DNA of 64,000 bases, from positions 1,390,001-1,454,000 of the forward strand of contig CP085710.1 in NCBI GenBank assembly GCA_023823795.1, read 5' to 3'. Position numbers and translations under genes: made by a program. Below the pieces are notes generated by a model. That model did no database searches. It was not told where the DNA came from and saw only the letters and a program-made list of their open reading frames with translations. This document shows positions 1 to 64,000 of the stretch, piece by piece (positions within the stretch are counted from its first letter, which is position 1; the number at the start of each line of letters is the position of its first letter). This DNA comes from Bacillus sp. F19 (GTDB lineage Bacteria > Bacillota > Bacilli > Bacillales > Bacillaceae).

Positions 1-1
1 G

Positions 2-490
2 AAAGTAAACGGTTTGTTTGCAGGTTTGAGCAGAGGAATTGCGACCTTGTTCAGGAATATCGATGTTGCTGCCTGGGCCATGATTTTGCTTTTTTCCTTT
101 GGCCAAAGCTCGCTGACAGGATATTTTGCTTTATTTTTTGTGTCCTTTGGTTTTTTGACAAGAGCATTCATGGAAACGATTGATGAAGTCGGTTATGGCG
201 CGGTTGAAGCATTGCAGGCAACAGGCGCCGGTTATTTTACGGTGATTATTCACTCCGTCATTCCGGCGTGTCTTCCTCAAATGATCAGCTGGGTGCTTTT
301 TATGATTGAGACGAATATCAGAAGTGCGACGCTCGTAGGAATTCTGACAGGGACAGGAATTGGATTTTCTTTTGACCTTTATTATAAAAGTCTTAATTAC
401 TCTTCAGCGAGTTTAGTCGTTCTTCTGATCGTTGTGTCCATTTTGCTGATTGAAGCGGCCTCAAATTACGTGAGGAGGGTGATTTTATAA
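2..490 (+). CDS. phnE: Phosphonate ABC transporter permease PhnE, 5' partial
   Basis: Membrane subunit of a phosphonate/phosphate-ester uptake ABC transporter. The reading frame is open from base 2, so the true start lies upstream of the window; about 162 residues are visible. They contain several hydrophobic helices and an EAA-type loop (EALQATGAGYFTVI, then a conserved proline region) that contacts the ATPase in binding-protein-dependent permeases. The stop overlaps by one base the ATG of a second permease (TAATG), so the two are translationally coupled and probably form a heterodimeric channel. phnC and phnD should lie just upstream. The phn genes downstream support phosphonate as the substrate. 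Confidence 0.85.
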   Translation, partial: KVNGLFAGLSRGIATLFRNIDVAAWAMILLFSFGQSSLTGYFALFFVSFGFLTRAFMETIDEVGYGAVEALQATGAGYFTVIIHSVIPACLPQMISWVLFMIETNIRSATLVGILTGTGIGFSFDLYYKSLNYSSASLVVLLIVVSILLIEAASNYVRRVIL

Positions 491-1332
491 TGAGAATAGA
501 AGGCTTTTCCATACCCCCGAATGCGGCAGGAAAACGGATTAAAGTAAAGCCCTTTACTAAACAGTCATTCATCATCCAGCTGACGATGACTGCTCTTGCC
601 ATTTTGACGGTTTATGGGTTCATAAGCTTTGATTATAAGGATATTACTTTGTTAGGCGGACTTGCTGCTGCTTTTGAAAATTTCAAAATAATGTTCACAG
701 AGGCTCATTTTGTTCATTTCACTTTTTCTGAAGCGATTTATCAGGTTTTAATTACAATCAGCCTGGCAGCTCTTACGACATTGTTTGGAGCTGTAATCGC
801 CTTATTTCTTGGTCTATTTGCAGCGCGGAATTTATCGAATGAGAAGGTTTCAGCTGTTATCAAAGGAGCAGTTGCCTTTATTCGAGCTGTTCCTACGGTG
901 CTATGGGTGTTAATTTTTGCTGTTGCTGCTGGACTTGGCAGCGTAGCCGCTGTAATCGGGATGACGTTTCACTCTGTCGGATATTTAATTAAAGCTTACT
1001 CGGAATCCTTCGAGGAGATGGATGAAGGAGTCATTGAAGCCCTGCGGGGAAGCGGGGCAAGCTTCTGGCAAATTGTGTTTCAGGCTGTCATGCCTTCAAC
1101 GATTACCTATTTGATTTCATGGACGTTTCTGCGATTTGAAATAAACTTCGGGGTAGCTGTAGCGATGGGTGCGGCTGCAGGTGCGGGCGGAATCGGATTT
1201 GATTTGTTTATGGCAAGCGGATTCTATTTTGACTTGAGAGAAGTTGGAATGATCACATATTTCATTTTAACGTTTGCTATTTTGCTTGAGATTCTGGCTA
1301 TTCGAATTAAATCAGGTCTTCATGCCCGCTAA
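490..1332 (+). CDS. phnE: Phosphonate ABC transporter permease PhnE (second copy)
   Basis: 280-residue inner-membrane permease. It has an N-terminal cytoplasmic stretch of about 27 residues, a first helix at about 27-46, further helices, and an EAA loop near residues 178-200 (EALRGSGASFWQIVF). Length is normal for PhnE. It overlaps the preceding permease by one base and is followed immediately by a terminator, so the transporter operon ends here. Tandem phnE genes are common in Gram-positive phosphonate transporters. The substrate is inferred from the C-P lyase genes 0.4 kb downstream. Confidence 0.88.
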   Translation: MRIEGFSIPPNAAGKRIKVKPFTKQSFIIQLTMTALAILTVYGFISFDYKDITLLGGLAAAFENFKIMFTEAHFVHFTFSEAIYQVLITISLAALTTLFGAVIALFLGLFAARNLSNEKVSAVIKGAVAFIRAVPTVLWVLIFAVAAGLGSVAAVIGMTFHSVGYLIKAYSESFEEMDEGVIEALRGSGASFWQIVFQAVMPSTITYLISWTFLRFEINFGVAVAMGAAAGAGGIGFDLFMASGFYFDLREVGMITYFILTFAILLEILAIRIKSGLHAR

Positions 1333-1333
1333 T

Positions 1334-1360
1334 AAAACGCCGATGCTTCGGCGTTTTTTG
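1334..1360 (+). terminator. Terminator of the phosphonate transporter operon
   Basis: AAAACGCC, a short loop, then GGCGTTTTTT directly after the phnE stop: a GC-rich stem followed by a T run. It separates the transporter unit from the C-P lyase unit. Confidence 0.85.
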
Positions 1361-1490
1361 TTTCGCCATGGATTTAAGACAACAGGTGCCATTATTTAGA
1401 CCTAATCCTGATACGTGTTACAGATTAAAGTGTTCTTTTTCTAAAAAAAGCCATTCCTATTCACAAATGGAGTGCCCTTCTTAGTTAATT

Positions 1491-1600
1491 CCGAGACTTT
1501 CAACCATTTTCCCGAGACTTTTTCATTTAATTCCGATACTTTCAAAAATAATCCCGAGACTTTCCGAATGAATTCCGTATAAATGTGAACAAAATGAACC
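1491..1600. repeat. Five-unit 21-bp-period intergenic repeat element, copy A
   Basis: The core CCGAGACTTT (variants CCGATACTTT, CCGTAT) begins at 1491, 1512, 1533, 1554 and 1575, exactly every 21 bases. The last unit runs into GTATAAATGTGAACAAAA. The same structure, with the same terminal sequence, occurs inverted at 57.2 kb. It is translatable on the + strand as a heptapeptide repeat, but the second copy has a stop in that frame, so conservation is at DNA level. It lies between the phnE terminator and the phn promoter region. Function unknown. Confidence 0.85.
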
Positions 1601-1623
1601 AGAGATATATAGTCTCACTTAAC

Positions 1624-1661
1624 TTTACTCATTCTTTACCTTTTTTTACATTCCCTTAACC
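1624..1661 (+). promoter_or_regulatory. Candidate PhoP boxes upstream of the phn operon
   Basis: Four hexamers resembling the B. subtilis PhoP half-site TT(A/T/C)ACA occur in line: TTTACT at 1624, TTTACC at 1635, TTTACA at 1645 and TTAACC at 1656. Spacing is 11, 10 and 11 bases. They sit directly upstream of the promoter and phnG. This predicts induction of C-P lyase by phosphate starvation. Confidence 0.6.
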
Positions 1662-1662
1662 T

Positions 1663-1691
1663 TTGAAACTTGGCGACAAGTTAGATTGTAA
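1663..1691 (+). promoter_or_regulatory. Candidate sigma-A promoter of phnG operon
   Basis: TTGAAA, 17 bases, TTGTAA. The -10 is poor, which suits a promoter that needs an activator bound at the adjacent PhoP-like repeats. Confidence 0.4.
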
Positions 1692-1750
1692 GTAAGGAAA
1701 AGATGAAACGCCATTCATCTTCAAACAAACTGTTTATGAGAGGAGAACCA

Positions 1751-2188
1751 ATGAAAAAATCTAGGTTATCAAAGATTTTAATAGAAGGAAATCCAAATCT
1801 GCTTAAGAAATTATCAGCCCAAGTTGAGGAAGCTCACACAGTTAAAGTGAACCGTTCACCAAGTACTGGTCTTGTCATGATGAAAACGCGTGATTCGGTT
1901 TCCAGGCAGCCATTTTATATGGGTGAAGTTCTCATTACAGACTGCGCCGTTGAAGTTCATGGCTCGCAAGGAGTTGGCGTGCTGATGGGCGAAGAGCCAG
2001 ACCGGGCATATTCGCTTGCCGTTGTGGATGCCGCCTTTAATGCAAAGCTCCCGATTGCTGGGATTTGGCTTCATGAACTTGAAGAGGAAGAAAGGAACAT
2101 AGCAAAGCTAAAGCAAAAAGAAATGTCAATACTTGCCCGTTCACAAGTAAGTTTTGACACGATGGAGGATTACAATGACAAAAGTTGA
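1751..2188 (+). CDS. phnG: C-P lyase subunit PhnG
   Basis: 145-residue subunit of the PhnGHIJ complex, which with PhnI couples the phosphonate to ribose triphosphate. I recognise the PhnG N-terminal pattern (MKKSRLSKILIEGNP) and the central GEVLITDC and GVLMGEEPDRA segments. The frame is open from 1703, but the ATG at 1751 has AGGAGA just upstream and gives the usual N-terminus. It overlaps phnH by 14 bases. It is the first gene of a tightly packed unit running to 9089. Confidence 0.9.
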   Translation: MKKSRLSKILIEGNPNLLKKLSAQVEEAHTVKVNRSPSTGLVMMKTRDSVSRQPFYMGEVLITDCAVEVHGSQGVGVLMGEEPDRAYSLAVVDAAFNAKLPIAGIWLHELEEEERNIAKLKQKEMSILARSQVSFDTMEDYNDKS

Positions 2189-2795
2189 GCCGTTTGATGC
2201 TGTGAACAATACACAGCAAATTTACCGCAAGCTTCTGGATTGCATGGCAAGACCGGGTAAAGTGAATTCCATTGAGCCTTATTTATTCCAAGATGATCAT
2301 GAGAGTTTATTTTCTAAGCCCCTGCTTAGTCTTGCTTATACGCTTGTCGATCGGGAAGTGAGTTTTCACGTGATATCTGATCTTAAAGAAAAGGCTGAAC
2401 AATATATATATTGGCAGACTTTCAGCCAAACTGCCGAGCTGCATGAAGCCCATTATGTTTTTATCGGGAAACAGCTGAGTGATGCAGAGATTCAAAGTGT
2501 AATGAATGAAGTAAAGGCTGGAACTCTGGAAGATCCTCATTTAAGCGCAACGATTCTGATTCAAGTGAATACATTGACAGACGGTCCTGGAGATGGCATG
2601 AAGCTAAAGTTAACTGGCCCTGGCATTCAAGGCGCAAGAAAGGTATATGCAGATGGACTGCCTTCTGCCTGGATAGCCGAGAGAAAGAAAATAAACAGTG
2701 AATTTCCGCTCGGAGTTGACATGATTCTGACAACCTCTTCTGGTGAAATCATGGCGATTCCACGTACTACAGTGATTGAAAGGGAGGAGATCTGA
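2175..2795 (+). CDS. phnH: C-P lyase subunit PhnH
   Basis: 206-residue PhnH, a structural partner of the C-P lyase core related to PLP-enzyme folds but without the cofactor lysine. It carries the typical QQIYRKLLDCMARPGKV and LTGPGI segments and the C-terminal GVDMILTT. The ATG at 2175 follows GGAGG with normal spacing; the open frame upstream lacks a site. The gene starts inside phnG and ends one base before the GTG of phnI, so translation is coupled. Confidence 0.9.
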   Translation: MTKVEPFDAVNNTQQIYRKLLDCMARPGKVNSIEPYLFQDDHESLFSKPLLSLAYTLVDREVSFHVISDLKEKAEQYIYWQTFSQTAELHEAHYVFIGKQLSDAEIQSVMNEVKAGTLEDPHLSATILIQVNTLTDGPGDGMKLKLTGPGIQGARKVYADGLPSAWIAERKKINSEFPLGVDMILTTSSGEIMAIPRTTVIEREEI

Positions 2796-3917
2796 GTGGG
2801 GTATGTAGCAGTAACTGGAGGGCAAAAAGCAATTGAGCATGCAAGTCGTCTAGTTGATTATTTTCGCTTAAAGGATAGGGGAGAAACCTTAAAAACGAAT
2901 CAAATTGAAAGTCAAATGCGCCTTTTGATCGACCGGGTGATGGGAGAAGGCGGCTTATATGCACCTGAATATGCAGCTCTTGCCCTCAAGCAATCAGAAG
3001 GAGATCCTGCTGAAGCGGCATTTTTATTAAGAGCCTATCGATCTACTCTTCCAAGAAACTATTATTCTCTCACCGCCGAACCGGGGGACATGAGAGTGGT
3101 CAGAAGAATTTCCTCTTCATTTAAAGATATCCCTGGCGGACAGCTGCTTGGTCCAACCTATGATTATACCCATCGCTTATTAAATTTTCATTTAAGAAAT
3201 GAAGATGAACAAGAAATTCAATCATTTTTGGAATCTATGAATCTAGGTGCAGAAGACATCAAGTTTGAACACACTTTTCAAAAGGTTGCAGACTTGCTGA
3301 GAGATCAGGGTTTTCTTTCAAACCGGGAGAAGAATGAAGAGGAGCCTTTTGATATTACCCGGGAAAAAATAACGTTTCCGGCTTCACGATCTGCTAGGCT
3401 TCAATCTCTTGCAAGGGGTGAAACTGGAGCCATGACGGCGATGGCTTACAGCAGTATGAGAGGGTATGGAGTTGTTCATCCGACAATTGGAGAATTGCGG
3501 GTTGGACACACAGATGTTCATATTCCATATCCGTTTGGAGATGAGGATGACAGTCTCTATATTGGAGAAGTGCTGCTGACTGAAGTTGAAACCATCAACT
3601 CTTTTACACAGAACGATGAGGGAGACGTCGAGTTTATGCTCGGTTACGGACTGACATTTGGTCAAAACGAAGTAAAGGCGATCGCTATGGCCATTTTGGA
3701 AAGAAGCTTGGAGACTAAGGGGACATCCCCTGCACAGGATGAAGAGTTTGTGCTGCTGCATATAGACAGCATTGAATCAAATGGCTTTGTCTCCCATTTG
3801 AAATTGCCTCATTATATTACCTTTCAATCCACTTTGGATCGAATCCGGCAGGCTCAAGCAGAAACAGCTTCTAAAACAGCCCAATTCGAAAGAGAAGGAT
3901 CGTTCAGTCATACATAA
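2796..3917 (+). CDS. phnI: C-P lyase subunit PhnI
   Basis: 373-residue PhnI, a catalytic subunit of the nucleosidase/phosphonate transfer step that makes ribose 1-phosphonate 5-triphosphate with PhnG, H and L. The N-terminus (GYVAVTGGQKAIEHA), LIDRVMGEGGLYAPEYAALA and the GYGLTFGQNE segment are family hallmarks. It starts at GTG with GGGAGGAG upstream and directly abuts the phnH stop. Length is normal. Confidence 0.92.
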   Translation: MGYVAVTGGQKAIEHASRLVDYFRLKDRGETLKTNQIESQMRLLIDRVMGEGGLYAPEYAALALKQSEGDPAEAAFLLRAYRSTLPRNYYSLTAEPGDMRVVRRISSSFKDIPGGQLLGPTYDYTHRLLNFHLRNEDEQEIQSFLESMNLGAEDIKFEHTFQKVADLLRDQGFLSNREKNEEEPFDITREKITFPASRSARLQSLARGETGAMTAMAYSSMRGYGVVHPTIGELRVGHTDVHIPYPFGDEDDSLYIGEVLLTEVETINSFTQNDEGDVEFMLGYGLTFGQNEVKAIAMAILERSLETKGTSPAQDEEFVLLHIDSIESNGFVSHLKLPHYITFQSTLDRIRQAQAETASKTAQFEREGSFSHT

Positions 3918-3942
3918 TTCCAGAGAGAAAGGAGTGTTAATC

Positions 3943-4803
3943 ATGAAAAAGCAGCTAAAGCAAGCATACAATTATGCTTTTTTAGACGAAGGATCAAAAA
4001 TGGAAATTCGCCGTTCCACACTGAAAGCCATTGCCATTCCAGGCTATCAGGTCCCTTTTGCATCAAGAGAGCTGCCAATCGGCAGAGGCTGGGGAACAGG
4101 TGGACTGCAGCTTACACTATCATTGATCGGAGAGAGGGACTGTGTGAAGGTTATCGATCAAGGTCATGATGACAGTGTGAATGCGGTCAGCATTAAAAAG
4201 TTGATTGAATCTTGCTCAAACGTCATAACTACCAATGATTCTGAGGAAGCCACGATAATTCAAACCAGACACAGAGTACCTGAAACACCACTGCGCGAAG
4301 ATCAAATATTAGTTTTGCAGGTGCCCCTGCCTGAACCGCTGAGAAGAGTAGAAGCAAAGGAGCAGGAAACGAAAAAACTGCATGCTGAAATGGACTACAG
4401 CTCAATGTGGCTTAGATTATATGAAGATATTGTGCACTATGGAAAAATTACGATAGGCGCTGATTACCCAAGCTTGGTGAATGGCCGCTACATTTTTAAT
4501 CCAAGTCCAATCCCGCGCTATGATTTGCTGAAGCTTCATCAGGCAGAAGGCCTCTATCTTTTCGGAGCAGGAAGAGAAAAGAAGATTTATGCCATTCCTC
4601 CTTATACGAATGTCGCTCCGCTTGAATTTGAGGATTATCCTTTTGAAACAGAACGGTTTGAAGGTCTTTCATGTCATATATGCGGCAGCGAAGACACGTT
4701 CCTTGATGAAATATACAACAGCGAAACAGGAGAGAAAGTGCATCAATGTTCAGATACCGGCCATTGTACAAAGGTTCAGGGAGAAAAGAGGTTAGAAGTA
4801 TGA
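3943..4803 (+). CDS. phnJ: C-P lyase PhnJ, radical SAM carbon-phosphorus lyase
   Basis: 286-residue enzyme that cleaves the C-P bond of ribose 1-phosphonate 5-phosphate with an Fe4S4 cluster and S-adenosylmethionine. C244, C247, C269 and C275 reproduce the spacing of E. coli PhnJ C241, C244, C266 and C272 exactly, including the last Cys proposed as the thiyl-radical residue. The start is the ATG at 3943: the GTG at 3934 is part of the AAAGGAG ribosome site. Its stop overlaps the phnK start (ATGA). Confidence 0.95.
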   Translation: MKKQLKQAYNYAFLDEGSKMEIRRSTLKAIAIPGYQVPFASRELPIGRGWGTGGLQLTLSLIGERDCVKVIDQGHDDSVNAVSIKKLIESCSNVITTNDSEEATIIQTRHRVPETPLREDQILVLQVPLPEPLRRVEAKEQETKKLHAEMDYSSMWLRLYEDIVHYGKITIGADYPSLVNGRYIFNPSPIPRYDLLKLHQAEGLYLFGAGREKKIYAIPPYTNVAPLEFEDYPFETERFEGLSCHICGSEDTFLDEIYNSETGEKVHQCSDTGHCTKVQGEKRLEV

Positions 4804-5651
4804 TTCAGACAACGGCGGACACCCCTCTATTAAAAGTAAGAAATATGAATAAACGATTTGGGAAAGGATGCACTCATTGTCATTCACCGCAGGACCTTAA
4901 AAGCAATGACAACCGTTGTCCAAAATGCGGCAGTGTCTGGGCATGCATTGATGTGAATGTGGATTTGTATCAGGGAGAAATTTTAGGGATCGTCGGCGAA
5001 AGCGGTTCAGGGAAAAGCTCCTTCGTTAAGAGCCTCTATTTTGATGATGCTGTCACTTCAGGGGAAGCAACCATCTCCACATACCATGACGGAAAAGCTA
5101 ATATTTTTTCAGTCTCTGCCCAGCAGAAACGGTATATCCGCAATTACATGATGGGAATGGTTTATCAAAATCCATGGCTCGGTCTTAAAATGTCGTTTTC
5201 AAGCGGAGGAAACATTGCAGAAAAATTAATCGCGTCAGGGAACTACCATGTCGGAAACATCCGTGAACGCGCATCAGAGCTGCTAGAGCATGTTGAAATT
5301 CCGGTCAGCCGGATGGATGAGCTTCCGAAGAATTTCAGCGGCGGCATGCAGCAGCGCGTGCAGATTTCAAAAGCGATGGCGAATAATCCTCCCATTCTTT
5401 TGCTTGATGAAGTGACAACTGGCCTGGATTTATCGGTACAGGCAAAAGTATTGGATCTTATCCGCTGTATTCAGCGTGAGTTTGGCGTATCCATGATTGT
5501 TGTTTCCCATGATCTTGGCGTGATTCGCATGCTTGCTGACCGGACGCTTGTGATGAAAAGCGGAAGAGTTGTCGAACAGGGATTAACCGACCAAATCTTA
5601 GAAGATCCAGAGCACCCTTATACTCAATTGCTTGTGCATTCTCTTTTATAA
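4800..5651 (+). CDS. phnK: C-P lyase ATPase PhnK with zinc-ribbon-like insertion
   Basis: 283-residue ABC-type ATPase that docks on the C-P lyase core. Walker A is GESGSGKSS at 66-74, followed by the SGGMQQRVQIS signature and LLLDEVTTGLD. It lacks transmembrane helices and stays cytoplasmic. Between the first strand and Walker A there is an insertion with C24-x2-C27, C40-x2-C43 and C49, looking like a small zinc ribbon; E. coli PhnK as I recall it lacks this. The start overlaps phnJ by four bases. The ending YTQLLVHSLL is typical of PhnK. Confidence 0.9.
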   Translation: MIQTTADTPLLKVRNMNKRFGKGCTHCHSPQDLKSNDNRCPKCGSVWACIDVNVDLYQGEILGIVGESGSGKSSFVKSLYFDDAVTSGEATISTYHDGKANIFSVSAQQKRYIRNYMMGMVYQNPWLGLKMSFSSGGNIAEKLIASGNYHVGNIRERASELLEHVEIPVSRMDELPKNFSGGMQQRVQISKAMANNPPILLLDEVTTGLDLSVQAKVLDLIRCIQREFGVSMIVVSHDLGVIRMLADRTLVMKSGRVVEQGLTDQILEDPEHPYTQLLVHSLL

Positions 5652-5670
5652 AAATTAGATGAGGTGACCT

Positions 5671-6852
5671 ATGAAAATCTATCATGCAAAAATCGTAACG
5701 CCTGAAAACGTCATCGAGAATGGGACGATTGAAATTCTTGAAGGAAAAATCGCTTCTATTAATGAAGGAGAACCGAAAGCGATTGGATTTGAGGATATTG
5801 ATGCAGCAGGAAGATGGGTTCTCCCAGGTTTGGTTGATTCCCACAGCGATGCAATTGAATTAGAGCTGGAACCTCGTCCAAGCAGTACTTTTCCAATAGA
5901 AATCTCATTTTTCGAGCTGGAAAAAAAGCTTGTTGGAGAAGGTATTACGACAATCTATCATTCTTTATCGCTTATGGAGGAAAATGCGAAAAAATGGATT
6001 CGTCAAAATGATACGGTGCTGCAGGTAATTGATGATATCAAACGGCTGTCTGCCGGAAAACAGCTGATCCGCCACAAAACACACTTAAGATATGAAATAA
6101 CAAACACAGTCGCAGTTGAAGATGTGAAAAAAATGATGAAGGACGGGAAAATTGATCAGTTATCTTTTATGGATCACACGCCTGGACAAGGTCAATTTCG
6201 TGATTTAGAGGTTCATAAACGATTGTTAATGGAGCATCGTCATTTTACAGAGGAAGAAGCAAAGCAGGTCATTGAAGACAGCAAGCTGCTGCCGAAATTA
6301 AACGGTGAAATCTTAGCGGAGCTGTCAGAGCTTGCAGCAGAATATAACATCCCCCTTGCCTCTCATGATGACGATACACTTGAGAAAATTGACTTGGTTA
6401 AATCTTGGAACGCTGTCATCAGTGAGTTTCCGATTGAGCTTGATGTAGCTGTGAAGGCGAAGGAAGAAGGACTGTATGTTGTCATGGGAGCACCAAATGC
6501 CCTGCTTGGAAAATCACACAGCAATAATGTTTCTGCACTGGAAGCTGTTCAGAATGGTGCGGTTGATATTCTATGCTCTGACTATTATCCATCATCTTTA
6601 TTGCATGCAGCTTTTAAATTGTATAAAGAAGGAATGCCAATCTATCAAGCTTTTAATATGGTGTCTTTAAATCCGGCGAAAGCGCTGGGCATGGAAATGG
6701 AAATAGGTTCGATTGAAGAAGGAAAGCTTGCCGATCTCATTATTATTAGTGAAGAAGGTGTGCGTCCGGTTCTTGAAATGGTGATGGTAAACGGCCAGGT
6801 TGTCTGTCAAATGAATTATCACTTCCCTGCGGCAGTCCCAATTCCAATGTAA
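5671..6852 (+). CDS. phnM: Ribose 1-methylphosphonate 5-triphosphate diphosphatase PhnM
   Basis: 393-residue amidohydrolase-superfamily enzyme that removes pyrophosphate from ribose 1-phosphonate 5-triphosphate. Metal ligands are visible as H58-x-D60 (VDSHSDAIE), H232 in ASHDDDT and D304 in CSDYYPSS, all PhnM signatures. A GAGGTGA site precedes the ATG. It lies 19 bases after phnK in the same operon. Confidence 0.93.
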
Positions 6853-6866
6853 AGGATGAAAAAAGA

Positions 6867-7472
6867 ATGAAATTATCAGAAAAGCCAACCATTCATGAGG
6901 GTGCAAAGGTTCTTGACAGCACACTTGGCGCCTGGACAGAAATAGGAGCAAACTCCGTTATAGAAGAATCTATCATTGGTGATTACACCTATACTGCAGG
7001 AGATGCTCAAATTACGTATTCAGAGGTCGGGAAGTATTGTTCAATTGCCTCCCATGTGAGAATTCATCCGGTTAATCACCCAATGTGGAGAGTCACTCAG
7101 CATCACTTGACCTACCGCAGAGTTCAATATGACTTAGGTGAATATGACGACACGGAGTTTTTCGAATGGAGAAAAGACCATAAAGTAACGATTGGCCATG
7201 ATGTCTGGATCGGCCATGGTGCCATTATCATGCCGGGTGTATCGATTGGGACAGGTGCAGTCATCGGTTCTGGGGCTGTTGTGACCAAAGACGTCCCTCC
7301 TTACATGATTGCAGCTGGAGTGCCGGCAAAGCCAATTAAAGAGCGCTTTCCAAAAGAAATCGCGGAAAAACTGCTGGAGATTGCATGGTGGAATTGGGAT
7401 CGCCCTACATTGGAAGAACGCTTAGAAGAATTAAATGATGTCGAACTTTTTATCCGGAAATATGGAAAGTAA
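6867..7472 (+). CDS. Phosphonate-operon hexapeptide-repeat acyltransferase
   Basis: 201-residue left-handed beta-helix protein of the DapH/PhnO-linked transferase type often found in C-P lyase operons. Imperfect hexapeptide repeats span about residues 8-55 and 105-150 ([22 protein letters not shown]), followed by the [13 protein letters not shown] ending typical of this class. It probably acetylates a phosphonate or small phosphate ester; the true substrate cannot be read from sequence. It sits between phnM and phnL, 14 bases after phnM. Confidence 0.8.
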
Positions 7473-7497
7473 TCTCCGCCCTAGAAGGAGGAAAACA

Positions 7498-8211
7498 ATG
7501 AACGAATTATTGAAAGTAGAAAACTTGCAAAAAACGTTTAAAATGCATGAATTTAATGAAAAACAGATTATAGGCTGCAATGGCATCAGTTTTTTACTTA
7601 ACGAAGGTGAATTTATCGGAATAACAGGCAAAAGCGGATCAGGAAAGTCAACTGTACTAAAAAGCATTTACCGGACGTATGCACCGACAGGCGGTTCTAT
7701 GCATTACAAATCGGAGCAGTTTGGACCCATTGATTTGGTGAAAGCGACCGATCGGGAAATGATTGCCATCCGAAAACATGAGATAGGATATGTATCTCAA
7801 TTTTTAAATGTTATGCCAAGGATTACAGCAATTGAGGTTGTTGCAGAAGCACTGATGGAAATGGGAAAAGGAAGCGAACATGCAGCGGCGGAGGCAAAAT
7901 CAATATTGGCTCATTTCAACCTTCCATCTTCCTTATGGGATTCTTATCCCCGCACGTTCAGCGGCGGAGAAAAACTGCGGCTGAATTTGGCACAGGCCAT
8001 GGTTAAACGCCCTAAATTATTGCTGCTCGATGAACCGACTGCCTCCCTTGATGATGCATCAAAGATTTCGGTAAAGGAAATGATTCTGCAGCTGAAAACA
8101 GAGGGAACGAGCATGATTGGCATTTTCCACGATCTTGATTTCATGGAGACAGTGGTGGATCGTGAATACAGCTTAATGCAAGGTGTATTAAAGGATGAAA
8201 TGATCGTTTAA
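7498..8211 (+). CDS. phnL: C-P lyase ATPase PhnL
   Basis: 237-residue ABC-type ATPase required with PhnGHI for making ribose 1-phosphonate 5-triphosphate. Walker A GKSGSGKST is at 44-52, then FSGGEKLRLNLA and LLLLDEPTASLD. AAGGAGG at the right distance selects the ATG at 7498 over the longer open frame. No zinc-ribbon insertion is present, unlike the PhnK here. It ends two bases before the first possible start of the PHP gene. Confidence 0.9.
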   Translation: MNELLKVENLQKTFKMHEFNEKQIIGCNGISFLLNEGEFIGITGKSGSGKSTVLKSIYRTYAPTGGSMHYKSEQFGPIDLVKATDREMIAIRKHEIGYVSQFLNVMPRITAIEVVAEALMEMGKGSEHAAAEAKSILAHFNLPSSLWDSYPRTFSGGEKLRLNLAQAMVKRPKLLLLDEPTASLDDASKISVKEMILQLKTEGTSMIGIFHDLDFMETVVDREYSLMQGVLKDEMIV

Positions 8212-8231
8212 GAATGGAGCTGACAGAAAAA

Positions 8232-9089
8232 ATGATCGATTTGCATTGTCATACAAAGATATCGGACTGTTCATTTACAACAGAAGAAGTTATTTCAATT
8301 GCTGAACAAAAAGGTGTTACGCATTTGGCTATCACAAATCATGACACAACTTCAGGGCTCAGTGAAGCAGCAGAAATCGGAAAGGCACTTGGCGTTTCCA
8401 TTATTCCAGGCATAGAAATATCGGCATTTGATTTCACTCGAGGAAATCGTGCTCACATATTAGGACTGTATGTGACACCTGGACATGAAGCAATAAGTGA
8501 ACTCTGTCAGCCTTTAATCGAACAAAGAAACAATGCATCCCAAAAGATGGTCAGGATATTAATTGAAGCAGGCTACGACCTGTCATGGAATGAAGTCGAG
8601 GAGCTTGCTGCAGGCGGAACAGGTGTCTATAAACAGCATATTATGCATGCATTATTGAAAAAGGGCTACACAACATCCATCTATGGCACGCTTTACAAAA
8701 AGCTGTTTTCAAAAGGAAGTACTGCAGAAGAGAGAGGAATGGCGTATATACCTATTGAATATGTTTCAGCAGAAGATGCGATTAAAGCCATTCGAAGGGC
8801 CGGCGGACTGCCTGTCCTTGCACACCCAGGCCAATTTCATAACTTTGATGCAGTCGAAGAATGGGCACAGCTTGGCTTAGAGGGAATTGAAGTCAACCAT
8901 CCGCTGCATAATCAAACAGACAGAATGAAAGCTAGACATTTAGCAGAGCGCTTTAACTTGATTCAAACAGGAGGTTCCGATTTTCACGGGCTTTATAGTG
9001 ATACACAATCTGAAATCGGGGCTTTTGCAGCAGATCAAGTGGAATTTGATAAATTGATCGCGAGAAAAGATAGTATGCTAAAGCTATGA
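8232..9089 (+). CDS. PHP-domain phosphoesterase (PhnPP-like) of the C-P lyase operon
   Basis: 285-residue PHP hydrolase with metal-binding motifs MIDLHCHT at the N-terminus, NHD near residue 36, LAHPGQ and GGSDFHG. Because the operon has no phnP or phnN, it probably takes the place of PhnP in opening 5-phosphoribosyl 1,2-cyclic phosphate. PHP proteins with this role (PhnPP) are described from other bacteria; the assignment here is by context. An ATG at 8214 is also in frame, but the start at 8232 has GGAG upstream and gives the usual PHP N-terminus. Last gene of the operon. Confidence 0.78.
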   Translation: MIDLHCHTKISDCSFTTEEVISIAEQKGVTHLAITNHDTTSGLSEAAEIGKALGVSIIPGIEISAFDFTRGNRAHILGLYVTPGHEAISELCQPLIEQRNNASQKMVRILIEAGYDLSWNEVEELAAGGTGVYKQHIMHALLKKGYTTSIYGTLYKKLFSKGSTAEERGMAYIPIEYVSAEDAIKAIRRAGGLPVLAHPGQFHNFDAVEEWAQLGLEGIEVNHPLHNQTDRMKARHLAERFNLIQTGGSDFHGLYSDTQSEIGAFAADQVEFDKLIARKDSMLKL

Positions 9090-9097
9090 TGTGTGAT

Positions 9098-9124
9098 AGA
9101 TATCCAATGGGGTATCTTTTTTTC
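9098..9124 (+). terminator. Probable terminator of the phn operon
   Basis: AGATATCC, short loop, GGGTATCT then seven T residues, 9 bases after the last phn stop. The stem is imperfect but the T run is strong. Confidence 0.6.
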
Positions 9125-9188
9125 ATAGCAGGAATAACTGTTTATTTGTAAAGCTATGTAACGAGTTGAAAAGGGTTTCTTTTTATTC

Positions 9189-9221
9189 AGAGGCCGGACC
9201 AAACTGAAAGAGCCGGCCTCT
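9189..9221. other. Strong hairpin between phn operon and tetR
   Basis: AGAGGCCGG and CCGGCCTCT form a perfect 9-bp stem with a 15-base loop. No T run follows on either strand, so it is not a standard terminator. It may insulate the convergent transcripts. Confidence 0.5.
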
Positions 9222-9319
9222 TACAAAGGAACTTAGCGGATAAAAAAAGGTTGTTCACAAAAAATGTTTTTAAGATTCCTCTAAATTCTACAATTTAAGG
9301 ATTTTCCAATAAGTATCAT

Positions 9320-9919
9320 TCACTTTTGAATTCCTCCTAAAATAGTTCTTATGAATTTTTGGCTTTCATCTAATAGATCGTAATTCTCTTCAAATAATAG
9401 CCAATCATATAGTGTTCCTCGCATGCAGCGAGTTATTAACATCGTTATTTCATTTGATGAAAGATCTTTTTTGATTTCACCAGCTTCCTGACCTTCTTTA
9501 ACTAAAGTATAGACAATCTTATAGAGATTACGATCAGTATTGGAAAAGTAATTCACTTGCGCTGGAATTAAACCGCTCATATAAACTGTCCTCATAATAT
9601 CTTTACCTAAAGAATCCCTAAGATAAATCATTTGGGATTGAGTAAACAGAAGTAATTTTTCATGAGAGGATATTCCGCTCGGGAGAGATTGAATAAAAGA
9701 AGCATAAAAGTCATCGATTTCCTTAAATTTTTCAAGGAAGATTTCGTATTTAGAATTAAAATGCACATAAAAAGCGCCTTTGGATGTTTCGCTTTTACTG
9801 ACTATTTCATCAACAGTTACATGATCAAATCCCTTTTTACTAAAAAGCTCTAGTGCTGTTTCTAAAATTCTTTGTTTTGTTTGCAGAGCTTTCATTTTTC
9901 TTGGAGTCAAACGTGACAT
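9320..9919 (-). CDS. TetR/AcrR-family repressor
   Basis: 199 residues. The N-terminal 60 form the TetR helix-turn-helix (ILETALELFSKKGFDHVTVDEIV, then SKGAFYVHF); the rest is a helical ligand domain without a recognisable ligand signature. It is divergent from the acyl-CoA synthetase gene 240 bases away, so it most likely represses that gene and itself, possibly in response to an acyl-CoA or acid as FadR-type TetR proteins do. A GGTAA...TTACC inverted pair at 9943-9969 upstream of its start is a possible but weak operator. Confidence 0.85.
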   Translation of the reverse strand: MSRLTPRKMKALQTKQRILETALELFSKKGFDHVTVDEIVSKSETSKGAFYVHFNSKYEIFLEKFKEIDDFYASFIQSLPSGISSHEKLLLFTQSQMIYLRDSLGKDIMRTVYMSGLIPAQVNYFSNTDRNLYKIVYTLVKEGQEAGEIKKDLSSNEITMLITRCMRGTLYDWLLFEENYDLLDESQKFIRTILGGIQK

Positions 9920-10050
9920 AATAATTCTCCTTTAGTTAACAAGGTAATAATATTAATAGATATTTTACCATTAAAAACTAGAATCTGATTAGTTGTAACC
10001 CTGCCATAAACATAATTTATTTTACATTTCTAAAAATTCAGAAAATAGAA

Positions 10051-10079
10051 TTGACGATAGAAGGACGCTGCTCTACAAT
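10051..10079 (+). promoter_or_regulatory. Sigma-A promoter of the acyl-CoA synthetase gene
   Basis: TTGACG, 17-base spacer, TACAAT: near-consensus on both elements and at the right distance from the start at 10158. Confidence 0.75.
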
Positions 10080-10127
10080 AAATGAAAGACTATAGTTTCT
10101 GACTGTGGTTCGTTAAATCGGATAAAA

Positions 10128-10141
10128 TGAAAGCGTTTTAA
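10128..10141 (+). promoter_or_regulatory. Candidate CcpA cre site
   Basis: TGAAAGCGTTTTAA matches the cre consensus TGWAANCGNTNWCA at all but one position. It lies about 50 bases downstream of the promoter -10, where cre sites cause roadblock repression. Confidence 0.45.
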
Positions 10142-10157
10142 CCAGGAGGGGGTTTGT

Positions 10158-11732
10158 ATGGATATTGTCGGGGATAAAAACTTGCGGGATTTATTTAATG
10201 AGAAAGTTGCCGCACATCGTGATAAAACGTTTCTTATTTTTGAAGATAAAGAGGTACGAAAGTATGGCTTTACTTATGGGGAATTTGCTGAGCGTGTATA
10301 CCGATTGAGTCAAGTATTCGTCGATTTTGGTGTAGAAAAAGGCAATCATGTAGCATTGCACCTTCCTAATAGTTTGGATTTCATGACTTCATGGTTTGCT
10401 TTGGCCAGCATCGGAGCCATCATGGTTCCAACAAATCCTTTATCCACTTCAAACGAAATGGAATATATCTTAGAACATTCAGAATCAGTCCTAATTATTA
10501 CTGAGAAGGAACACTTGGATAAAATAAATTGTATTCATAAAAACTTGCCGAAACTTAAAGAAATATTGTTGGCACGTTATGAAGGGGCGGATTTTGAAGG
10601 TCAAAATTTGAATAGGTTAATAGAGAATGCTAAACCTAATTATGAAACTGTCAAATTAGATTCAGAAGATACAGCAGCAATGTTATACACATCTGGAACG
10701 ACTTCTAAACCTAAAGGGGTTCAGGTTACTCACGCAAATTACATCTTTACAGGTGAAGTGATGTCGAAGTCAATTCGGTTATCTCCGAATGATAGACAAT
10801 TCATTGTTCTGCCTTTATTTCACGGAAATGCACAATACTATTCGGCAATGTCAGCCTTGGTGGTGGGAGCCAGTATTGCCATTACCGAGCGATTTAGCGC
10901 CTCTGGTTATTTCAAACAAGCAAGAAGGCTCAATGTGACAGTTGGTTCGCTGTTTGCTGCACCAATTAGGATGATTCTTGCACAAAATTACGATCCCAAT
11001 GACATAAATCATTCATTAAGAATTATCTGGTTTGCTCAAATGGTCTCGGAGGAACAATTAAAGAAATTTGAAGAAAAATATAAGGTTTCATTATTACAGA
11101 TGTATGGAATGACAGAAACAGTAGGAGTTCCATTAATGAATCCAATCGATGGAATACGCAAAAACATGAGTATGGGTAAACCGACGATCGGGTATGAGGT
11201 GAAAGTTGTAGATGATGATGGGAACGATGTACATATAAAGGAGACAGGTCAAATCATTGTTAAAGGAATTACAGGTCGCACGCTGATGAAAGGGTATTTT
11301 AAGAATCCTGAGGCAACTGCAGAAACAATGCGGGATGGCTGGCTATACACGGGGGATAATGCAAGGGTTGAAGATGACGGTTATTTTTATTTTGTTGATA
11401 GAAAAAAAGATATGATTAAACGGGCCGGAGAAAATGTTGCGGCCAATGAGGTTGAGAGTATTTTAGCTGAACATCAAAGTGTATACGAGGCTGCAGTAAT
11501 TGGCATCCCCGATGACATTCGTGATGAAGCAATAAAAGCATATGTTATTTTAAAGGAAAATTACGAAGGATCTGAGCAAGAGTTATTATCTTACTGCCGT
11601 GAACGTTTAGCAAAATTCAAAGTTCCAGATTCAATAGAGTTTATCAAAGAATTTCCCAGAACAGCAGTTGGAAAAGTGCAAAAGCATATTTTAAGGCAAA
11701 GACATAAAGAAAGCGGGAAGGCGCACTTATAG
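10158..11732 (+). CDS. AMP-dependent acyl-CoA synthetase/ligase
   Basis: 524-residue ANL-superfamily enzyme that adenylates a carboxylic acid and transfers it to CoA. The phosphate loop YTSGTTSKPKG starts near residue 177, MYGMTETVG and YTGDN follow, and the C-terminal lysine lies in TAVGKVQKHI. It resembles crotonobetaine/carnitine-CoA ligases (CaiC-type) more than long-chain fatty acid ligases, but the substrate cannot be fixed. AGGAGGGGG precedes the ATG. With the downstream metabolite symporter it looks like an uptake-and-activation pair for one acid. Confidence 0.85.
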   Translation: MDIVGDKNLRDLFNEKVAAHRDKTFLIFEDKEVRKYGFTYGEFAERVYRLSQVFVDFGVEKGNHVALHLPNSLDFMTSWFALASIGAIMVPTNPLSTSNEMEYILEHSESVLIITEKEHLDKINCIHKNLPKLKEILLARYEGADFEGQNLNRLIENAKPNYETVKLDSEDTAAMLYTSGTTSKPKGVQVTHANYIFTGEVMSKSIRLSPNDRQFIVLPLFHGNAQYYSAMSALVVGASIAITERFSASGYFKQARRLNVTVGSLFAAPIRMILAQNYDPNDINHSLRIIWFAQMVSEEQLKKFEEKYKVSLLQMYGMTETVGVPLMNPIDGIRKNMSMGKPTIGYEVKVVDDDGNDVHIKETGQIIVKGITGRTLMKGYFKNPEATAETMRDGWLYTGDNARVEDDGYFYFVDRKKDMIKRAGENVAANEVESILAEHQSVYEAAVIGIPDDIRDEAIKAYVILKENYEGSEQELLSYCRERLAKFKVPDSIEFIKEFPRTAVGKVQKHILRQRHKESGKAHL

Positions 11733-11768
11733 ATGTTTTCTTTTAAAACCTTATTTAAATTATCCGAA

Positions 11769-11782
11769 TGTAAACGTTTTTG
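11769..11782 (+). promoter_or_regulatory. Candidate cre-like site upstream of the transporter gene
   Basis: TGTAAACGTTTTTG has the conserved cre core TGTAAACGTT but departs from consensus at the last two bases. It lies 36 bases before the MHS transporter start. Confidence 0.3.
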
Positions 11783-11817
11783 ATTTGGGCAGGTAAACGT
11801 CATAAGGGGGAATTAGT

Positions 11818-13125
11818 ATGAAAAAAAGCCGTGTTCTTTTTGCCAGCCTTGCTGGCTCGGTTATAGAGTGGTATGACTTCTATTTATATGGTACGGCAAC
11901 TGGATTAGTTTTTTCAACTCTCTTTTTTCCAAATCAGGATCCCGCGATATCACTCCTTATCGCTTTTGCTACCTTTGGAGCTGGATATGCTGCACGCCCG
12001 ATAGGAAGTATCATTTTTGGGCACATGGGTGATAAGATTGGGCGAAAGGCTACACTTATGCTAACACTTATCGGTATGGGAGGGAGTTCCTTTCTAATTG
12101 GTTTACTGCCAACCTATGCCCAGATCGGCTTACTCGCCCCTATCATGCTTGTGATCCTGAGGATTTTTCAAGGGATTGCCCTTGGCGGTGAATGGGGTGG
12201 AGCAGTCCTTTTGGCAACAGAGTATGCTCCTAAAGGGGTTCGCGGATTATACGGTTCCATTCCCCAATTAGGTGTTCCATTAGGATTGGTTGCGGGGTCC
12301 TTCAGTCTTACATTTATAAGTTCAATGACAACCGATGCTCAATTTTTAGCATGGGGATGGCGTATACCCTTCCTATTCAGCGCTGTGCTCATTGTTCTGG
12401 CACTGTGGATCAGGAGCGGTATAGATGAGACCCCGGCTTTTCAGCAGCAAAAAGAGCGTGGAGAACTGTCAAAGGTGCCAATTATAGAGACCTTCCGCAA
12501 CAACTGGAAAAGCGTTTTTCATGTGATTGGACTTAAATTGGGTGACGGATTTTTTAATGTATTTCTCATGTCCTATGTCCTTGTCTTTGCAACGTCCTAT
12601 TTGGGTTACTCACGCGATATAGCCCTAACCGCCCTGACAATAGGCTGTGCTACAATGATTATCACCATTCCTGCTGTTGGGTACCTATCTGACTTTATAG
12701 GTCGTAAAGTTATCTATATTGGCGGATTAATTCTAATGTTCCTCTTTGCGGTTCCATACTTTACGATGATCGGGGAAGGTGCCATCTGGCTCTACTATTT
12801 CCAGGCAGCAATGCTTGGCATCATCTGGGCGGCGATTTTTTCAACTCAAGGAACTTTTTTCTCTGAGTTATTCCCTGCAAAAGTTCGATACACCGGTTTG
12901 TCAGTTGGGTATCAGATTGCCGCCGCTATTGTAGGATTTGGACCAATGATTTGGACCTCAATGGCAGAATCATATGGGCCATCACCGTGGGTTTTTGGCG
13001 GATTCATGATGTCGGGGATAGCGATCTCCCTTGTCTTATGTATCTTTGCACCAGATACCAGGAAAATTTCCCGGTACGAAGATCGTGTGGATACGTTCAA
13101 ATCAGACAAGACTCTTAATGTTTAA
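11818..13125 (+). CDS. MHS-family metabolite:H+ symporter (MFS)
   Basis: 435-residue major facilitator with 12 predicted helices. It begins with the MHS signature GSVIEWYDFYLYGTA and has GHMGDKIGRK between helices 2 and 3 (about 68-78) and RIFQGIALGGEWGGA, all typical of the proline/betaine, citrate and shikimate symporter group. It follows the acyl-CoA ligase by 85 bases and probably imports that enzyme's substrate acid. AGGGGG precedes the ATG. Confidence 0.85.
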   Translation: MKKSRVLFASLAGSVIEWYDFYLYGTATGLVFSTLFFPNQDPAISLLIAFATFGAGYAARPIGSIIFGHMGDKIGRKATLMLTLIGMGGSSFLIGLLPTYAQIGLLAPIMLVILRIFQGIALGGEWGGAVLLATEYAPKGVRGLYGSIPQLGVPLGLVAGSFSLTFISSMTTDAQFLAWGWRIPFLFSAVLIVLALWIRSGIDETPAFQQQKERGELSKVPIIETFRNNWKSVFHVIGLKLGDGFFNVFLMSYVLVFATSYLGYSRDIALTALTIGCATMIITIPAVGYLSDFIGRKVIYIGGLILMFLFAVPYFTMIGEGAIWLYYFQAAMLGIIWAAIFSTQGTFFSELFPAKVRYTGLSVGYQIAAAIVGFGPMIWTSMAESYGPSPWVFGGFMMSGIAISLVLCIFAPDTRKISRYEDRVDTFKSDKTLNV

Positions 13126-13144
13126 TTTTATTCAGGAAACCCTA

Positions 13145-13180
13145 AAAAAAGGCCCGCTCTAAAACAGAGCCGGTTTTTTT
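13145..13180 (+). terminator. Terminator after the MHS transporter gene
   Basis: A run of A, then a stem built on GCTCT/AGAGC with flanking GG/CC pairs, then seven T. One mismatch in the stem. The poly-A side makes it potentially bidirectional. Confidence 0.7.
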
Positions 13181-13298
13181 CATCTAAATGGTCAAAACCA
13201 ATTGAAATTGTATAGAATAAAAATAAATAACCGAACCCGTATCTTTTCATCCCTATTCATTCGTTTAAAAAGCAGAGAGGTTTAAAAGGAGTGAGATC

Positions 13299-13994
13299 AT
13301 GCACGGTAACAGGCTGTCAGACATAAAAAAACAGGATTGGCAAGCGATTGAAATACTTGAGCACTACCCAAAATTACAGCAATATTGTCAGTTTCTGACC
13401 CAAAATAAACATGACGGGGAAGATGTAGCCCAGGATGTGATGCTAAAAGCGATTCTTAAATACGAGCAAGAAAAAATCAGTTCTGCCCTTTTGAATAAAA
13501 TGGCGTATCATCATTGGGTCGATTTGATTCGAAAAAGGAAAAAAGAATCTCTTGGCGAGCTTCCTGAGCTGAGTGCAAGGGATCATGCATCACGAATGAA
13601 TGAACTTTCAGAAATGATTGATCATTTAGTAGCGAAGTGTACCCCAAAGCAAGCAGTCCTTTTTCTCCTGAAAGAAGGATTTCAATATCAGGCCAAAGAG
13701 CTTGGAGAAATGCTTGAAACGTCCGAGACTTCGATTAAATCCGCTTTGTTCCGTGCAAAGAAACGATTAGCGAAGGATAAGGAAGAGGCTGATTCCTACT
13801 GGGACGAGGAAGAACGCGAGCTGCTTTCTGACTTGATGTATACCTCCCTGCAATTTCAGGACCCATCTCCCTTGCTTCAGGCATTGCCGAAAATTCTTAC
13901 ATTTGATGGTACTGACAGCCCTGCGCTCATGCTTACAAGTGTGCGCCATTTACCGAGCTTCTCTTCTTCGGCCTCTCTGTGCATGGCTGCATAG
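13299..13994 (+). CDS. Sigma-70-family (ECF-like) RNA polymerase sigma factor
   Basis: 231 residues. Region 2 lies at about 25-75 (EDVAQDVMLKAI) with a short LIRKRKK tail, and region 4 at about 105-160 (KQAVLFLLKEGFQYQAKELGEMLETSETSIKSALFRAKKRL). A 70-residue C-terminal extension of unknown fold follows. No anti-sigma gene is adjacent; instead clpP starts 30 bases downstream, so regulation by proteolysis or co-induction of protease is suggested but unproven. AAAAGGAG selects the ATG. Confidence 0.8.
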   Translation: MHGNRLSDIKKQDWQAIEILEHYPKLQQYCQFLTQNKHDGEDVAQDVMLKAILKYEQEKISSALLNKMAYHHWVDLIRKRKKESLGELPELSARDHASRMNELSEMIDHLVAKCTPKQAVLFLLKEGFQYQAKELGEMLETSETSIKSALFRAKKRLAKDKEEADSYWDEEERELLSDLMYTSLQFQDPSPLLQALPKILTFDGTDSPALMLTSVRHLPSFSSSASLCMAA

Positions 13995-14024
13995 CCTGCT
14001 AAATCGAAACGAGGAGGAACTCCA

Positions 14025-14606
14025 ATGAGTACGATTCCATATGTCATAGAACAGTCAGGGCGCGGAGAGCGTTCCTATGATATTTACTCCCGCCTATTGA
14101 AGGACCGCATTATCATGATCGGTGATGAAATTAATGATCATGTAGCAAACGTAGTTGTCGCCCAGCTCCTGTTTTTGGCGGCAGAAGATAACGAAAAAGA
14201 CATATCCATTTATATAAACAGCCCTGGAGGATCAATTACGGCGGGGTTCGCAATTTTTGACACAATGCAATATATCAAGCCCGATGTCAGGACCATCTGC
14301 ACCGGCATGGCCGCTTCATTTGGCGCGATGCTGCTACTAGCCGGAACAAAAGGAAAACGATTTGCGCTCCCAAACAGCGAAATTATGATCCATCAGCCGC
14401 TTGGCGGAGCACGCGGCCAGGCAACTGAAATTGAAATCTCCGCCCGCCGCATCCTGAAGCTTCGCGAACACATCAATGAAATCATCGCTGAACGTACAGG
14501 TCAATCCATTGAAAAAGTAGCAAAAGATTCTGACCGTGATTTTTACATGAGTGCTGCTGAAGCGAAAGAATACGGGATTATTGATGAGATTATTGTTTCG
14601 AGATGA
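14025..14606 (+). CDS. clpP: ATP-dependent Clp protease proteolytic subunit ClpP
   Basis: 193-residue serine protease with the catalytic triad S98 (GMAAS), H123 (MIHQPLGG) and D172, at the same positions as B. subtilis ClpP. The propeptide is very short. It is clearly related to the housekeeping enzyme, but context (downstream of a sigma factor, not near trxB or whiA genes) suggests an additional, regulated ClpP. GAGGAGGAA precedes the ATG, and a perfect terminator follows, so sigma factor and clpP form a two-gene unit. Confidence 0.92.
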
Positions 14607-14612
14607 GAAGAG

Positions 14613-14653
14613 AGATACATGATTGCCTGTGGGGCTCTCATGTATCTTTTTTT
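14613..14653 (+). terminator. Terminator of the sigma-clpP operon
   Basis: AGATACATGA and TCATGTATCT form a perfect 10-bp stem with a 15-base loop, followed by a T run. Confidence 0.9.
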
Positions 14654-14724
14654 CCGTGTATAGATTGAACTTTACTATTGGCAATTGTAAATTAAAGATA
14701 AATCCATTTTATAGAGGTAATAAC

Positions 14725-15165
14725 ATGACGGTAAAAATAGTAAAAACAAACGGCAAGAATAGAGATTTCAGAATGCTGGTCAACCTATTAGATGCCGACC
14801 TCAACGAAAGGTATGGTGACCTGCAGCAGGAATACGACCACCAGCACAATAAACTCGGGTCATATCCATGATGTTATCGTCATTTACAAAAACGATGCTC
14901 CTGTGGCCTGCGGCGCCTTCAAAGAATACGATCGTGAAACGATTGAATTAAACGTATTTTCGCAGGAAAAGAGAGTAGAAGACTAGGGTTGTCAAAATTA
15001 ATCATACGGGAGCTGGAAAAAGGGTATCCATACGCCGTGCTTGAAACGGGAACCAAGCAGCATGAGGCCATTCATTTATATAAAAATGCTGGATATTCTA
15101 AAATTCCAAATTACGCGCCTTATATAGGAAAAGAAAACAGTATTTGTATGAAAAAAACGTTATGA
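14725..15165 (+). pseudogene. Decayed GNAT acetyltransferase
   Basis: Three overlapping frames each encode part of one GNAT protein. The ATG at 14725 opens MTVKIVKTNGKNRDF; a frame change near 14860 gives DVIVIYKNDAPVACGAFKEY; a third frame from about 14989 gives LSKLIIRELEKG and an ending with HEAIHLYKNAGY. The acetyl-CoA binding segment between the second and third parts is largely missing. At least two frameshifts and a deletion make it non-functional. Confidence 0.8.
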
Positions 15166-15168
15166 GGT

Positions 15169-15333
15169 TTTCAGCACAAAGTGGAGAAAGAGATTCTCCC
15201 TCTCTTCGCTTCTTTTAGCCAATCCATGAGAGAACTATTCGAAAAATATAATGATCAGGAGATTAAATTTCTTTTTGACTTTGTAGTCCGCAGCCGAGCT
15301 ATACTTCACGAAGAGTCAAAGAAAGTAAGATAA
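15169..15333 (+). pseudogene. C-terminal remnant of a MarR-type regulator
   Basis: One frame ending at 15333 reads EKEILPLFASFSQSMRELFEK and continues through a helical tail, the pattern of the last dimerisation helices of MarR proteins. No winged-helix part is left and there is no start. It follows the GNAT remnant; both look like debris of one lost locus. Confidence 0.5.
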
Positions 15334-15560
15334 CGAGGAAATCATTCAATCGGTAACCTGACAGTTGAAGTTGGAGTAGGCATGCCATGATATGCATTTG
15401 GAAAGACATATGGGTAATCTAAAATAGCCAAAAACGATTTTCCACAATCGGGCCATATAGTAGAATAAGATTATTTTAAGTAAAGGGCAGAATTGTGGAA
15501 GAAGATATGTAGAATAGAGATTTTAATGGGTGAACTCAAAAATAAAAGGAAGTGCTATAT

Positions 15561-15968
15561 ATGGAAAACACTATACGTTATACAAGTGATCCCCCTGAAA
15601 ATTTTAAGCAATTACTGTTCTTATACGAATCTTTAGGATGGAATTCACTTGAATTAACAGTTAATGATTTAAAACAAATGTGCAATCAAAGTTGGTATGC
15701 AATATATGCTTTTGACAAACAACAATTAGTGGGTATGGGACGAGTGATATCGGACGGTGTGGTTACTGGAATTATCTGCGGAGTCGGTGTGCTGCCAAAA
15801 TATCAATCCAAGGGTATCGGCAAAGAAATGTTGAACCGAATCATTCAACATTGTGAGCAAAATCAAGTTATTCCTCAACTTATGTGTGTAGAAAATTTGG
15901 AGTCCTATTATGAATCTTTAGGATTTAAGAAATTTTCAATTGGAATGACAAGAAATATAAAACGATAA
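15561..15968 (+). CDS. GNAT-family N-acetyltransferase
   Basis: 135-residue single-domain acetyltransferase. The acetyl-CoA pyrophosphate loop is YQSKGIGKEML near residue 90, preceded by the central strands (GMGRVISDG, GIICGVGVLP) and followed by LESYYESLGF. It is intact, unlike the GNAT 0.8 kb upstream. ATG at 15561 follows AAGGAAG; the GTG at 15552 is too close. The substrate is unknown. Confidence 0.8.
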   Translation: MENTIRYTSDPPENFKQLLFLYESLGWNSLELTVNDLKQMCNQSWYAIYAFDKQQLVGMGRVISDGVVTGIICGVGVLPKYQSKGIGKEMLNRIIQHCEQNQVIPQLMCVENLESYYESLGFKKFSIGMTRNIKR

Positions 15969-16652
15969 ATGCTTAACGCCAATCTTGAGCTTCACTTAGT
16001 TAATATATAAAAGTTGTTGCTCAAAAACTCAATTTGACATTTTTAAACTATCATAGGCTTTAATTTTAGTAATCATTAACTGATATCGATCTTCAGCAAT
16101 CGGGCGCGATTGAGGAATAAAAAGCAGTTGCTTTTTTACTAGGAAGATTCGAATTGTTCTATAAAAGATTGGATGTAAATATTAAGAAACCCAGCTAATC
16201 TTCTCATGTGGAGATAGATGGTTTTTTTAAAGTTGAATGTGCAAAATAACGCTTAAAACCAACGCAAATTATCATTCAAAGTGACGTCGTAAAAAATCGG
16301 GGTGCCTGAAAGATTCCCTTTATTTAAGATTTTAGGGAAGTACTCCTTATTCACCTTTTTCGGGGGATGTGCAAAAACACCCTAAATCGATTGTCGAAAT
16401 TTGCTTAGCATATGTTTTCCGGATTTATCTTAACCAGTCATAATGGATGACTGGTTAAGATAACCGCATAATGTTGGTGAGACCCCATGCCCATCAACCT
16501 AAAAAATCAAAATCCCCCAATAACGAAAATTCTATCCATTGTTGACTACTGATAATGTTGCGTTATGTCAACCTGACGTGAATAGAGTATACAGCATACT
16601 TTTGCCTAATTAGACATATAAAATGGTAATAAAAAGATATTGGAGGGGTGTT
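15969..16652. other. Non-coding stretch with a perfect palindrome
   Basis: About 680 bases with no supportable gene. It holds the 16-bp inverted repeat at 16425-16463 and a CAATCGGGC word near 16097 that also occurs near 15444, each inside degenerate inverted repeats, suggesting remains of small repeated elements. Confidence 0.5.
16425..16463. repeat. 16-bp perfect inverted repeat
   Basis: TTATCTTAACCAGTCA, a 7-base loop, then its exact complement. There is no T run, so this is not a terminator. It could be a regulator site, a recombination site or the collapsed ends of a small transposon. Confidence 0.8.
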
Positions 16653-17198
16653 ATGAAACTAGTAGGGCAACAAATTTATCTTCGACTTTACAAAACTTCT
16701 GACGCCAGCGAGTTAGCTAACTTACATATTAGAAATCGCGAATTTTTTCAACGAGTTTGCCCATTAATCCCAGAAGCCTTTTATACAGAAGAACATCAAA
16801 AAATACGCATTGAACAGGCATTAAAAAAGACAGATGAAGGGCAAGTATATGCTTTTGGAATCTTTTTAAAAGCAACTGATAAACTTATCGGAGACATTTC
16901 ATTAACTCAAATTGCTAGGGGAAACGTCCAAAGCTGTTATACGGGATTTACTTTAGATAAGGAGTATAATGCAAAGGGCTATACAACAGAAGCTCTTCAA
17001 CTTGTTGTAGACTTTGCTTTTAGAGAATTAAAACTACATAGAATTGAAGCAGGAGCTATGCCTGACAATATAGCATCTATTCGTGTATTAGAAAAAGTAG
17101 GGTTTAAAAAAGAAGGTATAGCTAAAGAAAATGTAAAGATTAATGGCAAATGGACAGATCATCAAATATTAGCTATCATCAACAGCTTGGATATGTAA
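16653..17198 (+). CDS. RimJ/RimL-type ribosomal-protein-like N-acetyltransferase
   Basis: 181-residue GNAT of the RimJ/RimL/SpeG class: begins MKLVGQQIYLRLYKTSD, has YNAKGYTTEALQLVVDFAF as the acetyl-CoA loop and helix, then HRIEAGAMPDNIASIRVLEKVGF, the class hallmark. It probably acetylates an N-terminal amine or a small polyamine; the target is not knowable from sequence. AGGGG precedes the ATG at 16653. Confidence 0.85.
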   Translation: MKLVGQQIYLRLYKTSDASELANLHIRNREFFQRVCPLIPEAFYTEEHQKIRIEQALKKTDEGQVYAFGIFLKATDKLIGDISLTQIARGNVQSCYTGFTLDKEYNAKGYTTEALQLVVDFAFRELKLHRIEAGAMPDNIASIRVLEKVGFKKEGIAKENVKINGKWTDHQILAIINSLDM

Positions 17199-17239
17199 GC
17201 TCATTTCACTTCCAATAACGAAGATTATGTAAATATATA

Positions 17240-17470
17240 AAGGTAACAGAAATAATTATTAAACGGCTATATGAGGCACCGCTTAAACGGTTAAGTGGAA
17301 TAAACGTATATATTACAAATCTTTCTGCAGAAAACGTTCCAACGGAACATATCCATGACCTCTATTCATTACGTTGGCAAATTGAAATTTTATTTAAAAC
17401 ATGGAAATCTTTCTTTCAAATTGACAAGTGCAAAGAAATCAAGAAAGAACGCTTAGAATACTACGTTTTT
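17240..17470 (+). pseudogene. IS4-family transposase C-terminal fragment
   Basis: One frame reads [20 protein letters not shown], then [20 protein letters not shown] and [16 protein letters not shown], the third catalytic region of IS4-type DDE transposases (Y-(2)-R-(3)-E-(6)-K motif: [15 protein letters not shown]). Both ends are missing, so it is inactive. Confidence 0.75.
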
Positions 17471-17471
17471 A

Positions 17472-17769
17472 AAAATGAACCTGATAAAAAAGGTCGAAGC
17501 ATTATTAACCGAAAAAGCTAAAGAAGTGATCTTGTTTGAAGGCGATTCCGAGGTGAATTTTGAAGGAAGCAATGTTAACCTCCAATATTGAGAACTTGAA
17601 GCTTTATAAGGGTGATTCCACTGACAACCGAATACAGATTCTTGCTTCCTTCAGCAATGTTATTATGGCGAATGAGATTGCTAGCAAATCCCTCTCCTAT
17701 GCAACACTTGATCTGCTTAAAGACGGCGGTACATGGAAAATTGACGATATAAACATTGCTCAATACTAA
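17472..17769 (+). pseudogene. Frameshifted hypothetical protein fragment
   Basis: Two frames join into one likely product. The first reads [20 protein letters not shown] and stops at the end of NVNLQY; the next frame continues with NIENLKLYKGDSTDNRIQIL and ends with LLKDGGTWKIDDINIAQY. The ending resembles small secreted NTF2-like domains, but I do not recognise the family. It directly abuts the IS4 remnant. Confidence 0.4.
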
Positions 17770-17899
17770 TTAAGAATGATTGGTTATTTAGGGTGTTGGA
17801 GAAACGCTCTGTGTTACAATTAGAAATACATTTAATGAATAATGGTACTTAAATTGCAAGAAATAAAGAACAAAATTGTGAAAATGAAGGGTGAGTAAT

Positions 17900-18184
17900 A
17901 TGAAAAGAACAGGCATAGTCAGAAGAGCTGATGAACTTGGTAGAATTGTGATTCCGATGGAGCTTCGTAGAGTACTAGACATTGATGTAAAAGATGCTAT
18001 GGAAATATTCGTTGATGAGGACTTAATCATTTTCAAGAAATATAATGCCAATATGGCTTGTGCAATTACTGGAAGGGTATTGCCTGAAAATAAAACATTT
18101 GGCAACAGTAAGATTGTTTTAAGTCCTGAAGGAGCTAAGTTATTGTTTCAGGAGTTACAAGATTATGTTGAAGTGAAAATCTAG
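17900..18184 (+). CDS. AbrB-family transition-state regulator
   Basis: 94 residues. The N-terminal SpoVT/AbrB swapped-hairpin domain is complete (TGIVRRADELGRIVIPMELRRVLDI), followed by a C-terminal multimerisation half (CAITGRVLP). It is as close to AbrB/Abh in layout as a paralogue can be. GAAGGG precedes ATG 17900; the GTG at 17891 is too close. It stands alone next to the first ~270-bp repeat; such extra AbrB genes are frequent in accessory regions. Confidence 0.85.
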   Translation: MKRTGIVRRADELGRIVIPMELRRVLDIDVKDAMEIFVDEDLIIFKKYNANMACAITGRVLPENKTFGNSKIVLSPEGAKLLFQELQDYVEVKI

Positions 18185-18310
18185 TTGTTCGGATTTTACC
18201 AAAATAACAGCTGGCTGCAGGAACAAATTCGTCCAGGAATTTGTTTGAAAAGACGAACGTTTTTTCTTGTCCAGCTTTCCGGAATTGTTTTAAAGGCGAA
18301 CAATCAAAAA

Positions 18311-18580
18311 CCATGGACTCTGTCCAAACCTGCTTGGGAACTCTTCCCCAGACCCCCTTTAATCCAACTCCCTAACCCCTCAATCCTTGAGGGGCGCCCT
18401 CGCCGGTAGGCAGGAACAAACGGTTGTTTGTTCAATGCCAAGAGGGTTTGGGGTGTAGTGAACCTGTCAACTCCTTAAATTCCTTCTACTCCGTTTCAGT
18501 CAGACATTTACCGTTGACAGGGGCGTTTATTTGGCTCTCTAATGTATTTTAAGTGGTCCATGAATACGATATACAAAACT
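18311..18580. repeat. ~270-bp structured direct repeat, copy 1
   Basis: Closely matches 25821-26087 in the same orientation, GC-rich against an AT-rich background. It contains CCCTCAATCCTTGAGGGG, a GAACAAAC/GTTTGTTC hairpin whose loop differs between copies, and a CCTGTCAAC/GTTGACAGG stem closing a ~40-base loop that both copies preserve. No convincing ORF. It may be a structured RNA or a non-autonomous mobile element. Confidence 0.85.
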
Positions 18581-18652
18581 AGTTAACATAATTGATTGTT
18601 ATCGGCACTGAAAAAGGATCTTCGGCTTGATATTATCCCCTTATAGTAGACA
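18571..18652. repeat. Left arm of a long inverted repeat around the IS3-type element
   Basis: Complementary to 19911-19991: ATACAAA-x-CTAGTTAACATA, then a perfect 32-bp match (18598-18629 with 19934-19965), then AGTAGACA. Much longer than ordinary IS3-family ends. Confidence 0.85.
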
Positions 18653-18696
18653 GTAAAAAGAAAGGATTGTACTGTCTTCTATGGGGGGATTTTTTC

Positions 18697-19026
18697 ATGG
18701 GGAAAATTAGAACAACCTATACAAAAGAAATTAAGCTAAAAGCGATTAATTTATACCAAAAGAAAGATATGGGTATTAGATCAATTTCCAAAGAGTTAGG
18801 GATTGGATATACAACTATACAAAGATGGATAGCTCACTATAAAAGAGAAGGAATTCAGGGGTTAGAGGAAAAGAGAGGAACATCTTGTAGCCCACTTAAA
18901 GGTAGACCTAAAAAAGACTATGAAAGCGATACAGAAAAAATAAGTCGATTAGAAGCAGAGAATGCCTATTTAAAAAAGCTCTTAGATGCGAAAAGGAGGA
19001 GGATGCAGGAAAAGAAAAATCAATAG
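18697..19026 (+). CDS. IS3-family transposase OrfA
   Basis: 109 residues from the ATG at 18697: helix-turn-helix (KLKAINLYQKKDMGIRSISK, then GYTTIQRWIAHYK) and a leucine-zipper-like tail (ISRLEAENAYLKKLLD). It recognises the IS ends. At 18972-18978 the heptamer A-AAA-AAG lies in the right phase for -1 slippage into orfB. Confidence 0.85.
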   Translation: MGKIRTTYTKEIKLKAINLYQKKDMGIRSISKELGIGYTTIQRWIAHYKREGIQGLEEKRGTSCSPLKGRPKKDYESDTEKISRLEAENAYLKKLLDAKRRRMQEKKNQ

Positions 19027-19889
19027 AATACAAAATCATTCATGAGCTTAAAAATCAATTTACTATCAGTATTTTATGTATAATTGCAGGCGTATCAAAG
19101 AGTGGCTATTACAAATGGCTAAAACGTCAGAGTAACCCTACTAAAAGGGATTTAGATGATCAATCGATTGTATCTAGAATTATTGAATGCCAACAAGACC
19201 CTGATATTAATTGGAGCTACGGTTATCCAAGAGTTCGAACTTGGCTAAAAAAAGAGTATGGACTGAAAGTCAACCATAAGAAAATTTATCGTTTAATGAA
19301 AACGAATGGTATTCAAGCAAAGATACGAAAAAAAAAGTGGAAGCACTTTGGGCGTAAAGAAAAATATGTCCTTTCCGATAATTACTTAAATAGAGAATTT
19401 TCAGCTAAACGCCCGAATGAAAAATGGGTAACAGATATAACCTACTTACTTTTTAATGGGAAAAAAATCTATTTATCTTCGATATTAGACCTTTATAACA
19501 ATGAGATTGTCTCATATAAAATAAGTGAAAGAAATGACCTAAGGCTAGTAGCTGATACTGTAAAAGAGGCCATAAAAAAAAGAGACGTAAAAGGACTCCT
19601 ATTACATAGCGATCAAGGATTCCAGTACACCTCAATAAGATATAACCAACTATTAAAAAGATACAATATTAAGCAAAGTATGTCTAGAAAAGGAAATTGT
19701 TTAGATAACGCATGTATGGAGAGTTTTTTTAGTCACTTTAAAACTGAATGTTTTTACCGATACCAATTTGAGACCTCGAAAGAGGTTAAGACAGCAGTAA
19801 AAAATTATATTAAGTTTTATAACAATAAACGTTTTCAAAAAAAATTAAATAACCTTAGCCCTACTGAATATAGGGCTAAGGCTGCCTAA
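18972..19889 (+). CDS. IS3-family transposase OrfB (via -1 frameshift)
   Basis: The frame is open from the slippery heptamer to 19889. It contains the rve integrase core: WVTDITYL, LHSDQGFQYTS and the glutamate in NACMESFFSHFKTE, giving the D,D(35)E triad, then the terminal LSPTEYRAKAA. There is no good independent start early in the frame, so it is probably made only as an OrfAB fusion. Confidence 0.85.
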   Translation, partial: KKALRCEKEEDAGKEKSIEYKIIHELKNQFTISILCIIAGVSKSGYYKWLKRQSNPTKRDLDDQSIVSRIIECQQDPDINWSYGYPRVRTWLKKEYGLKVNHKKIYRLMKTNGIQAKIRKKKWKHFGRKEKYVLSDNYLNREFSAKRPNEKWVTDITYLLFNGKKIYLSSILDLYNNEIVSYKISERNDLRLVADTVKEAIKKRDVKGLLLHSDQGFQYTSIRYNQLLKRYNIKQSMSRKGNCLDNACMESFFSHFKTECFYRYQFETSKEVKTAVKNYIKFYNNKRFQKKLNNLSPTEYRAKAA

Positions 19890-19910
19890 TAAGTGCACCT
19901 TTTAATTAAA

Positions 19911-19991
19911 TGTCTACTTGACGGGGGTAAGACCAAGCCGAAGATCCTTTTTCAGTGCCGATAACCTTCATTATGTTAACTAGATTTGTAT
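19911..19991. repeat. Right arm of the long inverted repeat around the IS3-type element
   Basis: Reverse complement of the left arm at 18571-18652, including the perfect 32-bp block at 19934-19965. The two arms would fold into a very stable cruciform once the element is removed. Confidence 0.85.
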
Positions 19992-20060
19992 ACAGCATTC
20001 ATGTTTTCCTTAGAAACCTTGTTCAATTAAAGGGCCATTTTCTGGAATAAGGGGTACTAC

Positions 20061-20147
20061 TTATAATTCTTTAATAGAGTAGGGATCAATAAAATCAGAA
20101 AACGGTAATGTGCATTTAATTGCTACTTCTTCTGTTTTTTCAGACAT
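20061..20147 (-). CDS. 28-residue peptide ORF with strong ribosome site
   Basis: On the minus strand TAAGGAGG lies 7 bases before an ATG at 20147. The peptide starts MSEKTEEVAIKCTLPF, has one cysteine and an acidic N-terminal half, and ends SIKEL at TAA. After this stop the same frame continues VVPLIPENGPLIEQGF to a second stop, so either the peptide is 28 residues or a 45-residue peptide has gained a nonsense codon. It diverges from a QueC-like gene. No family recognised; a modified-peptide precursor is one possibility. Confidence 0.4.
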   Translation of the reverse strand: MSEKTEEVAIKCTLPFSDFIDPYSIKEL

Positions 20148-20424
20148 AGTACATCCTCCTTAGAATCCGAATCTATACTATATAGCAGAAGTTATTATCA
20201 CCCAACAGTTTTGATATCATTTATAAATTAGAAAATTAGGTTGTTTCATTAAATTATGAATTCTTGAAACAGGTTGGCATTGGCACATTAACATAGAAAT
20301 ACATCTTGAAAAAGGAATTTAAAAAACATACTTGTTAGGAGAATCGAAGAGGTTAAATAAGGATAAAATAATTTTGTAGTTCAGAATTTCCTTAAAACTA
20401 TCTTTATAATCCGAGGTGATAATA

Positions 20425-20934
20425 ATGAATAAAAAAATCGTATTACTTTCAGGTGGATTAGATTCTACCGTTTTAATACATAAACTAAAAAATGATGGGA
20501 ATGATATTCGGGCACTTTATATTAATTTTGGTTATTTATCTAGTTTAGGCGAATTACATTCAGTAAAATACACAACTAATACTCTTGGCATTCCCCTTGA
20601 AATTGTTAATCTTGAAGGTTTGGCTGATATGATTGCTGGTTTTTATCCACCTGATATAATTAGAAGTATAGAGTTGGATACAAAAGAACCAGAAGAACCG
20701 GGTGGTGATGATGATCCATCTTATGTGTCTGGATTTTATGTTTTAACATCAATCGCTAGTTTTTACGCTCAATTAACTGGTTATAGTTATCTTGATATAG
20801 GTGTTTTAAAAGAACAAAGTGAAAACAGAAGAAACATTATTGACTTTATTCAGCAATGGAGTAAATCAGTTAGCTCATACAGGGGGACAGTCAGGAAAAT
20901 GCGGATTTACAACGTTAAGCAGATTTCAACATAA
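20425..20934 (+). pseudogene. 3'-truncated QueC-like (7-cyano-7-deazaguanine synthase family) gene
   Basis: The first ~152 residues are a PP-loop ATPase: SGGLDST at residues 9-15, ALYINFG, then SGFYVLTSIASFYAQLTGY. QueC makes preQ0 from carboxydeazaguanine; QueC-like proteins also occur in QatABCD and some CBASS defence systems. The C-terminal zinc-cysteine region is missing because an IS end begins at about 20881 and supplies the last 17 codons. GAGGTGA precedes the ATG at 20425. No other queuosine or defence gene remains nearby. Confidence 0.7.
20881..20918. repeat. IS terminal repeat, left end
   Basis: AGGGGGACAGTCAGGAAAAT and the following 14 bases match, inverted, 21665-21703. It truncates the QueC-like gene. 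Confidence 0.7.
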
Positions 20935-21070
20935 AAAAATCGCTTCCTTTACGTTTAGGAACCGATTTTTTAAATTTGGCTTATTAAGCCAAAGCACTAA
21001 TTAGTGAAAGTAAAACTCTCTATTTCTTGTGACATTAAATCTATTAAGGTTATAACTCTCATTAAATGCT

Positions 21071-21439
21071 TTAACCTTCATTTTTTTGTTTCAAAAGTAC
21101 AGCAATCACAATAACAGCGACTGCTCCAGATAAATATTTTACGGCATAAATTATCTTGTCTATAATTTCTTTTCGATTATTTGACTTAATATAATCTTTT
21201 AATGCTTCAGCTTTTATTTCGTCATCTTTGAGATCCTTGACAACCTTTATAATTTCCAGTGCTTTTTCCTTTTCATTCTTTGAAATTTCCTTATCTAAGT
21301 CAGTAAAATGTTTTAAAAAATTGAGGTGTTCATAGGTTACTTTTGCTGTTTCACTAACTTTACTTCCTATCTCAGAGGCTTTTTCGCCCACCTTATTACC
21401 AAATTGAACTATTTTACTCTTTTCTTGTTTTTCCTCCAT
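21071..21439 (-). CDS. Hypothetical protein with C-terminal membrane anchor
   Basis: 122 residues, very rich in K and E. Residues 1-90 should be helical or coiled (KVGEKASEIGSKVSETAKVT), and residues ~100-118 form one hydrophobic helix (GAVAVIVIAVLLK) before a short tail. GAGGTGA precedes the ATG. It lies between two inverted IS ends and may be passenger DNA. I do not recognise the family. Confidence 0.55.
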   Translation of the reverse strand: MEEKQEKSKIVQFGNKVGEKASEIGSKVSETAKVTYEHLNFLKHFTDLDKEISKNEKEKALEIIKVVKDLKDDEIKAEALKDYIKSNNRKEIIDKIIYAVKYLSGAVAVIVIAVLLKQKNEG

Positions 21440-21608
21440 TTACTTCACCTCTATATTTTTTCATCGTATTTATGAATAATTCTATCAAAATATTCCAAAA
21501 AAATCCTTGATAATATATTTAGTAAGGGCTTCTTCAACAAATCTTCCCAGTTAATTTAAGTGTACCACTTCACAATCTCAATAGAGTAAAGGCTATTGAG
21601 ACACAGAT

Positions 21609-21890
21609 TCATTCCACAAAAAAATAGTTTTCATAGCGTCCCATAAGACTTGTATCAAAAGTGTTAGCGTTGTAAATCCGCATTTTCCTGACTGTACCCC
21701 TACGATGGCTAGTAAATAGCCAATCGTAATCCATTGTACCATTCCTAAGTTGGTGTGAAAAAATTTTGGAGAGATGTGGAAGTGAAACATTCACAACTCC
21801 AGCTGTAAAATGGGAAATAAACGCACCCATACATATAGACACCATCATGAAGAATGGCTTGTTTTTAGTGAAAATCGATGTGATATTCAT
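21609..21890 (-). pseudogene. N-terminal fragment of an MFS (DHA2-like) transporter
   Basis: From the ATG at 21890 the frame gives KPFFMMVSICMGAFISHF and AGVVNVSLPHLSKIF, the first helix and motif of 14-helix drug transporters, then breaks after about 60 residues where an IS end (21703) takes over. Upstream of its start, TTAAACTAAA at 21921-21930 matches nine of ten bases of the motif in front of the MarR operon at 24.5-25.4 kb, suggesting that it once belonged to that regulon. Confidence 0.65.
21665..21703. repeat. IS terminal repeat, right end
   Basis: Reverse complement starts GGGGTACAGTCAGGAAAATG and continues through GCGGATTTACAACGCTAA, matching 20881-20918 with two changes. The flanks beyond the two ends belong to different genes, so a simple single insertion cannot explain the pair. 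Confidence 0.75.
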
Positions 21891-22006
21891 GGGATAGGCC
21901 CATCCTTTATAAATTAGTAATTAAACTAAATGAGCATTCCTCTACTACATACACAATCGGAATGCTCGATCATGAAACTAAGAAACCGGGTAGTATGGTT
22001 AAACTA

Positions 22007-23389
22007 TTAGTTGTTTCTCTTTTCGACACGTACCCGAATCCCATTTTTTGGTCGTAGCGTGATCGAAGGTTCTGGAACCACATCATGTTGATGATCGAGT
22101 TCCATATGAATCATTTGCATAATCGAAGCGAGCAATAAAGTGGCCTCCATGATCGCGAAATTATTTCCAATACAGACACGTGGCCCTGCGCCAAACGGAA
22201 AATAGACATAGGAAGGTAAGCTTTTTTCAAATTCACGGAACCAACGTTCGGGAACAAAAGAATCGGGTTTTGAAAAATAATCCGGGTGCCGATGCATCAC
22301 CCACTGACTAACGGCAACTTCACATCCTGCTGGTAAACAATATTCATCGATCCATATATCCTCAAGTGGTTCACGAGAAATAAACCAAACGGGCGGATAG
22401 AGACGCATCGATTCATTGATGATTGCTTGCGTATAGGGGAGATGTGGAATATCGGATAAAGAAGGAAGTCTTCCTTGTAGCACATTTTTTAACTCTGTAA
22501 CTAACTTTTCTTCCGCATCTGCATGTTGAGCAAGTAGATAGATAGTCCACGATAAAACATTAGCCGTTGTTTCATGACCAGCAAGAAATAACGTCATCAC
22601 TTCATCCCTTAATTGTGTAGAAGTCATCCCTTTTCCATCATCATCTTGTGCTGCAATCAGCATAGAAAGAAGATCACCCCGATCCCGATTCTCTTTTTTT
22701 CGGTGCTCAATGATCTCATAGATTACCTGATCCAATTGGCGAATACCTTCCTTTAGTCGTTTATTTCCAGGAGTAGGTAGAGAAAAAGGGAGCATTTCAA
22801 GCAACATACGAGTAATGCTTGTATACTGATTAACATATTCGTGAAAAACTTGATCAAGCGCTTTACCAACTTGATTTGACCCCTGATGCTCGGCTTCTTG
22901 CAGATCTATATCAAAAAGTGTTTTAGCAACAATTTCCATGGTACATTGCATCATCTCTTTATGAAGATCAAGCATTTGGCCATTTTCCCAGTTACGAAGC
23001 ATTCGGCTAGCATAGTGAGTCATAGTGTCCGCATATTTCTCAATACGATGTTTATGAAACGCTGGCTGCGATAATCTCCGTTGTCTGAGCCAGAAATCTC
23101 CTTCGCTCGTGACCAGACCATTGCCTAGCACCATACTAAGAATCCGATCCCGGTGATACCCTTTTGCAAATAACTTCTGTGAATTTTTAAGGACATACTG
23201 AATATCCTGTGGACGACTTAACAGATACGTATCGCGGTCTTTTTCCAACCGTACACGAACAACCGGACCATACTTTTCTACACAAGTTTTAAAAAATTCA
23301 TGCGGCTTTGAACCTACTTCCAGCAGATTACCGATAAAAGGGATCTCTTTAGGTCCAGGGACTGTTTTTCCCATTTTTCTCATCTCCAT
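22007..23389 (-). CDS. Cytochrome P450
   Basis: 460-residue soluble monooxygenase. It has the oxygen-binding I helix AGHETT near residue 270, the K-helix ExxR (E326, R329) and the haem loop FGAGPRVCIGNN with ligand C406, all intact. The PGPKEIPFIGNLLEVG start is CYP4/CYP102-like, and there is no fused reductase. The ATG at 23389 has GGAGG formed from the last codons and stop of the upstream dehydrogenase gene, so the two are coupled. The substrate is unknown; electrons must come from a ferredoxin or flavodoxin elsewhere. Confidence 0.88.
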   Translation of the reverse strand: MEMRKMGKTVPGPKEIPFIGNLLEVGSKPHEFFKTCVEKYGPVVRVRLEKDRDTYLLSRPQDIQYVLKNSQKLFAKGYHRDRILSMVLGNGLVTSEGDFWLRQRRLSQPAFHKHRIEKYADTMTHYASRMLRNWENGQMLDLHKEMMQCTMEIVAKTLFDIDLQEAEHQGSNQVGKALDQVFHEYVNQYTSITRMLLEMLPFSLPTPGNKRLKEGIRQLDQVIYEIIEHRKKENRDRGDLLSMLIAAQDDDGKGMTSTQLRDEVMTLFLAGHETTANVLSWTIYLLAQHADAEEKLVTELKNVLQGRLPSLSDIPHLPYTQAIINESMRLYPPVWFISREPLEDIWIDEYCLPAGCEVAVSQWVMHRHPDYFSKPDSFVPERWFREFEKSLPSYVYFPFGAGPRVCIGNNFAIMEATLLLASIMQMIHMELDHQHDVVPEPSITLRPKNGIRVRVEKRNN

Positions 23390-23393
23390 TTGT

Positions 23394-24458
23394 CTATACC
23401 TCCAGTATTTTTTCATCCAATGTGACCATGTCTCTTAAATCAGAAAATAAATCAGTAGGTTGGAACAGCTCTTCCATATGAAATACACCAGGTGGATGTT
23501 GCCCTGCATAGATATTTTTCGCCACATAGACCGCAACTTTTCCTGTTGCAACAAACTCTTTTTCTCCGTGAATCGAACCTTGATAGCGTACATTCTGACC
23601 GTTCAACTGCCCTGTAACATCTACCTTTGCTACATATACTTGTGATCCCCATTGCGATTTTTCAAAGAGATCCACTACCTTTTCTCGGATCAAGGGTTGC
23701 TCTAGCCACCGTACAATCCCTGTACGCTTTAAACTCACTATTAAACTTGTCATCATCGCTGAATCAAAACATAGACGAGTGGAAACAGAGGGAATACCCA
23801 ACGTCTGAGGTAAAACGTGTTGGTCAGAAAAGTTGAACCGATAAGCTGTTTTTTTTCCTAATCTCGCTGGAAAATTCATCTTCTTTCCATCAGAGAAACT
23901 GGTCACTTGTTTTCTGCTTCCTTGGTGGATGACAGAATAATCAGCACTCAGATTATCCACTGTCCATTCAATCGCTGCACGTCCATGTGCCTCCCCTAAA
24001 CCTAACAAAATATAAATATCTGCAGAATCGAGCTGATCCAATTGATTCTTTCCTTGTTTCACTAGCATGTTGGTTATTCCAGGTGCCAACCCGACACTTA
24101 GGACAACTGTCGATTCCGTAGGACGAATCTCTTGAATTTTTGACATCACAGAATAATCAGCCGTAATATCAATATAATCAACCTGATGCTTTACACACGC
24201 TTGAACAAAGTTGGTATTTTGTAAGTCCAAGCACATGACAACCATGGAAACATCACGGAAAAAATCGCCAGCTATCGGTTCATTCACGTCAAGTTGTAGA
24301 GGTAAAACTTTCCTCCCTGTATGATTCGAGAACTGTTCTGCCTTCTGGAAGTTACGTCCAGCAGCGTACACCTTATATGGATAAATCTTTCCTAATTCAT
24401 CGCAGATCACTTTGCCAACCTGACCATACCCACCGACCACAATGATTTTTTCTCTCAA
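23394..24458 (-). CDS. Saccharopine dehydrogenase-family NAD(P)-binding protein
   Basis: 354 residues. The N-terminal Rossmann fold reads IIVVGGYGQVGKVICDEL (GGYGQVG at 8-14), followed by a second conserved segment around SVGLAPGITNMLV. These proteins include true saccharopine enzymes and many oxidoreductases of secondary metabolism; lysine biosynthesis by this route is unlikely in a Bacillus, so a specialised role with the adjacent P450 is inferred. It is second to last in the operon. Confidence 0.78.
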   Translation of the reverse strand: MREKIIVVGGYGQVGKVICDELGKIYPYKVYAAGRNFQKAEQFSNHTGRKVLPLQLDVNEPIAGDFFRDVSMVVMCLDLQNTNFVQACVKHQVDYIDITADYSVMSKIQEIRPTESTVVLSVGLAPGITNMLVKQGKNQLDQLDSADIYILLGLGEAHGRAAIEWTVDNLSADYSVIHQGSRKQVTSFSDGKKMNFPARLGKKTAYRFNFSDQHVLPQTLGIPSVSTRLCFDSAMMTSLIVSLKRTGIVRWLEQPLIREKVVDLFEKSQWGSQVYVAKVDVTGQLNGQNVRYQGSIHGEKEFVATGKVAVYVAKNIYAGQHPPGVFHMEELFQPTDLFSDLRDMVTLDEKILEV

Positions 24459-24516
24459 TCAAATCCCACCTAACTTCTATTAGTGCCTATCTTTACATCG
24501 CTAATTTATTTAGAAA

Positions 24517-24526
24517 CTAAACTAAA
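24517..24526. promoter_or_regulatory. MarR-operator-like motif, intra-operon copy
   Basis: CTAAACTAAA in the gap between the MarR gene and the dehydrogenase gene. The same decamer occurs at 25337-25346 and, inverted, at 25388-25397. Confidence 0.45.
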
Positions 24527-24537
24527 AAGGTAAAAAA

Positions 24538-24984
24538 TTACTTTCGTAAATGGGTACACAGCTTCTCTATGCACTTCTCAAAAATCTCGATCTCCTGCTC
24601 ATTTAATTGCGAACGTAACTCTCGATAGAAATGTAAGTGCACCTCTTCATGGGCTCGAAAGGCACTTTTGCCTTTTTTGGTCAAAGATACAATCACACTT
24701 CTTGAATCGGTTGGATTTGGAGTTCGTTCCACTAAGTTCTTGTCTTCCAAACGGATAATAATTTGCGTAACGGCTCCCTTGGTTACCTGAAGGCGATTGG
24801 CGAGTTCACTCATTAGCACACCTCTTTCCACGCCAATCGCATCAATAGTATGAATCTCAGTCGGTGTCAAAGGACCCGCCTCTCCAAACGTATGTGGATG
24901 TTTTTCTAAACGTTGGAGCAGCATAATTAATTGGCCTAGATGTTGGCTACCTGACTTTGTACGATCTACTTTTTTCTGTTTCAT
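24538..24984 (-). CDS. MarR-family regulator
   Basis: 148 residues with a winged helix at about 40-105: LTPTEIHTIDAI, LMSELANRLQVTKGAVTQII, then the wing NPTDSRSVIVSLTKKG. It probably represses its own operon and responds to a substrate or product of the P450/dehydrogenase. Its ATG overlaps the stop of the upstream membrane-protein gene (ATGA). Confidence 0.88.
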   Translation of the reverse strand: MKQKKVDRTKSGSQHLGQLIMLLQRLEKHPHTFGEAGPLTPTEIHTIDAIGVERGVLMSELANRLQVTKGAVTQIIIRLEDKNLVERTPNPTDSRSVIVSLTKKGKSAFRAHEEVHLHFYRELRSQLNEQEIEIFEKCIEKLCTHLRK

Positions 24985-25256
24985 AATTCGGACACTCCAA
25001 TCAAAAAAACAATGTTTATGACAAAATAATTGTAACCACCTTCAAAAATGCCAATCCAGGCAATTGAAACAACACCTGTAACGACCAAAAAGATGGAAAT
25101 CAATTTTTGTAAATAAAGTATTAAGCCATTTGCGGCAAACAACAAGTACCACAAGCTATAAATAATCAAGACGATACTCACTTGGACAACATGAAGTCTC
25201 CAAGGTGATTGACAAATAGTGGGCGCACAGTAATGATGAATAGCTGATAGAATCAT
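24981..25256 (-). CDS. Small integral membrane protein of the MarR/P450 operon
   Basis: 91 residues, mostly hydrophobic, with three predicted helices and a conserved-looking WIGIFEGGYNYFVINI ending. It is coupled to the MarR gene. In the same frame directly upstream is a 17-codon open stretch (MKIPSRNLTRMILYSVM) ending in TAA next to the ATG, so an N-terminal extension may have been lost to a nonsense mutation. Family not recognised. Confidence 0.5.
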   Translation of the reverse strand: MILSAIHHYCAPTICQSPWRLHVVQVSIVLIIYSLWYLLFAANGLILYLQKLISIFLVVTGVVSIAWIGIFEGGYNYFVINIVFLIGVSEL

Positions 25257-25327
25257 TTACATAACGGAATACAGAATCATTCTGGTCAAATTTCTAGATG
25301 GTATCTTCATTTCCCCATCTCCATTTT

Positions 25328-25400
25328 GTTTAATAACTAAACTAAATAACCAAAAAAATTTAGCCCTGTCATTCGTCTAAGCGCATTTTTAGTTTAGATA
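25328..25400. promoter_or_regulatory. Candidate operator region of the MarR operon
   Basis: Contains CTAAACTAAA at 25337-25346 and its inverse TTTAGTTTAG at 25388-25397, centred about 50 bases apart, upstream of the operon's first gene. Confidence 0.5.
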
Positions 25401-25820
25401 ATAAACTTTCTGGAGTCAAGTTAAAAATAGTTACCAACGATTTTAAATGGACTTGTCGTATTTTATTAAAGATTATGATGAATTATGGTATTTTGGGTGA
25501 TTAACTCATGGAATTCTAGTCATAATCAAATGAATGGAAAATGAAGGAGTTATGACTACCTGGTCAAAAAGGATAAGCCACTCTACCATTAATCAACATC
25601 AATCATCCATAAATCGATTCTATCGTTAGTTTATGAACTTTACCTCGGCAGCTTCTTTTATCAATAAAGAAGAAATTAGGTTAAGTTTGTGAATTATCGA
25701 ACTTAAACTAACGGGTGCTTTAGTTGCACAAGAGTAAATAAAAAAGTCGATTCCTTGAGAAGATGGAAATGGGCTTTTTTTAATGAACCGAAACTTCCTT
25801 AACGTAGGTCAAAACCTAAA
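25400..25820. other. Non-coding stretch before repeat copy 2
   Basis: About 420 bases without a supportable gene. A frame ending at about 25736 reads IIELKLTGALVAQE, possibly the tail of a lost gene. No promoter or RNA structure stood out. Confidence 0.3.
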
Positions 25821-26087
25821 CCTTGGGCTTTGCCCAAACCCACTGGGAAACTTTTCCCCAGACCCCCTTTATCGAACTCCCCAACCCCTCAATCCTTGAG
25901 GGGCTCCCTCGCCGGGAGGCAGGAACAAACGTGGTTTGTTCAATGCCAAGAGGGTTTGGGTGTAGTAAACCTGTCAACTCCTTAAATTCCTTCCACTCCG
26001 TTTCAGTCAGACATTTACCGTTGACAGGGACGTTTATTTGGCTCTCTAATGTTTTTTAAGTGGTCCATGAATACTATATACAAAACT
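25821..26087. repeat. ~270-bp structured direct repeat, copy 2
   Basis: Second copy of 18311-18580, same strand. Hairpin stems are kept (GAACAAAC/GTTTGTTC, CCTGTCAAC/GTTGACAGG) while loops vary. Together the copies bracket about 7.2 kb carrying the IS elements, QueC-like fragment and P450 operon. Confidence 0.85.
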
Positions 26088-26139
26088 AAAGATTACGAGT
26101 AAAAGTAATCAAAAATAAAAAGCCCTTTCAGGCTTTTAT

Positions 26140-26496
26140 TTATTTTATAGGTTGGCTTCTAGGGTGAGGTTTAGTTAAATCCCAAAACGTAACCTTTACC
26201 CCGTAATCGGTCAACTCTTGGACAGAATATAGTTTTCTTCCTTTGTTCTCCATAGTCTTTAGTCTATTGAGGACTCTATCTTGCAGGGCAACTCCTACAT
26301 GCTTATGTTTGTATTCTGGTAAAAGCGAATCTGGAAGAACTGAAAAAGCAGCATCAAAGTAAGAATTGTATAGTCTGATCTCTACTAGCTTACCGTTTGT
26401 ATCTGTAGTGCCATGAATTGTATAGAAATTTCCATACTCATCTGTTACCAAATCAAAATGAAGCGTATCCTCTGTTGTTAAAAACTCTTTTGTCAT
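26140..26496 (-). CDS. Hypothetical protein, end of a small phage-like operon
   Basis: 118 residues, soluble, no motif that I recognise. It has a beta-rich N-terminal half (DLVTDEYGNFYTIHGTTDTN) and a charged helical second half. AGGGGG lies upstream of the ATG. It follows the coupled small genes on the same strand and probably belongs to the same mobile unit. Confidence 0.5.
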   Translation of the reverse strand: MTKEFLTTEDTLHFDLVTDEYGNFYTIHGTTDTNGKLVEIRLYNSYFDAAFSVLPDSLLPEYKHKHVGVALQDRVLNRLKTMENKGRKLYSVQELTDYGVKVTFWDLTKPHPRSQPIK

Positions 26497-26614
26497 TTTA
26501 AATACCCCCTATTATCTATCAAGCAATATCAATTATATAGCAAAAAAGGAAGTAAATAACACATCAAAGATTTCTAACCTCTTAAAATCTTTTTGTAAAC
26601 TGGGGTCCCACCAA

Positions 26615-26920
26615 TCAAAGTATTATAGCCAAAGCTCCTAAAAGACTAAATACGATAAGCGCATCGATCTCTCCATCAGTAAACCATCGATCTTTAATTA
26701 AATAAGAGTTATAACTACCCTGAATTTTTATAACTTTTCTTGGTCTATCCAATCTTGATGGTAATTCCTCCTTTATTTCTGATGATTCGTTCGGAAGAAA
26801 CCTGCCTTTCTCGTCTCGTAATCTGTGGCTCACATCTATTTCCTTGCTCTTGGCATTCGGATGGTCCTGTAACTGATTTAGCAGTTCTTTCAATTTCATT
26901 TGTTGTTCGAATGTTAACAT
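26615..26920 (-). CDS. Hypothetical protein with C-terminal membrane helix
   Basis: 101 residues from the ATG at 26920, which has GGGAGGTAAGG upstream. The N-terminal part is charged and helical (MLTFEQQMKLKELLNQLQ), and the last 20 residues are hydrophobic (ALIVFSLLGALAIIL). It overlaps the C-terminal half of the upstream ORF in another frame, so one of the two annotations may be wrong. Confidence 0.5.
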   Translation of the reverse strand: MLTFEQQMKLKELLNQLQDHPNAKSKEIDVSHRLRDEKGRFLPNESSEIKEELPSRLDRPRKVIKIQGSYNSYLIKDRWFTDGEIDALIVFSLLGALAIIL

Positions 26921-27179
26921 TGACGTCCTTACCTCCCTTTTGTTTCGGTGGGTTCCTATCCAACCAGAATCCATGTTGGTCAGCATTCCATTTAGGAGGA
27001 GGAAGAGAGACGTCTGCCTTTTTATATTGTTTCAGTAGTAATTCAAAGTTTGGAGAAAAGGCAGCTGCAAATAGTGCTGCCCTCATAATTTGATTACGAT
27101 CTAATGTAGTTGCATGGAATAGATCGTTTACGTAATCCTTAAATTCATCTGCATAACGAACAGTAGGACGATACACCAT
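26745..27179 (-). CDS. Conserved phage-like hypothetical protein
   Basis: 144 residues as the frame stands. The first ~85 look coding (YADEFKDYVNDLFHATTLDR, NQIMRAALFAAAFSP) and resemble small proteins in Bacillus prophages and skin-type elements from memory. The C-terminal 60 are basic and low-complexity and lie over the next gene, so the true stop may have been lost by a frameshift. Start coupled to the preceding 34-residue ORF (TAATG). Confidence 0.5.
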   Translation of the reverse strand: MVYRPTVRYADEFKDYVNDLFHATTLDRNQIMRAALFAAAFSPNFELLLKQYKKADVSLPPPKWNADQHGFWLDRNPPKQKGGKDVNVNIRTTNEIERTAKSVTGPSECQEQGNRCEPQITRRERQVSSERIIRNKGGITIKIG

Positions 27180-27283
27180 TATTTGGATATTCCCTTTACC
27201 ATTTCTTCCAGAAGCTTTTTCCCTTCCTCTGTGAGATAGACGTCCTTACCTTCAAGCAGTGAAATAGCCAATTCTTTTGTCAT
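27179..27283 (-). CDS. 34-residue small protein
   Basis: Starts at 27283 with AAGGAGG seven bases upstream and reads MTKELAISLLEGKDVYLTEE, then a lysine/glutamate-rich helix. Its stop overlaps the next ATG by one base, and its ATG overlaps a stop upstream (ATGA). Both couplings and the strong site argue that it is real. Confidence 0.6.
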   Translation of the reverse strand: MTKELAISLLEGKDVYLTEEGKKLLEEMVKGISK

Positions 27284-27420
27284 TGTAATTCCTCCTTATG
27301 TAACGCCATCTGACGTCCTTGATATAAGGTATTAAGGGCTACTTGTCCCATATGCACTATTTTTTCAAATTCAAATGTATAAAATTGTGCTTCGTGACCA
27401 AACTGTTTAAAAAACGCTAT
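27280..27420 (-). CDS. Possible leader ORF of the small operon
   Basis: An open frame ending at 27280 encodes FFKQFGHEAQFYTFEFEKIV and HMGQVALNTLYQGRQMAL; its stop overlaps the start of the 34-residue gene. Upstream of about 27420 the frame collides with the XRE gene, so only this part is likely coding. I cannot fix a start: ATG near 27351 lacks a ribosome site. Confidence 0.3.
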   Translation of the reverse strand: MAFFKQFGHEAQFYTFEFEKIVHMGQVALNTLYQGRQMALHKEELQ

Positions 27421-27433
27421 GGAGGTCTTTAGA

Positions 27434-27658
27434 ATGTGGGGAATTGGAAAACCACGAAGTAAATTAGGTAAGTGGCTTGATAAACGAGGTCTAGAACAAA
27501 AAGACTTAGCCAAAGCTTCAAAAGTGAGTCGCAATACAATTTCTAAGGCTTGCAATGAAAAGGATTATATACCGAGCCAAAGTGTTATGAAGAAAATCTT
27601 GTCAGCTGTAAGGAAAATAGATTCCAACGCTAAAATGAATGATTTTTGGGATATGTAA
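27434..27658 (+). CDS. XRE-family small transcriptional regulator
   Basis: 74 residues, almost entirely a Cro/CI helix-turn-helix: GKWLDKRGLEQKDLAKASKV followed by SRNTISKACN. GGAGG precedes the ATG. It is divergent from the 34-residue/phage-like operon and probably controls it, in the arrangement of a phage-type immunity switch. Confidence 0.75.
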   Translation: MWGIGKPRSKLGKWLDKRGLEQKDLAKASKVSRNTISKACNEKDYIPSQSVMKKILSAVRKIDSNAKMNDFWDM

Positions 27659-27789
27659 TTGATGGTTTTGTTTTTCCCCTTCTTTTTAGGGTGTGAGGCT
27701 GTCGCTCTTTGCGTATCTGAATAACGAAAAAAACCCTATTCTGAACGGTGGGCAGTGACTTCCTTTTCACTTTCAAAGGTAAAAGCGAA

Positions 27790-27802
27790 GCTGTCGAGAA
27801 AC
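27790..27802. repeat. IS1182-like end word, copy 1
   Basis: GCTGTCGAGAAAC, identical to 29456-29468 in the same orientation. At the second site it lies in front of an IS1182-type transposase fragment. Confidence 0.5.
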
Positions 27803-27931
27803 TCTTAATACCCTTACAAAAACAATTCAAGGGAGATCAAACGGGATAGCTGTGATTTACTAAGCTCGATGAACCTCTTTTACATGTATCTGTGCATAGA
27901 ACGCTTAAACCCTTTCTATTAATAGTGTATG

Positions 27932-27981
27932 TTAATATCATTTTTACTTCGTTTTTACTAAATATTTACATGTTTTTAATA
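27932..27981 (+). promoter_or_regulatory. Five PhoP-box-like direct repeats
   Basis: TTAATA, TTTACT, TTTACT, TTTACA and TTAATA begin at 27932, 27943, 27954, 27965 and 27976, exactly 11 bases apart. This is the geometry of B. subtilis PhoP binding sites (TT-A-A-C-A-like hexamers, 5-base gaps). A TATAAT follows at 27994. Confidence 0.75.
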
Positions 27982-27993
27982 CAGCTAATATAC

Positions 27994-27999
27994 TATAAT
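27994..27999 (+). promoter_or_regulatory. -10 element of the phosphodiesterase promoter
   Basis: Perfect TATAAT 12 bases after the last PhoP-like repeat. There is no good -35, as in PhoP-activated promoters. Confidence 0.6.
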
Positions 28000-28054
28000 C
28001 CTAAAATATAAATTGTGTTAAAAGAAAAATAATTCAAAAAAAGGAGTGGAAACA

Positions 28055-29350
28055 TTGAGGTTCATTCGAAAAGGTATTTTTCTTTCTCTGTTTTTATTTT
28101 TATTCTTCACCACTGTTGCATCTTCATGGGCAAAATCTGTTGATCATTCTCCCCACAAGAATTCAGAACATGTGATCTTGATCGATTGGGACGGTTTTGA
28201 TCCCGAATTCCTCAAAAGAGCAAATACACCTAATATTGATTTCCTAGTCAAACATGGTGTCCTTACAACAGCACAAAGCACCTATAAATCAATATCTAAT
28301 TCTGCACGTGCATCTTTAGTGACTGGAGCCTATCCAGAAGTTCATGGCAACACATCTACTTATTATGATATAGAAAAAAATCAAGCGATGGGGCAGAGTC
28401 GTTATCTTGCAGCAGAGACGATTGCAGAGAGTATGGCTTCTGAAGGAAAAACGGTCGCCTCTGTCCAGTGGTACATGTTACATAATTATGGAACATCTTA
28501 CGGGGACCCTGAACATCTTTATGTTCAGCCAGGAGGATCTTTTGATAAACGTGTTGATGCTACCATTGATATTTTGAATCAGCGCCCTGTCAATTCTGGC
28601 GGACAAATGGTAACCGTTCCTAAAATTCCCGACTTTTTAGCGATTTACGGAAGCGAACTTGACAGTCTTGCCCATGAAGAAGGTCCGGATAGCCCCAATA
28701 TTGGCCCCCTTATGGCTGAACTCGATCGTCAAGTGGGACGTATAATTCAGGCGACAAAAGATGTAGGAATTTATAATAAGACCACGTTTATCCTGACCGG
28801 TGATCACGGTTTGACTACCTGGAATCCTTCTTTAGCTCAGTTTCTTTTGAACGAGCTCACCGAAGCGGGTTTTACCCCGGAAATTGTACCTGCTGGCCGA
28901 ACAGCTGCAGCGGAGACAGATGTGATTATAGTACAGGGTGTACGGATCGCAGATATCACATTAAGGGGAAATGCGGCAACGTCCGAAGGTTATCAACGGG
29001 TAAGACAGGCACTTGAACGGGTACCACACGTTGCCCGGATACTTGACAATGAGGACTTAAAAGCACTGCATACCAGTGAAAAAGTCGGTGATTTTGTTCT
29101 AGAAGCAGAAGCACCTTGGAGCTTCTCACTACTTAATGACGGAAAAGATCGAGGTTCTCATGGAAGCTTGGACGAAATGGATGTGCCTCTTGTTCTTTCA
29201 GGATACAAAATTCGTTATGGCGTCTTACCAAGTGATCCCAAACTCATTGATATCGCACCCACCATTTCTAAATTGCTTGGCACTCGTCCACCGAAAGACG
29301 CACAAGGCAGGGTGCTGAGCGAGTCATTAACTATTCCCGATTCAAAATAA
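28055..29350 (+). CDS. Secreted type I phosphodiesterase / nucleotide pyrophosphatase family
   Basis: 431 residues, alkaline-phosphatase superfamily. A Sec signal peptide (RFIRKGIFLSLFLFLFF, cleavage near SSWA-KS) is followed by the metal-site strand VILIDWDGFDPEF, the nucleophile segment SISNSARASLVTGAYPEVHG, and TGDHG plus a late GSHGS histidine. It should release phosphate from extracellular nucleotides or diesters. The TTG at 28055 is preferred because AAGGAG sits 9 bases away; the GTG at 28046 touches it. The PhoP-like promoter fits phosphate scavenging. Confidence 0.8.
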   Translation: MRFIRKGIFLSLFLFLFFTTVASSWAKSVDHSPHKNSEHVILIDWDGFDPEFLKRANTPNIDFLVKHGVLTTAQSTYKSISNSARASLVTGAYPEVHGNTSTYYDIEKNQAMGQSRYLAAETIAESMASEGKTVASVQWYMLHNYGTSYGDPEHLYVQPGGSFDKRVDATIDILNQRPVNSGGQMVTVPKIPDFLAIYGSELDSLAHEEGPDSPNIGPLMAELDRQVGRIIQATKDVGIYNKTTFILTGDHGLTTWNPSLAQFLLNELTEAGFTPEIVPAGRTAAAETDVIIVQGVRIADITLRGNAATSEGYQRVRQALERVPHVARILDNEDLKALHTSEKVGDFVLEAEAPWSFSLLNDGKDRGSHGSLDEMDVPLVLSGYKIRYGVLPSDPKLIDIAPTISKLLGTRPPKDAQGRVLSESLTIPDSK

Positions 29351-29354
29351 TAGG

Positions 29355-29426
29355 GATGAGAATGGTGAAAAAGCATTAGCAAGATTAGCTACTTTTACGA
29401 AAGATTTAATAGAAGTAACTCGATAA
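29355..29426 (+). pseudogene. Tail fragment of a lost gene
   Basis: One frame reads DENGEKALARLATFTKDLIE, then VTR and stop, resembling the C-terminus of small NAD(P)H-dependent flavin reductases. No upstream part remains. Confidence 0.25.
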
Positions 29427-29430
29427 AAAA

Positions 29431-29452
29431 AGCATCTGCTTAAGCAGATGCT
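29431..29452 (-). terminator. Terminator for leftward transcription
   Basis: AGCATCTGC and GCAGATGCT form a perfect palindrome preceded on the + strand by seven A, so the T run lies on the minus strand. Confidence 0.7.
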
Positions 29453-29455
29453 CAG

Positions 29456-29468
29456 GCTGTCGAGAAAC
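29456..29468. repeat. IS1182-like end word, copy 2
   Basis: GCTGTCGAGAAAC, preceding the transposase fragment by about 90 bases; likely the left end of that element. Confidence 0.5.
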
Positions 29469-29560
29469 CCTAGGCAGCCTTTATATTTCTCACTTTACTT
29501 CATTTATTCACCGCGTTTATATGGCATAATTTATATATCATAAAAAGGTTGGTGAGCTCT

Positions 29561-29689
29561 ATGTTTAATACGCGTGGCTACACACAAAACGAAGCAGAGT
29601 TTGTGCTTCTTGACGAACTCGTCTCTGCTAATCATCTAGTGCCTGCGATACGACAGATTGTGGATGCTGCTCCAATGTTTTGCCGATGA
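29561..29689 (+). pseudogene. IS1182-type transposase N-terminal fragment
   Basis: 42 codons: MFNTRGYTQNEAEFVLLDEL, then VSANHLVPAIRQIVDAA, matching the N-terminal pattern of IS1182 transposases, followed by a frame break and stop. The rest of the element is absent. Confidence 0.55.
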
Positions 29690-29767
29690 GCTGCAGTTGA
29701 CGGGTAGTTCTGGCGAACTTGTTCTAAAAATGTGCGTGCAATGCCGGCGTCCGAAAAAGACTGTGGA

Positions 29768-29812
29768 TTTAAAATAAAGTCACGATGTTTAAAATAAAGT
29801 CGCGACGTTCAT
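29768..29812. repeat. Short tandem duplication
   Basis: TTTAAAATAAAGTCACGATG is followed directly by TTTAAAATAAAGTCGCGACG: two ~20-base units with two differences, between the IS1182 fragment and a terminator. Confidence 0.6.
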
Positions 29813-29832
29813 AAAAATGTTGCGATGCTCTA

Positions 29833-29866
29833 CCCCTTTAGATGGTTATCTAAAGGGGTGTTTTTA
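29833..29866 (+). terminator. Rho-independent terminator
   Basis: ACCCCTTTAGAT, four-base loop, ATCTAAAGGGGT (12 bp), then a T run. Its gene is no longer present; probably a leftover of the IS-interrupted locus. Confidence 0.8.
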
Positions 29867-30007
29867 TAGTGAAAAGGAAAAGAACATCTGAATTGAAAGG
29901 TCGATTAAGGGACTGTTGAGTGACAATAAGTTTTTCCGTTAAAGGGCCATTTAATTGAGTAAGAGTTGTATAAAAACCACTTTCTCGTGGGTTTCTAATT
30001 ACAAGTC

Positions 30008-30034
30008 AAGGCTTCCGGGATGATCGGAAGCCTT
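30008..30034. other. Hairpin without T run
   Basis: AAGGCTTCC and GGAAGCCTT, 9 bp, 9-base loop, in the 0.3-kb gap before the Tat phosphatase gene. Function unclear. Confidence 0.4.
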
Positions 30035-30104
30035 ACTGATTGGTTCTCTGTCTATTAACTACTACTCTCCTATTCTACAATTATTCAGGTGGTACTCGAT
30101 GTTT

Positions 30105-30143
30105 TTAACACACAATTAATAATTATATGATTATAGATTTACA
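30105..30143 (+). promoter_or_regulatory. Candidate PhoP boxes upstream of the Tat phosphoesterase
   Basis: TTAACA at 30105, TTAATA at 30116 and TTTACA at 30138 fall on an 11-base grid; the 30127 position (ATGATT) is degenerate. TATTAA at 30150 could be the -10. Confidence 0.5.
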
Positions 30144-30217
30144 AATTCCTATTAAAGTTGTTCATAGGAATAATAGAAAAGTTTTATCAAAAATAATAAT
30201 GGTAGGAAGTGGACAAA

Positions 30218-31255
30218 GTGACAAAATTTAATGAAGAACAAAAAAACAAAGAAGATTTGGACAAAGGAATGGATCGCCGTACCTTTATCCAAAGAACAAC
30301 AAAGGTTGCCGGGGTTACTATTGGCCTATCACTGATTAACCCTCTTGCAAGTATTCAAACTGTGGCGGCATTCACAGACAATAATTCCAACACCCTTTCG
30401 GGTAAGAAGCCTAGTTTCCAGTTTGGGCTCATAGCGGACGCACAATATGCCGATATTGAACCAAATGGTACCCGCTTTTATCGTGCTTCACTTGAAAAAG
30501 TTGCAGAAGCTGTCAAAACCTTTAACGAAAAGGGTGTAGTTTTCACTGTTCACCTAGGTGACTTCATCGACCGAGACGCATCCAGTTTTTCTAATATCCT
30601 TCCTATTTTCAACCAGGTAAACGGTCCGAAGTACCACTTACTAGGTAATCATGACTATGCTATGGACGCCAAAACGGTTGCCAACACGCTAGGCATGCCA
30701 AACTTCTACTACGATTTCAGCTACGCTGGCTGGCGCTTTGTAGTGCTTGATACGAACGATCTAAGTACCTATGCGAATCCCGTAGGTTCTGAAAAATACC
30801 AAAAAGCTATAACAACCTACGATGTTTTAAAGTGGAGCGGTGCAAATAACGCCCAGACATGGAACGGTGGTGTAGATTCTGAGCAAATGGTTTGGCTGAA
30901 AAATGTACTTACTAATTCTGCCAAAGCAGGAGAAAAGGTAGTTGTACTAGGGCACATGCCACTTTCTCCAATGAATGCGCACAACGCTTGGAATGACGAA
31001 GCTCTGATAAAAGTGTTCGAGTCCTCAGGTAATGTGGTTGCTTATTTTAACGGTCACAATCATGCCGGAAACTATGTGGAGAAGAATGGTATCCACTACG
31101 TGAACTTCAAGGGTATGGTAGAAACTGCCGATACAAATGCATATTCAATCGTTCGTGTTTACCCTGACAGAATAGAGATTAAAGGGTTTGGTCGGGAGCA
31201 GAACCGTGTATTAAAAGCTAAAACAAATAAAAATAGCAACCTCCAAAACACTTAA
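30218..31255 (+). CDS. Tat-exported calcineurin-like metallophosphoesterase
   Basis: 345 residues. A Tat signal is visible (DRRTFIQ at 19-25, then a hydrophobic AGVTIGLSLI run). Metal-binding motifs follow in order: GLIADAQYAD, HLGDFIDRD, LLGNHDYAMD, VVLGHMPLSP and NGHNHAGNY. The family includes ADP-ribose/CDP-alcohol diphosphatases and alkaline phosphatases, so the product is a secreted phosphate-releasing enzyme. GTG 30218 is preferred over GTG 30209 because AGGAAG lies 8 bases before it. Confidence 0.83.
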   Translation: MTKFNEEQKNKEDLDKGMDRRTFIQRTTKVAGVTIGLSLINPLASIQTVAAFTDNNSNTLSGKKPSFQFGLIADAQYADIEPNGTRFYRASLEKVAEAVKTFNEKGVVFTVHLGDFIDRDASSFSNILPIFNQVNGPKYHLLGNHDYAMDAKTVANTLGMPNFYYDFSYAGWRFVVLDTNDLSTYANPVGSEKYQKAITTYDVLKWSGANNAQTWNGGVDSEQMVWLKNVLTNSAKAGEKVVVLGHMPLSPMNAHNAWNDEALIKVFESSGNVVAYFNGHNHAGNYVEKNGIHYVNFKGMVETADTNAYSIVRVYPDRIEIKGFGREQNRVLKAKTNKNSNLQNT

Positions 31256-31385
31256 GATAGGCTGTTTAATCCCATTATTATCAAGGTTATATTCAATTAC
31301 CTTTTTTCTAATATTGACTGAATATTGTTAAAAAAATAATATTAAATATTTAAATAATTTAAGGTGTGTTACTGGTTATGCAGGC

Positions 31386-31436
31386 AAGACCTATCTTGAG
31401 TAGTATGTTTCATGCTGCTCAAGTTAGGTCTTTTTA
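31386..31436 (+). terminator. Terminator after the Tat phosphoesterase
   Basis: AAGACCTA, TCTTGAG and their complements CTCAAG, TTAGGTCTTTTT form a long, slightly bulged stem with a T run. Leftward use is possible. Confidence 0.7.
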
Positions 31437-31440
31437 TTTC

Positions 31441-31605
31441 AGCGTGCCCAGAAGCCGTTAATTGCTAGTCCAACCCAAGTAAGTGCCAAGACGCTTGGTA
31501 GCTGACAGGCAACTGGTGGAGAAATCCTAAGGTTGAAGCCCTGTGACAAAGTAACTCTTACAAAGAGTGCGAGCAAACTAACAGGTTGGGTGTTTTTGCA
31601 CATCC
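31441..31605. other. Possible group II intron domain I remnant
   Basis: The stretch starting GTGCCCAGAAG with AAGTGCCAAGACGCTTGG, CAGGCAACTGGTGGAGAAATC and GTTGAAGCCCTGTGACAAAG resembles the 5' structured part of bacterial group II introns by eye. There is no intron-encoded reverse transcriptase nearby. It abuts the truncated end of the type III restriction fragment. Confidence 0.3.
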
Positions 31606-31980
31606 CCTCGAAAAGGGGGAATAAGGAGAAGGCCTTGGTAACTGTCTACATCATGATATTTAACCTTGCTTGTTGATAGCTGGTTGAAAAGTCTCTTTGC
31701 ACAGGCTATTTTTGCCTGTTCAATTGGGCGTAGATTCATGCTTTCCATTGTACCCTTTGTCTCAGCTATAAAATAAATATGTTTTACAGTACCTTCATTA
31801 AAAGCAATTGCCCAGTCAGGCGAGTAGTTACCAACAGGAGTTGGAATAGAAAAGCCTTTTGGTAGTTTTGCATACACGCAAACCTCATTAGCAATATCCA
31901 TATCTTCTGCAAATCGACGCTCTACACTCTTTTCAGCAGAGCCGTCGGTAAATACATAATCGTAAGAATTGATAGAATGG
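31578..31980 (-). pseudogene. C-terminal fragment of type III restriction endonuclease (Res)
   Basis: Minus-strand frame reads SYDYVFTDGSAEKSVERRF, VYAKLPKGFSIPTPVGNYSP, DWAIAFNEG and IYFIAETKGT, the PD-(D/E)XK nuclease end of Res subunits. The helicase part and mod gene are absent. Homology stops near 31626 after SYQGLL, where foreign sequence follows. Confidence 0.7.
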
Positions 31981-31984
31981 TTTT

Positions 31985-32418
31985 AATTTTCAGTCTTTTC
32001 CCCAAGGTTAAAATGTATTGCATTCATAACTTGATAATTTATTACAAAATTTCACCCATCCACCTTTGAAAATATGCTATTTTCCACAGGTTTTCGTGCT
32101 TTATTGACATGTACTTAAAATATTTTTTAGTTGAATGGGTCAATGGAATCACATGGAAATCCCCCAATTTACACTGTTCTAAGGAGTAGGTATAATGAGA
32201 ATTGTAATAATTTTCAGACAGAAGGGAAGGGGATGTGATTTAGAAGAAATAATATTCTCGGGCAAGATGGCTCTAATGCCAAATTGAAAAATGTAGTAGG
32301 AATTTTGTTGAAATCAAAATTGTTAAAGCGCACTTTCTCAGTTCTATCGCTTTTTACGCTTATGCTACAATAATTTCGTTACGATCTTTACAAATTCTTA
32401 GCAAGAAAGAGGGAGCCT
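31985..32418. other. Non-coding stretch upstream of the protease
   Basis: About 430 bases with no supportable gene. It should hold the promoter of the large protease, but I could not select one with confidence. Confidence 0.3.
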
Positions 32419-35400
32419 ATGAAAGAGAGAAAATATCGTTGGTATAGCAAAACATCGAAAACTTCAACTGCCATTGCTTTATCATTGGGTTTACTTTTCC
32501 CCTCCGTCCAGTTTGGGATCGGACCTGTTTCGGGTGCAACTGGTAAATCAGCAGAACAAATCTTAGCATCGCTCACCCCAGAACAACAAGCGGCCTTAAA
32601 CCAACTCGAGATGACAGAAAACTATGGCTTGCAGGGATTTTCAGATGAAGATCTGAAATCAGACAAACACATTTCTGTTATCGTACAATTTAAGTCCAAG
32701 CCAGGAAAAGTAGCTGTATTAGAGGCCGCTCTGAAAGGCAAAAAAGTAACCAAACAAGAAGCCAACGAACAGGTAGATCAAGAACATTCCACATTCCAAA
32801 GTGATCTGGAAAAAATCTTACCTGCTGCCACTTCTTCTTCAGAAGTCAAAAGTGCAGAACCTTCTTATAAAATCACCCGTTCCTACAAAACTTCTTATAA
32901 CGGGGTGGCTCTTACCCTTGCTGCGAACCAAGTAGAGACGTTGATGAAATCGGAAGTGGTCCAATCCGTACACAAAAATATCACCTTTACGGTAGAGCCC
33001 CCTTCCATCGCACAGGAAGAATCTAATAACGCTTCGACGCAAGCGGCTAGTGTTCCCCTTGTAGGAGTAGACAAGCTTCATGCGGAAGGAATCACAGGGA
33101 AAGGCGTAAAAGTAGGGGTAATCGATACAGGGGTCGACTACAATCATCCTGATCTAAAAGATGCCTTCAAAGGTGGCTATGACTTTGTCGATAATGACAA
33201 CGATCCGATGGAAACCACCTACGCAGATTGGAAAAAGTCAGGTAACCCGGAATTCAATGGCTCCTCCTACTACACGGAGCATGGGACTCACGTATCTGGA
33301 ATTATCGTCGGTCAAGCTAAAAACGATAGTGAAGTCTCTGTCAAAGGAGTCGCTCCAGATGCTGACCTCTATGTGTACCGTGTCCTTGGACCATATGGTA
33401 GCGGTACTTCGGAAGCCGTAATGGCGGGGATCGACCGAGCCGTTGCCGATGGCATGGATGTCATTAACATTTCCTTGGGAGCAGGAATTAACGATCCATA
33501 CTTTCCAACGAGTACAGCCGTGAACTATGCGGTATTAAGTGATGTCACTGCCGTGGTGGCTGCGGGTAACTCAGGACTTAACTCTTACACTCTCGGCTCT
33601 CCTGGAACTGCTGCACTCGCTCTCACCGTTGGAGCCAGTGATGTATCCATTTCTCATTCGTCCATGAAAGGGGCGATCGGAACACTCAGTGGGCTGGAAC
33701 TGCGTAACATGGCAAAATCCTTCACTGATAACCTATCTACTCTAGAAGGGAAAAGTTTAGAACTAGTAAACGTAGGTCTTGGTGGTAACGCGAATTACAC
33801 GGGCAAAGATGTGAATGGCAAAATCGCTTTCGTTGCTCGGGGAACATATGCATTAGCTGATAAAGTGAAGTTTGCGAAACAACATGGCGCGGCGGCTGTC
33901 TTAATGTATAACAACGAACCTGGCCATATTCCTGCTTACTTGGGAGAAAATCAAAACTTTATTCCTACTTTCTCTCTTACTCAAGAGGATGGACTCAAGG
34001 TGAAGGAGCAACTAACTGCAGGAAATAAATCCTTCACATTTAGTAATTTAACTGTAACCAAAACACAAGGGGACACCCTAGCTGACTTCAGTTCTCGTGG
34101 ACCAGCCAAAAGAACCTATGACATCAAGCCAGAAGTCACCGCTCCTGGAGTCAGTGTGTTGTCTTCTGTACCCGCTTACATCGGGAACCATGACGCACCA
34201 ACCGATTACAAATATGCGTATGCTCGTCTCTCAGGTACTTCCATGGCAACGCCAAATGCGGCTGGTGTAGCAGCACTCTTATTACAAGTCAATCCAACGT
34301 TACAGCCTGAAGATGTAAAAACAATAATGATGAACACCGCTGATCCACTGAATGGTTCCTACAGTGTATTTGAAGTGGGAGCAGGACGCGTGGATCCTTA
34401 TCAAGCCGTCCATACGGGGATGAAGATTCAAGTACAGGATACGACCCTAGTTCCTAACGCTGATGTAATCACTACTATCAAAGAAAAAACAGGTGGCATT
34501 GCGTTTGGCACTCATTATGCAGGTGAAGATCTTAGCGTTACCAAAAAGTTGAAATTTCAAAACCTAACTGATAAAGTAAAGAATTTCAATTTGAACGTTC
34601 AGTTCCAAGCGGTGAAAGGTAGCCTAGATGCCGTAGCCAACCAGGTACAAGTGAAATTCCACCCAACCTTAACAGTGGATCCAGCTTCTACCGAAAGTCT
34701 ACATGTTACCATCGAAGTACCTAAAGCTGCTGCTGAAGGAATTTACGAAGGTTACCTCTTAGTGACCAACCAAGAGGATCAAACCGAGCAATATCGGATT
34801 CCATTTAGTGTTCGTACAGCGGAAGACAACTTCAAAACACTGGATATCGGAGGTAGTAATATATTTTCCCCAGCCTACTATCGCTATGATCACTATGGCG
34901 AATTTAATAGACATTCTTTGGTATCTGCGCAAATGAACTTGAAAACACCGATGAAAACCATGGACATGATCTTAGTAGACCGGAAATCGGGGCAAGAGCT
35001 TGGTTTCGTTGGACGACACAATCTGGTTGGAAAAAACGTCGATACAAACTATTTTCTAGTTATGTTTAATGGAAACTACTATCCGTTTACAGCCGATGGA
35101 ATCTCTACAGAAACAGCACAAGCAAAACCGGGGCAATACCAACTGAAAACGATTACGACTACTGAGGCTGACAAAGTTCTTACCAAATCCTTCGATCTAT
35201 TAGTAGATATTGATCTACCTACTTTTACAAGCTCATTGGATCAAGAGTCTCCGATCCTTGAGTACAAACCAGGTCAAACTACTTATCCATTTGAAGTGCA
35301 AATCTATGACAAAGAAATTGAAGCGGCAAAACAAGCAGGGATGGCAGTCGACCAATCGAAAAACTGGCTCTTGTGGTACTTCAACAGTCCATTACCTAGC

Positions 35401-36555
35401 TCTGTCCGTATGGACACAGCGGGAAAATGGAAAGAAGAAATACCGATGGATGAAAAAACTCCGGTCCTAAGCTTTAAGATGGATGGATTTGATGGAGGTG
35501 GGAACATAGGTGGAAGGAAAGCCTACTACTTTGTTAAAGAAGGTACTCCATTTGCTTATGGAACCAGTAAACAAAAATCGATCGCATTAGGGGAAACGAT
35601 TACCACTACCCTCACACTGGACAATGTACAAAAATTAAAGTCAGCCACTTGGAATTTGTTAGACTATGACTATTATGGTCCTAAATTTGGCACTCAACTA
35701 GAAGTGGTTGAGGCAAAACCCAATGCAGCATTAAGTGAGTTTGGTGAAGGAACAGTAACCGTTACCTATACGAATGGAAAACCATCGATCAAACTAGATG
35801 TAGCGTCTACGAAAGAAGTTTCTGGCAAAATCCCTGCTGTAGACGTAACTATTAAGGTGAAAGATACTGCTTACACTACAGTAGCAGGATTTAATGCAAA
35901 GGTTTCTTATGTGAATGAAGCGGGCACATCAACCAATCTCTTCTTTGCACCATTTTCTTGGAACGTCACCCCTACGTTCTCTGAAGCATTTGGCTACCTT
36001 ACAGCAGAAGGTTTTAGAAAGTATGCATCTGGTCAAGTTATCGCATGGTATAAAAAAGATTGGGTTCAAGCTGGGGCTAAAGTAATCTTTTCCGATGCTA
36101 TGGGTAAAGTCTACGATGCAACTATAGATAGCAGATTCCAACCAGAGTTCCTTGTGACTAAGCTTCCGTTAACCGATCAACTATTTACCAAAGAAGTACA
36201 CCTACCCGGGCACTTTATTACGATACAAAAAAATCAAAAAGTTGGCTTCTTACGCAACGGTGTGTGGTATGGGCAATATATGTACATTGACAACAAAGAA
36301 GCAGTAGCAGGTGATGTAAACCAAGACCAAGTAATCGACATTTACGATGCACTGGCGATTCAAGAAGCTTGGGGCACAAATAAACGCGAAGCAGATATTA
36401 ACTTTGATGGTATTGTTAATGCAACAGACATCGGATTTGTCAAAACCAACTACTTAAAAGTAAATCCAGATGTAGAAAACACGCCAAAACCTGCAGATAA
36501 TGTGAAGAGTAAAAGATTAGATGATATTTTAAGAGAACTTGGAGTTACACCTTAA
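32419..36555 (+). CDS. Giant secreted subtilisin-like serine protease with dockerin
   Basis: 1378 residues. Order: signal peptide (to about 40), inhibitor I9 propeptide (about 84-190), S8 peptidase with catalytic D236 (VIDTGVDYNHP), H288 (HGTHVSG) and S608 (GTSMATPNAAG), a PA domain inserted at about 410-555, beta-sandwich/Fn3-like domains, and a type I dockerin at about 1297-1350 with two calcium loops (GDVNQDQVIDIYDALAI and ADINFDGIVNATDIGF). Lactocepin-like layout with secreted protein digestion as the role. The dockerin is unusual in an aerobic Bacillus. AAGAGGG precedes the ATG. Confidence 0.9.
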   Translation: MKERKYRWYSKTSKTSTAIALSLGLLFPSVQFGIGPVSGATGKSAEQILASLTPEQQAALNQLEMTENYGLQGFSDEDLKSDKHISVIVQFKSKPGKVAVLEAALKGKKVTKQEANEQVDQEHSTFQSDLEKILPAATSSSEVKSAEPSYKITRSYKTSYNGVALTLAANQVETLMKSEVVQSVHKNITFTVEPPSIAQEESNNASTQAASVPLVGVDKLHAEGITGKGVKVGVIDTGVDYNHPDLKDAFKGGYDFVDNDNDPMETTYADWKKSGNPEFNGSSYYTEHGTHVSGIIVGQAKNDSEVSVKGVAPDADLYVYRVLGPYGSGTSEAVMAGIDRAVADGMDVINISLGAGINDPYFPTSTAVNYAVLSDVTAVVAAGNSGLNSYTLGSPGTAALALTVGASDVSISHSSMKGAIGTLSGLELRNMAKSFTDNLSTLEGKSLELVNVGLGGNANYTGKDVNGKIAFVARGTYALADKVKFAKQHGAAAVLMYNNEPGHIPAYLGENQNFIPTFSLTQEDGLKVKEQLTAGNKSFTFSNLTVTKTQGDTLADFSSRGPAKRTYDIKPEVTAPGVSVLSSVPAYIGNHDAPTDYKYAYARLSGTSMATPNAAGVAALLLQVNPTLQPEDVKTIMMNTADPLNGSYSVFEVGAGRVDPYQAVHTGMKIQVQDTTLVPNADVITTIKEKTGGIAFGTHYAGEDLSVTKKLKFQNLTDKVKNFNLNVQFQAVKGSLDAVANQVQVKFHPTLTVDPASTESLHVTIEVPKAAAEGIYEGYLLVTNQEDQTEQYRIPFSVRTAEDNFKTLDIGGSNIFSPAYYRYDHYGEFNRHSLVSAQMNLKTPMKTMDMILVDRKSGQELGFVGRHNLVGKNVDTNYFLVMFNGNYYPFTADGISTETAQAKPGQYQLKTITTTEADKVLTKSFDLLVDIDLPTFTSSLDQESPILEYKPGQTTYPFEVQIYDKEIEAAKQAGMAVDQSKNWLLWYFNSPLPSSVRMDTAGKWKEEIPMDEKTPVLSFKMDGFDGGGNIGGRKAYYFVKEGTPFAYGTSKQKSIALGETITTTLTLDNVQKLKSATWNLLDYDYYGPKFGTQLEVVEAKPNAALSEFGEGTVTVTYTNGKPSIKLDVASTKEVSGKIPAVDVTIKVKDTAYTTVAGFNAKVSYVNEAGTSTNLFFAPFSWNVTPTFSEAFGYLTAEGFRKYASGQVIAWYKKDWVQAGAKVIFSDAMGKVYDATIDSRFQPEFLVTKLPLTDQLFTKEVHLPGHFITIQKNQKVGFLRNGVWYGQYMYIDNKEAVAGDVNQDQVIDIYDALAIQEAWGTNKREADINFDGIVNATDIGFVKTNYLKVNPDVENTPKPADNVKSKRLDDILRELGVTP

Positions 36556-36570
36556 TTCAATTTGCTTTGG

Positions 36571-36606
36571 GAGTCCTGATCAGATCGGGGACTCTTTTTT
36601 TTTTAT
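36571..36606 (+). terminator. Terminator after the protease gene
   Basis: GAGTCC, loop, GGACTC, then ten T. Confidence 0.8.
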
Positions 36607-36617
36607 CATTTTAGCTC

Positions 36618-36899
36618 TTATTTGGACTGATAGCATGGTCCACAATAAATTCTGCCATAGGCTTCAAACGTTTCATTAGACTCTAAACGTTGACCGCAAT
36701 CTGAACAACTCTCCCTATACACATTTGGGTCATATGTATAGGCAGAAATATAACGCATGAGCATTTCTTCTAATCCACGCTCCATACTGTTATGTCTGGC
36801 AATCATAAACGGAGTCGTATCTCCATTTTGTCGTTGGCGATCCATCCACCATCTTACTTGCTCATGAATGAATTGTGGCTCTGCACCTACATCCGACAT
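36618..36899 (-). CDS. Zinc-binding hypothetical protein, possibly 5' truncated
   Basis: About 93 residues. The C-terminus has CSDCGQRLESNETFEAYG followed by CGPC, a four-cysteine zinc ribbon. The N-terminal half is helical. The frame stays open upstream into Tn3-derived DNA and no ribosome site precedes the ATG, so the real N-terminus may have been cut off by the transposon. Family not recognised. Confidence 0.45.
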   Translation of the reverse strand: MSDVGAEPQFIHEQVRWWMDRQRQNGDTTPFMIARHNSMERGLEEMLMRYISAYTYDPNVYRESCSDCGQRLESNETFEAYGRIYCGPCYQSK

Positions 36900-36929
36900 C
36901 ACTATATAGTCATATTTTTCAATATTCCC

Positions 36930-37171
36930 CCGGAAGTGGTCCTTTTGCAGCCTTTGCTGAATTTGAACGTAATCTCATTCAGGAACGTTCAGCAGCTGGT
37001 CGTGCTGCAGCAAGAGCCAGAGGGCGCTTAGGAGGAAGACCGGAAAAATTAGATAAGAAAGAATTAGAAATGTTAAAGACATTGGTGGCAAGTGGAACAC
37101 CTATTACAGATATTGCTCAAATGTGGGGAGTTTCTAGAACAACTGTTTATCGGTATCTAGAAAAGAAATAA
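36930..37171 (+). pseudogene. Tn3-family resolvase, C-terminal fragment
   Basis: In one frame: GPFAAFAEFERNLIQERSAA, RARGRLGGRPEKL and the terminal helix-turn-helix ITDIAQMWGVSRTTVYRYLE, the DNA-binding end of serine resolvases. The catalytic N-terminal domain with its serine is missing. Confidence 0.75.
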
Positions 37172-37201
37172 AATCTTTACTTGCAAAGGGATGGCAAAAA
37201 T

Positions 37202-37437
37202 ATGGCATCAAGAGGAAAAGAGTTACTGACAGCAGATCAAAGAGCAGAATTTGTACAAATACCGGCTGATATGACAGAACTCGAACTAGAAACCTATTAT
37301 ACTTTTTCGCAATATGACTTGGAAATTATTAAACGGCACAGAAGAGATCATAATCGTTTAGGATTTGCTGTCCAACTATGTGTTTTGTGCTTTCCGGGGT
37401 GGTCCCTTTCAGATGTTGAACCTATTCCAGATTATAT
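37202..37437 (+). pseudogene. Tn3-family transposase, N-terminal fragment
   Basis: Begins MASRGKELLTADQRAEFVQI and continues with LIKRHRRDHN-type residues (EIIKRHRRDHNRLGFAVQLC) typical of the Tn3 TnpA N-terminus (DUF4158). Broken off near PIPDYII. Same orientation and order as resolvase-tnpA in Tn3 elements. Confidence 0.75.
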
Positions 37438-37473
37438 AATCATGATTCATGTTTATAAAAAGGAGGAAGAATA

Positions 37474-37848
37474 ATGAACTCACATCTAAAAGAACATTTA
37501 AAAGAATTAGAGAAAAGCCATACAAGTTTAGAAGTGCGGGAAAGCTGTGAAGAACTGGACAAGATACTTGCAGATGATTTCTTTGAAATAGGAAGTTCGG
37601 GTTATATGTTTGATAAAAAAGAATGTCTGGAAAGCGGAGTAGTATTGACAGAGATGACCTTACATAATTACGAAATTTATCCTTTAGCTTCGGATGTTGT
37701 ATTATCCACCTATTTTATAAACGATAAAACCAGAAAGCGAAATACACTTCGCAGCTCAATCTGGAAATTGATCGATGGCAGGTGGCAATTGTTTTTCCAT
37801 CAAGGTACCATAACTGATTTGCAGGTAAATGATGTTGAAAAAGAATAA
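37474..37848 (+). CDS. DUF4440/NTF2-like protein
   Basis: 124 residues with the NTF2-like layout: N-terminal helices (SHLKEHLKELEKSHTSLEVR), LDKILADDFFEIGSSG, then beta strands ending SIWKLIDGRWQLFFHQGT. Such proteins are small cytoplasmic ligand binders or stress proteins of unknown function. AGGAGG precedes the ATG; the gene starts just after the transposase fragment. Confidence 0.75.
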   Translation: MNSHLKEHLKELEKSHTSLEVRESCEELDKILADDFFEIGSSGYMFDKKECLESGVVLTEMTLHNYEIYPLASDVVLSTYFINDKTRKRNTLRSSIWKLIDGRWQLFFHQGTITDLQVNDVEKE

Positions 37849-38206
37849 CTGATTAAATCCTTTTAAAATGTGCACTAGGAATCGCCGATTTTGATCCTGG
37901 CAAAATAATAACCTTATAAAGGAAAAAAGCTAGAATCGGTGGCTCAGATAGATATAATGCATTGTTTTGACCGCTCGCCCCTCAGCGGCTTGTGACCTTT
38001 CAGACCATTATTTTAATAAAATAAGTCAAAAGCTTAGGACCGTTTCCCTATACCGACTTTAATCAAAAATGACCAATAGTCAAATCTTAAAATTTCTTTA
38101 AAAAATCTTAAGAAAAAGTTTCCTTTCAACATGTGATAAGCTGAAATATAATCATGACATGGGAAGTTAATTTAACGAGAATACTAGAAAGACGGGTGAG
38201 TCATTC
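37849..38206. other. Intergenic region upstream of the ECF sigma gene
   Basis: No gene. TATAAT at 38147-38152 with a weak TTTCAA 17 bases upstream could be the promoter of the sigma gene. No TGAAAC-type autoregulatory ECF promoter is visible. Confidence 0.4.
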
Positions 38207-38710
38207 ATGCCCTCAGCAGCTATAGTATGTAAAAAGGCTACTTTTAATGATATTTATCAAACTTATTATACGGTGATTTACCGGATTGCACTGCGGATCA
38301 CAAAGGATCCCCATTTGGCTGAGGATATTGCCCAGGAAACCTTTCTTAAGGCTTTTTTGAAGATGGATACAATATTTGAAAAAGAGAAGCTGAAAAATTG
38401 GCTCTCCGCCATTGCGAGGAGAACGGCAATCGACTTGTTTTTAAGAAAGAAGAGAAACGAGATCTCGATTGAGGAGCAGCTGATAGCGGACGGCAGGGAA
38501 CGGATAGAGGATACGATTGACTATACGCTGTTAAAAGAGAAGACGAAGCTTCTTATTTCTGCACTTAAATCCGATTACAGGGAAATTATGACGCTAAAAC
38601 TTTTTTTGGAAATGAAAGATCAGGAGATTGCAGAGTATCTTTCATTGAACCTATCGACTGTTAAAACAAAAATACACAGAGCGCGAAAAGAATTGAAGGC
38701 TGCGCTGTAA
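38207..38710 (+). CDS. ECF RNA polymerase sigma factor
   Basis: 167 residues: region 2 at about 10-75 (YRIALRITKDPHLAEDIAQE, TFLKAFLKMD) and region 4 at about 110-165 (YREIMTLKLFLEMKDQEIAE, LSTVKTKIHRARKEL). A terminator follows at once, so no anti-sigma factor is co-transcribed. The next gene codes for a small membrane protein under its own ribosome site, a possible but unproven regulator. GACGGGTGAG precedes the ATG. Confidence 0.85.
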   Translation: MPSAAIVCKKATFNDIYQTYYTVIYRIALRITKDPHLAEDIAQETFLKAFLKMDTIFEKEKLKNWLSAIARRTAIDLFLRKKRNEISIEEQLIADGRERIEDTIDYTLLKEKTKLLISALKSDYREIMTLKLFLEMKDQEIAEYLSLNLSTVKTKIHRARKELKAAL

Positions 38711-38711
38711 A

Positions 38712-38746
38712 AGAGGATGAAAACTCATGGGAGTTCATCCTCTTTT
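38712..38746 (+). terminator. Terminator after the ECF sigma gene
   Basis: AGAGGATGAA and TTCATCCTCT (10 bp) followed by TTTTT. Confidence 0.88.
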
Positions 38747-38874
38747 TATTTCCGAAGTGTTAGGGTCTAGTTCAATTTCAAGAACATAATCTAAAAATAA
38801 TTGGAAATATTTATCGGAAAAATGAAACTTTAACATGGTTGAACAGTATTAGCAGTTATAAGGGGGGAAAAGAT

Positions 38875-39270
38875 ATGGTCTATTTTTTTACACTTATCCT
38901 TTACGCTGTCACACTCGGTTTCATTGGACTTGGTATCTTTATGCTATTCATTGGTTATGAAAAAAAGAAAACAATCATTGTTCTAACCATCGCCCTCATT
39001 TTAGTCATTGCGGGACTATCCATTAATAAACTTATTCCTGTCTCAGAAAGTGAAAGAACGATAAATGTAGACAATAAAGCAGTTTCTGAAATAGATGGCG
39101 TTTTCCATTGTGTTTTGAAAGACGACTATCTGGAAATGGATTTCAGCTATGAAAATAGTGATAAAATCAAAGCTGAAACCTTCTGTTCACAATTTAATCA
39201 AGGTGAAAAGTATACGATAAAATACGTTCGGGAAAATGGTGTTTATCATATACAGGAAGTGATCAATTAA
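38875..39270 (+). CDS. Hypothetical membrane protein
   Basis: 131 residues from ATG 38875 with AAGGGGGG upstream. Two hydrophobic helices in the first 60 residues (FTLILYAVTLGFIGLGIFML and IIVLTIALILVIAGLSI), then a hydrophilic extracytoplasmic domain with a single-domain OB-like pattern. Family not recognised. Separated from the sigma gene by a terminator. Confidence 0.6.
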   Translation: MVYFFTLILYAVTLGFIGLGIFMLFIGYEKKKTIIVLTIALILVIAGLSINKLIPVSESERTINVDNKAVSEIDGVFHCVLKDDYLEMDFSYENSDKIKAETFCSQFNQGEKYTIKYVRENGVYHIQEVIN

Positions 39271-39295
39271 CCTTCTCGATCTATATCAAAATGCA

Positions 39296-39326
39296 AAAAG
39301 GGTGTTTCATAAACATCCTTTTTTAG
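39296..39326 (+). terminator. Terminator
   Basis: AAAAAGGGTGTTT, CAT loop, AAACATCCTTTTTT. Confidence 0.8.
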
Positions 39327-39450
39327 TGATTTTCTTTACAAAACCCGAACAAAAATTTACAAAAACCTGATAGTTTCCGACATGGTTTTCACGCTACTCT
39401 TAATTTATAGGTCGTAAGAATGATAGAAAACCATGTTCAGGGGGAAAATC

Positions 39451-42400
39451 ATGAAAAACACATGTCTGTATCGTAAATTCGGCCCATTGTTTTTAGCAGG
39501 TCTATTACTTGCTTCGAATTTTCCGGCAAGTTTTCATTCGGCAAAAGCTGAAAAGGTATCTCAGTCGAAACTGATCATCAATGAGGTATACGGCGGCGGG
39601 GGCAAGGCTTCTAAGGTTTCTTTTAAAAATGATTTTATTGAGCTTTATAATCCAACGAATGAAGATCTTTCACTTGAAGGATATCTTCTTACTTATACAA
39701 ACAGCACCGGGGATACAGTGCAAACGTACGAATTTAATGAGAATCATGTGGTAAAAGCAAATGATTATTTCCTTCTTCGAGGCGAAGCAGCGATTGGAAA
39801 TGAAGGCGATAAAGGTTACGGTAAGATTTTTGAAGCGGACGTATATTTTGATGCTCCTGAAGCAGGAATCGGGATGAGCGATGAGAAAGGCAATGTTGAG
39901 CTGAAAAAAGGGGAAGATGTGATTGATGCAGTAAGCTATGGAGAGCCAAAAATGGTTAAAGGGGAAGGTACTCCTGTCAAGGGCTTAACGTTTGAAACAG
40001 CAGCAAGAAGAATTGCTTTTAAAGATACGAACGATAACCGCACAGACTTTGAAGCCGCCGCTCCCTCCCCTACAATATCAGGTAAAAAGGAAGGCGACGT
40101 TTCACTGATTGACACTATGAAAATTACTGATGTGAAATCAGAAATAGAGATTGCAGGTAAACTAGTTACTGTAGAAGGTACGGTGTCTGCTGCAAACGTA
40201 AAGGTCAATGCAGATGCCATGCCGGTCACATATATTCAGGATGCGACCGGAGGAATAGCAGCTGCAGGTCTTGATGCAAAGAAAGGGCAGCGTGTCCGTG
40301 TAACAGGGATGGTTCAAGAAGATAATGGAACTCGTAGATTATTAACACAGGAAACTGTACTTTTGGATGAAAAAGAATCAGATGTTGCTGAGATGCCGGT
40401 TTCTGCAAAGGATGCCTCATCTAATGAAGGCTCTCTTGTCAGCGTGACTGGGGAAATCACAGCCAAAACAGATGATACACTGACGATTGACGATATTTTG
40501 ACTGTCTATGTTGATGCTTCGATTGGAACAGCACAGGATTATAAAACAGGAGATTTCATTACCGCATCTGGAATCATCGCTTTAGATGAACAAAAGCAGC
40601 CGCGCCTGATTGTAAGCAGCCTTGGAAATATTATGATTAATGAGGCGAAGCTGCCAGATACGCTTCAGCTTAAAAAGATAGCCGGATTCAGCACAGGTGT
40701 GACGGACGAAGATGGCGGAGTGGCAGAGATTGTGAAATACAATCCTGATAACAAGAAGTTTTACGTCATTAATGGGAAGAGCCAAACGATCGATATTGTC
40801 CTTTTAGATGGCTTAACTTCTGAAGAAGGCCAAGAGCTGAAAAAGGAAAAATCACTTAATATTGCGGATGCCGTGAACACGGATTCCTTTAAGTACGGCG
40901 ATGTAACAAGTATTGATATTAATACTGAACAGAAGGTGATAGCTGCCGCTGTCCAAGAGGCAGACTATACCAAAGCCGGCAAAATAGCCGTAATGGATTA
41001 TGACGGAAATATTTTAAAAACGTTTGATGCCGGAATTCAGCCAGATGGGTGAAGATATCTGAGGATGGACGCTGCATTTTGTCAGCTGATGAGGGTGAAC
41101 CTAGAGCAGGACTGGAAAACGGAGTGGATCCAGAAGGCTCAGTAACCATTATAAATGTTGAAACTGATAAAGTGAAAAAGGTAAGGTTCAATGATTCAAG
41201 TGTGATTGATAGCGATGTTCACATCCGCAATAACGGCAAAAAGAAGATGCCGTTCGCGACTTGGAGCCTGAATATATTGCCTTGTCTAAAGACGGAAGCA
41301 AAGAGTATGTTTCTCTTCAAGAAAACAATGCCATTGCTTCGATTGATGTGGCCACAGGCAAAGTGATATCGGTTAAATCTCTTGGTTATAAGGATCATTC
41401 ACTTTCTGGGAATGAGCTTGATGCAGCACGAAATGACAAAATTGAGATTGAAAGACTTCCGGTCTTAGGTGCTTATATGCCTGATTCTATTACACAAGTA
41501 GAAATCGGAGGTATTAGCTATCTCGTTACGGCAAATGAAGGTGATGCAACAGAGTGGGAAGAGTTTGAAAACATCGCCGACTTTTCAGATGTGAAAGAAA
41601 GCATCTCCCTTAAATCTAATCTTTTTAAAGGAATGTCACCCGAGGAAGCAGAATCGGCTTTTGATAAAATGAAGAACTCAGGAGATTACGATAAGCTTGA
41701 AGTTCTTACTGATCGAGGCACCGACGCGATCTATACACTCGGCGGAAGATCATTCTCCATTTGGAAGGCAGACACGATGGAGCTTGTTTACGACAGCGGA
41801 AGCGATTTTGAAAAAATAACGGCACAGCGCTATCCTGAGGTTTTTAACTGGTCAAACGATGATTCGGCGTTTGAGAAACGCAGTGCGAAAAAAGGACCTG
41901 AGCCAGAGGATGTCAAAATCGGCATGATCGGAAATGAAGTATTTGCATTTGTAGGCCTTGAGAGGATCGGCGGAATGATGGCGTACAACATTTCAAATCC
42001 TGAAAGCTCTCAATTTGCGAATTACATCAATACTAGAGACTTTTCAAAGGCAATTGCCGGCGACGTTGCCCATGAAGGTCTGGAATTTGTACCTGCAGAG
42101 AAGAGTCCGACAGGCCGACCGCTTGTTCTATATCGGTAATGAAGTCAGCGGGACCGCAGCAATCAATGAAGTGCAAGTAGATCCGGTCATAGGAATTGAA
42201 GGGACCCTCGCTTACTCAATCTGAAGCAGCCCTTGAAGCGGGTGAAACAATCGTACTCCAAGCTTCCATTCAGCCTGAGAATACTACGGAAAATAAAAAG
42301 CTAAGCTGGACAAGCTCTGATGAAAAGATTACGGCTGTCAGCGATGAAGGTATTGTTACAGCAGCAGCCTCAGGAACAGCTGTCATTACTGTTCATACAG

Positions 42401-42692
42401 CGGAAAGTGCACATCGTGCAGAAGCGGTGACTGCAGTCAATCAAAAGCCTGCTCTGCCTGAAAAAGATCCTGACGATGAGGAAACAGCTGAAAATGAGGA
42501 TCCACCAGCCAATGAAGCAACAGACGTGGAAGATTCAAAAGATAACCATGATTCTTCTGAGAAAAACACAGCGGAATTTCTCTCCCGTCGACAGCAACAG
42601 CGAACTGCCAATTGATCCTTTGGGGTACGATTATTGCCGCAGCAGGAGGAATTTTATATTTGGTTTATAAACGCAGAACAATTGAAGTATAA
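39451..42692 (+). pseudogene. Wall-anchored LTD/choice-of-anchor-I surface protein, five frameshifts
   Basis: One ~1080-residue product is spread over six frames. Signal peptide (ends about FHSAKA), lamin-tail domain (LIINEVYGGGGKASKVSFKN), OB-like domains, a choice-of-anchor-I beta-propeller (YLVTANEGDATEWEEFENIA), a BIG2-like Ig domain (KLSWTSSDEKITAVSDEGIV), an acidic linker and a sorting signal LPSTA, hydrophobic helix and KRR tail ending at 42692. Frames change near 41040, 41240, 42115, 42200 and 42580; the first two fall in G and A homopolymers. No other stops occur, so recent decay or sequencing error are both possible. AGGGGG precedes ATG 39451. Confidence 0.75.
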
Positions 42693-42696
42693 AAAA

Positions 42697-42740
42697 AGCA
42701 GAAGCTTTAGGCCGCTCGGCTGGAGTTTCTGCTTTTTTAT
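42697..42740 (+). terminator. Terminator after the surface protein gene
   Basis: AGCAGAA, long loop, TTCTGCTTTTTT. Confidence 0.75.
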
Positions 42741-42907
42741 TTAGATTTTTACGAAATGGTTCATTTTTCCTGAAAAAAGTGAAACTTCTTGTCTAGTGAC
42801 TCGTAGCTATAGTACAGTTCTAAAAATTTGACTCATACATATGGGAATCAGAAATGTGCGGTCGGGTCGGCAGAACTGAATGATCGATTTTTCAGGGGGA
42901 AATGAGA

Positions 42908-43306
42908 ATGTCATTAGAGGCAAAAGCGTATTCATGCAATGGAAGAAGTTCATGGTCAGGAAGTACACGTTCAGAAACAGAAGGGTATCAATGGATAATC
43001 AATACTTCGGACAAAGGCTATGTCAAATCTGGAGTATCCATTTACGGAGTAGTCCTGAGCAACACAGTTATTGATTTCAGCACTTCCTTTATCGTCAAAA
43101 ATGGCTATTCAGGCAACAAATCATCTAATGTAGCAAGCATTCAAAGAACGCTTGCATGCCTTGGCTATTCACCGGGCGCTGCTGATGGGATCTTCGGAAG
43201 CCAGACAGAACGGGCAGTGAAGGAATTTCAGGCTGACAAAGGCCTTCCTGCTGACGGAATTGTGGGCAAGGATACATATTATTGCTTATCAACTGCCAGA
43301 TACTAA
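42908..43306 (+). CDS. Peptidoglycan-binding domain protein
   Basis: 132 residues. The last 65 are a PG_binding_1 domain (SIQRTLACLGYSPGAADGIF, then GSQTERAVKEFQADKGLPAD), which binds wall peptidoglycan. The first ~65 are a cysteine- and serine-rich unknown domain without a signal peptide. ATG 42908 is chosen because GGGGG lies 8 bases upstream; ATG 42902 is also possible. It stands alone between two terminators. Confidence 0.78.
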   Translation: MSLEAKAYSCNGRSSWSGSTRSETEGYQWIINTSDKGYVKSGVSIYGVVLSNTVIDFSTSFIVKNGYSGNKSSNVASIQRTLACLGYSPGAADGIFGSQTERAVKEFQADKGLPADGIVGKDTYYCLSTARY

Positions 43307-43350
43307 AAAAAGCGTGTTATCCTTCACTGTGAAGGATAACACGCTTTTTT
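43305..43350 (+). terminator. Long terminator after the peptidoglycan-binding gene
   Basis: AAAAAAGCGTGTTATCCTTC and its complement form a ~20-bp near-perfect stem ending in TTTTTT. Confidence 0.9.
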
Positions 43351-43351
43351 A

Positions 43352-43625
43352 TTGGATATTTATAAAAAAAACAAAAACATAGTTCACTTATCGGATTAAT
43401 ATATTATAAAATACAGACAATTAAAAAAGTTTATTTGCTAATCGGAAAACCGAAGGCTCCAGGTCTTGCTTCAAAGCGGGAATTGGAGCCTTTATGCTTA
43501 TCAGGGAAAGGGTGGTAAAACATGAGTTAAAAAGTCTAACTTTTGGCCACCCGGGCAGACTGGCAGCATATTTCCGCCTTGATAGAAATAACTAGAATAA
43601 AGACCAATAACCACTTAAATCATTC
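43352..43625. other. Intergenic with one hairpin
   Basis: No gene. AAGGCTCCA and TGGAGCCTT form a 9-bp stem around 43452-43493 without a proper T run. Confidence 0.4.
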
Positions 43626-43626
43626 A

Positions 43627-43690
43627 AAGAAAAAAGCTGACTCAGGAAGTGTCGTTTTTAAAACGGCCTTTTGAGTCAGCCTTTTTAACA
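43627..43690. terminator. Bidirectional terminator for the anti-sigma gene
   Basis: AAAAAAGCTGACTCA and TGAGTCAGCCTTTTT enclose an inner AAACGGCC segment. The minus-strand side ends the ECF/anti-sigma operon. Confidence 0.8.
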
Positions 43691-43706
43691 GGTTTGAATC
43701 GATATA

Positions 43707-44618
43707 TTATGAATCTTTACTGCTCAATCCTTCATCTGTTTCCTCAATCGGACTATTGAACTCTTCAATGATTTCTGCACCTTCAGGTGGTTCAAGATCA
43801 AATAATCCATGATTTTTATTATATTCCTTTACTTCAAACTGGATGACTTTTGGCTGATCATCGATTGCTTTCCCGTCATCCACAAGCATTTCTTTCACCA
43901 CATATCCTGTTTCCTTATCAAACCAGAACTCAACGATCCAATCATCACTATAGGTAATTTGATAACGCTCTGCCTTTCTTCCCGCAATAGTCGTTTCCCC
44001 TAAACTCTTTATCTGATCAGGACCTAATTCTTTTAGAATGTCTTGTGTAACTTGAGATGCTGTTAAAAGCAGTTCAGTAATAGTAAATATGTTCTTTTCT
44101 TTATCGTAACTTTTCTGGAATTTTCCATTTACAACTGCCACATTCCCATTTTCATATTCCCGTCTTTCTTTTCTTCCTGAAACATACTGCTTACTCTTAT
44201 CGTCAAAAACAATATAAATAATCAGCTCTGTTTCCTTCTTCTTCTTTTTATCCTCATCCATATACTCCAGCGGTTTGTCCATTTCTAAAAACTTTTCTCC
44301 GATTAATTCATTGAGCGCCCTTTCTATCGCTGCTTTGACAGGAGGGGTGTTCCAGGCTGCAAAACACAGGATGAAGAGGGATGCACAAATGAGTGCTGCG
44401 CGTTTTAAGTATTTATATGGATTTGGCTTTTTCTTTTGAGGAAGCATGACCTCTTTATCTTCGAGAATGATGTCCAAAGCTTCTTCAAGCTGCAGAAATT
44501 GTTCAAAGGCTTCTGAGCATTCTTCGCATTCTTCAATATGCTCAAGCAGGGCATCCTGTTCCGTCTCTGACAGCTGATCAAAGAAAAGAATTTTTTCCTG
44601 GCATTTTTCGCAGTTCAT
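43707..44618 (-). CDS. Zinc-finger (zf-HC2) anti-sigma factor
   Basis: 303 residues. The N-terminal anti-sigma zinc domain has C3-x2-C6, H27, C31-x2-C34. One transmembrane helix lies at about 72-90 (ALICASLFILCFAAW). The ~210-residue outer domain is DUF4367-like and may sense envelope state. It starts directly after the sigma gene's stop, so it is co-transcribed and coupled. It should hold the sigma factor inactive until signal-triggered release. Confidence 0.85.
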   Translation of the reverse strand: MNCEKCQEKILFFDQLSETEQDALLEHIEECEECSEAFEQFLQLEEALDIILEDKEVMLPQKKKPNPYKYLKRAALICASLFILCFAAWNTPPVKAAIERALNELIGEKFLEMDKPLEYMDEDKKKKKETELIIYIVFDDKSKQYVSGRKERREYENGNVAVVNGKFQKSYDKEKNIFTITELLLTASQVTQDILKELGPDQIKSLGETTIAGRKAERYQITYSDDWIVEFWFDKETGYVVKEMLVDDGKAIDDQPKVIQFEVKEYNKNHGLFDLEPPEGAEIIEEFNSPIEETDEGLSSKDS

Positions 44619-45149
44619 TTATAGCACCCCCTTACTTTTAAGAGCGTCCATTAATTTTTTGCGGCCCCTAAATACTCTTGTCTTTACCTTTGCAAGGGAA
44701 ATTTTTAGGCTTGCGGCTATTTCTTCGTATGAACGGCCTTGATTTCTTAAGATGAGAATATTCTTTGTTTCCTGATCAAGTGTCTGAAAAACTTCTTTAA
44801 CCTCGCCGATCATTTCTTTCGACAAAAATGCCCGTTCAGGAGTTTCTGTGCTTATGCTGATGTGGTGCTTGTATTCTTCACTCACATGCTGTACAGTGTC
44901 CTGATTTCGTTTCATTTTTCGTAAATGGTCATAGGTTGTGTTTTTTGACAGAATCGTAATCCAAGCTTCGATATTTTCAGGATATTCTTTCTCTTTGTCT
45001 GAAAAGTACCGAAAGATTTTAATTGAAGCATCTTGAAGGATGTCATCGACTAGAGAAGGATTCTTGATTAACTTCCTGATGGTCCTCTCCATTCTGGGAC
45101 GGTGTGCTTCAATCAGTTGTTCAACATTCACTGTTTCCAATCTCCCCAC
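44619..45149 (-). CDS. ECF RNA polymerase sigma factor
   Basis: Up to 176 residues: region 2 (LVDDILQDASIKIFRYF) and region 4 (KNILILRNQGRSYEEIAASL, ISLAKVKTRVFRGRKKLMDA). Possible starts are GTG 45149, TTG 45140 and GTG 45131; GGGTGGGG favours TTG 45140. The promoter 20-45 bases upstream fits the ECF consensus, so the factor most likely transcribes its own gene. Partner is the zf-HC2 protein downstream. Confidence 0.85.
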   Translation of the reverse strand: MGRLETVNVEQLIEAHRPRMERTIRKLIKNPSLVDDILQDASIKIFRYFSDKEKEYPENIEAWITILSKNTTYDHLRKMKRNQDTVQHVSEEYKHHISISTETPERAFLSKEMIGEVKEVFQTLDQETKNILILRNQGRSYEEIAASLKISLAKVKTRVFRGRKKLMDALKSKGVL

Positions 45150-45168
45150 CCTTTTTCCTTACTGAATT

Positions 45169-45194
45169 GACGTCGCGTAATGCCATTAGTTTCA
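45169..45194 (-). promoter_or_regulatory. ECF-type autoregulatory promoter
   Basis: On the minus strand TGAAAC, exactly 16 bases, CGTC: the -35/-10 pattern recognised by B. subtilis sigma-W/X/M-class factors, just upstream of the sigma gene. Confidence 0.78.
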
Positions 45195-45353
45195 AAAAAA
45201 TGTAAAATAAATCATAAAAATCCAAACCTCTGTCATTATAACAAAGGAAAGCGTGTCCAAATGAAATTATTTTATGATAATGGAAACTTTTTCCCGTCTG
45301 CTTCGTATTACAAATGGATACATAAATCGATAGGAAGAAATGAGGTTTCAAAC

Positions 45354-46295
45354 ATGACGCAGTATGCACTTGAAGTGCAGTCTCTGACAAAGAAGATCGG
45401 CAAAAAAACAATCGTGGATGATGTCAGCTTTCAAGTAGAAAAAGGAGAGATTTTTGGCCTGCTTGGCCCTAATGGAGCCGGAAAAACAACGATCATCCGA
45501 ATGATTGTCAATTTGATTAACCGCACTGGCGGGAATGTCATCATCAATGGCCATAATCTCGATGATTCCTTCAAGGAAGCGATGAGCGAGATTGGCGCAA
45601 TCGTTGAGAACCCGGAGTTTTACAAATATATGAGCGGATTAAAAAACATCCGTCATTATGAACGAATGGCTGTAAAAGATATTTCGGAAAAACGCAGAAA
45701 CGAAGTCATTGAACTTGTAGGACTTCAGCATGCGATGCATCAAAAGGTAAAAACATATTCACTTGGCATGCGCCAGCGTCTCGGAGTTGCGCAGTCTTTA
45801 TTACATAATCCCTCTGTTTTAATTTTTGACGAGCCCACAAATGGCCTTGATCCCCAGGGAATCAGAGAGTTCAGAGATTATTTGCGCAAACTTGCAGACG
45901 ATGGGATTTCTGTACTTGTCTCTTCTCATCTGCTTTCTGAGATGCAGCTGATGTGCGACCGGTTTGCGATTATTGAAAAAGGAAAATTGATTCATATCTC
46001 ATCCATGCATGATTCAATGGAAGAGAGCAAAGAAATGACGCGAGAAGTTGTTTTTGAAGTAAGCGACAGCTCTGAGGCGGCCATTCTCATTAAAGAAAAA
46101 GGCTTATATGAAGGTGTGATTGAAGCAAATGGCGATCAGCTTAAGCTTCATTTGGATAAGGAAAAGACGATGGTCATCAACCAGCTGCTCGTTCAAAACG
46201 GAATCGGCGTTTACGGAATCGTGAGCCATAAAGCTACACTTGAAGACCGCTTTTTAGAGCTGACGAACAAAGAGAAAAAGGAGCAAATGCAATGA
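45354..46295 (+). CDS. ABC transporter ATP-binding protein (BcrA/NatA type)
   Basis: 313 residues. Walker A GPNGAGKTT near 40-48, signature YSLGMRQRLGVAQ, Walker B LIFDEPTNGLDP, then a C-terminal regulatory segment. It belongs to the group that drives ABC-2 export of antimicrobial peptides, lipids or Na+. ATG 45354 with GAGGT upstream is chosen over the longer frame. ATGA overlap with the permease gene. It is divergent from the ECF sigma gene. Confidence 0.88.
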   Translation: MTQYALEVQSLTKKIGKKTIVDDVSFQVEKGEIFGLLGPNGAGKTTIIRMIVNLINRTGGNVIINGHNLDDSFKEAMSEIGAIVENPEFYKYMSGLKNIRHYERMAVKDISEKRRNEVIELVGLQHAMHQKVKTYSLGMRQRLGVAQSLLHNPSVLIFDEPTNGLDPQGIREFRDYLRKLADDGISVLVSSHLLSEMQLMCDRFAIIEKGKLIHISSMHDSMEESKEMTREVVFEVSDSSEAAILIKEKGLYEGVIEANGDQLKLHLDKEKTMVINQLLVQNGIGVYGIVSHKATLEDRFLELTNKEKKEQMQ

Positions 46296-47248
46296 TTGGA
46301 CTAATACAAAATGAATGGATGAAAATCTTTTCGAAAGTGTCCAGCTGGATTTATCTTATATTAATAGTCATGATCGTATCAAGCGCTGCTTTTATTGATT
46401 ATAAGTTTACAGAAAAACCAAGCGAAGACTGGCGTCAGGATGTTCAGGCAGAAATCACTCAGCTGCAGCAGGAAATGAAAGAGCTGCCTGAAGAAGAACG
46501 GGAATGGCAGCAAATGCAAATCAGCGAAAAGCAGCTGTATTTGCAGGAAGATATAAATCCCAACGCCAAGAGCACGTGGCATTTTCTAAATAATATTGTC
46601 TTTATGATCACTTCTGTCGTTACATTGTTTGCGGTTATTGTGTGCAGTGCCAACGTTGCTTCTGAATTTTCGGATGGCACCATCAAACAGCTGCTGATCA
46701 GGCCGCATAGAAGATGGAAGGTATTGCTTTCAAAATACATCGCAGCGACGCTTTATTCGCTTCTTCTTTTGCTCGTGCTGCTGACTGCCGGTTATTTAGC
46801 AGGTCTAATCATGTTTGGCGCAGGCGACTATAGTGAAAGAATGTTTGAGATTTCGATGGATGGTCAAATGAATCCTGAAAATATCGTCGCTGTAGGCGAT
46901 CAAGCTGTGCTGAAGCTGCTTTATTTCCTGCCAAGTTTATTCATTGTGACTGCCATTGCTTTTATGCTGTCGACTTTATTTAAAAGTCAGGCGCTTGCCG
47001 TTGGCATCGGAATCTTTGTTCTCTTTTTCTCTTCGACAATCGGAGGCGTCATTCTTTTCGTAGCTAAAAAATACACATGGACGAAATTTTTAATTTTTCC
47101 TCACATGGATTTGACCGTTTATGCTTATCAGGATAAAATCCTTGATACAATTACGCTGCCAATCTCCTTGCTGATTTTGGCCATCTATTATGCGGTATTT
47201 ATGACGGTGACATTTGTTTATTTCCAGAAAAGAGATATTAGCATATAA
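46292..47248 (+). CDS. ABC-2 type permease
   Basis: 318 residues with six predicted helices and a large extracytoplasmic loop after helix 1 (about 35-85, very rich in E and Q: QQEMKELPEEEREWQQMQ). The SDGTIKQLLIRPHRRWKVLLSK coupling region is typical of ABC-2 exporters. It forms the channel for the ATPase just upstream. Substrate unknown; resistance to membrane-active peptides is a reasonable guess given the neighbouring ECF system. Confidence 0.85.
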   Translation: MIGLIQNEWMKIFSKVSSWIYLILIVMIVSSAAFIDYKFTEKPSEDWRQDVQAEITQLQQEMKELPEEEREWQQMQISEKQLYLQEDINPNAKSTWHFLNNIVFMITSVVTLFAVIVCSANVASEFSDGTIKQLLIRPHRRWKVLLSKYIAATLYSLLLLLVLLTAGYLAGLIMFGAGDYSERMFEISMDGQMNPENIVAVGDQAVLKLLYFLPSLFIVTAIAFMLSTLFKSQALAVGIGIFVLFFSSTIGGVILFVAKKYTWTKFLIFPHMDLTVYAYQDKILDTITLPISLLILAIYYAVFMTVTFVYFQKRDISI

Positions 47249-47253
47249 TTTTC

Positions 47254-47290
47254 CACCAAAAAGAATCAATTCGTTTGGTTCTTTTTTGGT
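47254..47290 (+). terminator. Terminator after the ABC exporter
   Basis: CCAAAAAGAA, loop, TTCTTTTTTGG, six T. Confidence 0.75.
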
Positions 47291-47342
47291 TTGTGGAGTA
47301 AAATAGAGGACAGATAGTGAAGAAATCAGGAGGAAAAACATC

Positions 47343-48182
47343 GTGCACAGAAACCAGAAATTCTATAATTATTTGCAGCAGCGTGCGCATCATTTAACAG
47401 AAGAGTGGTATGAGTCCCTCGATAAATCGAAAACAGGCGGAGTGTACACATCGAATGATCCTGAAGTCATTAAAGAGCTGAAGGCGCAAAACCAGGAATT
47501 TCATCAGAGATTTATTCAGGTATTTGCCGAGGAAGACATAAATTTTATGGAGCTCTTTGAAGAATGGATCGAGAAAATCGCTAAGGACGGTGAGCATTTA
47601 AATACACCGATCCAGTTTATTATTAAAGAATTTATGAGAACGCGAAGCCAGTATTTAGATGAAGTATGTACATTTGCGGGTCTCTATCCTGATGAATACT
47701 CACAAGAGCAGTTTAATGCCTGGAAGGATTTAATCGTCAGAGCACATGACAGAGTCATCTTTCATTACGTTGAAGAAACACAAAAAACGGCTGACCGCCA
47801 ATTAAAAGCTCAACAGGAAATGATTTATGAGCTCAGTTCGCCTGTTATCAAACTTCAAGATGATACAGCCTTGCTTCCGCTTGTTGGAGATATTGACACA
47901 GCACGAGCTAAAATGGTTCTTGAAAATACGTTAAAACAATGTTCCGAAAAAAGAGTTTCTCATTTGTTTATTGATCTATCAGGAGTAGTTATGATTGATA
48001 CAATGGTAGCGCATCAAATTTTTCAATTGATTGATGCGTTGAATATGATCGGAATTAAGACAACATTGTCAGGCATACGCCCTGAAATCGCGCTCACTTC
48101 CATGCAGCTTGGTCTGTCGTTTGACAATATTTCAATTAAATCAACGTTATCTCAAGCTCTTGCTTCTAAGCCTGATAAATAA
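47343..48182 (+). CDS. RsbR-family stressosome protein (RsbRD-like)
   Basis: 279 residues: helical N-terminal non-haem globin-like sensory domain (about 1-155) and a STAS domain (about 163-275). The two phosphorylatable threonines of RsbR proteins are present as T186 (GDIDTARA) and T220 (MIDTMVAH). It should sit in the 1.8-MDa stressosome with RsbS and RsbT, gating sigma-B or a similar output. GTG start with AGGAGG upstream. A decayed paralogue lies at 55.1 kb. Confidence 0.85.
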   Translation: MHRNQKFYNYLQQRAHHLTEEWYESLDKSKTGGVYTSNDPEVIKELKAQNQEFHQRFIQVFAEEDINFMELFEEWIEKIAKDGEHLNTPIQFIIKEFMRTRSQYLDEVCTFAGLYPDEYSQEQFNAWKDLIVRAHDRVIFHYVEETQKTADRQLKAQQEMIYELSSPVIKLQDDTALLPLVGDIDTARAKMVLENTLKQCSEKRVSHLFIDLSGVVMIDTMVAHQIFQLIDALNMIGIKTTLSGIRPEIALTSMQLGLSFDNISIKSTLSQALASKPDK

Positions 48183-48285
48183 TATATGTAGAGGTCCACA
48201 GATTTAAGGACATAAAATGTAACCATCAACGAAGAGCGTTAGGGCGGCTTTATATTGATAAAAGCCCATTAAGGGGTAATGAACG

Positions 48286-48854
48286 TTGAATCAAAAAATT
48301 ATGCAGTTTACAAGAGAATTACAGCTTCATCTGGCGGTCATATTTTTTATTATTTTCATGATGAAAAACGGTATATTAAAAATACGGTTTCCTATATTCT
48401 TGCAGGCATTGAACAAGGGGACTGTGTTCTTATCATTGAAAATGAAAGAATATTTCCTTCTGTATACAAGAAAATTCAACGTCTTTTGACAGAAGAACAG
48501 CTTACTATGATCCATTATATAAATAATTTTGATTTCTGCTGTTTGAATGGTGATTTCCATTCTGAAACAATACTAGATTATGTTTCTTCTATTTTAGATC
48601 CATATATTACAAAAAATATTTCTATCCGGACTTAGGCACATGTAGAATGGGGAAATATAGCAGAAATAACGGATGTCATCGGAGAATTTGAAAATCAGGC
48701 GAATACAGCAGTGTCTTCACTGGAACTAATCTCAGTGTGTGCCTATGATGCAGACAGAGTGCCTGACTCGCTTAAGGAATCATTATTGAGGTCTCACGGA
48801 TATCTAATGACAGATGAAGAATTCAAGAAGCAGACTATTGAACAAGATAAATAA
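48286..48854 (+). pseudogene. Decayed MEDS-domain protein gene
   Basis: MEDS domains (DcmR-type sensors) occur beside stressosome genes. The start is TTG 48286 with AAGGGG 9 bases upstream, giving MNQKIMQFTRELQLH. A missing base near 48330 shifts the frame to SGGHIFYYFHDEKRY. An in-frame TAG at 48633-48635 then replaces what should be Trp in IRT-x-AHVEWG, after which the frame runs on to 48854. One frameshift plus one nonsense codon make it inactive. Confidence 0.75.
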
Positions 48855-48867
48855 AATCGCTTTATGT

Positions 48868-48899
48868 AAGAGCGAAGAAAAATCTCCGCTCTTATTTTT
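48868..48899. terminator. Terminator between convergent genes
   Basis: TAAGAGCG, loop, CGCTCTTA, then T run on the + strand. Confidence 0.75.
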
Positions 48900-49293
48900 T
48901 GTATTCAACTGCAGCCGTTTCAATTTTAGCTAAAATCGTTGTTATTTTTCCGTTCAGCTCTTTTTCTTTGACGGGTATCACTCGCCACCCTTTTTGATCG
49001 AGGTACTTCCTTTTTTTAAAATCCTCAATTTTGTCGGTTTCGCAGACGCAGCGCAGGGCAATCCGATAATATGGGAGAACTAAATCCAGCGTATACGGTC
49101 CGCATTTTTCTTTAACCCTTACATAGTAGCCATTGTTGTGGAGCGTATCATAAAGCCTGCGCTGCATCCTGTTTTCACATTTTTGAGCTTGATTCAGAAA
49201 GATAGCAGGGTCAAAACTTACATGAAGATAAAAGAGGACAATTAATAATGGCAGCCATAAAAAGAATAAGAATAAAAGTGTAACCTGTGTCAT
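48892..49293 (-). CDS. Membrane-anchored nuclease-like hypothetical protein
   Basis: 133 residues. One N-terminal helix (TLLFLFFLWLPLLIVLFYL), then an endonuclease-like fold of the DUF559/Vsr type: YDTLHNNGYYVRVKEKCG, YTLDLVLPYYRIALRCVCE, KRKYLDQKGWRVIPV. The D/E-x-K residues are only partly conserved, so catalysis is doubtful. ATG 49293 has GAGGTGA upstream. Confidence 0.5.
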   Translation of the reverse strand: MTQVTLLFLFFLWLPLLIVLFYLHVSFDPAIFLNQAQKCENRMQRRLYDTLHNNGYYVRVKEKCGPYTLDLVLPYYRIALRCVCETDKIEDFKKRKYLDQKGWRVIPVKEKELNGKITTILAKIETAAVEYKK

Positions 49294-49349
49294 GCTTATC
49301 ACCTCTGCCCATTAGCTTTTGCAAATCAGGCATGAACCATTCTTTTTAT

Positions 49350-49477
49350 GGTTAGTGGAAAATAATGTAAGCATTCATGGTAAAATGATAATAAAGCGGC
49401 TGCCAAACTTTATTTTTAGGGTTAGTGGAAAATAATGCAAGCATTCATGGTAAAATGATAATAAAGCGGCTGCCAAA
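49350..49477. repeat. Tandem 70-bp duplication with promoter-like sequence
   Basis: Two copies (49350-49407 and 49420-49477), offset 70 bases, with one mismatch in 58 bases. Each contains TGGTAAAATGATAAT, which could act as an extended -10, and lies upstream of the LLM oxidoreductase gene. Confidence 0.8.
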
Positions 49478-49597
49478 GCTTGTAAATGAAAGCGCAGACC
49501 TTCTTTTCTTATAGTAAAAGCAGGAAAGCAGAAGCAAGAAAGCTTCAATTTTAAGCAGTCAAGCGTGTAAAATAGAAGCATCAAAATCCAGAAAGAA

Positions 49598-50611
49598 GTG
49601 GAAGGTTTGAAGCTGAGTATTCTAGATCAGGCGCCGATTGCAAGCGGTGCAACCCCGCAGAACGCGCTGCAGGAATCATTGAAGCTTGCACAGCTCGCTG
49701 AAAAAACGGGTTATACCCGTTATTGGATAGCCGAGCATCATGATATGTCCGGGCTGGCATGTCCTGCGCCGGAAGTGATGCTGAGCTATATTGGTGCCGG
49801 GACAAGCACAATCCGGATCGGGGCTGGTGCGATCTTACTGCCGCATTACAAACCATACAAAGTGGCGGAAACGTTTCATTTGCTTGCCTCTCTTTTTCCG
49901 GGAAGAATTGATCTGGGAATTGGACGGGCCCCGGGCGGGTCAGCTGAAGCAACGATGGCGCTGTCCGATAATTTCCTTGAAAACGTACGGACAATGCCGC
50001 AAAAATTGAAAGAGCTGCTTCGCTTTTTACATAACGATTTTCCAGATGAGAATATGTTCTCTAAAATTAAGGCTTCGCCCATTCCAGCAGAGCCTCCTGA
50101 AGTTTGGCTTCTCGGCACAAGTGAAAAGAGCGGCAAGCTTGCTGCTCAGATAGGAATAGCATACGCATTCGGCCAGTTTATGAGTGATAAGGACGGGGCG
50201 GAAATGCTGAAGGGATACCATACTCACTTTCAGCCGAAATATGAACTAAAGCAGCCCAAATCCATTCTGACCGTAAATGCCGTTTGTGCAGAAACAACAG
50301 AAAAAGCAAAAGAAATGGCATTGAGTGCTCATCTTTGGAGAATTCAGCAATTCCAAGGGATAACAACCGGCATTCCATCTGTCGATGAGGCAAAAGCTTA
50401 CAAATACAGACCCGAAGAACGGGAAATGATTGTGGCAGCGGAAAAAAAGATGGTGATAGGAAATCCGTCTGAAGTTCGGAAGCAGCTTATGGACATCGAA
50501 AGAAACTACAATGCGGACGAGCTGATGATTGTTACAATTACCCACAGCTACGATGACCGCCTCAAATCTTACGAATTAATCGCACAGGAAATGGGAGAGA
50601 TGATGAAATGA
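49598..50611 (+). CDS. LLM-class flavin-dependent oxidoreductase
   Basis: 337 residues, luciferase-like TIM barrel: LSILDQAPIASG at the start, YWIAEHHDMSGLACPAPEV, GAGAILLPHYKPYKVAETF, FPGRIDLGIGRAPG and VWLLGTS. This layout matches the Bacillus YceB/YtmO group of FMN-dependent oxygenases, substrate unknown. GTG 49598 is the longest start; TTG 49607 would give the family-like KLSILDQ N-terminus. ATGA overlap with the cyclophilin gene. Confidence 0.83.
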   Translation: MEGLKLSILDQAPIASGATPQNALQESLKLAQLAEKTGYTRYWIAEHHDMSGLACPAPEVMLSYIGAGTSTIRIGAGAILLPHYKPYKVAETFHLLASLFPGRIDLGIGRAPGGSAEATMALSDNFLENVRTMPQKLKELLRFLHNDFPDENMFSKIKASPIPAEPPEVWLLGTSEKSGKLAAQIGIAYAFGQFMSDKDGAEMLKGYHTHFQPKYELKQPKSILTVNAVCAETTEKAKEMALSAHLWRIQQFQGITTGIPSVDEAKAYKYRPEEREMIVAAEKKMVIGNPSEVRKQLMDIERNYNADELMIVTITHSYDDRLKSYELIAQEMGEMMK

Positions 50612-51231
50612 AGAAATTAGGTTTTGTATTAATGACGCTGCTTTTACTACTAATGGCAGCTTGCGGTAATGAAGCTGATGATCAAAGTTCTGATAAACCG
50701 TCAAAGAAGGTTGAAAAAAATCCAGTTGTTACAATTACAATGGAAAACGGTAAGGAAATCAAAGTTGAGCTGTATCCGGAGATTGCACCCAACACTGTGG
50801 CTAACTTCGTTTCGCTAATCAACGATAAATTTTATGACGGACTGATTTTCCACCGTGTGATACCTGAATTCATGATCCAGGGCGGTGATCCTGAAGGAAC
50901 CGGGACAGGGGGGCCAGACTACGCTATTAAAGGGGAATTTAGTTCAAACGGATTTGAAAATCCGCTCAAGCATGAACGCGGAGTCATCTCAATGGCACGT
51001 TCGCAGGCTCCTGACAGTGCAGGCTCACAATTTTTCATCATGGTCGCTGACTACCCAAGCTTAGACGGCGAATATGCCGCTTTCGGAAAAGTAACAGAAG
51101 GCATGGATGTAGTAGATGAAATCGTAAGCGCAGAAACAAATGGAGAAAAGCCAGTTAAAGATCAAAAAATGAAAACTGTAACCGTCGATACATTTGGCGA
51201 GGAGTACGGGAAGCCCGAGAAGGTGGAGTAG
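50608..51231 (+). CDS. Lipoprotein cyclophilin-type peptidyl-prolyl isomerase
   Basis: 207 residues. Lipobox LMAAC with lipidated C19, a short charged linker, then a complete cyclophilin domain from about 40: FYDGLIFHRVIPEFMIQGGD, GFENPLKHERGVISMARSQ, SAGSQFFIM. It should catalyse proline isomerisation in proteins folding outside the membrane. Coupled to the LLM gene, which is a curious pairing. Confidence 0.88.
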   Translation: MKKLGFVLMTLLLLLMAACGNEADDQSSDKPSKKVEKNPVVTITMENGKEIKVELYPEIAPNTVANFVSLINDKFYDGLIFHRVIPEFMIQGGDPEGTGTGGPDYAIKGEFSSNGFENPLKHERGVISMARSQAPDSAGSQFFIMVADYPSLDGEYAAFGKVTEGMDVVDEIVSAETNGEKPVKDQKMKTVTVDTFGEEYGKPEKVE

Positions 51232-51234
51232 AGG

Positions 51235-51265
51235 AAAGCAGCGGGAATCCGCTGCTTTTATTTTG
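51235..51265 (+). terminator. Terminator after the cyclophilin gene
   Basis: AAAGCAGCGG, GAAT loop, CCGCTGCTTT, T run. Confidence 0.88.
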
Positions 51266-51309
51266 CCTTTTTATGTTCATACGGAGCTTTGTGTGGGTGG
51301 TTTTTTACT

Positions 51310-52359
51310 TTATTGATTCAAAAATTTCACACAAACCGGATCCGGAACCGTTACATCAGATTGAAGCAAAGTCAGCGTGCCTGTTTCTTGATTTCTTTCA
51401 AATAAAACAAGGTTGCTGCTTTCCTGGTTTGAGGCAATCAGAAATTTTTCAGTCGGATCAAGAGCGAAGTCACGAGGCCAGTGACCTTCTGTTGATGTGC
51501 GTTCAACAAATGTCAGCTCTCCGCTGTCGCTGTTTGTGCTGAATACGGCAATGCTGTCATGGCCGCGGTTGGCTGCATAAACGAACCTTCCGTCAGAAGA
51601 AATGTGGATCGCACTGCCCTGATTATTTTCAGTGAAATCATCGGGAATTGTTGAGATGTACTGTAATTCAGTAAAGCTGCCATCTTCTTGATTGTAAGCA
51701 AGAACGACAACTTCATTGCTCAGCTCCGTCATTAAATAAGCAATTTTTCCGTTCGGATGGAACGTCATATGTCTTGGGCCGCTTCCTCCATGTAAATGAA
51801 GGCTGTGTATTTCGTTTAATTCACCTTTGTTTAATTCGTAGGTATACAGTTTATCTGTTCCTAAATCGATGGCCGCCACATATTTCTGGTCAGGGGTAAA
51901 GCCCGCATAATGGGCATGTGGTCCATCCTGTCTGTCTTTATTGGGTCCGTCTCCTACATGCTTTTTAATAGAGAGAGAAGGATAAAGAGTTTCGCTGTCA
52001 GTGTTCATTTCATACGATTCAATCGTGCCGTTATGATAATTGGCCGAAACAACAAATTGATTCTCGTCATTCACACTGACATGACAAGGAGAGGCGCCCC
52101 GCAGAAGCTGGCGGTTCAATTCCTTTAATTCGCCTGTTTCCGTATTTCTTGAGTAAGCTGCTACGCCGCCTGCCTCACCTTCTTTAGCAACGGCATAAAC
52201 AAAGCGGTTGTCCTTGCTGAGGTTTAAGTATGTAGGGTTTTCAAGGGCTGCAGCAACGCTGACTTCACCCAGTTTTTTAGCAGCAGTATCAAGTGTGAAA
52301 GTGTAAATTCCTTTGCTGTCGCCTTTTGTGTAGGTACCAATATAGCCAGTATACTTCAT
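51310..52359 (-). CDS. Lactonase-family beta-propeller (6-phosphogluconolactonase-like)
   Basis: 349 residues of seven-bladed propeller repeats: YIGTYTKGDSKGIYTFTLD at the start, then YLNLSKDNRFVYAVAKEG, PHAHYAGFTPDQKYVAAIDL, GSGPRHMTFHPNGK and WPRDFALDPTEKFLIASNQ. It is cytoplasmic and of normal length for YkgB/Pgl-type lactonases, which open 6-phosphogluconolactone or related lactones. AGGAGG precedes the ATG. Single gene, convergent with the cyclophilin unit. Confidence 0.85.
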   Translation of the reverse strand: MKYTGYIGTYTKGDSKGIYTFTLDTAAKKLGEVSVAAALENPTYLNLSKDNRFVYAVAKEGEAGGVAAYSRNTETGELKELNRQLLRGASPCHVSVNDENQFVVSANYHNGTIESYEMNTDSETLYPSLSIKKHVGDGPNKDRQDGPHAHYAGFTPDQKYVAAIDLGTDKLYTYELNKGELNEIHSLHLHGGSGPRHMTFHPNGKIAYLMTELSNEVVVLAYNQEDGSFTELQYISTIPDDFTENNQGSAIHISSDGRFVYAANRGHDSIAVFSTNSDSGELTFVERTSTEGHWPRDFALDPTEKFLIASNQESSNLVLFERNQETGTLTLLQSDVTVPDPVCVKFLNQ

Positions 52360-52583
52360 CTTTTTTCCTCCTATTTAGTAGGTTTGCCTTTATTTTAGCA
52401 CATGAAGCGCGTGAACTCTCATTTGAAAGGTCAGATATTCATCCATACCCTCCCGCCTTGAAAACAGAAACCCTTTTTCTTTAAATATATCCTGTAGCTA
52501 TTCCAATAATTTCGGTACGCTTGGCAGGTAGTGTATCCTTTCATTTTTTTACAAACCTATCAATCGAATATTAACAAGTTAGG

Positions 52584-52611
52584 AGAGAATGCAGGAAGCA
52601 TTCTCTTTTTG
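52584..52611 (+). terminator. Orphan terminator hairpin
   Basis: AGAGAATGC, five-base loop, GCATTCTCT, TTTTT. No + strand gene ends here. It could end a small RNA or act as an attenuator. Confidence 0.7.
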
Positions 52612-52643
52612 TGTGTATTTTCAAACTATTAAAAAAATTTTTA

Positions 52644-52672
52644 TTGAAAAAAGATTGGACAACCAATATGAT
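52644..52672 (+). promoter_or_regulatory. Sigma-A promoter of the amino-acid ABC operon
   Basis: TTGAAA, 17 bases, TATGAT. Confidence 0.7.
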
Positions 52673-52791
52673 AATAAAAAATGCACTCATGTAATAAAAG
52701 GTAACATTTTGTTATTTTTTAGGAAAAAAGGAGGTGAAAGGCTAAGTCACTTAAGCAAAAAATGGAAACCATTAGAAAAGGGGGAAATTCT

Positions 52792-53604
52792 ATGAAAAAC
52801 AGCAGTAAGCTTATAGGTGTCCTGTTATTTACCATTATTCTCATGCTATCTGGATGCGGCAGCAGTGAGAAAACAAGCAATGGGGCAGAGTCAGATGAGA
52901 AGAAAGTCCTTAAAGTTGGAACTGATGCGGCATTCGCGCCGTTTGAATACATGGATAAAGGGAAGATTGTTGGCTTTGATGCCGATTTTCTGGCTGCGGT
53001 TATGGAAGAGGCAGGCTATAAGCATAAACTCGAAAACATCGGGTGGGATCCATTATTTGCATCCATACAAGGGAAACAAATCGATTTGGCGATCTCAGGT
53101 ATTACAATCAATGACGACCGCAAACAAACCTATGATTTTTCAATTCCTTATTTTGAATCCACACATATGATTGTTTTTAAAGAAGGTGCAGATATAAAAA
53201 GCGCTGAAGATCTTAAAGGGAAGAAAATCGGCGTGCAAAACGGTACAACCGGACAGATTGCAGCAGAAAAAGTAGTCGGCGCAAATAACAATATTTCAAA
53301 ATATGAAACTACCGCTGTTGCTTTTATGGCACTTGAAAATAATGACGTTGAAGTGGTTGTGACAGATAATGTTGTGGCAAGTGAATATGCAAAGAACAAT
53401 CCAAACAGCAAAGTCAAAGCGATAGAAGATAAAGATAGCTTTGAATCTGAATTTTACGGTTTAATGTTTCCGAAAGACAGCAAGTTAAAAGCAGAATTTG
53501 ATGCAGCTATTAAAGCGGTCATTGAAAGCGGGAGTTACGCAGAAATCTATGAAAAGTGGTTTGGAAAAGAGCCGAGTGTAGATACTCTATTAAAAGCAGA
53601 ATAA
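52792..53604 (+). CDS. Polar amino-acid ABC transporter, substrate-binding lipoprotein
   Basis: 270 residues. Lipobox LSGC with C22, then an SBP_bac_3 domain: LKVGTDAAFAPFEYMDKGK, VGFDADFLAAVMEEAGYK, ISGITINDDRKQTYDFS, GKKIGVQNGTTGQIAAEKV. The two-lobe binder delivers a polar amino acid (glutamine or a basic amino acid; the residues do not settle it). ATG 52792 has AAGGGGG upstream. First gene of a three-gene operon. Confidence 0.9.
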   Translation: MKNSSKLIGVLLFTIILMLSGCGSSEKTSNGAESDEKKVLKVGTDAAFAPFEYMDKGKIVGFDADFLAAVMEEAGYKHKLENIGWDPLFASIQGKQIDLAISGITINDDRKQTYDFSIPYFESTHMIVFKEGADIKSAEDLKGKKIGVQNGTTGQIAAEKVVGANNNISKYETTAVAFMALENNDVEVVVTDNVVASEYAKNNPNSKVKAIEDKDSFESEFYGLMFPKDSKLKAEFDAAIKAVIESGSYAEIYEKWFGKEPSVDTLLKAE

Positions 53605-53646
53605 ATACCAGGCTTTTCATTCGATTTAAACACAAAGGAGACAGCT

Positions 53647-54303
53647 ATGGATTTCCGTTTTGATATTATAGTAGATTATCTGCCGCTTTTTATAGAAGGA
53701 ACACTATGGACAATCGCCATCACGATTATGGGCGTACTGCTTGGCGCAATTTTAGGTCTTTTTATCGGAATAGGTAAAATGATGAAAAACCCGCTGGCAA
53801 AGCTGCCTTTTGTCTGGTATATCAATTTTTTCAGAGGAACACCGCTGCTGGTTCAGATATTCATTATCCATTTCGGCGTTATGCCGTTGTTTATGTCGAC
53901 CGTAAACCCCATCATTTCAGGAGTTGTCTCCTTAGCCTTAAATGCTGCTGCTTACATAGCGGAAATTTTCAGAGCCGGCATTAAGTCAATCGACAGGGGA
54001 CAGATGGAAGCTGCACGATCACTTGGAATGAATCATATGCAAGCAATGAAGGAAGTAATTTTGCCGCAGGCAGTGAAACGGATGATTCCTCCGCTTGGAA
54101 ATGAATTTATCGTGCTGCTTAAAGATTCTTCGCTGATTTCGTTAATTTCAGTGCCGGAATTAATGTATTGGGGCAAGGCCGCAACCGGTCAATATTACCG
54201 GATTTGGGAACCATACTTAACAGTCGCTTTCGTTTATTTAGTGCTTACATTAAGCCTAACCTATTTGCTAAATTACGTTGAAAGAAGGTTAGACACAGAA
54301 TGA
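53647..54303 (+). CDS. Polar amino-acid ABC transporter permease
   Basis: 218 residues, His/Glu/Gln/Arg type: [18 protein letters not shown] helix, [16 protein letters not shown], and the EAA loop ([20 protein letters not shown], then LPQA). Five predicted helices; forms a homodimeric channel. ATGA overlap with the ATPase gene. Confidence 0.92.
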
Positions 54304-55022
54304 TCTCGGTTAAAGCACTGAAAAAATCTTTTGGTAAAAATGAAGTACTTAAAGGGATATCAATGGAAGTACAGCCGCAGGAAGTTGTCGTCGTTATTGG
54401 ACCTTCAGGCTCAGGAAAATCAACGTTTCTGAGGTGCTTGAATTTATTAGAAACCATTTCTGAAGGGCATGTGTACATCGAAGGAGCGGATTTGACCGCC
54501 AGATCGACAGACATCAATGCTATACGAAAAGATGTGGGAATGGTCTTTCAGCATTTTAATTTGTTTCCGCACAAGACAGTCCTTGAAAATCTGACGGTCT
54601 CACCCATCATTGTACGAAAATGGAGCAAGGAAAAAGCAGAAGCTAAAGCAAGAGAGCTGCTGCAAAAAGTGGGGCTTTCTGAAAAAGTAAATGTTTATCC
54701 GGATTCCTTATCAGGCGGACAAAAGCAGCGTGTGGCGATTGCACGGGCACTCGCGATGGAACCGAAAATCATGTTATTTGACGAGCCAACCTCCGCACTG
54801 GATCCGGAAATGGTTGGAGAGGTGCTCGAAGTCATGAAGCAGCTGGCTAAAGAAGGAATGACAATGATGATTGTCACACATGAAATGGGATTTGCCCGTG
54901 AAGTAGGAGATCGTGTCATTTTTATGGATGAGGGCATGATTATCGAAGAGAACACCCCGATGGAATTATTTGAAAATACGAAGCATGAACGAACAAAGAG
55001 TTTTCTCAGTAAGATTTTATAG
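54300..55022 (+). CDS. Polar amino-acid ABC transporter ATP-binding protein
   Basis: 240 residues, GlnQ/ArtM type: Walker [10 protein letters not shown] at about 33-41, Q-loop FQHFNLFPH, signature [15 protein letters not shown], Walker [15 protein letters not shown] and switch THEMGFARE. It powers the binding protein and permease encoded just upstream. Confidence 0.93.
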
Positions 55023-55029
55023 AAGCAAA

Positions 55030-55065
55030 AAAAGCTGCAGCCAACTAAAATGGCTGCAGCTTTTA
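55030..55065 (+). terminator. Terminator of the amino-acid ABC operon
   Basis: AAAAGCTGCAGCCA, seven-base loop, TGGCTGCAGCTTTT: 14-bp perfect stem. Confidence 0.9.
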
Positions 55066-55880
55066 ACGTTTTCGAAAACCGTAATCATGCAGAGCGTGTT
55101 TCATATTAAATTAAGTCGTAACTGAATTAAAATCAAGTCCAAGGCTCATAATGGTCTGGGCAATTTCTGGACGAATGCCTGTCAGTACGGTCTCAATGCC
55201 GCTAAGCTTTAAAGCATCAACGATTTTGAAAAATTGATCAGCAACCATTGTTTCGATAATCGGAACTCCGGATACATCCAGAATCACATGCTCTAAATTC
55301 AGACGGGCTCCTTCATGGAGCGCAACTTCCATAATTAAGGAAGCACGGCGAGTATCGATTGCGCCAACAAGCGGGATAACGGCGATGCCATCTGCAATCG
55401 GCACAACAGGTACAGATAATTCTTCAAGCGCCGAATAAGCGATCTCTATTAAAGCGTTGCTGTGATCTTCATAAACATTGCCGATTACACTGCACGTCTT
55501 ATCAAGGAGAGGATCGATTATTTTTGAGACATCAAGCATCGTAATGGCTGAAAAATTGTTTTTATGGAGCTCTTCAGTGAGGGTGTCCCATAATGCAGTA
55601 CGGTACTCAGCAATTGCACGCAGACATTGGCTTAACGGAACATCAAAATGAATCGCCCGCTTAGAGATTTTAATGCTCCAATTTTTCACATTCTCATTTT
55701 TTACAGACTCTTTTTCTCCGCATAAAGCCTGTCCTAAATATCCAATCAGTTCTTCACGGAATGCAATGCGTTCTTTTAACGGAAAACCGGATTCTTCAGC
55801 TGCTGTGTATGCTGTGAATCTTGTACCTTTGGGATATTCAGCGTTATCTGCCGTGCGTTTTCCTGTATTTTATGACCGAT
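55063..55880 (-). pseudogene. Decayed RsbR-type stressosome paralogue
   Basis: The minus-strand frame from about 55880 codes for an RsbR-like helical domain (EYPKGTRFTAYTAAEESGFP, RIAFREELIGYLGQALCG) and a STAS domain (VIPLVGAIDTRRASLIMEV, VSGVPIIETMVADQFF). It has no start codon at its 5' end, where the frame is broken, and a TAA after NSVTT; beyond that stop the frame continues FNMKHALHDYGFRKR, a normal RsbR ending. From GTG 55689 a 192-residue STAS fragment could still be made. Confidence 0.65.
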
Positions 55881-55999
55881 GTTTGCTCTACACACTGCTT
55901 TGATGCCCTTTTATTACCCAAAGAGATGCGAATAAGAAAATGGGGTCATCAAACTACTTCTATGAGTACCCCAAAAAACAAAATATGAAAAGAGATTTT

Positions 56000-57070
56000 T
56001 TAATTAGATTCCGTTTTATTAGCAATCCTCTCAATAATCTCCCCAAGCTCATCCGGCCGGTGAAACTCAATCGGCGAGACCCCTTTCTCAAATTGAATCG
56101 TATCCGCCTCAACAAGCAATACATACCTTCCATTAATCTTGCCTAAATGAATATTCTCCCCAAAGTCGGCAAGCAAGCCTTTAATAGAAGTTTCACCAAG
56201 CTTCATTTTCAATTCAGCTTCCGGCGTGTGCTCAACAATCTGTGCAGCAGCTTCAATGACTTGATGCGTGTCTAATCGCTCTTGAATCTCCCTTTTTTCG
56301 CTTGCTTCCCAGATTTCCATGTCATGCTCAAACTGCTGGCGCTCCTGGCTGTTTTCCTCGTAGGTTTCGAGAACATGCTCCTGAACCATGCTCATCACTT
56401 GGGTTTTCATGATTTCGGGCATGGATTCTCCGTATTCGACGAATTTTAAGAAGTCTTCAAAGTAGCGGGCGTGTGAGGCCTGATGAATTTTCAGCTCGCC
56501 CGGCTCTGTCATTCCTTCTTCAGGCATATGCGGGTACTGAATTGATTTCATGTTTTTTGTTGTGATCGCCATTTGCACGTTGCGGATGAGCGTGGATTCA
56601 TCCGAGATTGAAGCAACTTTTGGTTCAAAATCACATTTTAAGATGAACAAAAAAGTATCTTCAAAGTATTTTTCCGGAGTGGCAGAAAGAACTAGAAATG
56701 CCCCGCCGCGAACTGCGCTTGCATCTAAATAAGCCCCGACAAATCGTTCGCTCGCTTCTTTAAACGATTCCTTTGTATCAGCAGTAAGCGCTTTGTGGAA
56801 AAGGTTGTAGTTCGGATTAGAATCCAGCTCATATCCTGGCTCAACGACAAAGTGGCCAAGCTTCGTCGGAACCTGTTCGCTGCGCGGATGCTTCTCGACT
56901 TTGCGCTTGACGATTTTCTTCAGTTCGCCGTCCAAAAAGTCTTTCAGTGCGTTCCCTTCGTATTCTTCTGTTGTTAATGTTTGAAAATGCTTGTATTGTT
57001 TATTGGCATTCTCCTCTTTGCCATCCACTTGGATAAGGTAAAAAGAGAGATAATTAATTTTGAATTCCAT
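56000..57070 (-). CDS. DUF3900-like conserved protein
   Basis: 356 residues, soluble, acidic, without signal peptide or helices in the membrane. It begins MEFKINYLSFYLIQVDGKEE and ends in a short beta-rich part (GKINGRYVLLVEADTIQFEK, GVSPIEFHRPDEL). From memory it resembles the DUF3900 proteins conserved in Bacillales; a nucleoid-associated NdpA-like role is a weaker alternative. AGGTGAAT precedes the ATG. Single gene. Confidence 0.6.
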   Translation of the reverse strand: MEFKINYLSFYLIQVDGKEENANKQYKHFQTLTTEEYEGNALKDFLDGELKKIVKRKVEKHPRSEQVPTKLGHFVVEPGYELDSNPNYNLFHKALTADTKESFKEASERFVGAYLDASAVRGGAFLVLSATPEKYFEDTFLFILKCDFEPKVASISDESTLIRNVQMAITTKNMKSIQYPHMPEEGMTEPGELKIHQASHARYFEDFLKFVEYGESMPEIMKTQVMSMVQEHVLETYEENSQERQQFEHDMEIWEASEKREIQERLDTHQVIEAAAQIVEHTPEAELKMKLGETSIKGLLADFGENIHLGKINGRYVLLVEADTIQFEKGVSPIEFHRPDELGEIIERIANKTESN

Positions 57071-57221
57071 AGATTCACCTGCTTCTTTTTCAGTTCCTCA
57101 AGTGTAAAAGATTGGACTATAGCAGTCAATCTATTACAATATGTTTCTCAATGATTTTAATAATGTAAGATTCATAATATGGTGCCTCTTTTTTGCGGCA
57201 GGGGAATTGGATTGGGTGGAA

Positions 57222-57332
57222 TTCACTTTTGTTCACATTTATACGGAATTAAGTTGGAAAGTCTCGGAATTAAGTTGAAAAGTATCGGAAATAAATTAGA
57301 AAGTCTCGGAATTATTTTGAAAAGTACAGGAA
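57222..57332. repeat. Five-unit 21-bp-period repeat element, copy B
   Basis: Inverted relative to copy A. The CGG (or AGG) core occurs at 57244, 57265, 57286, 57307 and 57328, exactly every 21 bases, with GAAAGTCTCGGAATT-type units. The end unit is joined to TTTTGTTCACATTTATACGG, the reverse complement of copy A's terminal sequence. Confidence 0.85.
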
Positions 57333-57342
57333 TTAGTACAAA

Positions 57343-57441
57343 ACGACCTATGAAATTGCTGAAGCTATTGACAGCAGCCAGCCTACGATTGTGAGAAAGC
57401 TGAAGAAGTATGGATTGTGTTTCGAACAGCCTGTCCAATAA
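57343..57441 (+). pseudogene. Helix-turn-helix remnant of a TyrR/RocR-type regulator
   Basis: An open frame of 32 codons reads TYEIAEAIDSSQPTIVRKLK, then KYGL and a short tail to TAA: the C-terminal DNA-binding helix of PAS/sigma-54-activator proteins. It has no start, and repeat element copy B lies directly upstream. Confidence 0.45.
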
Positions 57442-57553
57442 AACGCCTCCCGAACCCGAGCAGTTTCAGGAGCATCCTTCATACAATTGTCGAATATTAG
57501 AACATAATCTTGTGGTACAATAAAACATATTGAATCATGAGGAGAGAATACTT

Positions 57554-58096
57554 ATGGAAGAAACAGCTCGCACAGTCAAGAGTTATACGGCGATTATCGT
57601 CACACTTTCCCTTGTCGTAAATGCGATTATTCTTGGTTTGTTCTTTTTGCCGATCGGCTATGGCGGCGAAGTTAAATTTGATATTCATATTTTTCCGCGG
57701 ATAAATGCCGTACTGAACAGCTTTACGTTTGTTTTTCTGGTCATAGCGCTTGTCTCCATTATCAAGAAAAATGTGAAGCTGCATAAAGGCTTTATTTTAG
57801 CGGCTTTTACTACGACATTGCTTTTCTGTGTGTCTTATCTGACGTATCACTACATGTCAGTTGAAACAACGCGTTTTGGAGGAGAAGGTTTCATTCGAAA
57901 TGTCTACTTCTTCATTCTGATTACACACAGCTTCCTTGCTGCAATCATTGTTCCGCTTGCCCTGTTCTCAGTTGTCTGGGGCTGGACAGGTCAGCTTACA
58001 AAGCACCGCAGGATTGTCCGCTGGAGCATGCCGATCTGGTTATATGTAAGCTTTACGGGTGTCATTGTTTACTTGATGATTTCACCATATTATTGA
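57554..58096 (+). CDS. DUF420 membrane protein (YozB-like)
   Basis: 180 residues with five predicted helices: TAIIVTLSLVVNAIILGLFF, NAVLNSFTFVFLVIALVSI, ending WSMPIWLYVSFTGVIVYLM. The conserved H and W residues of DUF420 (KLHKGFILAAF, YLTYHY, HSFLAAI) are present. Family members are linked to haem-copper oxidase assembly. GAGGAGAG precedes ATG 57554. Confidence 0.82.
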   Translation: MEETARTVKSYTAIIVTLSLVVNAIILGLFFLPIGYGGEVKFDIHIFPRINAVLNSFTFVFLVIALVSIIKKNVKLHKGFILAAFTTTLLFCVSYLTYHYMSVETTRFGGEGFIRNVYFFILITHSFLAAIIVPLALFSVVWGWTGQLTKHRRIVRWSMPIWLYVSFTGVIVYLMISPYY

Positions 58097-58126
58097 AAAA
58101 GAGCTCAGCTTGCGCTGAGCTTTTTC
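58096..58126. terminator. Bidirectional terminator
   Basis: AAAAAGAGCTCAGC, four-base loop, GCTGAGCTTTTTC between convergent genes. Confidence 0.88.
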
Positions 58127-58464
58127 TATTCGTTTTTTGCAATAAATAGATAATCAGTCTGGGAGATGACGTCCAGTTTCTTCCCTTTTTTCTCGTACGT
58201 GGTCATAGCCCCCATCTGATCGATTTTCTTCCAGCCCCAAAGTCTGATGGCAAGCAAATAAGCAGCAGGGAGACCATTCTCCTCTGAAGCGAGTGGCCAG
58301 CTGTATTCCTCGAAGAAGGCTTTATCATTAGAAGACTCACTAAGCTTTGCGCTCACTGGTACCGGGAAATCTTCGGCTAATGGGGACGAGTGGTATAAGC
58401 CATAGAAATAAATGAGCAGCGCTGCCATCACAGTACAAGCAAGAATAACCCACTTTTTCATCAT
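58126..58464 (-). CDS. Hypothetical membrane-anchored protein
   Basis: 112 residues. One N-terminal helix (WVILACTVMAALLIYFYGLY), then an outside domain with WPLASEENGLPAAYLLAIRL and a TYEKKGKKLDVISQTDYLF ending. GGAGGTCG selects the ATG at 58464, which overlaps the stop of the Ada-AlkA gene by four bases, so translation is coupled. Family not recognised. Confidence 0.6.
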   Translation of the reverse strand: MMKKWVILACTVMAALLIYFYGLYHSSPLAEDFPVPVSAKLSESSNDKAFFEEYSWPLASEENGLPAAYLLAIRLWGWKKIDQMGAMTTYEKKGKKLDVISQTDYLFIAKNE

Positions 58465-59591
58465 TGATACAACGACCTCCATAAATAAAATACTGCATAC
58501 GCTTCCCACCCCTGCCAGCCTTCAGAAAGTTTTACTAGTTCATCCATTGACGGCTTCCGGTCTAAACCCAATTGAGCTTTTATAGCATGATGCAGGCCGA
58601 CATCTGCAGCAGGAAAAGCAGTAGTGTCCATTAAGCATTTCATCATGACATAATCCGCTGTCCATGCTCCTACACCGCGAATGCTTAGCAGAAGAGACCG
58701 TGCTTTATCAGTTTCTAAGCGAAGCAGCTTTTCTTTAGAAAGATTGCCGTTTGCCATCTCTCTCGCAATGCCAAGAATATATTCTGCTTTTCTCGTTGTG
58801 AATTGAAGGTTTTGGAGATCTGATATCTCAAGAGATGCGATCACTTCAGGTTTAGGAAAAAGCCACAGCTGTCTTCCTTCAAAATGATGACACTCACTGA
58901 ACTGTTCGATTAATCTCCTTTTTAGCGTATAGGCAAAATGAAGATTAATTTGCTGGCCAATGATCGCCCAGGTCAATGCCTCAAACAAATCAGGAATGCC
59001 AATGATCCGGAGTCCATAATGCTTAGTGACGACGGCTCTTAAAAGTTCATCCTTTTCAGCAAGCTCGTAAAAAGGCTGCATGTCCCTGTCTAAATCAAAT
59101 AGAGTCCAGATGTATTTGGCTGCTTGTACACGGGTAAACTTGTCAGGTGTAAGATCAGGGAATTCAATGACTAGCCTATCCTGCTTCATTGACACCTTCA
59201 TCAGCACCCTTTTACCATCGACTTCTATCCATTTGAGCAGAAAACCCTCTTGAACATAGTGAAGGACTTCAGCAGAGGATCTTCCGAGAAACACAAGACA
59301 TTCACTGAAGGCAAAATCGTTTGGAGGGATTAATTCTATGTAACTCTTATGATCAATCCACTTACTTTGCGGAAAATCAGGAAAACATTTTTTGCAAGAG
59401 CGGAATTGCTGGTTTTCAGCATCGGCTGCCGCTTGGAAAAAGATCACATTCTCTGGAAGCGGCTTTTTTGCATGACAGGAGGGTAAACAATAGATTTTCG
59501 TGGTTTTTACACCGGTGTAGAATACGCCATCAAACGATTTGTCAGCAGATAGCATCGCTTTTAGCATCGTGCTGCGGGGTAACACTGTCAT
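58461..59591 (-). CDS. Ada-type methyl acceptor fused to AlkA DNA glycosylase
   Basis: 376 residues. The N-terminal ~80 form an Ada zinc domain with C35, C39, C66 and C69, exactly the spacing of E. coli Ada C38, C42, C69 and C72; C35 would accept methyl from phosphotriesters. There is no AraC-type helix-turn-helix. The rest is 3-methyladenine glycosylase (HhH: SIRGVGAWTADYVMMKCL, with catalytic Asp in FPAADVGL). A single protein thus joins methyl sensing and base excision. GAGGGGATG precedes the ATG. Confidence 0.88.
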   Translation of the reverse strand: MTVLPRSTMLKAMLSADKSFDGVFYTGVKTTKIYCLPSCHAKKPLPENVIFFQAAADAENQQFRSCKKCFPDFPQSKWIDHKSYIELIPPNDFAFSECLVFLGRSSAEVLHYVQEGFLLKWIEVDGKRVLMKVSMKQDRLVIEFPDLTPDKFTRVQAAKYIWTLFDLDRDMQPFYELAEKDELLRAVVTKHYGLRIIGIPDLFEALTWAIIGQQINLHFAYTLKRRLIEQFSECHHFEGRQLWLFPKPEVIASLEISDLQNLQFTTRKAEYILGIAREMANGNLSKEKLLRLETDKARSLLLSIRGVGAWTADYVMMKCLMDTTAFPAADVGLHHAIKAQLGLDRKPSMDELVKLSEGWQGWEAYAVFYLWRSLYQ

Positions 59592-59719
59592 GATTTCATC
59601 CCCTCTCTTTTTAAAAATGATACCACTATTTTACATATTTTTGTATAATGACGTAGATTTCATCACGTTGAAACTTTTCTTATAACAGGTTCCTCTAACA
59701 TGTGAAAGGAGATGAAAAC

Positions 59720-59998
59720 GTGAGTCATGTACATAAAGTAGAGAAAGCAATAAGAGGAAATGAAGAAGCATTTGAAGAGCTGATTCAATTAGAAAGCTCC
59801 AAGTTATATAAAACGGCTTTTTTATATGTCCGGAATAAAGAAGATGCTTTAGATGTTCTGCAGGATACAGTGTGTAAAGCTTTTGTATCAATAGGGAGCT
59901 TAAGGCAGCCGGAATATTTTCAGAACATGGCTGACCTAAAATTTTAATCCGCACGGCTTATGAACTTTTGAAGAAAAAGAAAAAAACCGTGGCTGCCT
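59720..59998 (+). pseudogene. Truncated, frameshifted ECF sigma factor
   Basis: From GTG 59720 the frame reads VSHVHKVEKAIRGNEEAFEE and NKEDALDVLQDTVCKAFVSI (region 2), then shifts near 59925 to ILIRTAYELLKKKKKTVAA and stops. Region 4 is lost. Confidence 0.75.
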
Positions 59999-59999
59999 G

Positions 60000-60160
60000 A
60001 GCTGAATTTATCCATCATACCAAGTGCCGGCGGAACACAGCGGCTTGCAAGACTTGTTGGAAAAGGTGCGGCAAATGGATATGATTCTAAGAGGGAAAAT
60101 CATTGATGCGAAGGAAGCGTACCGAATAGGGCTAGTGTCAGATATTCCTCTGGAAAAATA
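60000..60160 (+). pseudogene. Enoyl-CoA hydratase (crotonase) fragment
   Basis: Two frames give LNLSIIPSAGGTQRLARLVG then MDMILRGKIIDAKEAYRIGL, the central crotonase motif and the following helix. It is fused to the sigma remnant without a start; both are debris. Up to 60350 more non-functional coding-like sequence follows (VIREAEGL). Confidence 0.65.
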
Positions 60161-60367
60161 GTGGTCAAGGGAACAGGGACGTTTAAAGTTATCAGAGAAG
60201 CAGAAGGCCTTTAGATGGGCGAAGCTTATGCACGTGAAATTCGGCAGGGAGTCTAAATAACTGTTTTCCGGCAGGCGGAACAAATCTGTCAGAATGGAAA
60301 GTGTGCAGATCGGGATATTTGTCCGGGTACCTGCCGGGTGTAACGGGATCTCGGATGAATGGTCATT

Positions 60368-60395
60368 AAAACCCTTTATAAATAAAGGGTTTTTC
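60368..60395 (+). terminator. Terminator
   Basis: AAAACCCTTTAT, AA, ATAAAGGGTTTTT. Confidence 0.85.
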
Positions 60396-60581
60396 GTGCT
60401 TGCTGTTAAAATTATTGTCTTTTAAAACTCCTGAAAAATTCATTCTTTTACTCTATCTATTGACTTGAAAGATAGGTTTTCCTGCACATTTAAACTACTA
60501 AAATGTGTATTAATTAGGACTTTTTATCCATGGTAAATGAAGTAAAAGTATTCGGGATTTTGTATTTTTATGTAAATGTTA

Positions 60582-60610
60582 TTGTAAAGTAATGATGTTT
60601 AATTTATAAT
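60582..60610 (+). promoter_or_regulatory. Sigma-A promoter of the dpp operon
   Basis: TTGTAA, exactly 17 bases, TATAAT. Confidence 0.8.
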
Positions 60611-60622
60611 TTTAAGAAAATT
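60608..60622 (+). promoter_or_regulatory. CodY box over the dpp transcription start
   Basis: AATTTTAAGAAAATT matches the CodY consensus AATTTTCWGAAAATT at 14 of 15 positions and overlaps the -10 and start site. dpp is a classic CodY target in B. subtilis. Confidence 0.75.
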
Positions 60623-60647
60623 GGAAATACAAACAGGGGGAATTTGG

Positions 60648-61472
60648 GTGAAGATATATGTCTCAGTTGACATGGAAGGAATCACTGGACTCGCTGATGA
60701 GACACATGTGAATTCATCTAAGCACAATTACGAACGGGGCCGTCAAATCATGACGGATGAAGCCAATTATGTCATCCAATCTGCCTTTAACCATGGTGCA
60801 AAAGAGGTCATTGTCAATGACAGTCATTCAAAAATGAACAATTTGCTGATCGAAAGACTGCATCCGGAAACACAGCTGATTACGGGAGATGTAAAACCAT
60901 ACAGCATGGTGCAGGGACTTGATGACAGTTTTTACGGTGCGGTGTTTGTCGGGTATCATGCACGCGCTTCAAAAAAAGGCGTGATGTCACATACGATGAT
61001 TTTTGGGGTCAGGGAGATCTACATAAATGATACGGCTGTTGGAGAATTAGGTTTTAATGCTTATGTTGCCGGCTATCACGGCGTACCGGTTTTGATGGTT
61101 GCAGGAGATGATCAGGCGGCAATGGAAGCGGAAGCTCTCATACCGAATATCACGACAGCTGTCGTAAAGGAGACCATTTCAAGGTCTGTCGTCAAATCAC
61201 TGACACCTGTCAAAGCAGGAGAGCTGCTCAAAGAAAAGACAGCCCTCGCCATTAAAAACAGAGAAAACGTTAAACCGCTCACTCCTCCGGGCAATCCGCT
61301 ATTAGCAATCGAGTTTGCCAATTACGGACAGGCTGAATGGGCTGCGCTTATGCCGGGAACAAAGCTTGTTGAAAACAGTACGATTGTCCGCTACCAGGCA
61401 CGCGACATTCTCGAGGCGTACCGGGCAATGCTCGTGATGACGGAGCTTGCGATGAGAACGACATTCTGTTAG
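60648..61472 (+). CDS. dppA: D-aminopeptidase DppA
   Basis: 274-residue zinc D-aminopeptidase that trims D-Ala-containing peptides. The known zinc ligands of B. subtilis DppA (D8, E10, H60, H104, E133) are all present at the same numbers, counting from GTG 60648. GGGGG lies 7 bases before that GTG, so the longer open frame is rejected. First gene of the dipeptide uptake operon; it lets the cell use peptides from wall turnover. Confidence 0.95.
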   Translation: MKIYVSVDMEGITGLADETHVNSSKHNYERGRQIMTDEANYVIQSAFNHGAKEVIVNDSHSKMNNLLIERLHPETQLITGDVKPYSMVQGLDDSFYGAVFVGYHARASKKGVMSHTMIFGVREIYINDTAVGELGFNAYVAGYHGVPVLMVAGDDQAAMEAEALIPNITTAVVKETISRSVVKSLTPVKAGELLKEKTALAIKNRENVKPLTPPGNPLLAIEFANYGQAEWAALMPGTKLVENSTIVRYQARDILEAYRAMLVMTELAMRTTFC

Positions 61473-61485
61473 GAAGTGAGAATTT

Positions 61486-62418
61486 ATGAATACATATCTA
61501 TTTAAACGTCTGCTTTCCATGATCCTTACACTTTGGCTGATCATTACGCTCACGTTTGTCCTGATGCATACAATTCCCGGTTCGCCTTTTAATGAGGAAC
61601 GCGGGACAAGCGAAGCGGTTCAGCGAAATCTTGAAGCTTATTACCATTTAGATGAACCGCTGCCGGTACAATATGCGATGTACATGAAATCACTTGTCAC
61701 GTTTGATTTTGGACCTTCTATCAAAAAGTCTTCTCAAACAGTCAATGAGCTGCTCGGCCGCGGCTTTCCGGTTTCCTTTGAGCTTGGAATCGTCACGCTT
61801 ATTGTAGCTGTCTTTTCAGGAATTGCGCTTGGCATCATTGCAGCGCTCCGCCACAACGGATTCATCGATTATTTAGCCATGACAATCGCCGTTCTCGGGA
61901 TATCGGTTCCAAACTTTATTATGGCGACCCTATTAATTCAAAATCTGGCTGTTAATTTAAAAATACTGCCTGCTGCAACCTGGTCGAGCCCGATGCACAT
62001 GATTTTGCCGACACTTGCGCTTGCAACAGGACCGATGGCGATCATTGCGCGTCTAACAAGGTCAAGCATGCTTGAAGTACTTACTCAGGATTACATTCGG
62101 ACAGCCCGGGCAAAAGGACTTTCCCCTGTCAAAATCGTTTTCAAGCATGCGCTTAGAAACGCACTGCTGCCAGTTGTTACAGTTCTTGGTACGCTTGCAG
62201 CCAGTATTTTAACAGGAACATTTGTTATTGAGAAAATTTTCGCGATACCCGGCATGGGAAAGTACTTCATTGAAAGCATTGGAACCCGTGACTATCCGGT
62301 CATTATGGGTACGACCGTTTTTTACAGTACAATTTTGATCGTGATGCTGTTCCTTGTTGATGTTGCATATGGGATTTTAGATCCGAGAATTCAATTAAAT
62401 AAAAGGGAGGGAAGATAA
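61486..62418 (+). CDS. dppB: Dipeptide ABC transporter permease DppB
   Basis: 310 residues, six helices. N-terminal FKRLLSMILTLWLIITLTFV and PGSPFNEERG are typical of OppB/DppB permeases, and the EAA loop lies near 200 (YIRTARAKGLSPVKIVFKHA). Stop overlaps the dppC ATG by one base (TAATG). GGAAGTGAG precedes the ATG. Confidence 0.93.
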   Translation: MNTYLFKRLLSMILTLWLIITLTFVLMHTIPGSPFNEERGTSEAVQRNLEAYYHLDEPLPVQYAMYMKSLVTFDFGPSIKKSSQTVNELLGRGFPVSFELGIVTLIVAVFSGIALGIIAALRHNGFIDYLAMTIAVLGISVPNFIMATLLIQNLAVNLKILPAATWSSPMHMILPTLALATGPMAIIARLTRSSMLEVLTQDYIRTARAKGLSPVKIVFKHALRNALLPVVTVLGTLAASILTGTFVIEKIFAIPGMGKYFIESIGTRDYPVIMGTTVFYSTILIVMLFLVDVAYGILDPRIQLNKREGR

Positions 62419-63371
62419 TGGAGCTCAAAAAACAGCATGATCCTCATCTTTCCCGGGATATCCCTGATGAGTGGTTTGTTCCGAAAAGCAGGGACAAGCA
62501 GGATGCAGAAGCCGTCGTCAGACCTAGTCTTTCCTACTGGCATGATGCCTGGAGAAGACTGCGTAAAAATAAGCTTGCTATGACAGGCTTGCTCTTCTTG
62601 ATTTTTATTGCGTTTATGGCCATTTTCGGGCCGATCATTTCACCGCATTCGGTCAGAACACAAATTCTGACCGATCAAAATCTGCCTCCGTCGGCTAAAT
62701 ACTGGTTCGGTACTGATGAACTTGGCCGCGACGTCTTTACAAGAACTTGGTACGGGGCGAGAATTTCGCTTTTCGTGGCAGCGATTGCCGCATTAATTGA
62801 TTTTGCGATTGGCGTTCTTTACGGCGGAATTGCCGGCTATAAAGGAGGAAAAATCGACCATTACATGATGCGTGTCGTTGAAGTCCTGTACGGCCTTCCT
62901 TATTTGCTTGTCGTTATTTTGCTCATGGTCGTGATGGGGCCTGGTTTGTTTACCATTATCGTTGCGCTGACTGTCACAGGCTGGATCGGCATGGCGAGGA
63001 TCGTAAGGGGACAGGTTCTTCAAATCAAAAACTATGAATTTGTTCATGCTTCTAAATCTTTCGGTACGAAAACAAGCAGGATTATCAGGAAAAACCTCCT
63101 GCCAAATACAATGGGGCCAATTATTGTTCAAATTACCCTAACAGTTCCATCAGCTATTTTTGCAGAAGCGTTTCTGAGTTTTCTCGGTCTTGGGATTCAG
63201 GCTCCGTTTGCAAGCTGGGGTGTGATGGCAAGTGATGCTCTTTCAACAATCTTAACAGGACACTGGTGGCGCCTCTTTTTTCCTGCCCTCTGTATCTCTC
63301 TGACGATGTTTGCATTTAACGTGCTTGGAGACGGACTGCAGGATGCGCTTGATCCGAAGCTAAGGAGGTAA
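62418..63371 (+). CDS. dppC: Dipeptide ABC transporter permease DppC
   Basis: 317 residues. A ~50-residue cytoplasmic N-terminus is followed by six helices. The DppC/OppC hallmark YWFGTDELGRDVFTRTWYGA and EAA-type loop (VHASKSFGTKTSRIIRKNLL) are intact. It pairs with DppB to form the channel. Confidence 0.93.
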   Translation: MELKKQHDPHLSRDIPDEWFVPKSRDKQDAEAVVRPSLSYWHDAWRRLRKNKLAMTGLLFLIFIAFMAIFGPIISPHSVRTQILTDQNLPPSAKYWFGTDELGRDVFTRTWYGARISLFVAAIAALIDFAIGVLYGGIAGYKGGKIDHYMMRVVEVLYGLPYLLVVILLMVVMGPGLFTIIVALTVTGWIGMARIVRGQVLQIKNYEFVHASKSFGTKTSRIIRKNLLPNTMGPIIVQITLTVPSAIFAEAFLSFLGLGIQAPFASWGVMASDALSTILTGHWWRLFFPALCISLTMFAFNVLGDGLQDALDPKLRR

Positions 63372-63375
63372 CATC

Positions 63376-64000
63376 ATGGAAAAAATACTGGAAGTAAACG
63401 AACTCCATGTTTCTTTTCAAACATACGGGGGACGTGTAAAAGCGGTCCGTGGCGTAAGTTTTGATTTGCGAAAAGGCGAAACACTCGCAATAGTAGGAGA
63501 ATCGGGCTGCGGAAAAAGTGTGACTTCTCAAAGCATTATGCGCCTAATTCCTGAACCGCCGGGAACAATTGATGCAGGCTCCATCTTTTTTAAAGGAAAA
63601 GACGTAACTAAAATGAAGGAAAAAGAGCTGAGAAAGCTTCGCGGCGCTGATATATCCATGATCTTTCAGGATCCGATGACAGCGCTGAATCCGACGCTGA
63701 CCATAGGTGATCAAATCATGGAAGGCATTATCCAGCACGAAAGCATGCCTAAAGAAAAGGCAAAACTAAAAGCCCTTGAGATGATGAATCTTGTTGGCAT
63801 CCCAAGCCCTGAAGCCCGGTTAAAGCAATATCCGCATCAATTCAGCGGAGGCATGCGGCAGCGGATTGTGATTGCGATGGCTCTTGTCTGCGAGCCTGAA
63901 GTGTTAATTGCAGATGAACCGACAACCGCACTTGATGTGACGATTCAGGCTCAAATTCTCGATTTATTCCGCGACATTCAGAAGAAAACAGGCGTTTCCA
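63376..64000 (+). CDS. dppD: Dipeptide ABC transporter ATP-binding protein DppD, 3' partial
   Basis: The first 208 residues are visible; the frame runs off the window. [19 protein letters not shown], Walker [11 protein letters not shown]-loop [11 protein letters not shown], signature [15 protein letters not shown] and Walker [14 protein letters not shown] identify the OppD/DppD family. AAGGAGG precedes ATG 63376, four bases after dppC. dppE should follow outside the window. Confidence 0.93.

Follow-up and report, generated by a model that had tools for sequence, protein, structure and literature searches.

Dispersed arrays of 21-bp units with a fixed one-sided end in Bacillus sp. F19 are candidate protein-binding platforms

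The window analysed here, a stretch of 64,000 nucleotides from the chromosome of Bacillus sp. F19, contains two intergenic arrays that belong to a dispersed family. The arrays of this family have a 21-bp pitch, a fixed end on one side and fixed orthologous places in close species, the core of their unit is constrained, and in another lineage arrays with a different core have the same frame and the same pitch. We give roughly even odds (a probability of about 0.5) to the reading that these arrays are cooperative DNA platforms for a putative protein, and the use that we favour for them would be a structural one in the chromosome.

Two inverted arrays in the window

Array A consists of four 21-bp units on the + strand (1489..1572, with unit starts at 1489, 1510, 1531 and 1552), which are followed, in register with the units, by a conserved 18-bp end, TTCCGTATAAATGTGAAC, at 1573..1590. 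Array B lies on the - strand and also has four 21-bp units (57249..57332, 5' starts 57332, 57311, 57290 and 57269), the outermost of which, TTCCTGTACTTT (57312-57332), is degenerate; its conserved end TTCCGTATAAATGTGAAC is found at 57231..57248. In both copies AAAA is added to the end (reaching 57227 in B), and this gives a 22-base form, TTCCGTATAAATGTGAACAAAA, at 1573-1594 (+) in A and 57227-57248 (-) in B. An initial annotation of this DNA had listed core positions with an exact pitch of 21 bases, and these coordinates are correct for both copies. Its description of the copies as inverted, 56 kb apart and both intergenic also agrees with the gene calls and the neighbour families. It had counted five units per copy; we count four in A and four in B, as the listed fifth position (1575 in A, 57244 in B) falls within the opening bases of the shared end. 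This end starts with TTCCG like a unit and continues with TATAAATGTGAAC where the units have AKACTTT. The common end that had been described is present in both copies and is longer than was stated, with 22 identical bases.

Upstream of array A lies a phnE-like gene for an ABC transporter permease (BPD_transp_1; 490..1332, +) and downstream lies phnG (1703..2188, +); a terminator-like hairpin (1334..1357, +) is located between the phnE-like gene and the array. Array B has a gene for a DUF3900/DUF3898 protein on its end side (56000..57070, -) and a gene for a DUF420 protein on its far side (57530..58096, +). A short open frame, KTTYEIAEAIDSSQPTIVRKLKKYGLCFEQPVQ (57343-57441), adjoins the outer end of array B. 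It resembles the helix-turn-helix at the C-terminus of sigma-54 activators, it has no match in Pfam, and it is perhaps a gene remnant.

We compared the window with its shuffled versions. When up to three mismatches were allowed, the 22-base end matched twice in the window and in none of 100 shuffles. Single cores (up to two mismatches) were found 23 times in the window versus a mean of 13.4 in the shuffles, a count of 23 being reached in 1 of the 100 shuffles, and 8 of these 23 matches fall inside arrays A and B. What goes beyond chance is the row at a fixed pitch, rather than the single core.

Several other features were seen in the window. Rfam matches comprise a group II intron domain (RF02003) at 31456-31593 (+) and two Bacillus-plasmid RNAs (RF01691) at 18454-18521 and 25961-26028 (-). 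A 70-bp direct repeat, present in nearly two copies with 96% matches, is located at 49343-49477. The region 32419-36555 encodes a subtilase-family protein of 1378 aa with a dockerin type I match, which to our knowledge is unusual for a bacterium of this kind.

The family in the genome and in close species

We searched the genome with a pattern made of half a unit and the end, allowing up to three mismatches and using the reversed pattern as a control. The search detected 14 ends (7 forward and 7 reverse; 0 with the reversed control) at 13 loci, where two end-bearing copies 238 bp apart near 1362 kb were counted as one locus. Two further ends that are weaker lie near 1745 and 2904 kb and have one or two worn units. 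The initial annotation had named such a search, with many intergenic copies of constant pitch and constant end as the supporting outcome, and this is what the 14 ends provide; its concern that only the two window copies might exist does not hold. A second concern, that other copies might have a variable pitch and no shared end, is borne out in part of the family, by four long arrays without the terminal tip.

These four tip-less arrays have 62 units at ∼897 kb, 10 at ∼4117 kb, 40 at ∼4476 kb and 35 at ∼4629 kb (counted with up to two mismatches). They mix 19- and 21-bp units, and two of them also contain 20-bp units; this mixed pitch spoils strict phasing and counts against a simple rule of constant phase. 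Steps of 19 bp were seen in these four arrays only. The pitch is 21 in arrays A and B and in the majority of end-bearing arrays, with occasional 20-bp steps, and because such steps occur in several arrays of the family, any reading frame through them is broken. A two-unit pattern matched the genome 81 times (29 forward, 52 reverse; reversed control 0). The unit of 21 bp includes a variable part of 6 bp, and 142 of 144 units are within four substitutions of the core. The long arrays of the genome have unit variants in common. Two of the 13 loci have three units and one has a single unit, at the cut-off of the ortholog comparison.

Among the loci listed, the end is sharp with unrelated sequence beyond it, and the far side is fuzzy. 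As we read the maps, 9 of the 13 loci have their end directed at the 3' end of a gene and the other 4 at a 5' end. With the origin and dif located, a hand count gave ends pointing to the origin in 10 of 13 loci (p 0.09), and we claim no polarity. Eight of the 13 loci are within 660 kb, a clustering that was as extreme in 71 of 20,000 random sets, with the width of the interval picked post hoc. The neighbours that were scanned include phnE-like, phnG, DUF3900, DUF420, gdh, ggt, RF3 and pucR genes.

With the same pattern, the two close species G045 and G050 yielded 13 and 14 ends, respectively, and five further species of the genus yielded none. Of 81 genomes of the taxonomic family, 3 contained the strict two-unit pattern; of 397 genomes of the order, 1 did, namely the F19 genome itself, G045 and G050 being outside that draw. 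Judged by flanking genes, 11 of the 13 loci are matched in each of G045 and G050 by an array with an end. The two exceptions, at ∼3247 and ∼3313 kb, have no counterpart among the end-bearing loci of these two species. Unit numbers at copy A are 4 in F19, 4 in G050 and 7 in G045, and at copy B they are 4, 4 and 11, respectively; in a separate count, G050 has a further, detached fifth unit at the orthologs of both copies. Among the loci listed, the flanking sequence is often less similar between orthologs than the element itself, and at copy B the far-side flank is not alignable between species.

The long arrays differ in their presence. At the 897-kb site an array is found in all three species (62, 11 and 18 units). 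At the matching junctions, the 40-unit array is missing from both relatives, the 10-unit array from G050 and the 35-unit array from G045; among these arrays, gain is more likely than loss for the 40-unit array only. The three presence/absence arrays, which have no end, showed no clear target duplication when compared with the empty sites. In addition, ∼50-70 bp beyond the array are common to copy A and the loci at ∼1362 and ∼4695 kb (72-83% identity). These common flanks, together with the differences in presence, mean that the arrays also move or get copied.

Viral contigs contained no match to the exact pattern, phages contained no match to two other arrays of the genome and plasmids contained no match to copy A, and with these matches absent we set aside a prophage, phage or plasmid origin. 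A Borrelia plasmid gene that is 75% alike over 134 bases of the 21-unit array was judged to be an AT-rich chance similarity. One archaeal contig was recovered in the scan of a genome collection, which may omit the F19 records or near ones; it has no units around the match and was also attributed to chance.

Constraint on the core and a different core in another lineage

We next compared the positions of the unit among orthologous unit triples from the three species. In 39 triples, the core (11 positions) varies in 21 of 429 columns and the spacer (six positions) in 56 of 234. The five triples left out of the total of 44 had an identity below 14/21; when all 44 are used with no identity filter, the counts are 45 of 484 for the core and 78 of 264 for the spacer. 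Fisher's test of core versus spacer gave p of about 1e-12 for the 39 triples and about 5e-12 for the 44, values to be read as orders of magnitude only because the triples, being related by descent, are only partly independent. The TAA of the unit varies in 7 of 117 columns, and the variable unit position 5 (12 of 39) was set apart from the core count. In four neighbour genes, 150 of 859 fourfold-degenerate codon sites vary. The spacer therefore changes about as much as neutral sites, and change in the core is several times lower. For the end, 6 of 198 columns are variable (11 loci, using the first of the two copies near 1362 kb), and the bases directly past it are more variable, in an ungapped comparison that indels inflate. 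As the core is far less changed than either the spacer or the fourfold sites, a DNA site is kept. The earlier suggestion that DNA or RNA is conserved here shifts towards DNA: the core is constrained, and no signal of RNA structure was seen in the three arrays that were folded.

Two other species of the genus, G046 and G049, have dispersed arrays of 21-bp units of their own, with a GGGG core. The pattern of this core matched 32 and 62 times in these genomes (reversed pattern 0), not at all in F19 and once in G048. A consensus drawn from 114 units of 26 arrays (arrays at L218, L219, L224 and L232 were left out) has the frame TAATT-N7-TTT, the same as in F19, but GGGG precedes the TTT. The units for this consensus were walked in steps of 21, and the pitch in G046 and G049 rests on a separate reading of the arrays.

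Flanking genes join six locus groups between the two lineages with 21-bp units. In four of the six, the arrays are in one and the same gap: the gap downstream of pucR, a small-ORF gap at 1663 kb, the 1362-kb cluster and a gap at ∼2904 kb, in which F19 retains one or two worn units. At two of these four common gaps, the arrays of G046/G049 have a similar end (ATGTGAAC or ATTGTGAAC). At the 1362-kb cluster the ends are alike between the lineages (GTATAAATGTGAAC/GTTAAATGTGAAC), and so they are at the ∼2904-kb gap (CATAATTGTGAAC/CGTAATTGTGAAC, the latter changed in G049). The G046/G049 arrays in the 1663-kb gap are without such an end, and in the pucR gap the G046/G049 array sits within a different dispersed repeat. 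Independent insertions are therefore possible for the pucR and 1663-kb arrays, given the lack of an end and, at pucR, the position inside another repeat. The gene links between the L057 group and L233 and between L171 and L219/L224 were discarded, as the coordinates place the arrays in different gaps.

A third kind of array, with 52-nt units, is found in G047 and G051 (98 and 170 pattern matches; the listed loci are L181, L182, L243 and L247). In the gap downstream of pucR, F19 itself (G000), G045 and G050 have an F19-type array, G046 and G049 have 21-bp units with the other core, G047 and G051 have ∼52-bp units, and G048 is without such an array. Both unit lengths occupy this position (21 bp in five species, 52 nt in two), which is one case and may be due to chance. 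One 52-nt array each in G047 and G051 lies in the gap beside that of the 21-unit F19 array (L139, L243, L247), and this pair was not counted as a link between 21- and 52-nt arrays because the coordinates show neighbouring gaps. Gene links also join the 1362-kb group to L244. The largest gene-link group chains 52-nt loci via open frames inside the arrays, and it was judged pair by pair.

We also observed a second dispersed repeat, GTTCTGACCGAGGAGTTGGGCGATGGA, which is sometimes tandem at ∼122 bp and was found in each of the eight species searched within the genus (24-82 matches each). It is present at L061, L062, L120, L130, L138 and L171, is not found in the window and adjoins several arrays; several of its copies in G046/G049 carry a 21-bp array inside.

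Candidate binding platforms and the alternatives

The main text of a survey of 176 Bacillus genomes describes species-specific tandem repeats of constant length, 20-21 nt and 52 nt (Subirana and Messeguer 2021, PMC8161180), and gives repeats of 20-21 and 51-53 nt as two thirds of the tandem repeats counted in these genomes (PMC8161180). Its authors point out that 20-21 nt equal two turns of the helix, and suggest a polymerising nucleoid protein or small RNAs (PMC8161180). The window arrays belong to this 20-21-nt class: each window copy has four units, one unit of copy B being degenerate, where the search setting of the survey was at least four repeats per region, and the unit length is constant at 20-21 nt, the sequence is specific to close relatives and a short sequence is kept (PMC8161180). 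As far as the survey's main text describes that class, the likeness extends to a constant unit, a non-coding and dispersed location, a sequence particular to a species or close pair, and one short kept sequence (PMC8161180). The arrays of F19 differ from it in their fixed one-sided end, conserved places, core constraint and replaced core. The main text of the survey contains none of the words 'flank', 'terminator', 'ortholog' and 'transpos', and as far as this text goes the four differences just named appear to be additions to it (PMC8161180). The 52-nt Bacillus repeats are likewise constant in length and near whole helical turns, and differ from the 21-bp arrays in length and sequence; compared by eye, the 52-nt arrays in G047 and G051 agree with the B. 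indicus family 7_52_18 as given in the survey (PMC8161180), and on this ground the genus studied here is probably Metabacillus.

According to the reading that we favour, each 21-bp unit (frame TAATT-N7-TTT) would be one site for a putative sequence-specific protein. With two helical turns per unit, the bound molecules would be on one face of the DNA and could cooperate. The 18-bp end, which keeps the TAATTCCG half-unit with the remainder replaced, could act as a distinct terminal site. The role would be in local chromosome structure (nucleoid or domain anchoring), not in the control of a single gene. The binding, the polymerisation and the structural role of this putative protein are what we infer from the arrays. 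Differences in presence and arrays within another repeat count against a purely static function. In a curvature model with A-tracts only, predicted curvature exceeded the permuted mean in 10 of 11 F19 arrays and in 8 of 8 arrays of the other lineage; in a full wedge model it did so in 0 of 11 and 5 of 8, respectively, so that the two models disagree.

Plasmid iterons and partition-site repeats are direct repeats about two turns apart that are bound in a row by one protein. In contrast to these systems, the arrays are many and chromosomal, and no rep or par gene is present among the scanned neighbours. The arrays also differ from CRISPR, which has unique spacers and identical repeats of ∼24-37 bp: the unit here is 21 bp and no cas gene was seen among the scanned neighbours.

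The next most likely reading is that the arrays are remnants of a mobile element. The array would then be a set of transposase or recombinase sites and the 18-bp end a cleaved terminus, spread in an ancestor and by now fossil. The ends of Tn7-like and IS21-like elements do combine a row of transposase sites with a distinct terminal sequence. The sharp end with unrelated sequence past it and a fuzzy far side fits such an origin, as do the ∼50-70 bp past the array shared by three loci, the three sites that are occupied in F19 and empty in one or two relatives, and the other-lineage arrays carried within another dispersed repeat. However, unlike Tn7-like or IS21-like elements, the arrays have no paired second end: in the loci read there is a single end per array and no second, inverted one, so the paired terminal inverted repeats of MITEs and transposons are lacking. 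No clear target duplication was seen at the three presence/absence sites, whose arrays are without the end, and old copies in fixed places retain the core and not the spacer, which is unexpected of fossils. We regard this origin as possible though improbable, and place the binding platform ahead of it as the most likely reading.

A device acting on transcription, either an insulator or roadblock between neighbour genes or the operator array of a regulator, is unlikely. The arrays are intergenic, and several lie just past a terminator-like hairpin (seen by eye, and computed for copy A), as such a device would have it. Nevertheless, the scanned neighbours show no function in common, the division of end directions between 3' ends (9/13) and 5' ends (4/13) argues against both this device and a repeated promoter regulator, and promoter-like matches near the window copies are at the level of shuffles.

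Far less probable still is that the arrays act as RNA, as a small RNA or a sponge, which has been suggested for the 52-nt class; the 52-nt satellites of B. coagulans are reported to be transcribed (PMC8625621; PMC8161180). Six folds (three arrays, both strands) had z from -0.38 to 2.55 and were no better than shuffles, and neither the two arrays of the window nor those of seven further loci match an Rfam family; a known RNA was rejected for the arrays examined. Neutral slippage satellites without function, which would suit the differing unit numbers of the orthologs (4, 4 and 7 at A; 4, 4 and 11 at B), are hardly credible and already disfavoured in view of the core constraint, the kept end and the kept places.

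Returning to the binding platform, we tentatively consider an extension of it, which we hold to be rather improbable as a whole: a satellite system in which one chromosomal protein would read the fixed-site arrays. A change in the specificity of this protein in one lineage would lead to the replacement of the core across the sites, while the pitch, the frame and the terminal sequence would be kept, and the 52-nt arrays (five turns) of a third lineage would be part of the same system with another pitch. The orthologous sites, the fixed end and the measured constraint mean that the role of constant-length repeats becomes testable. The questions that result are which protein reads the arrays, and whether this protein changed along with the core between the lineages.
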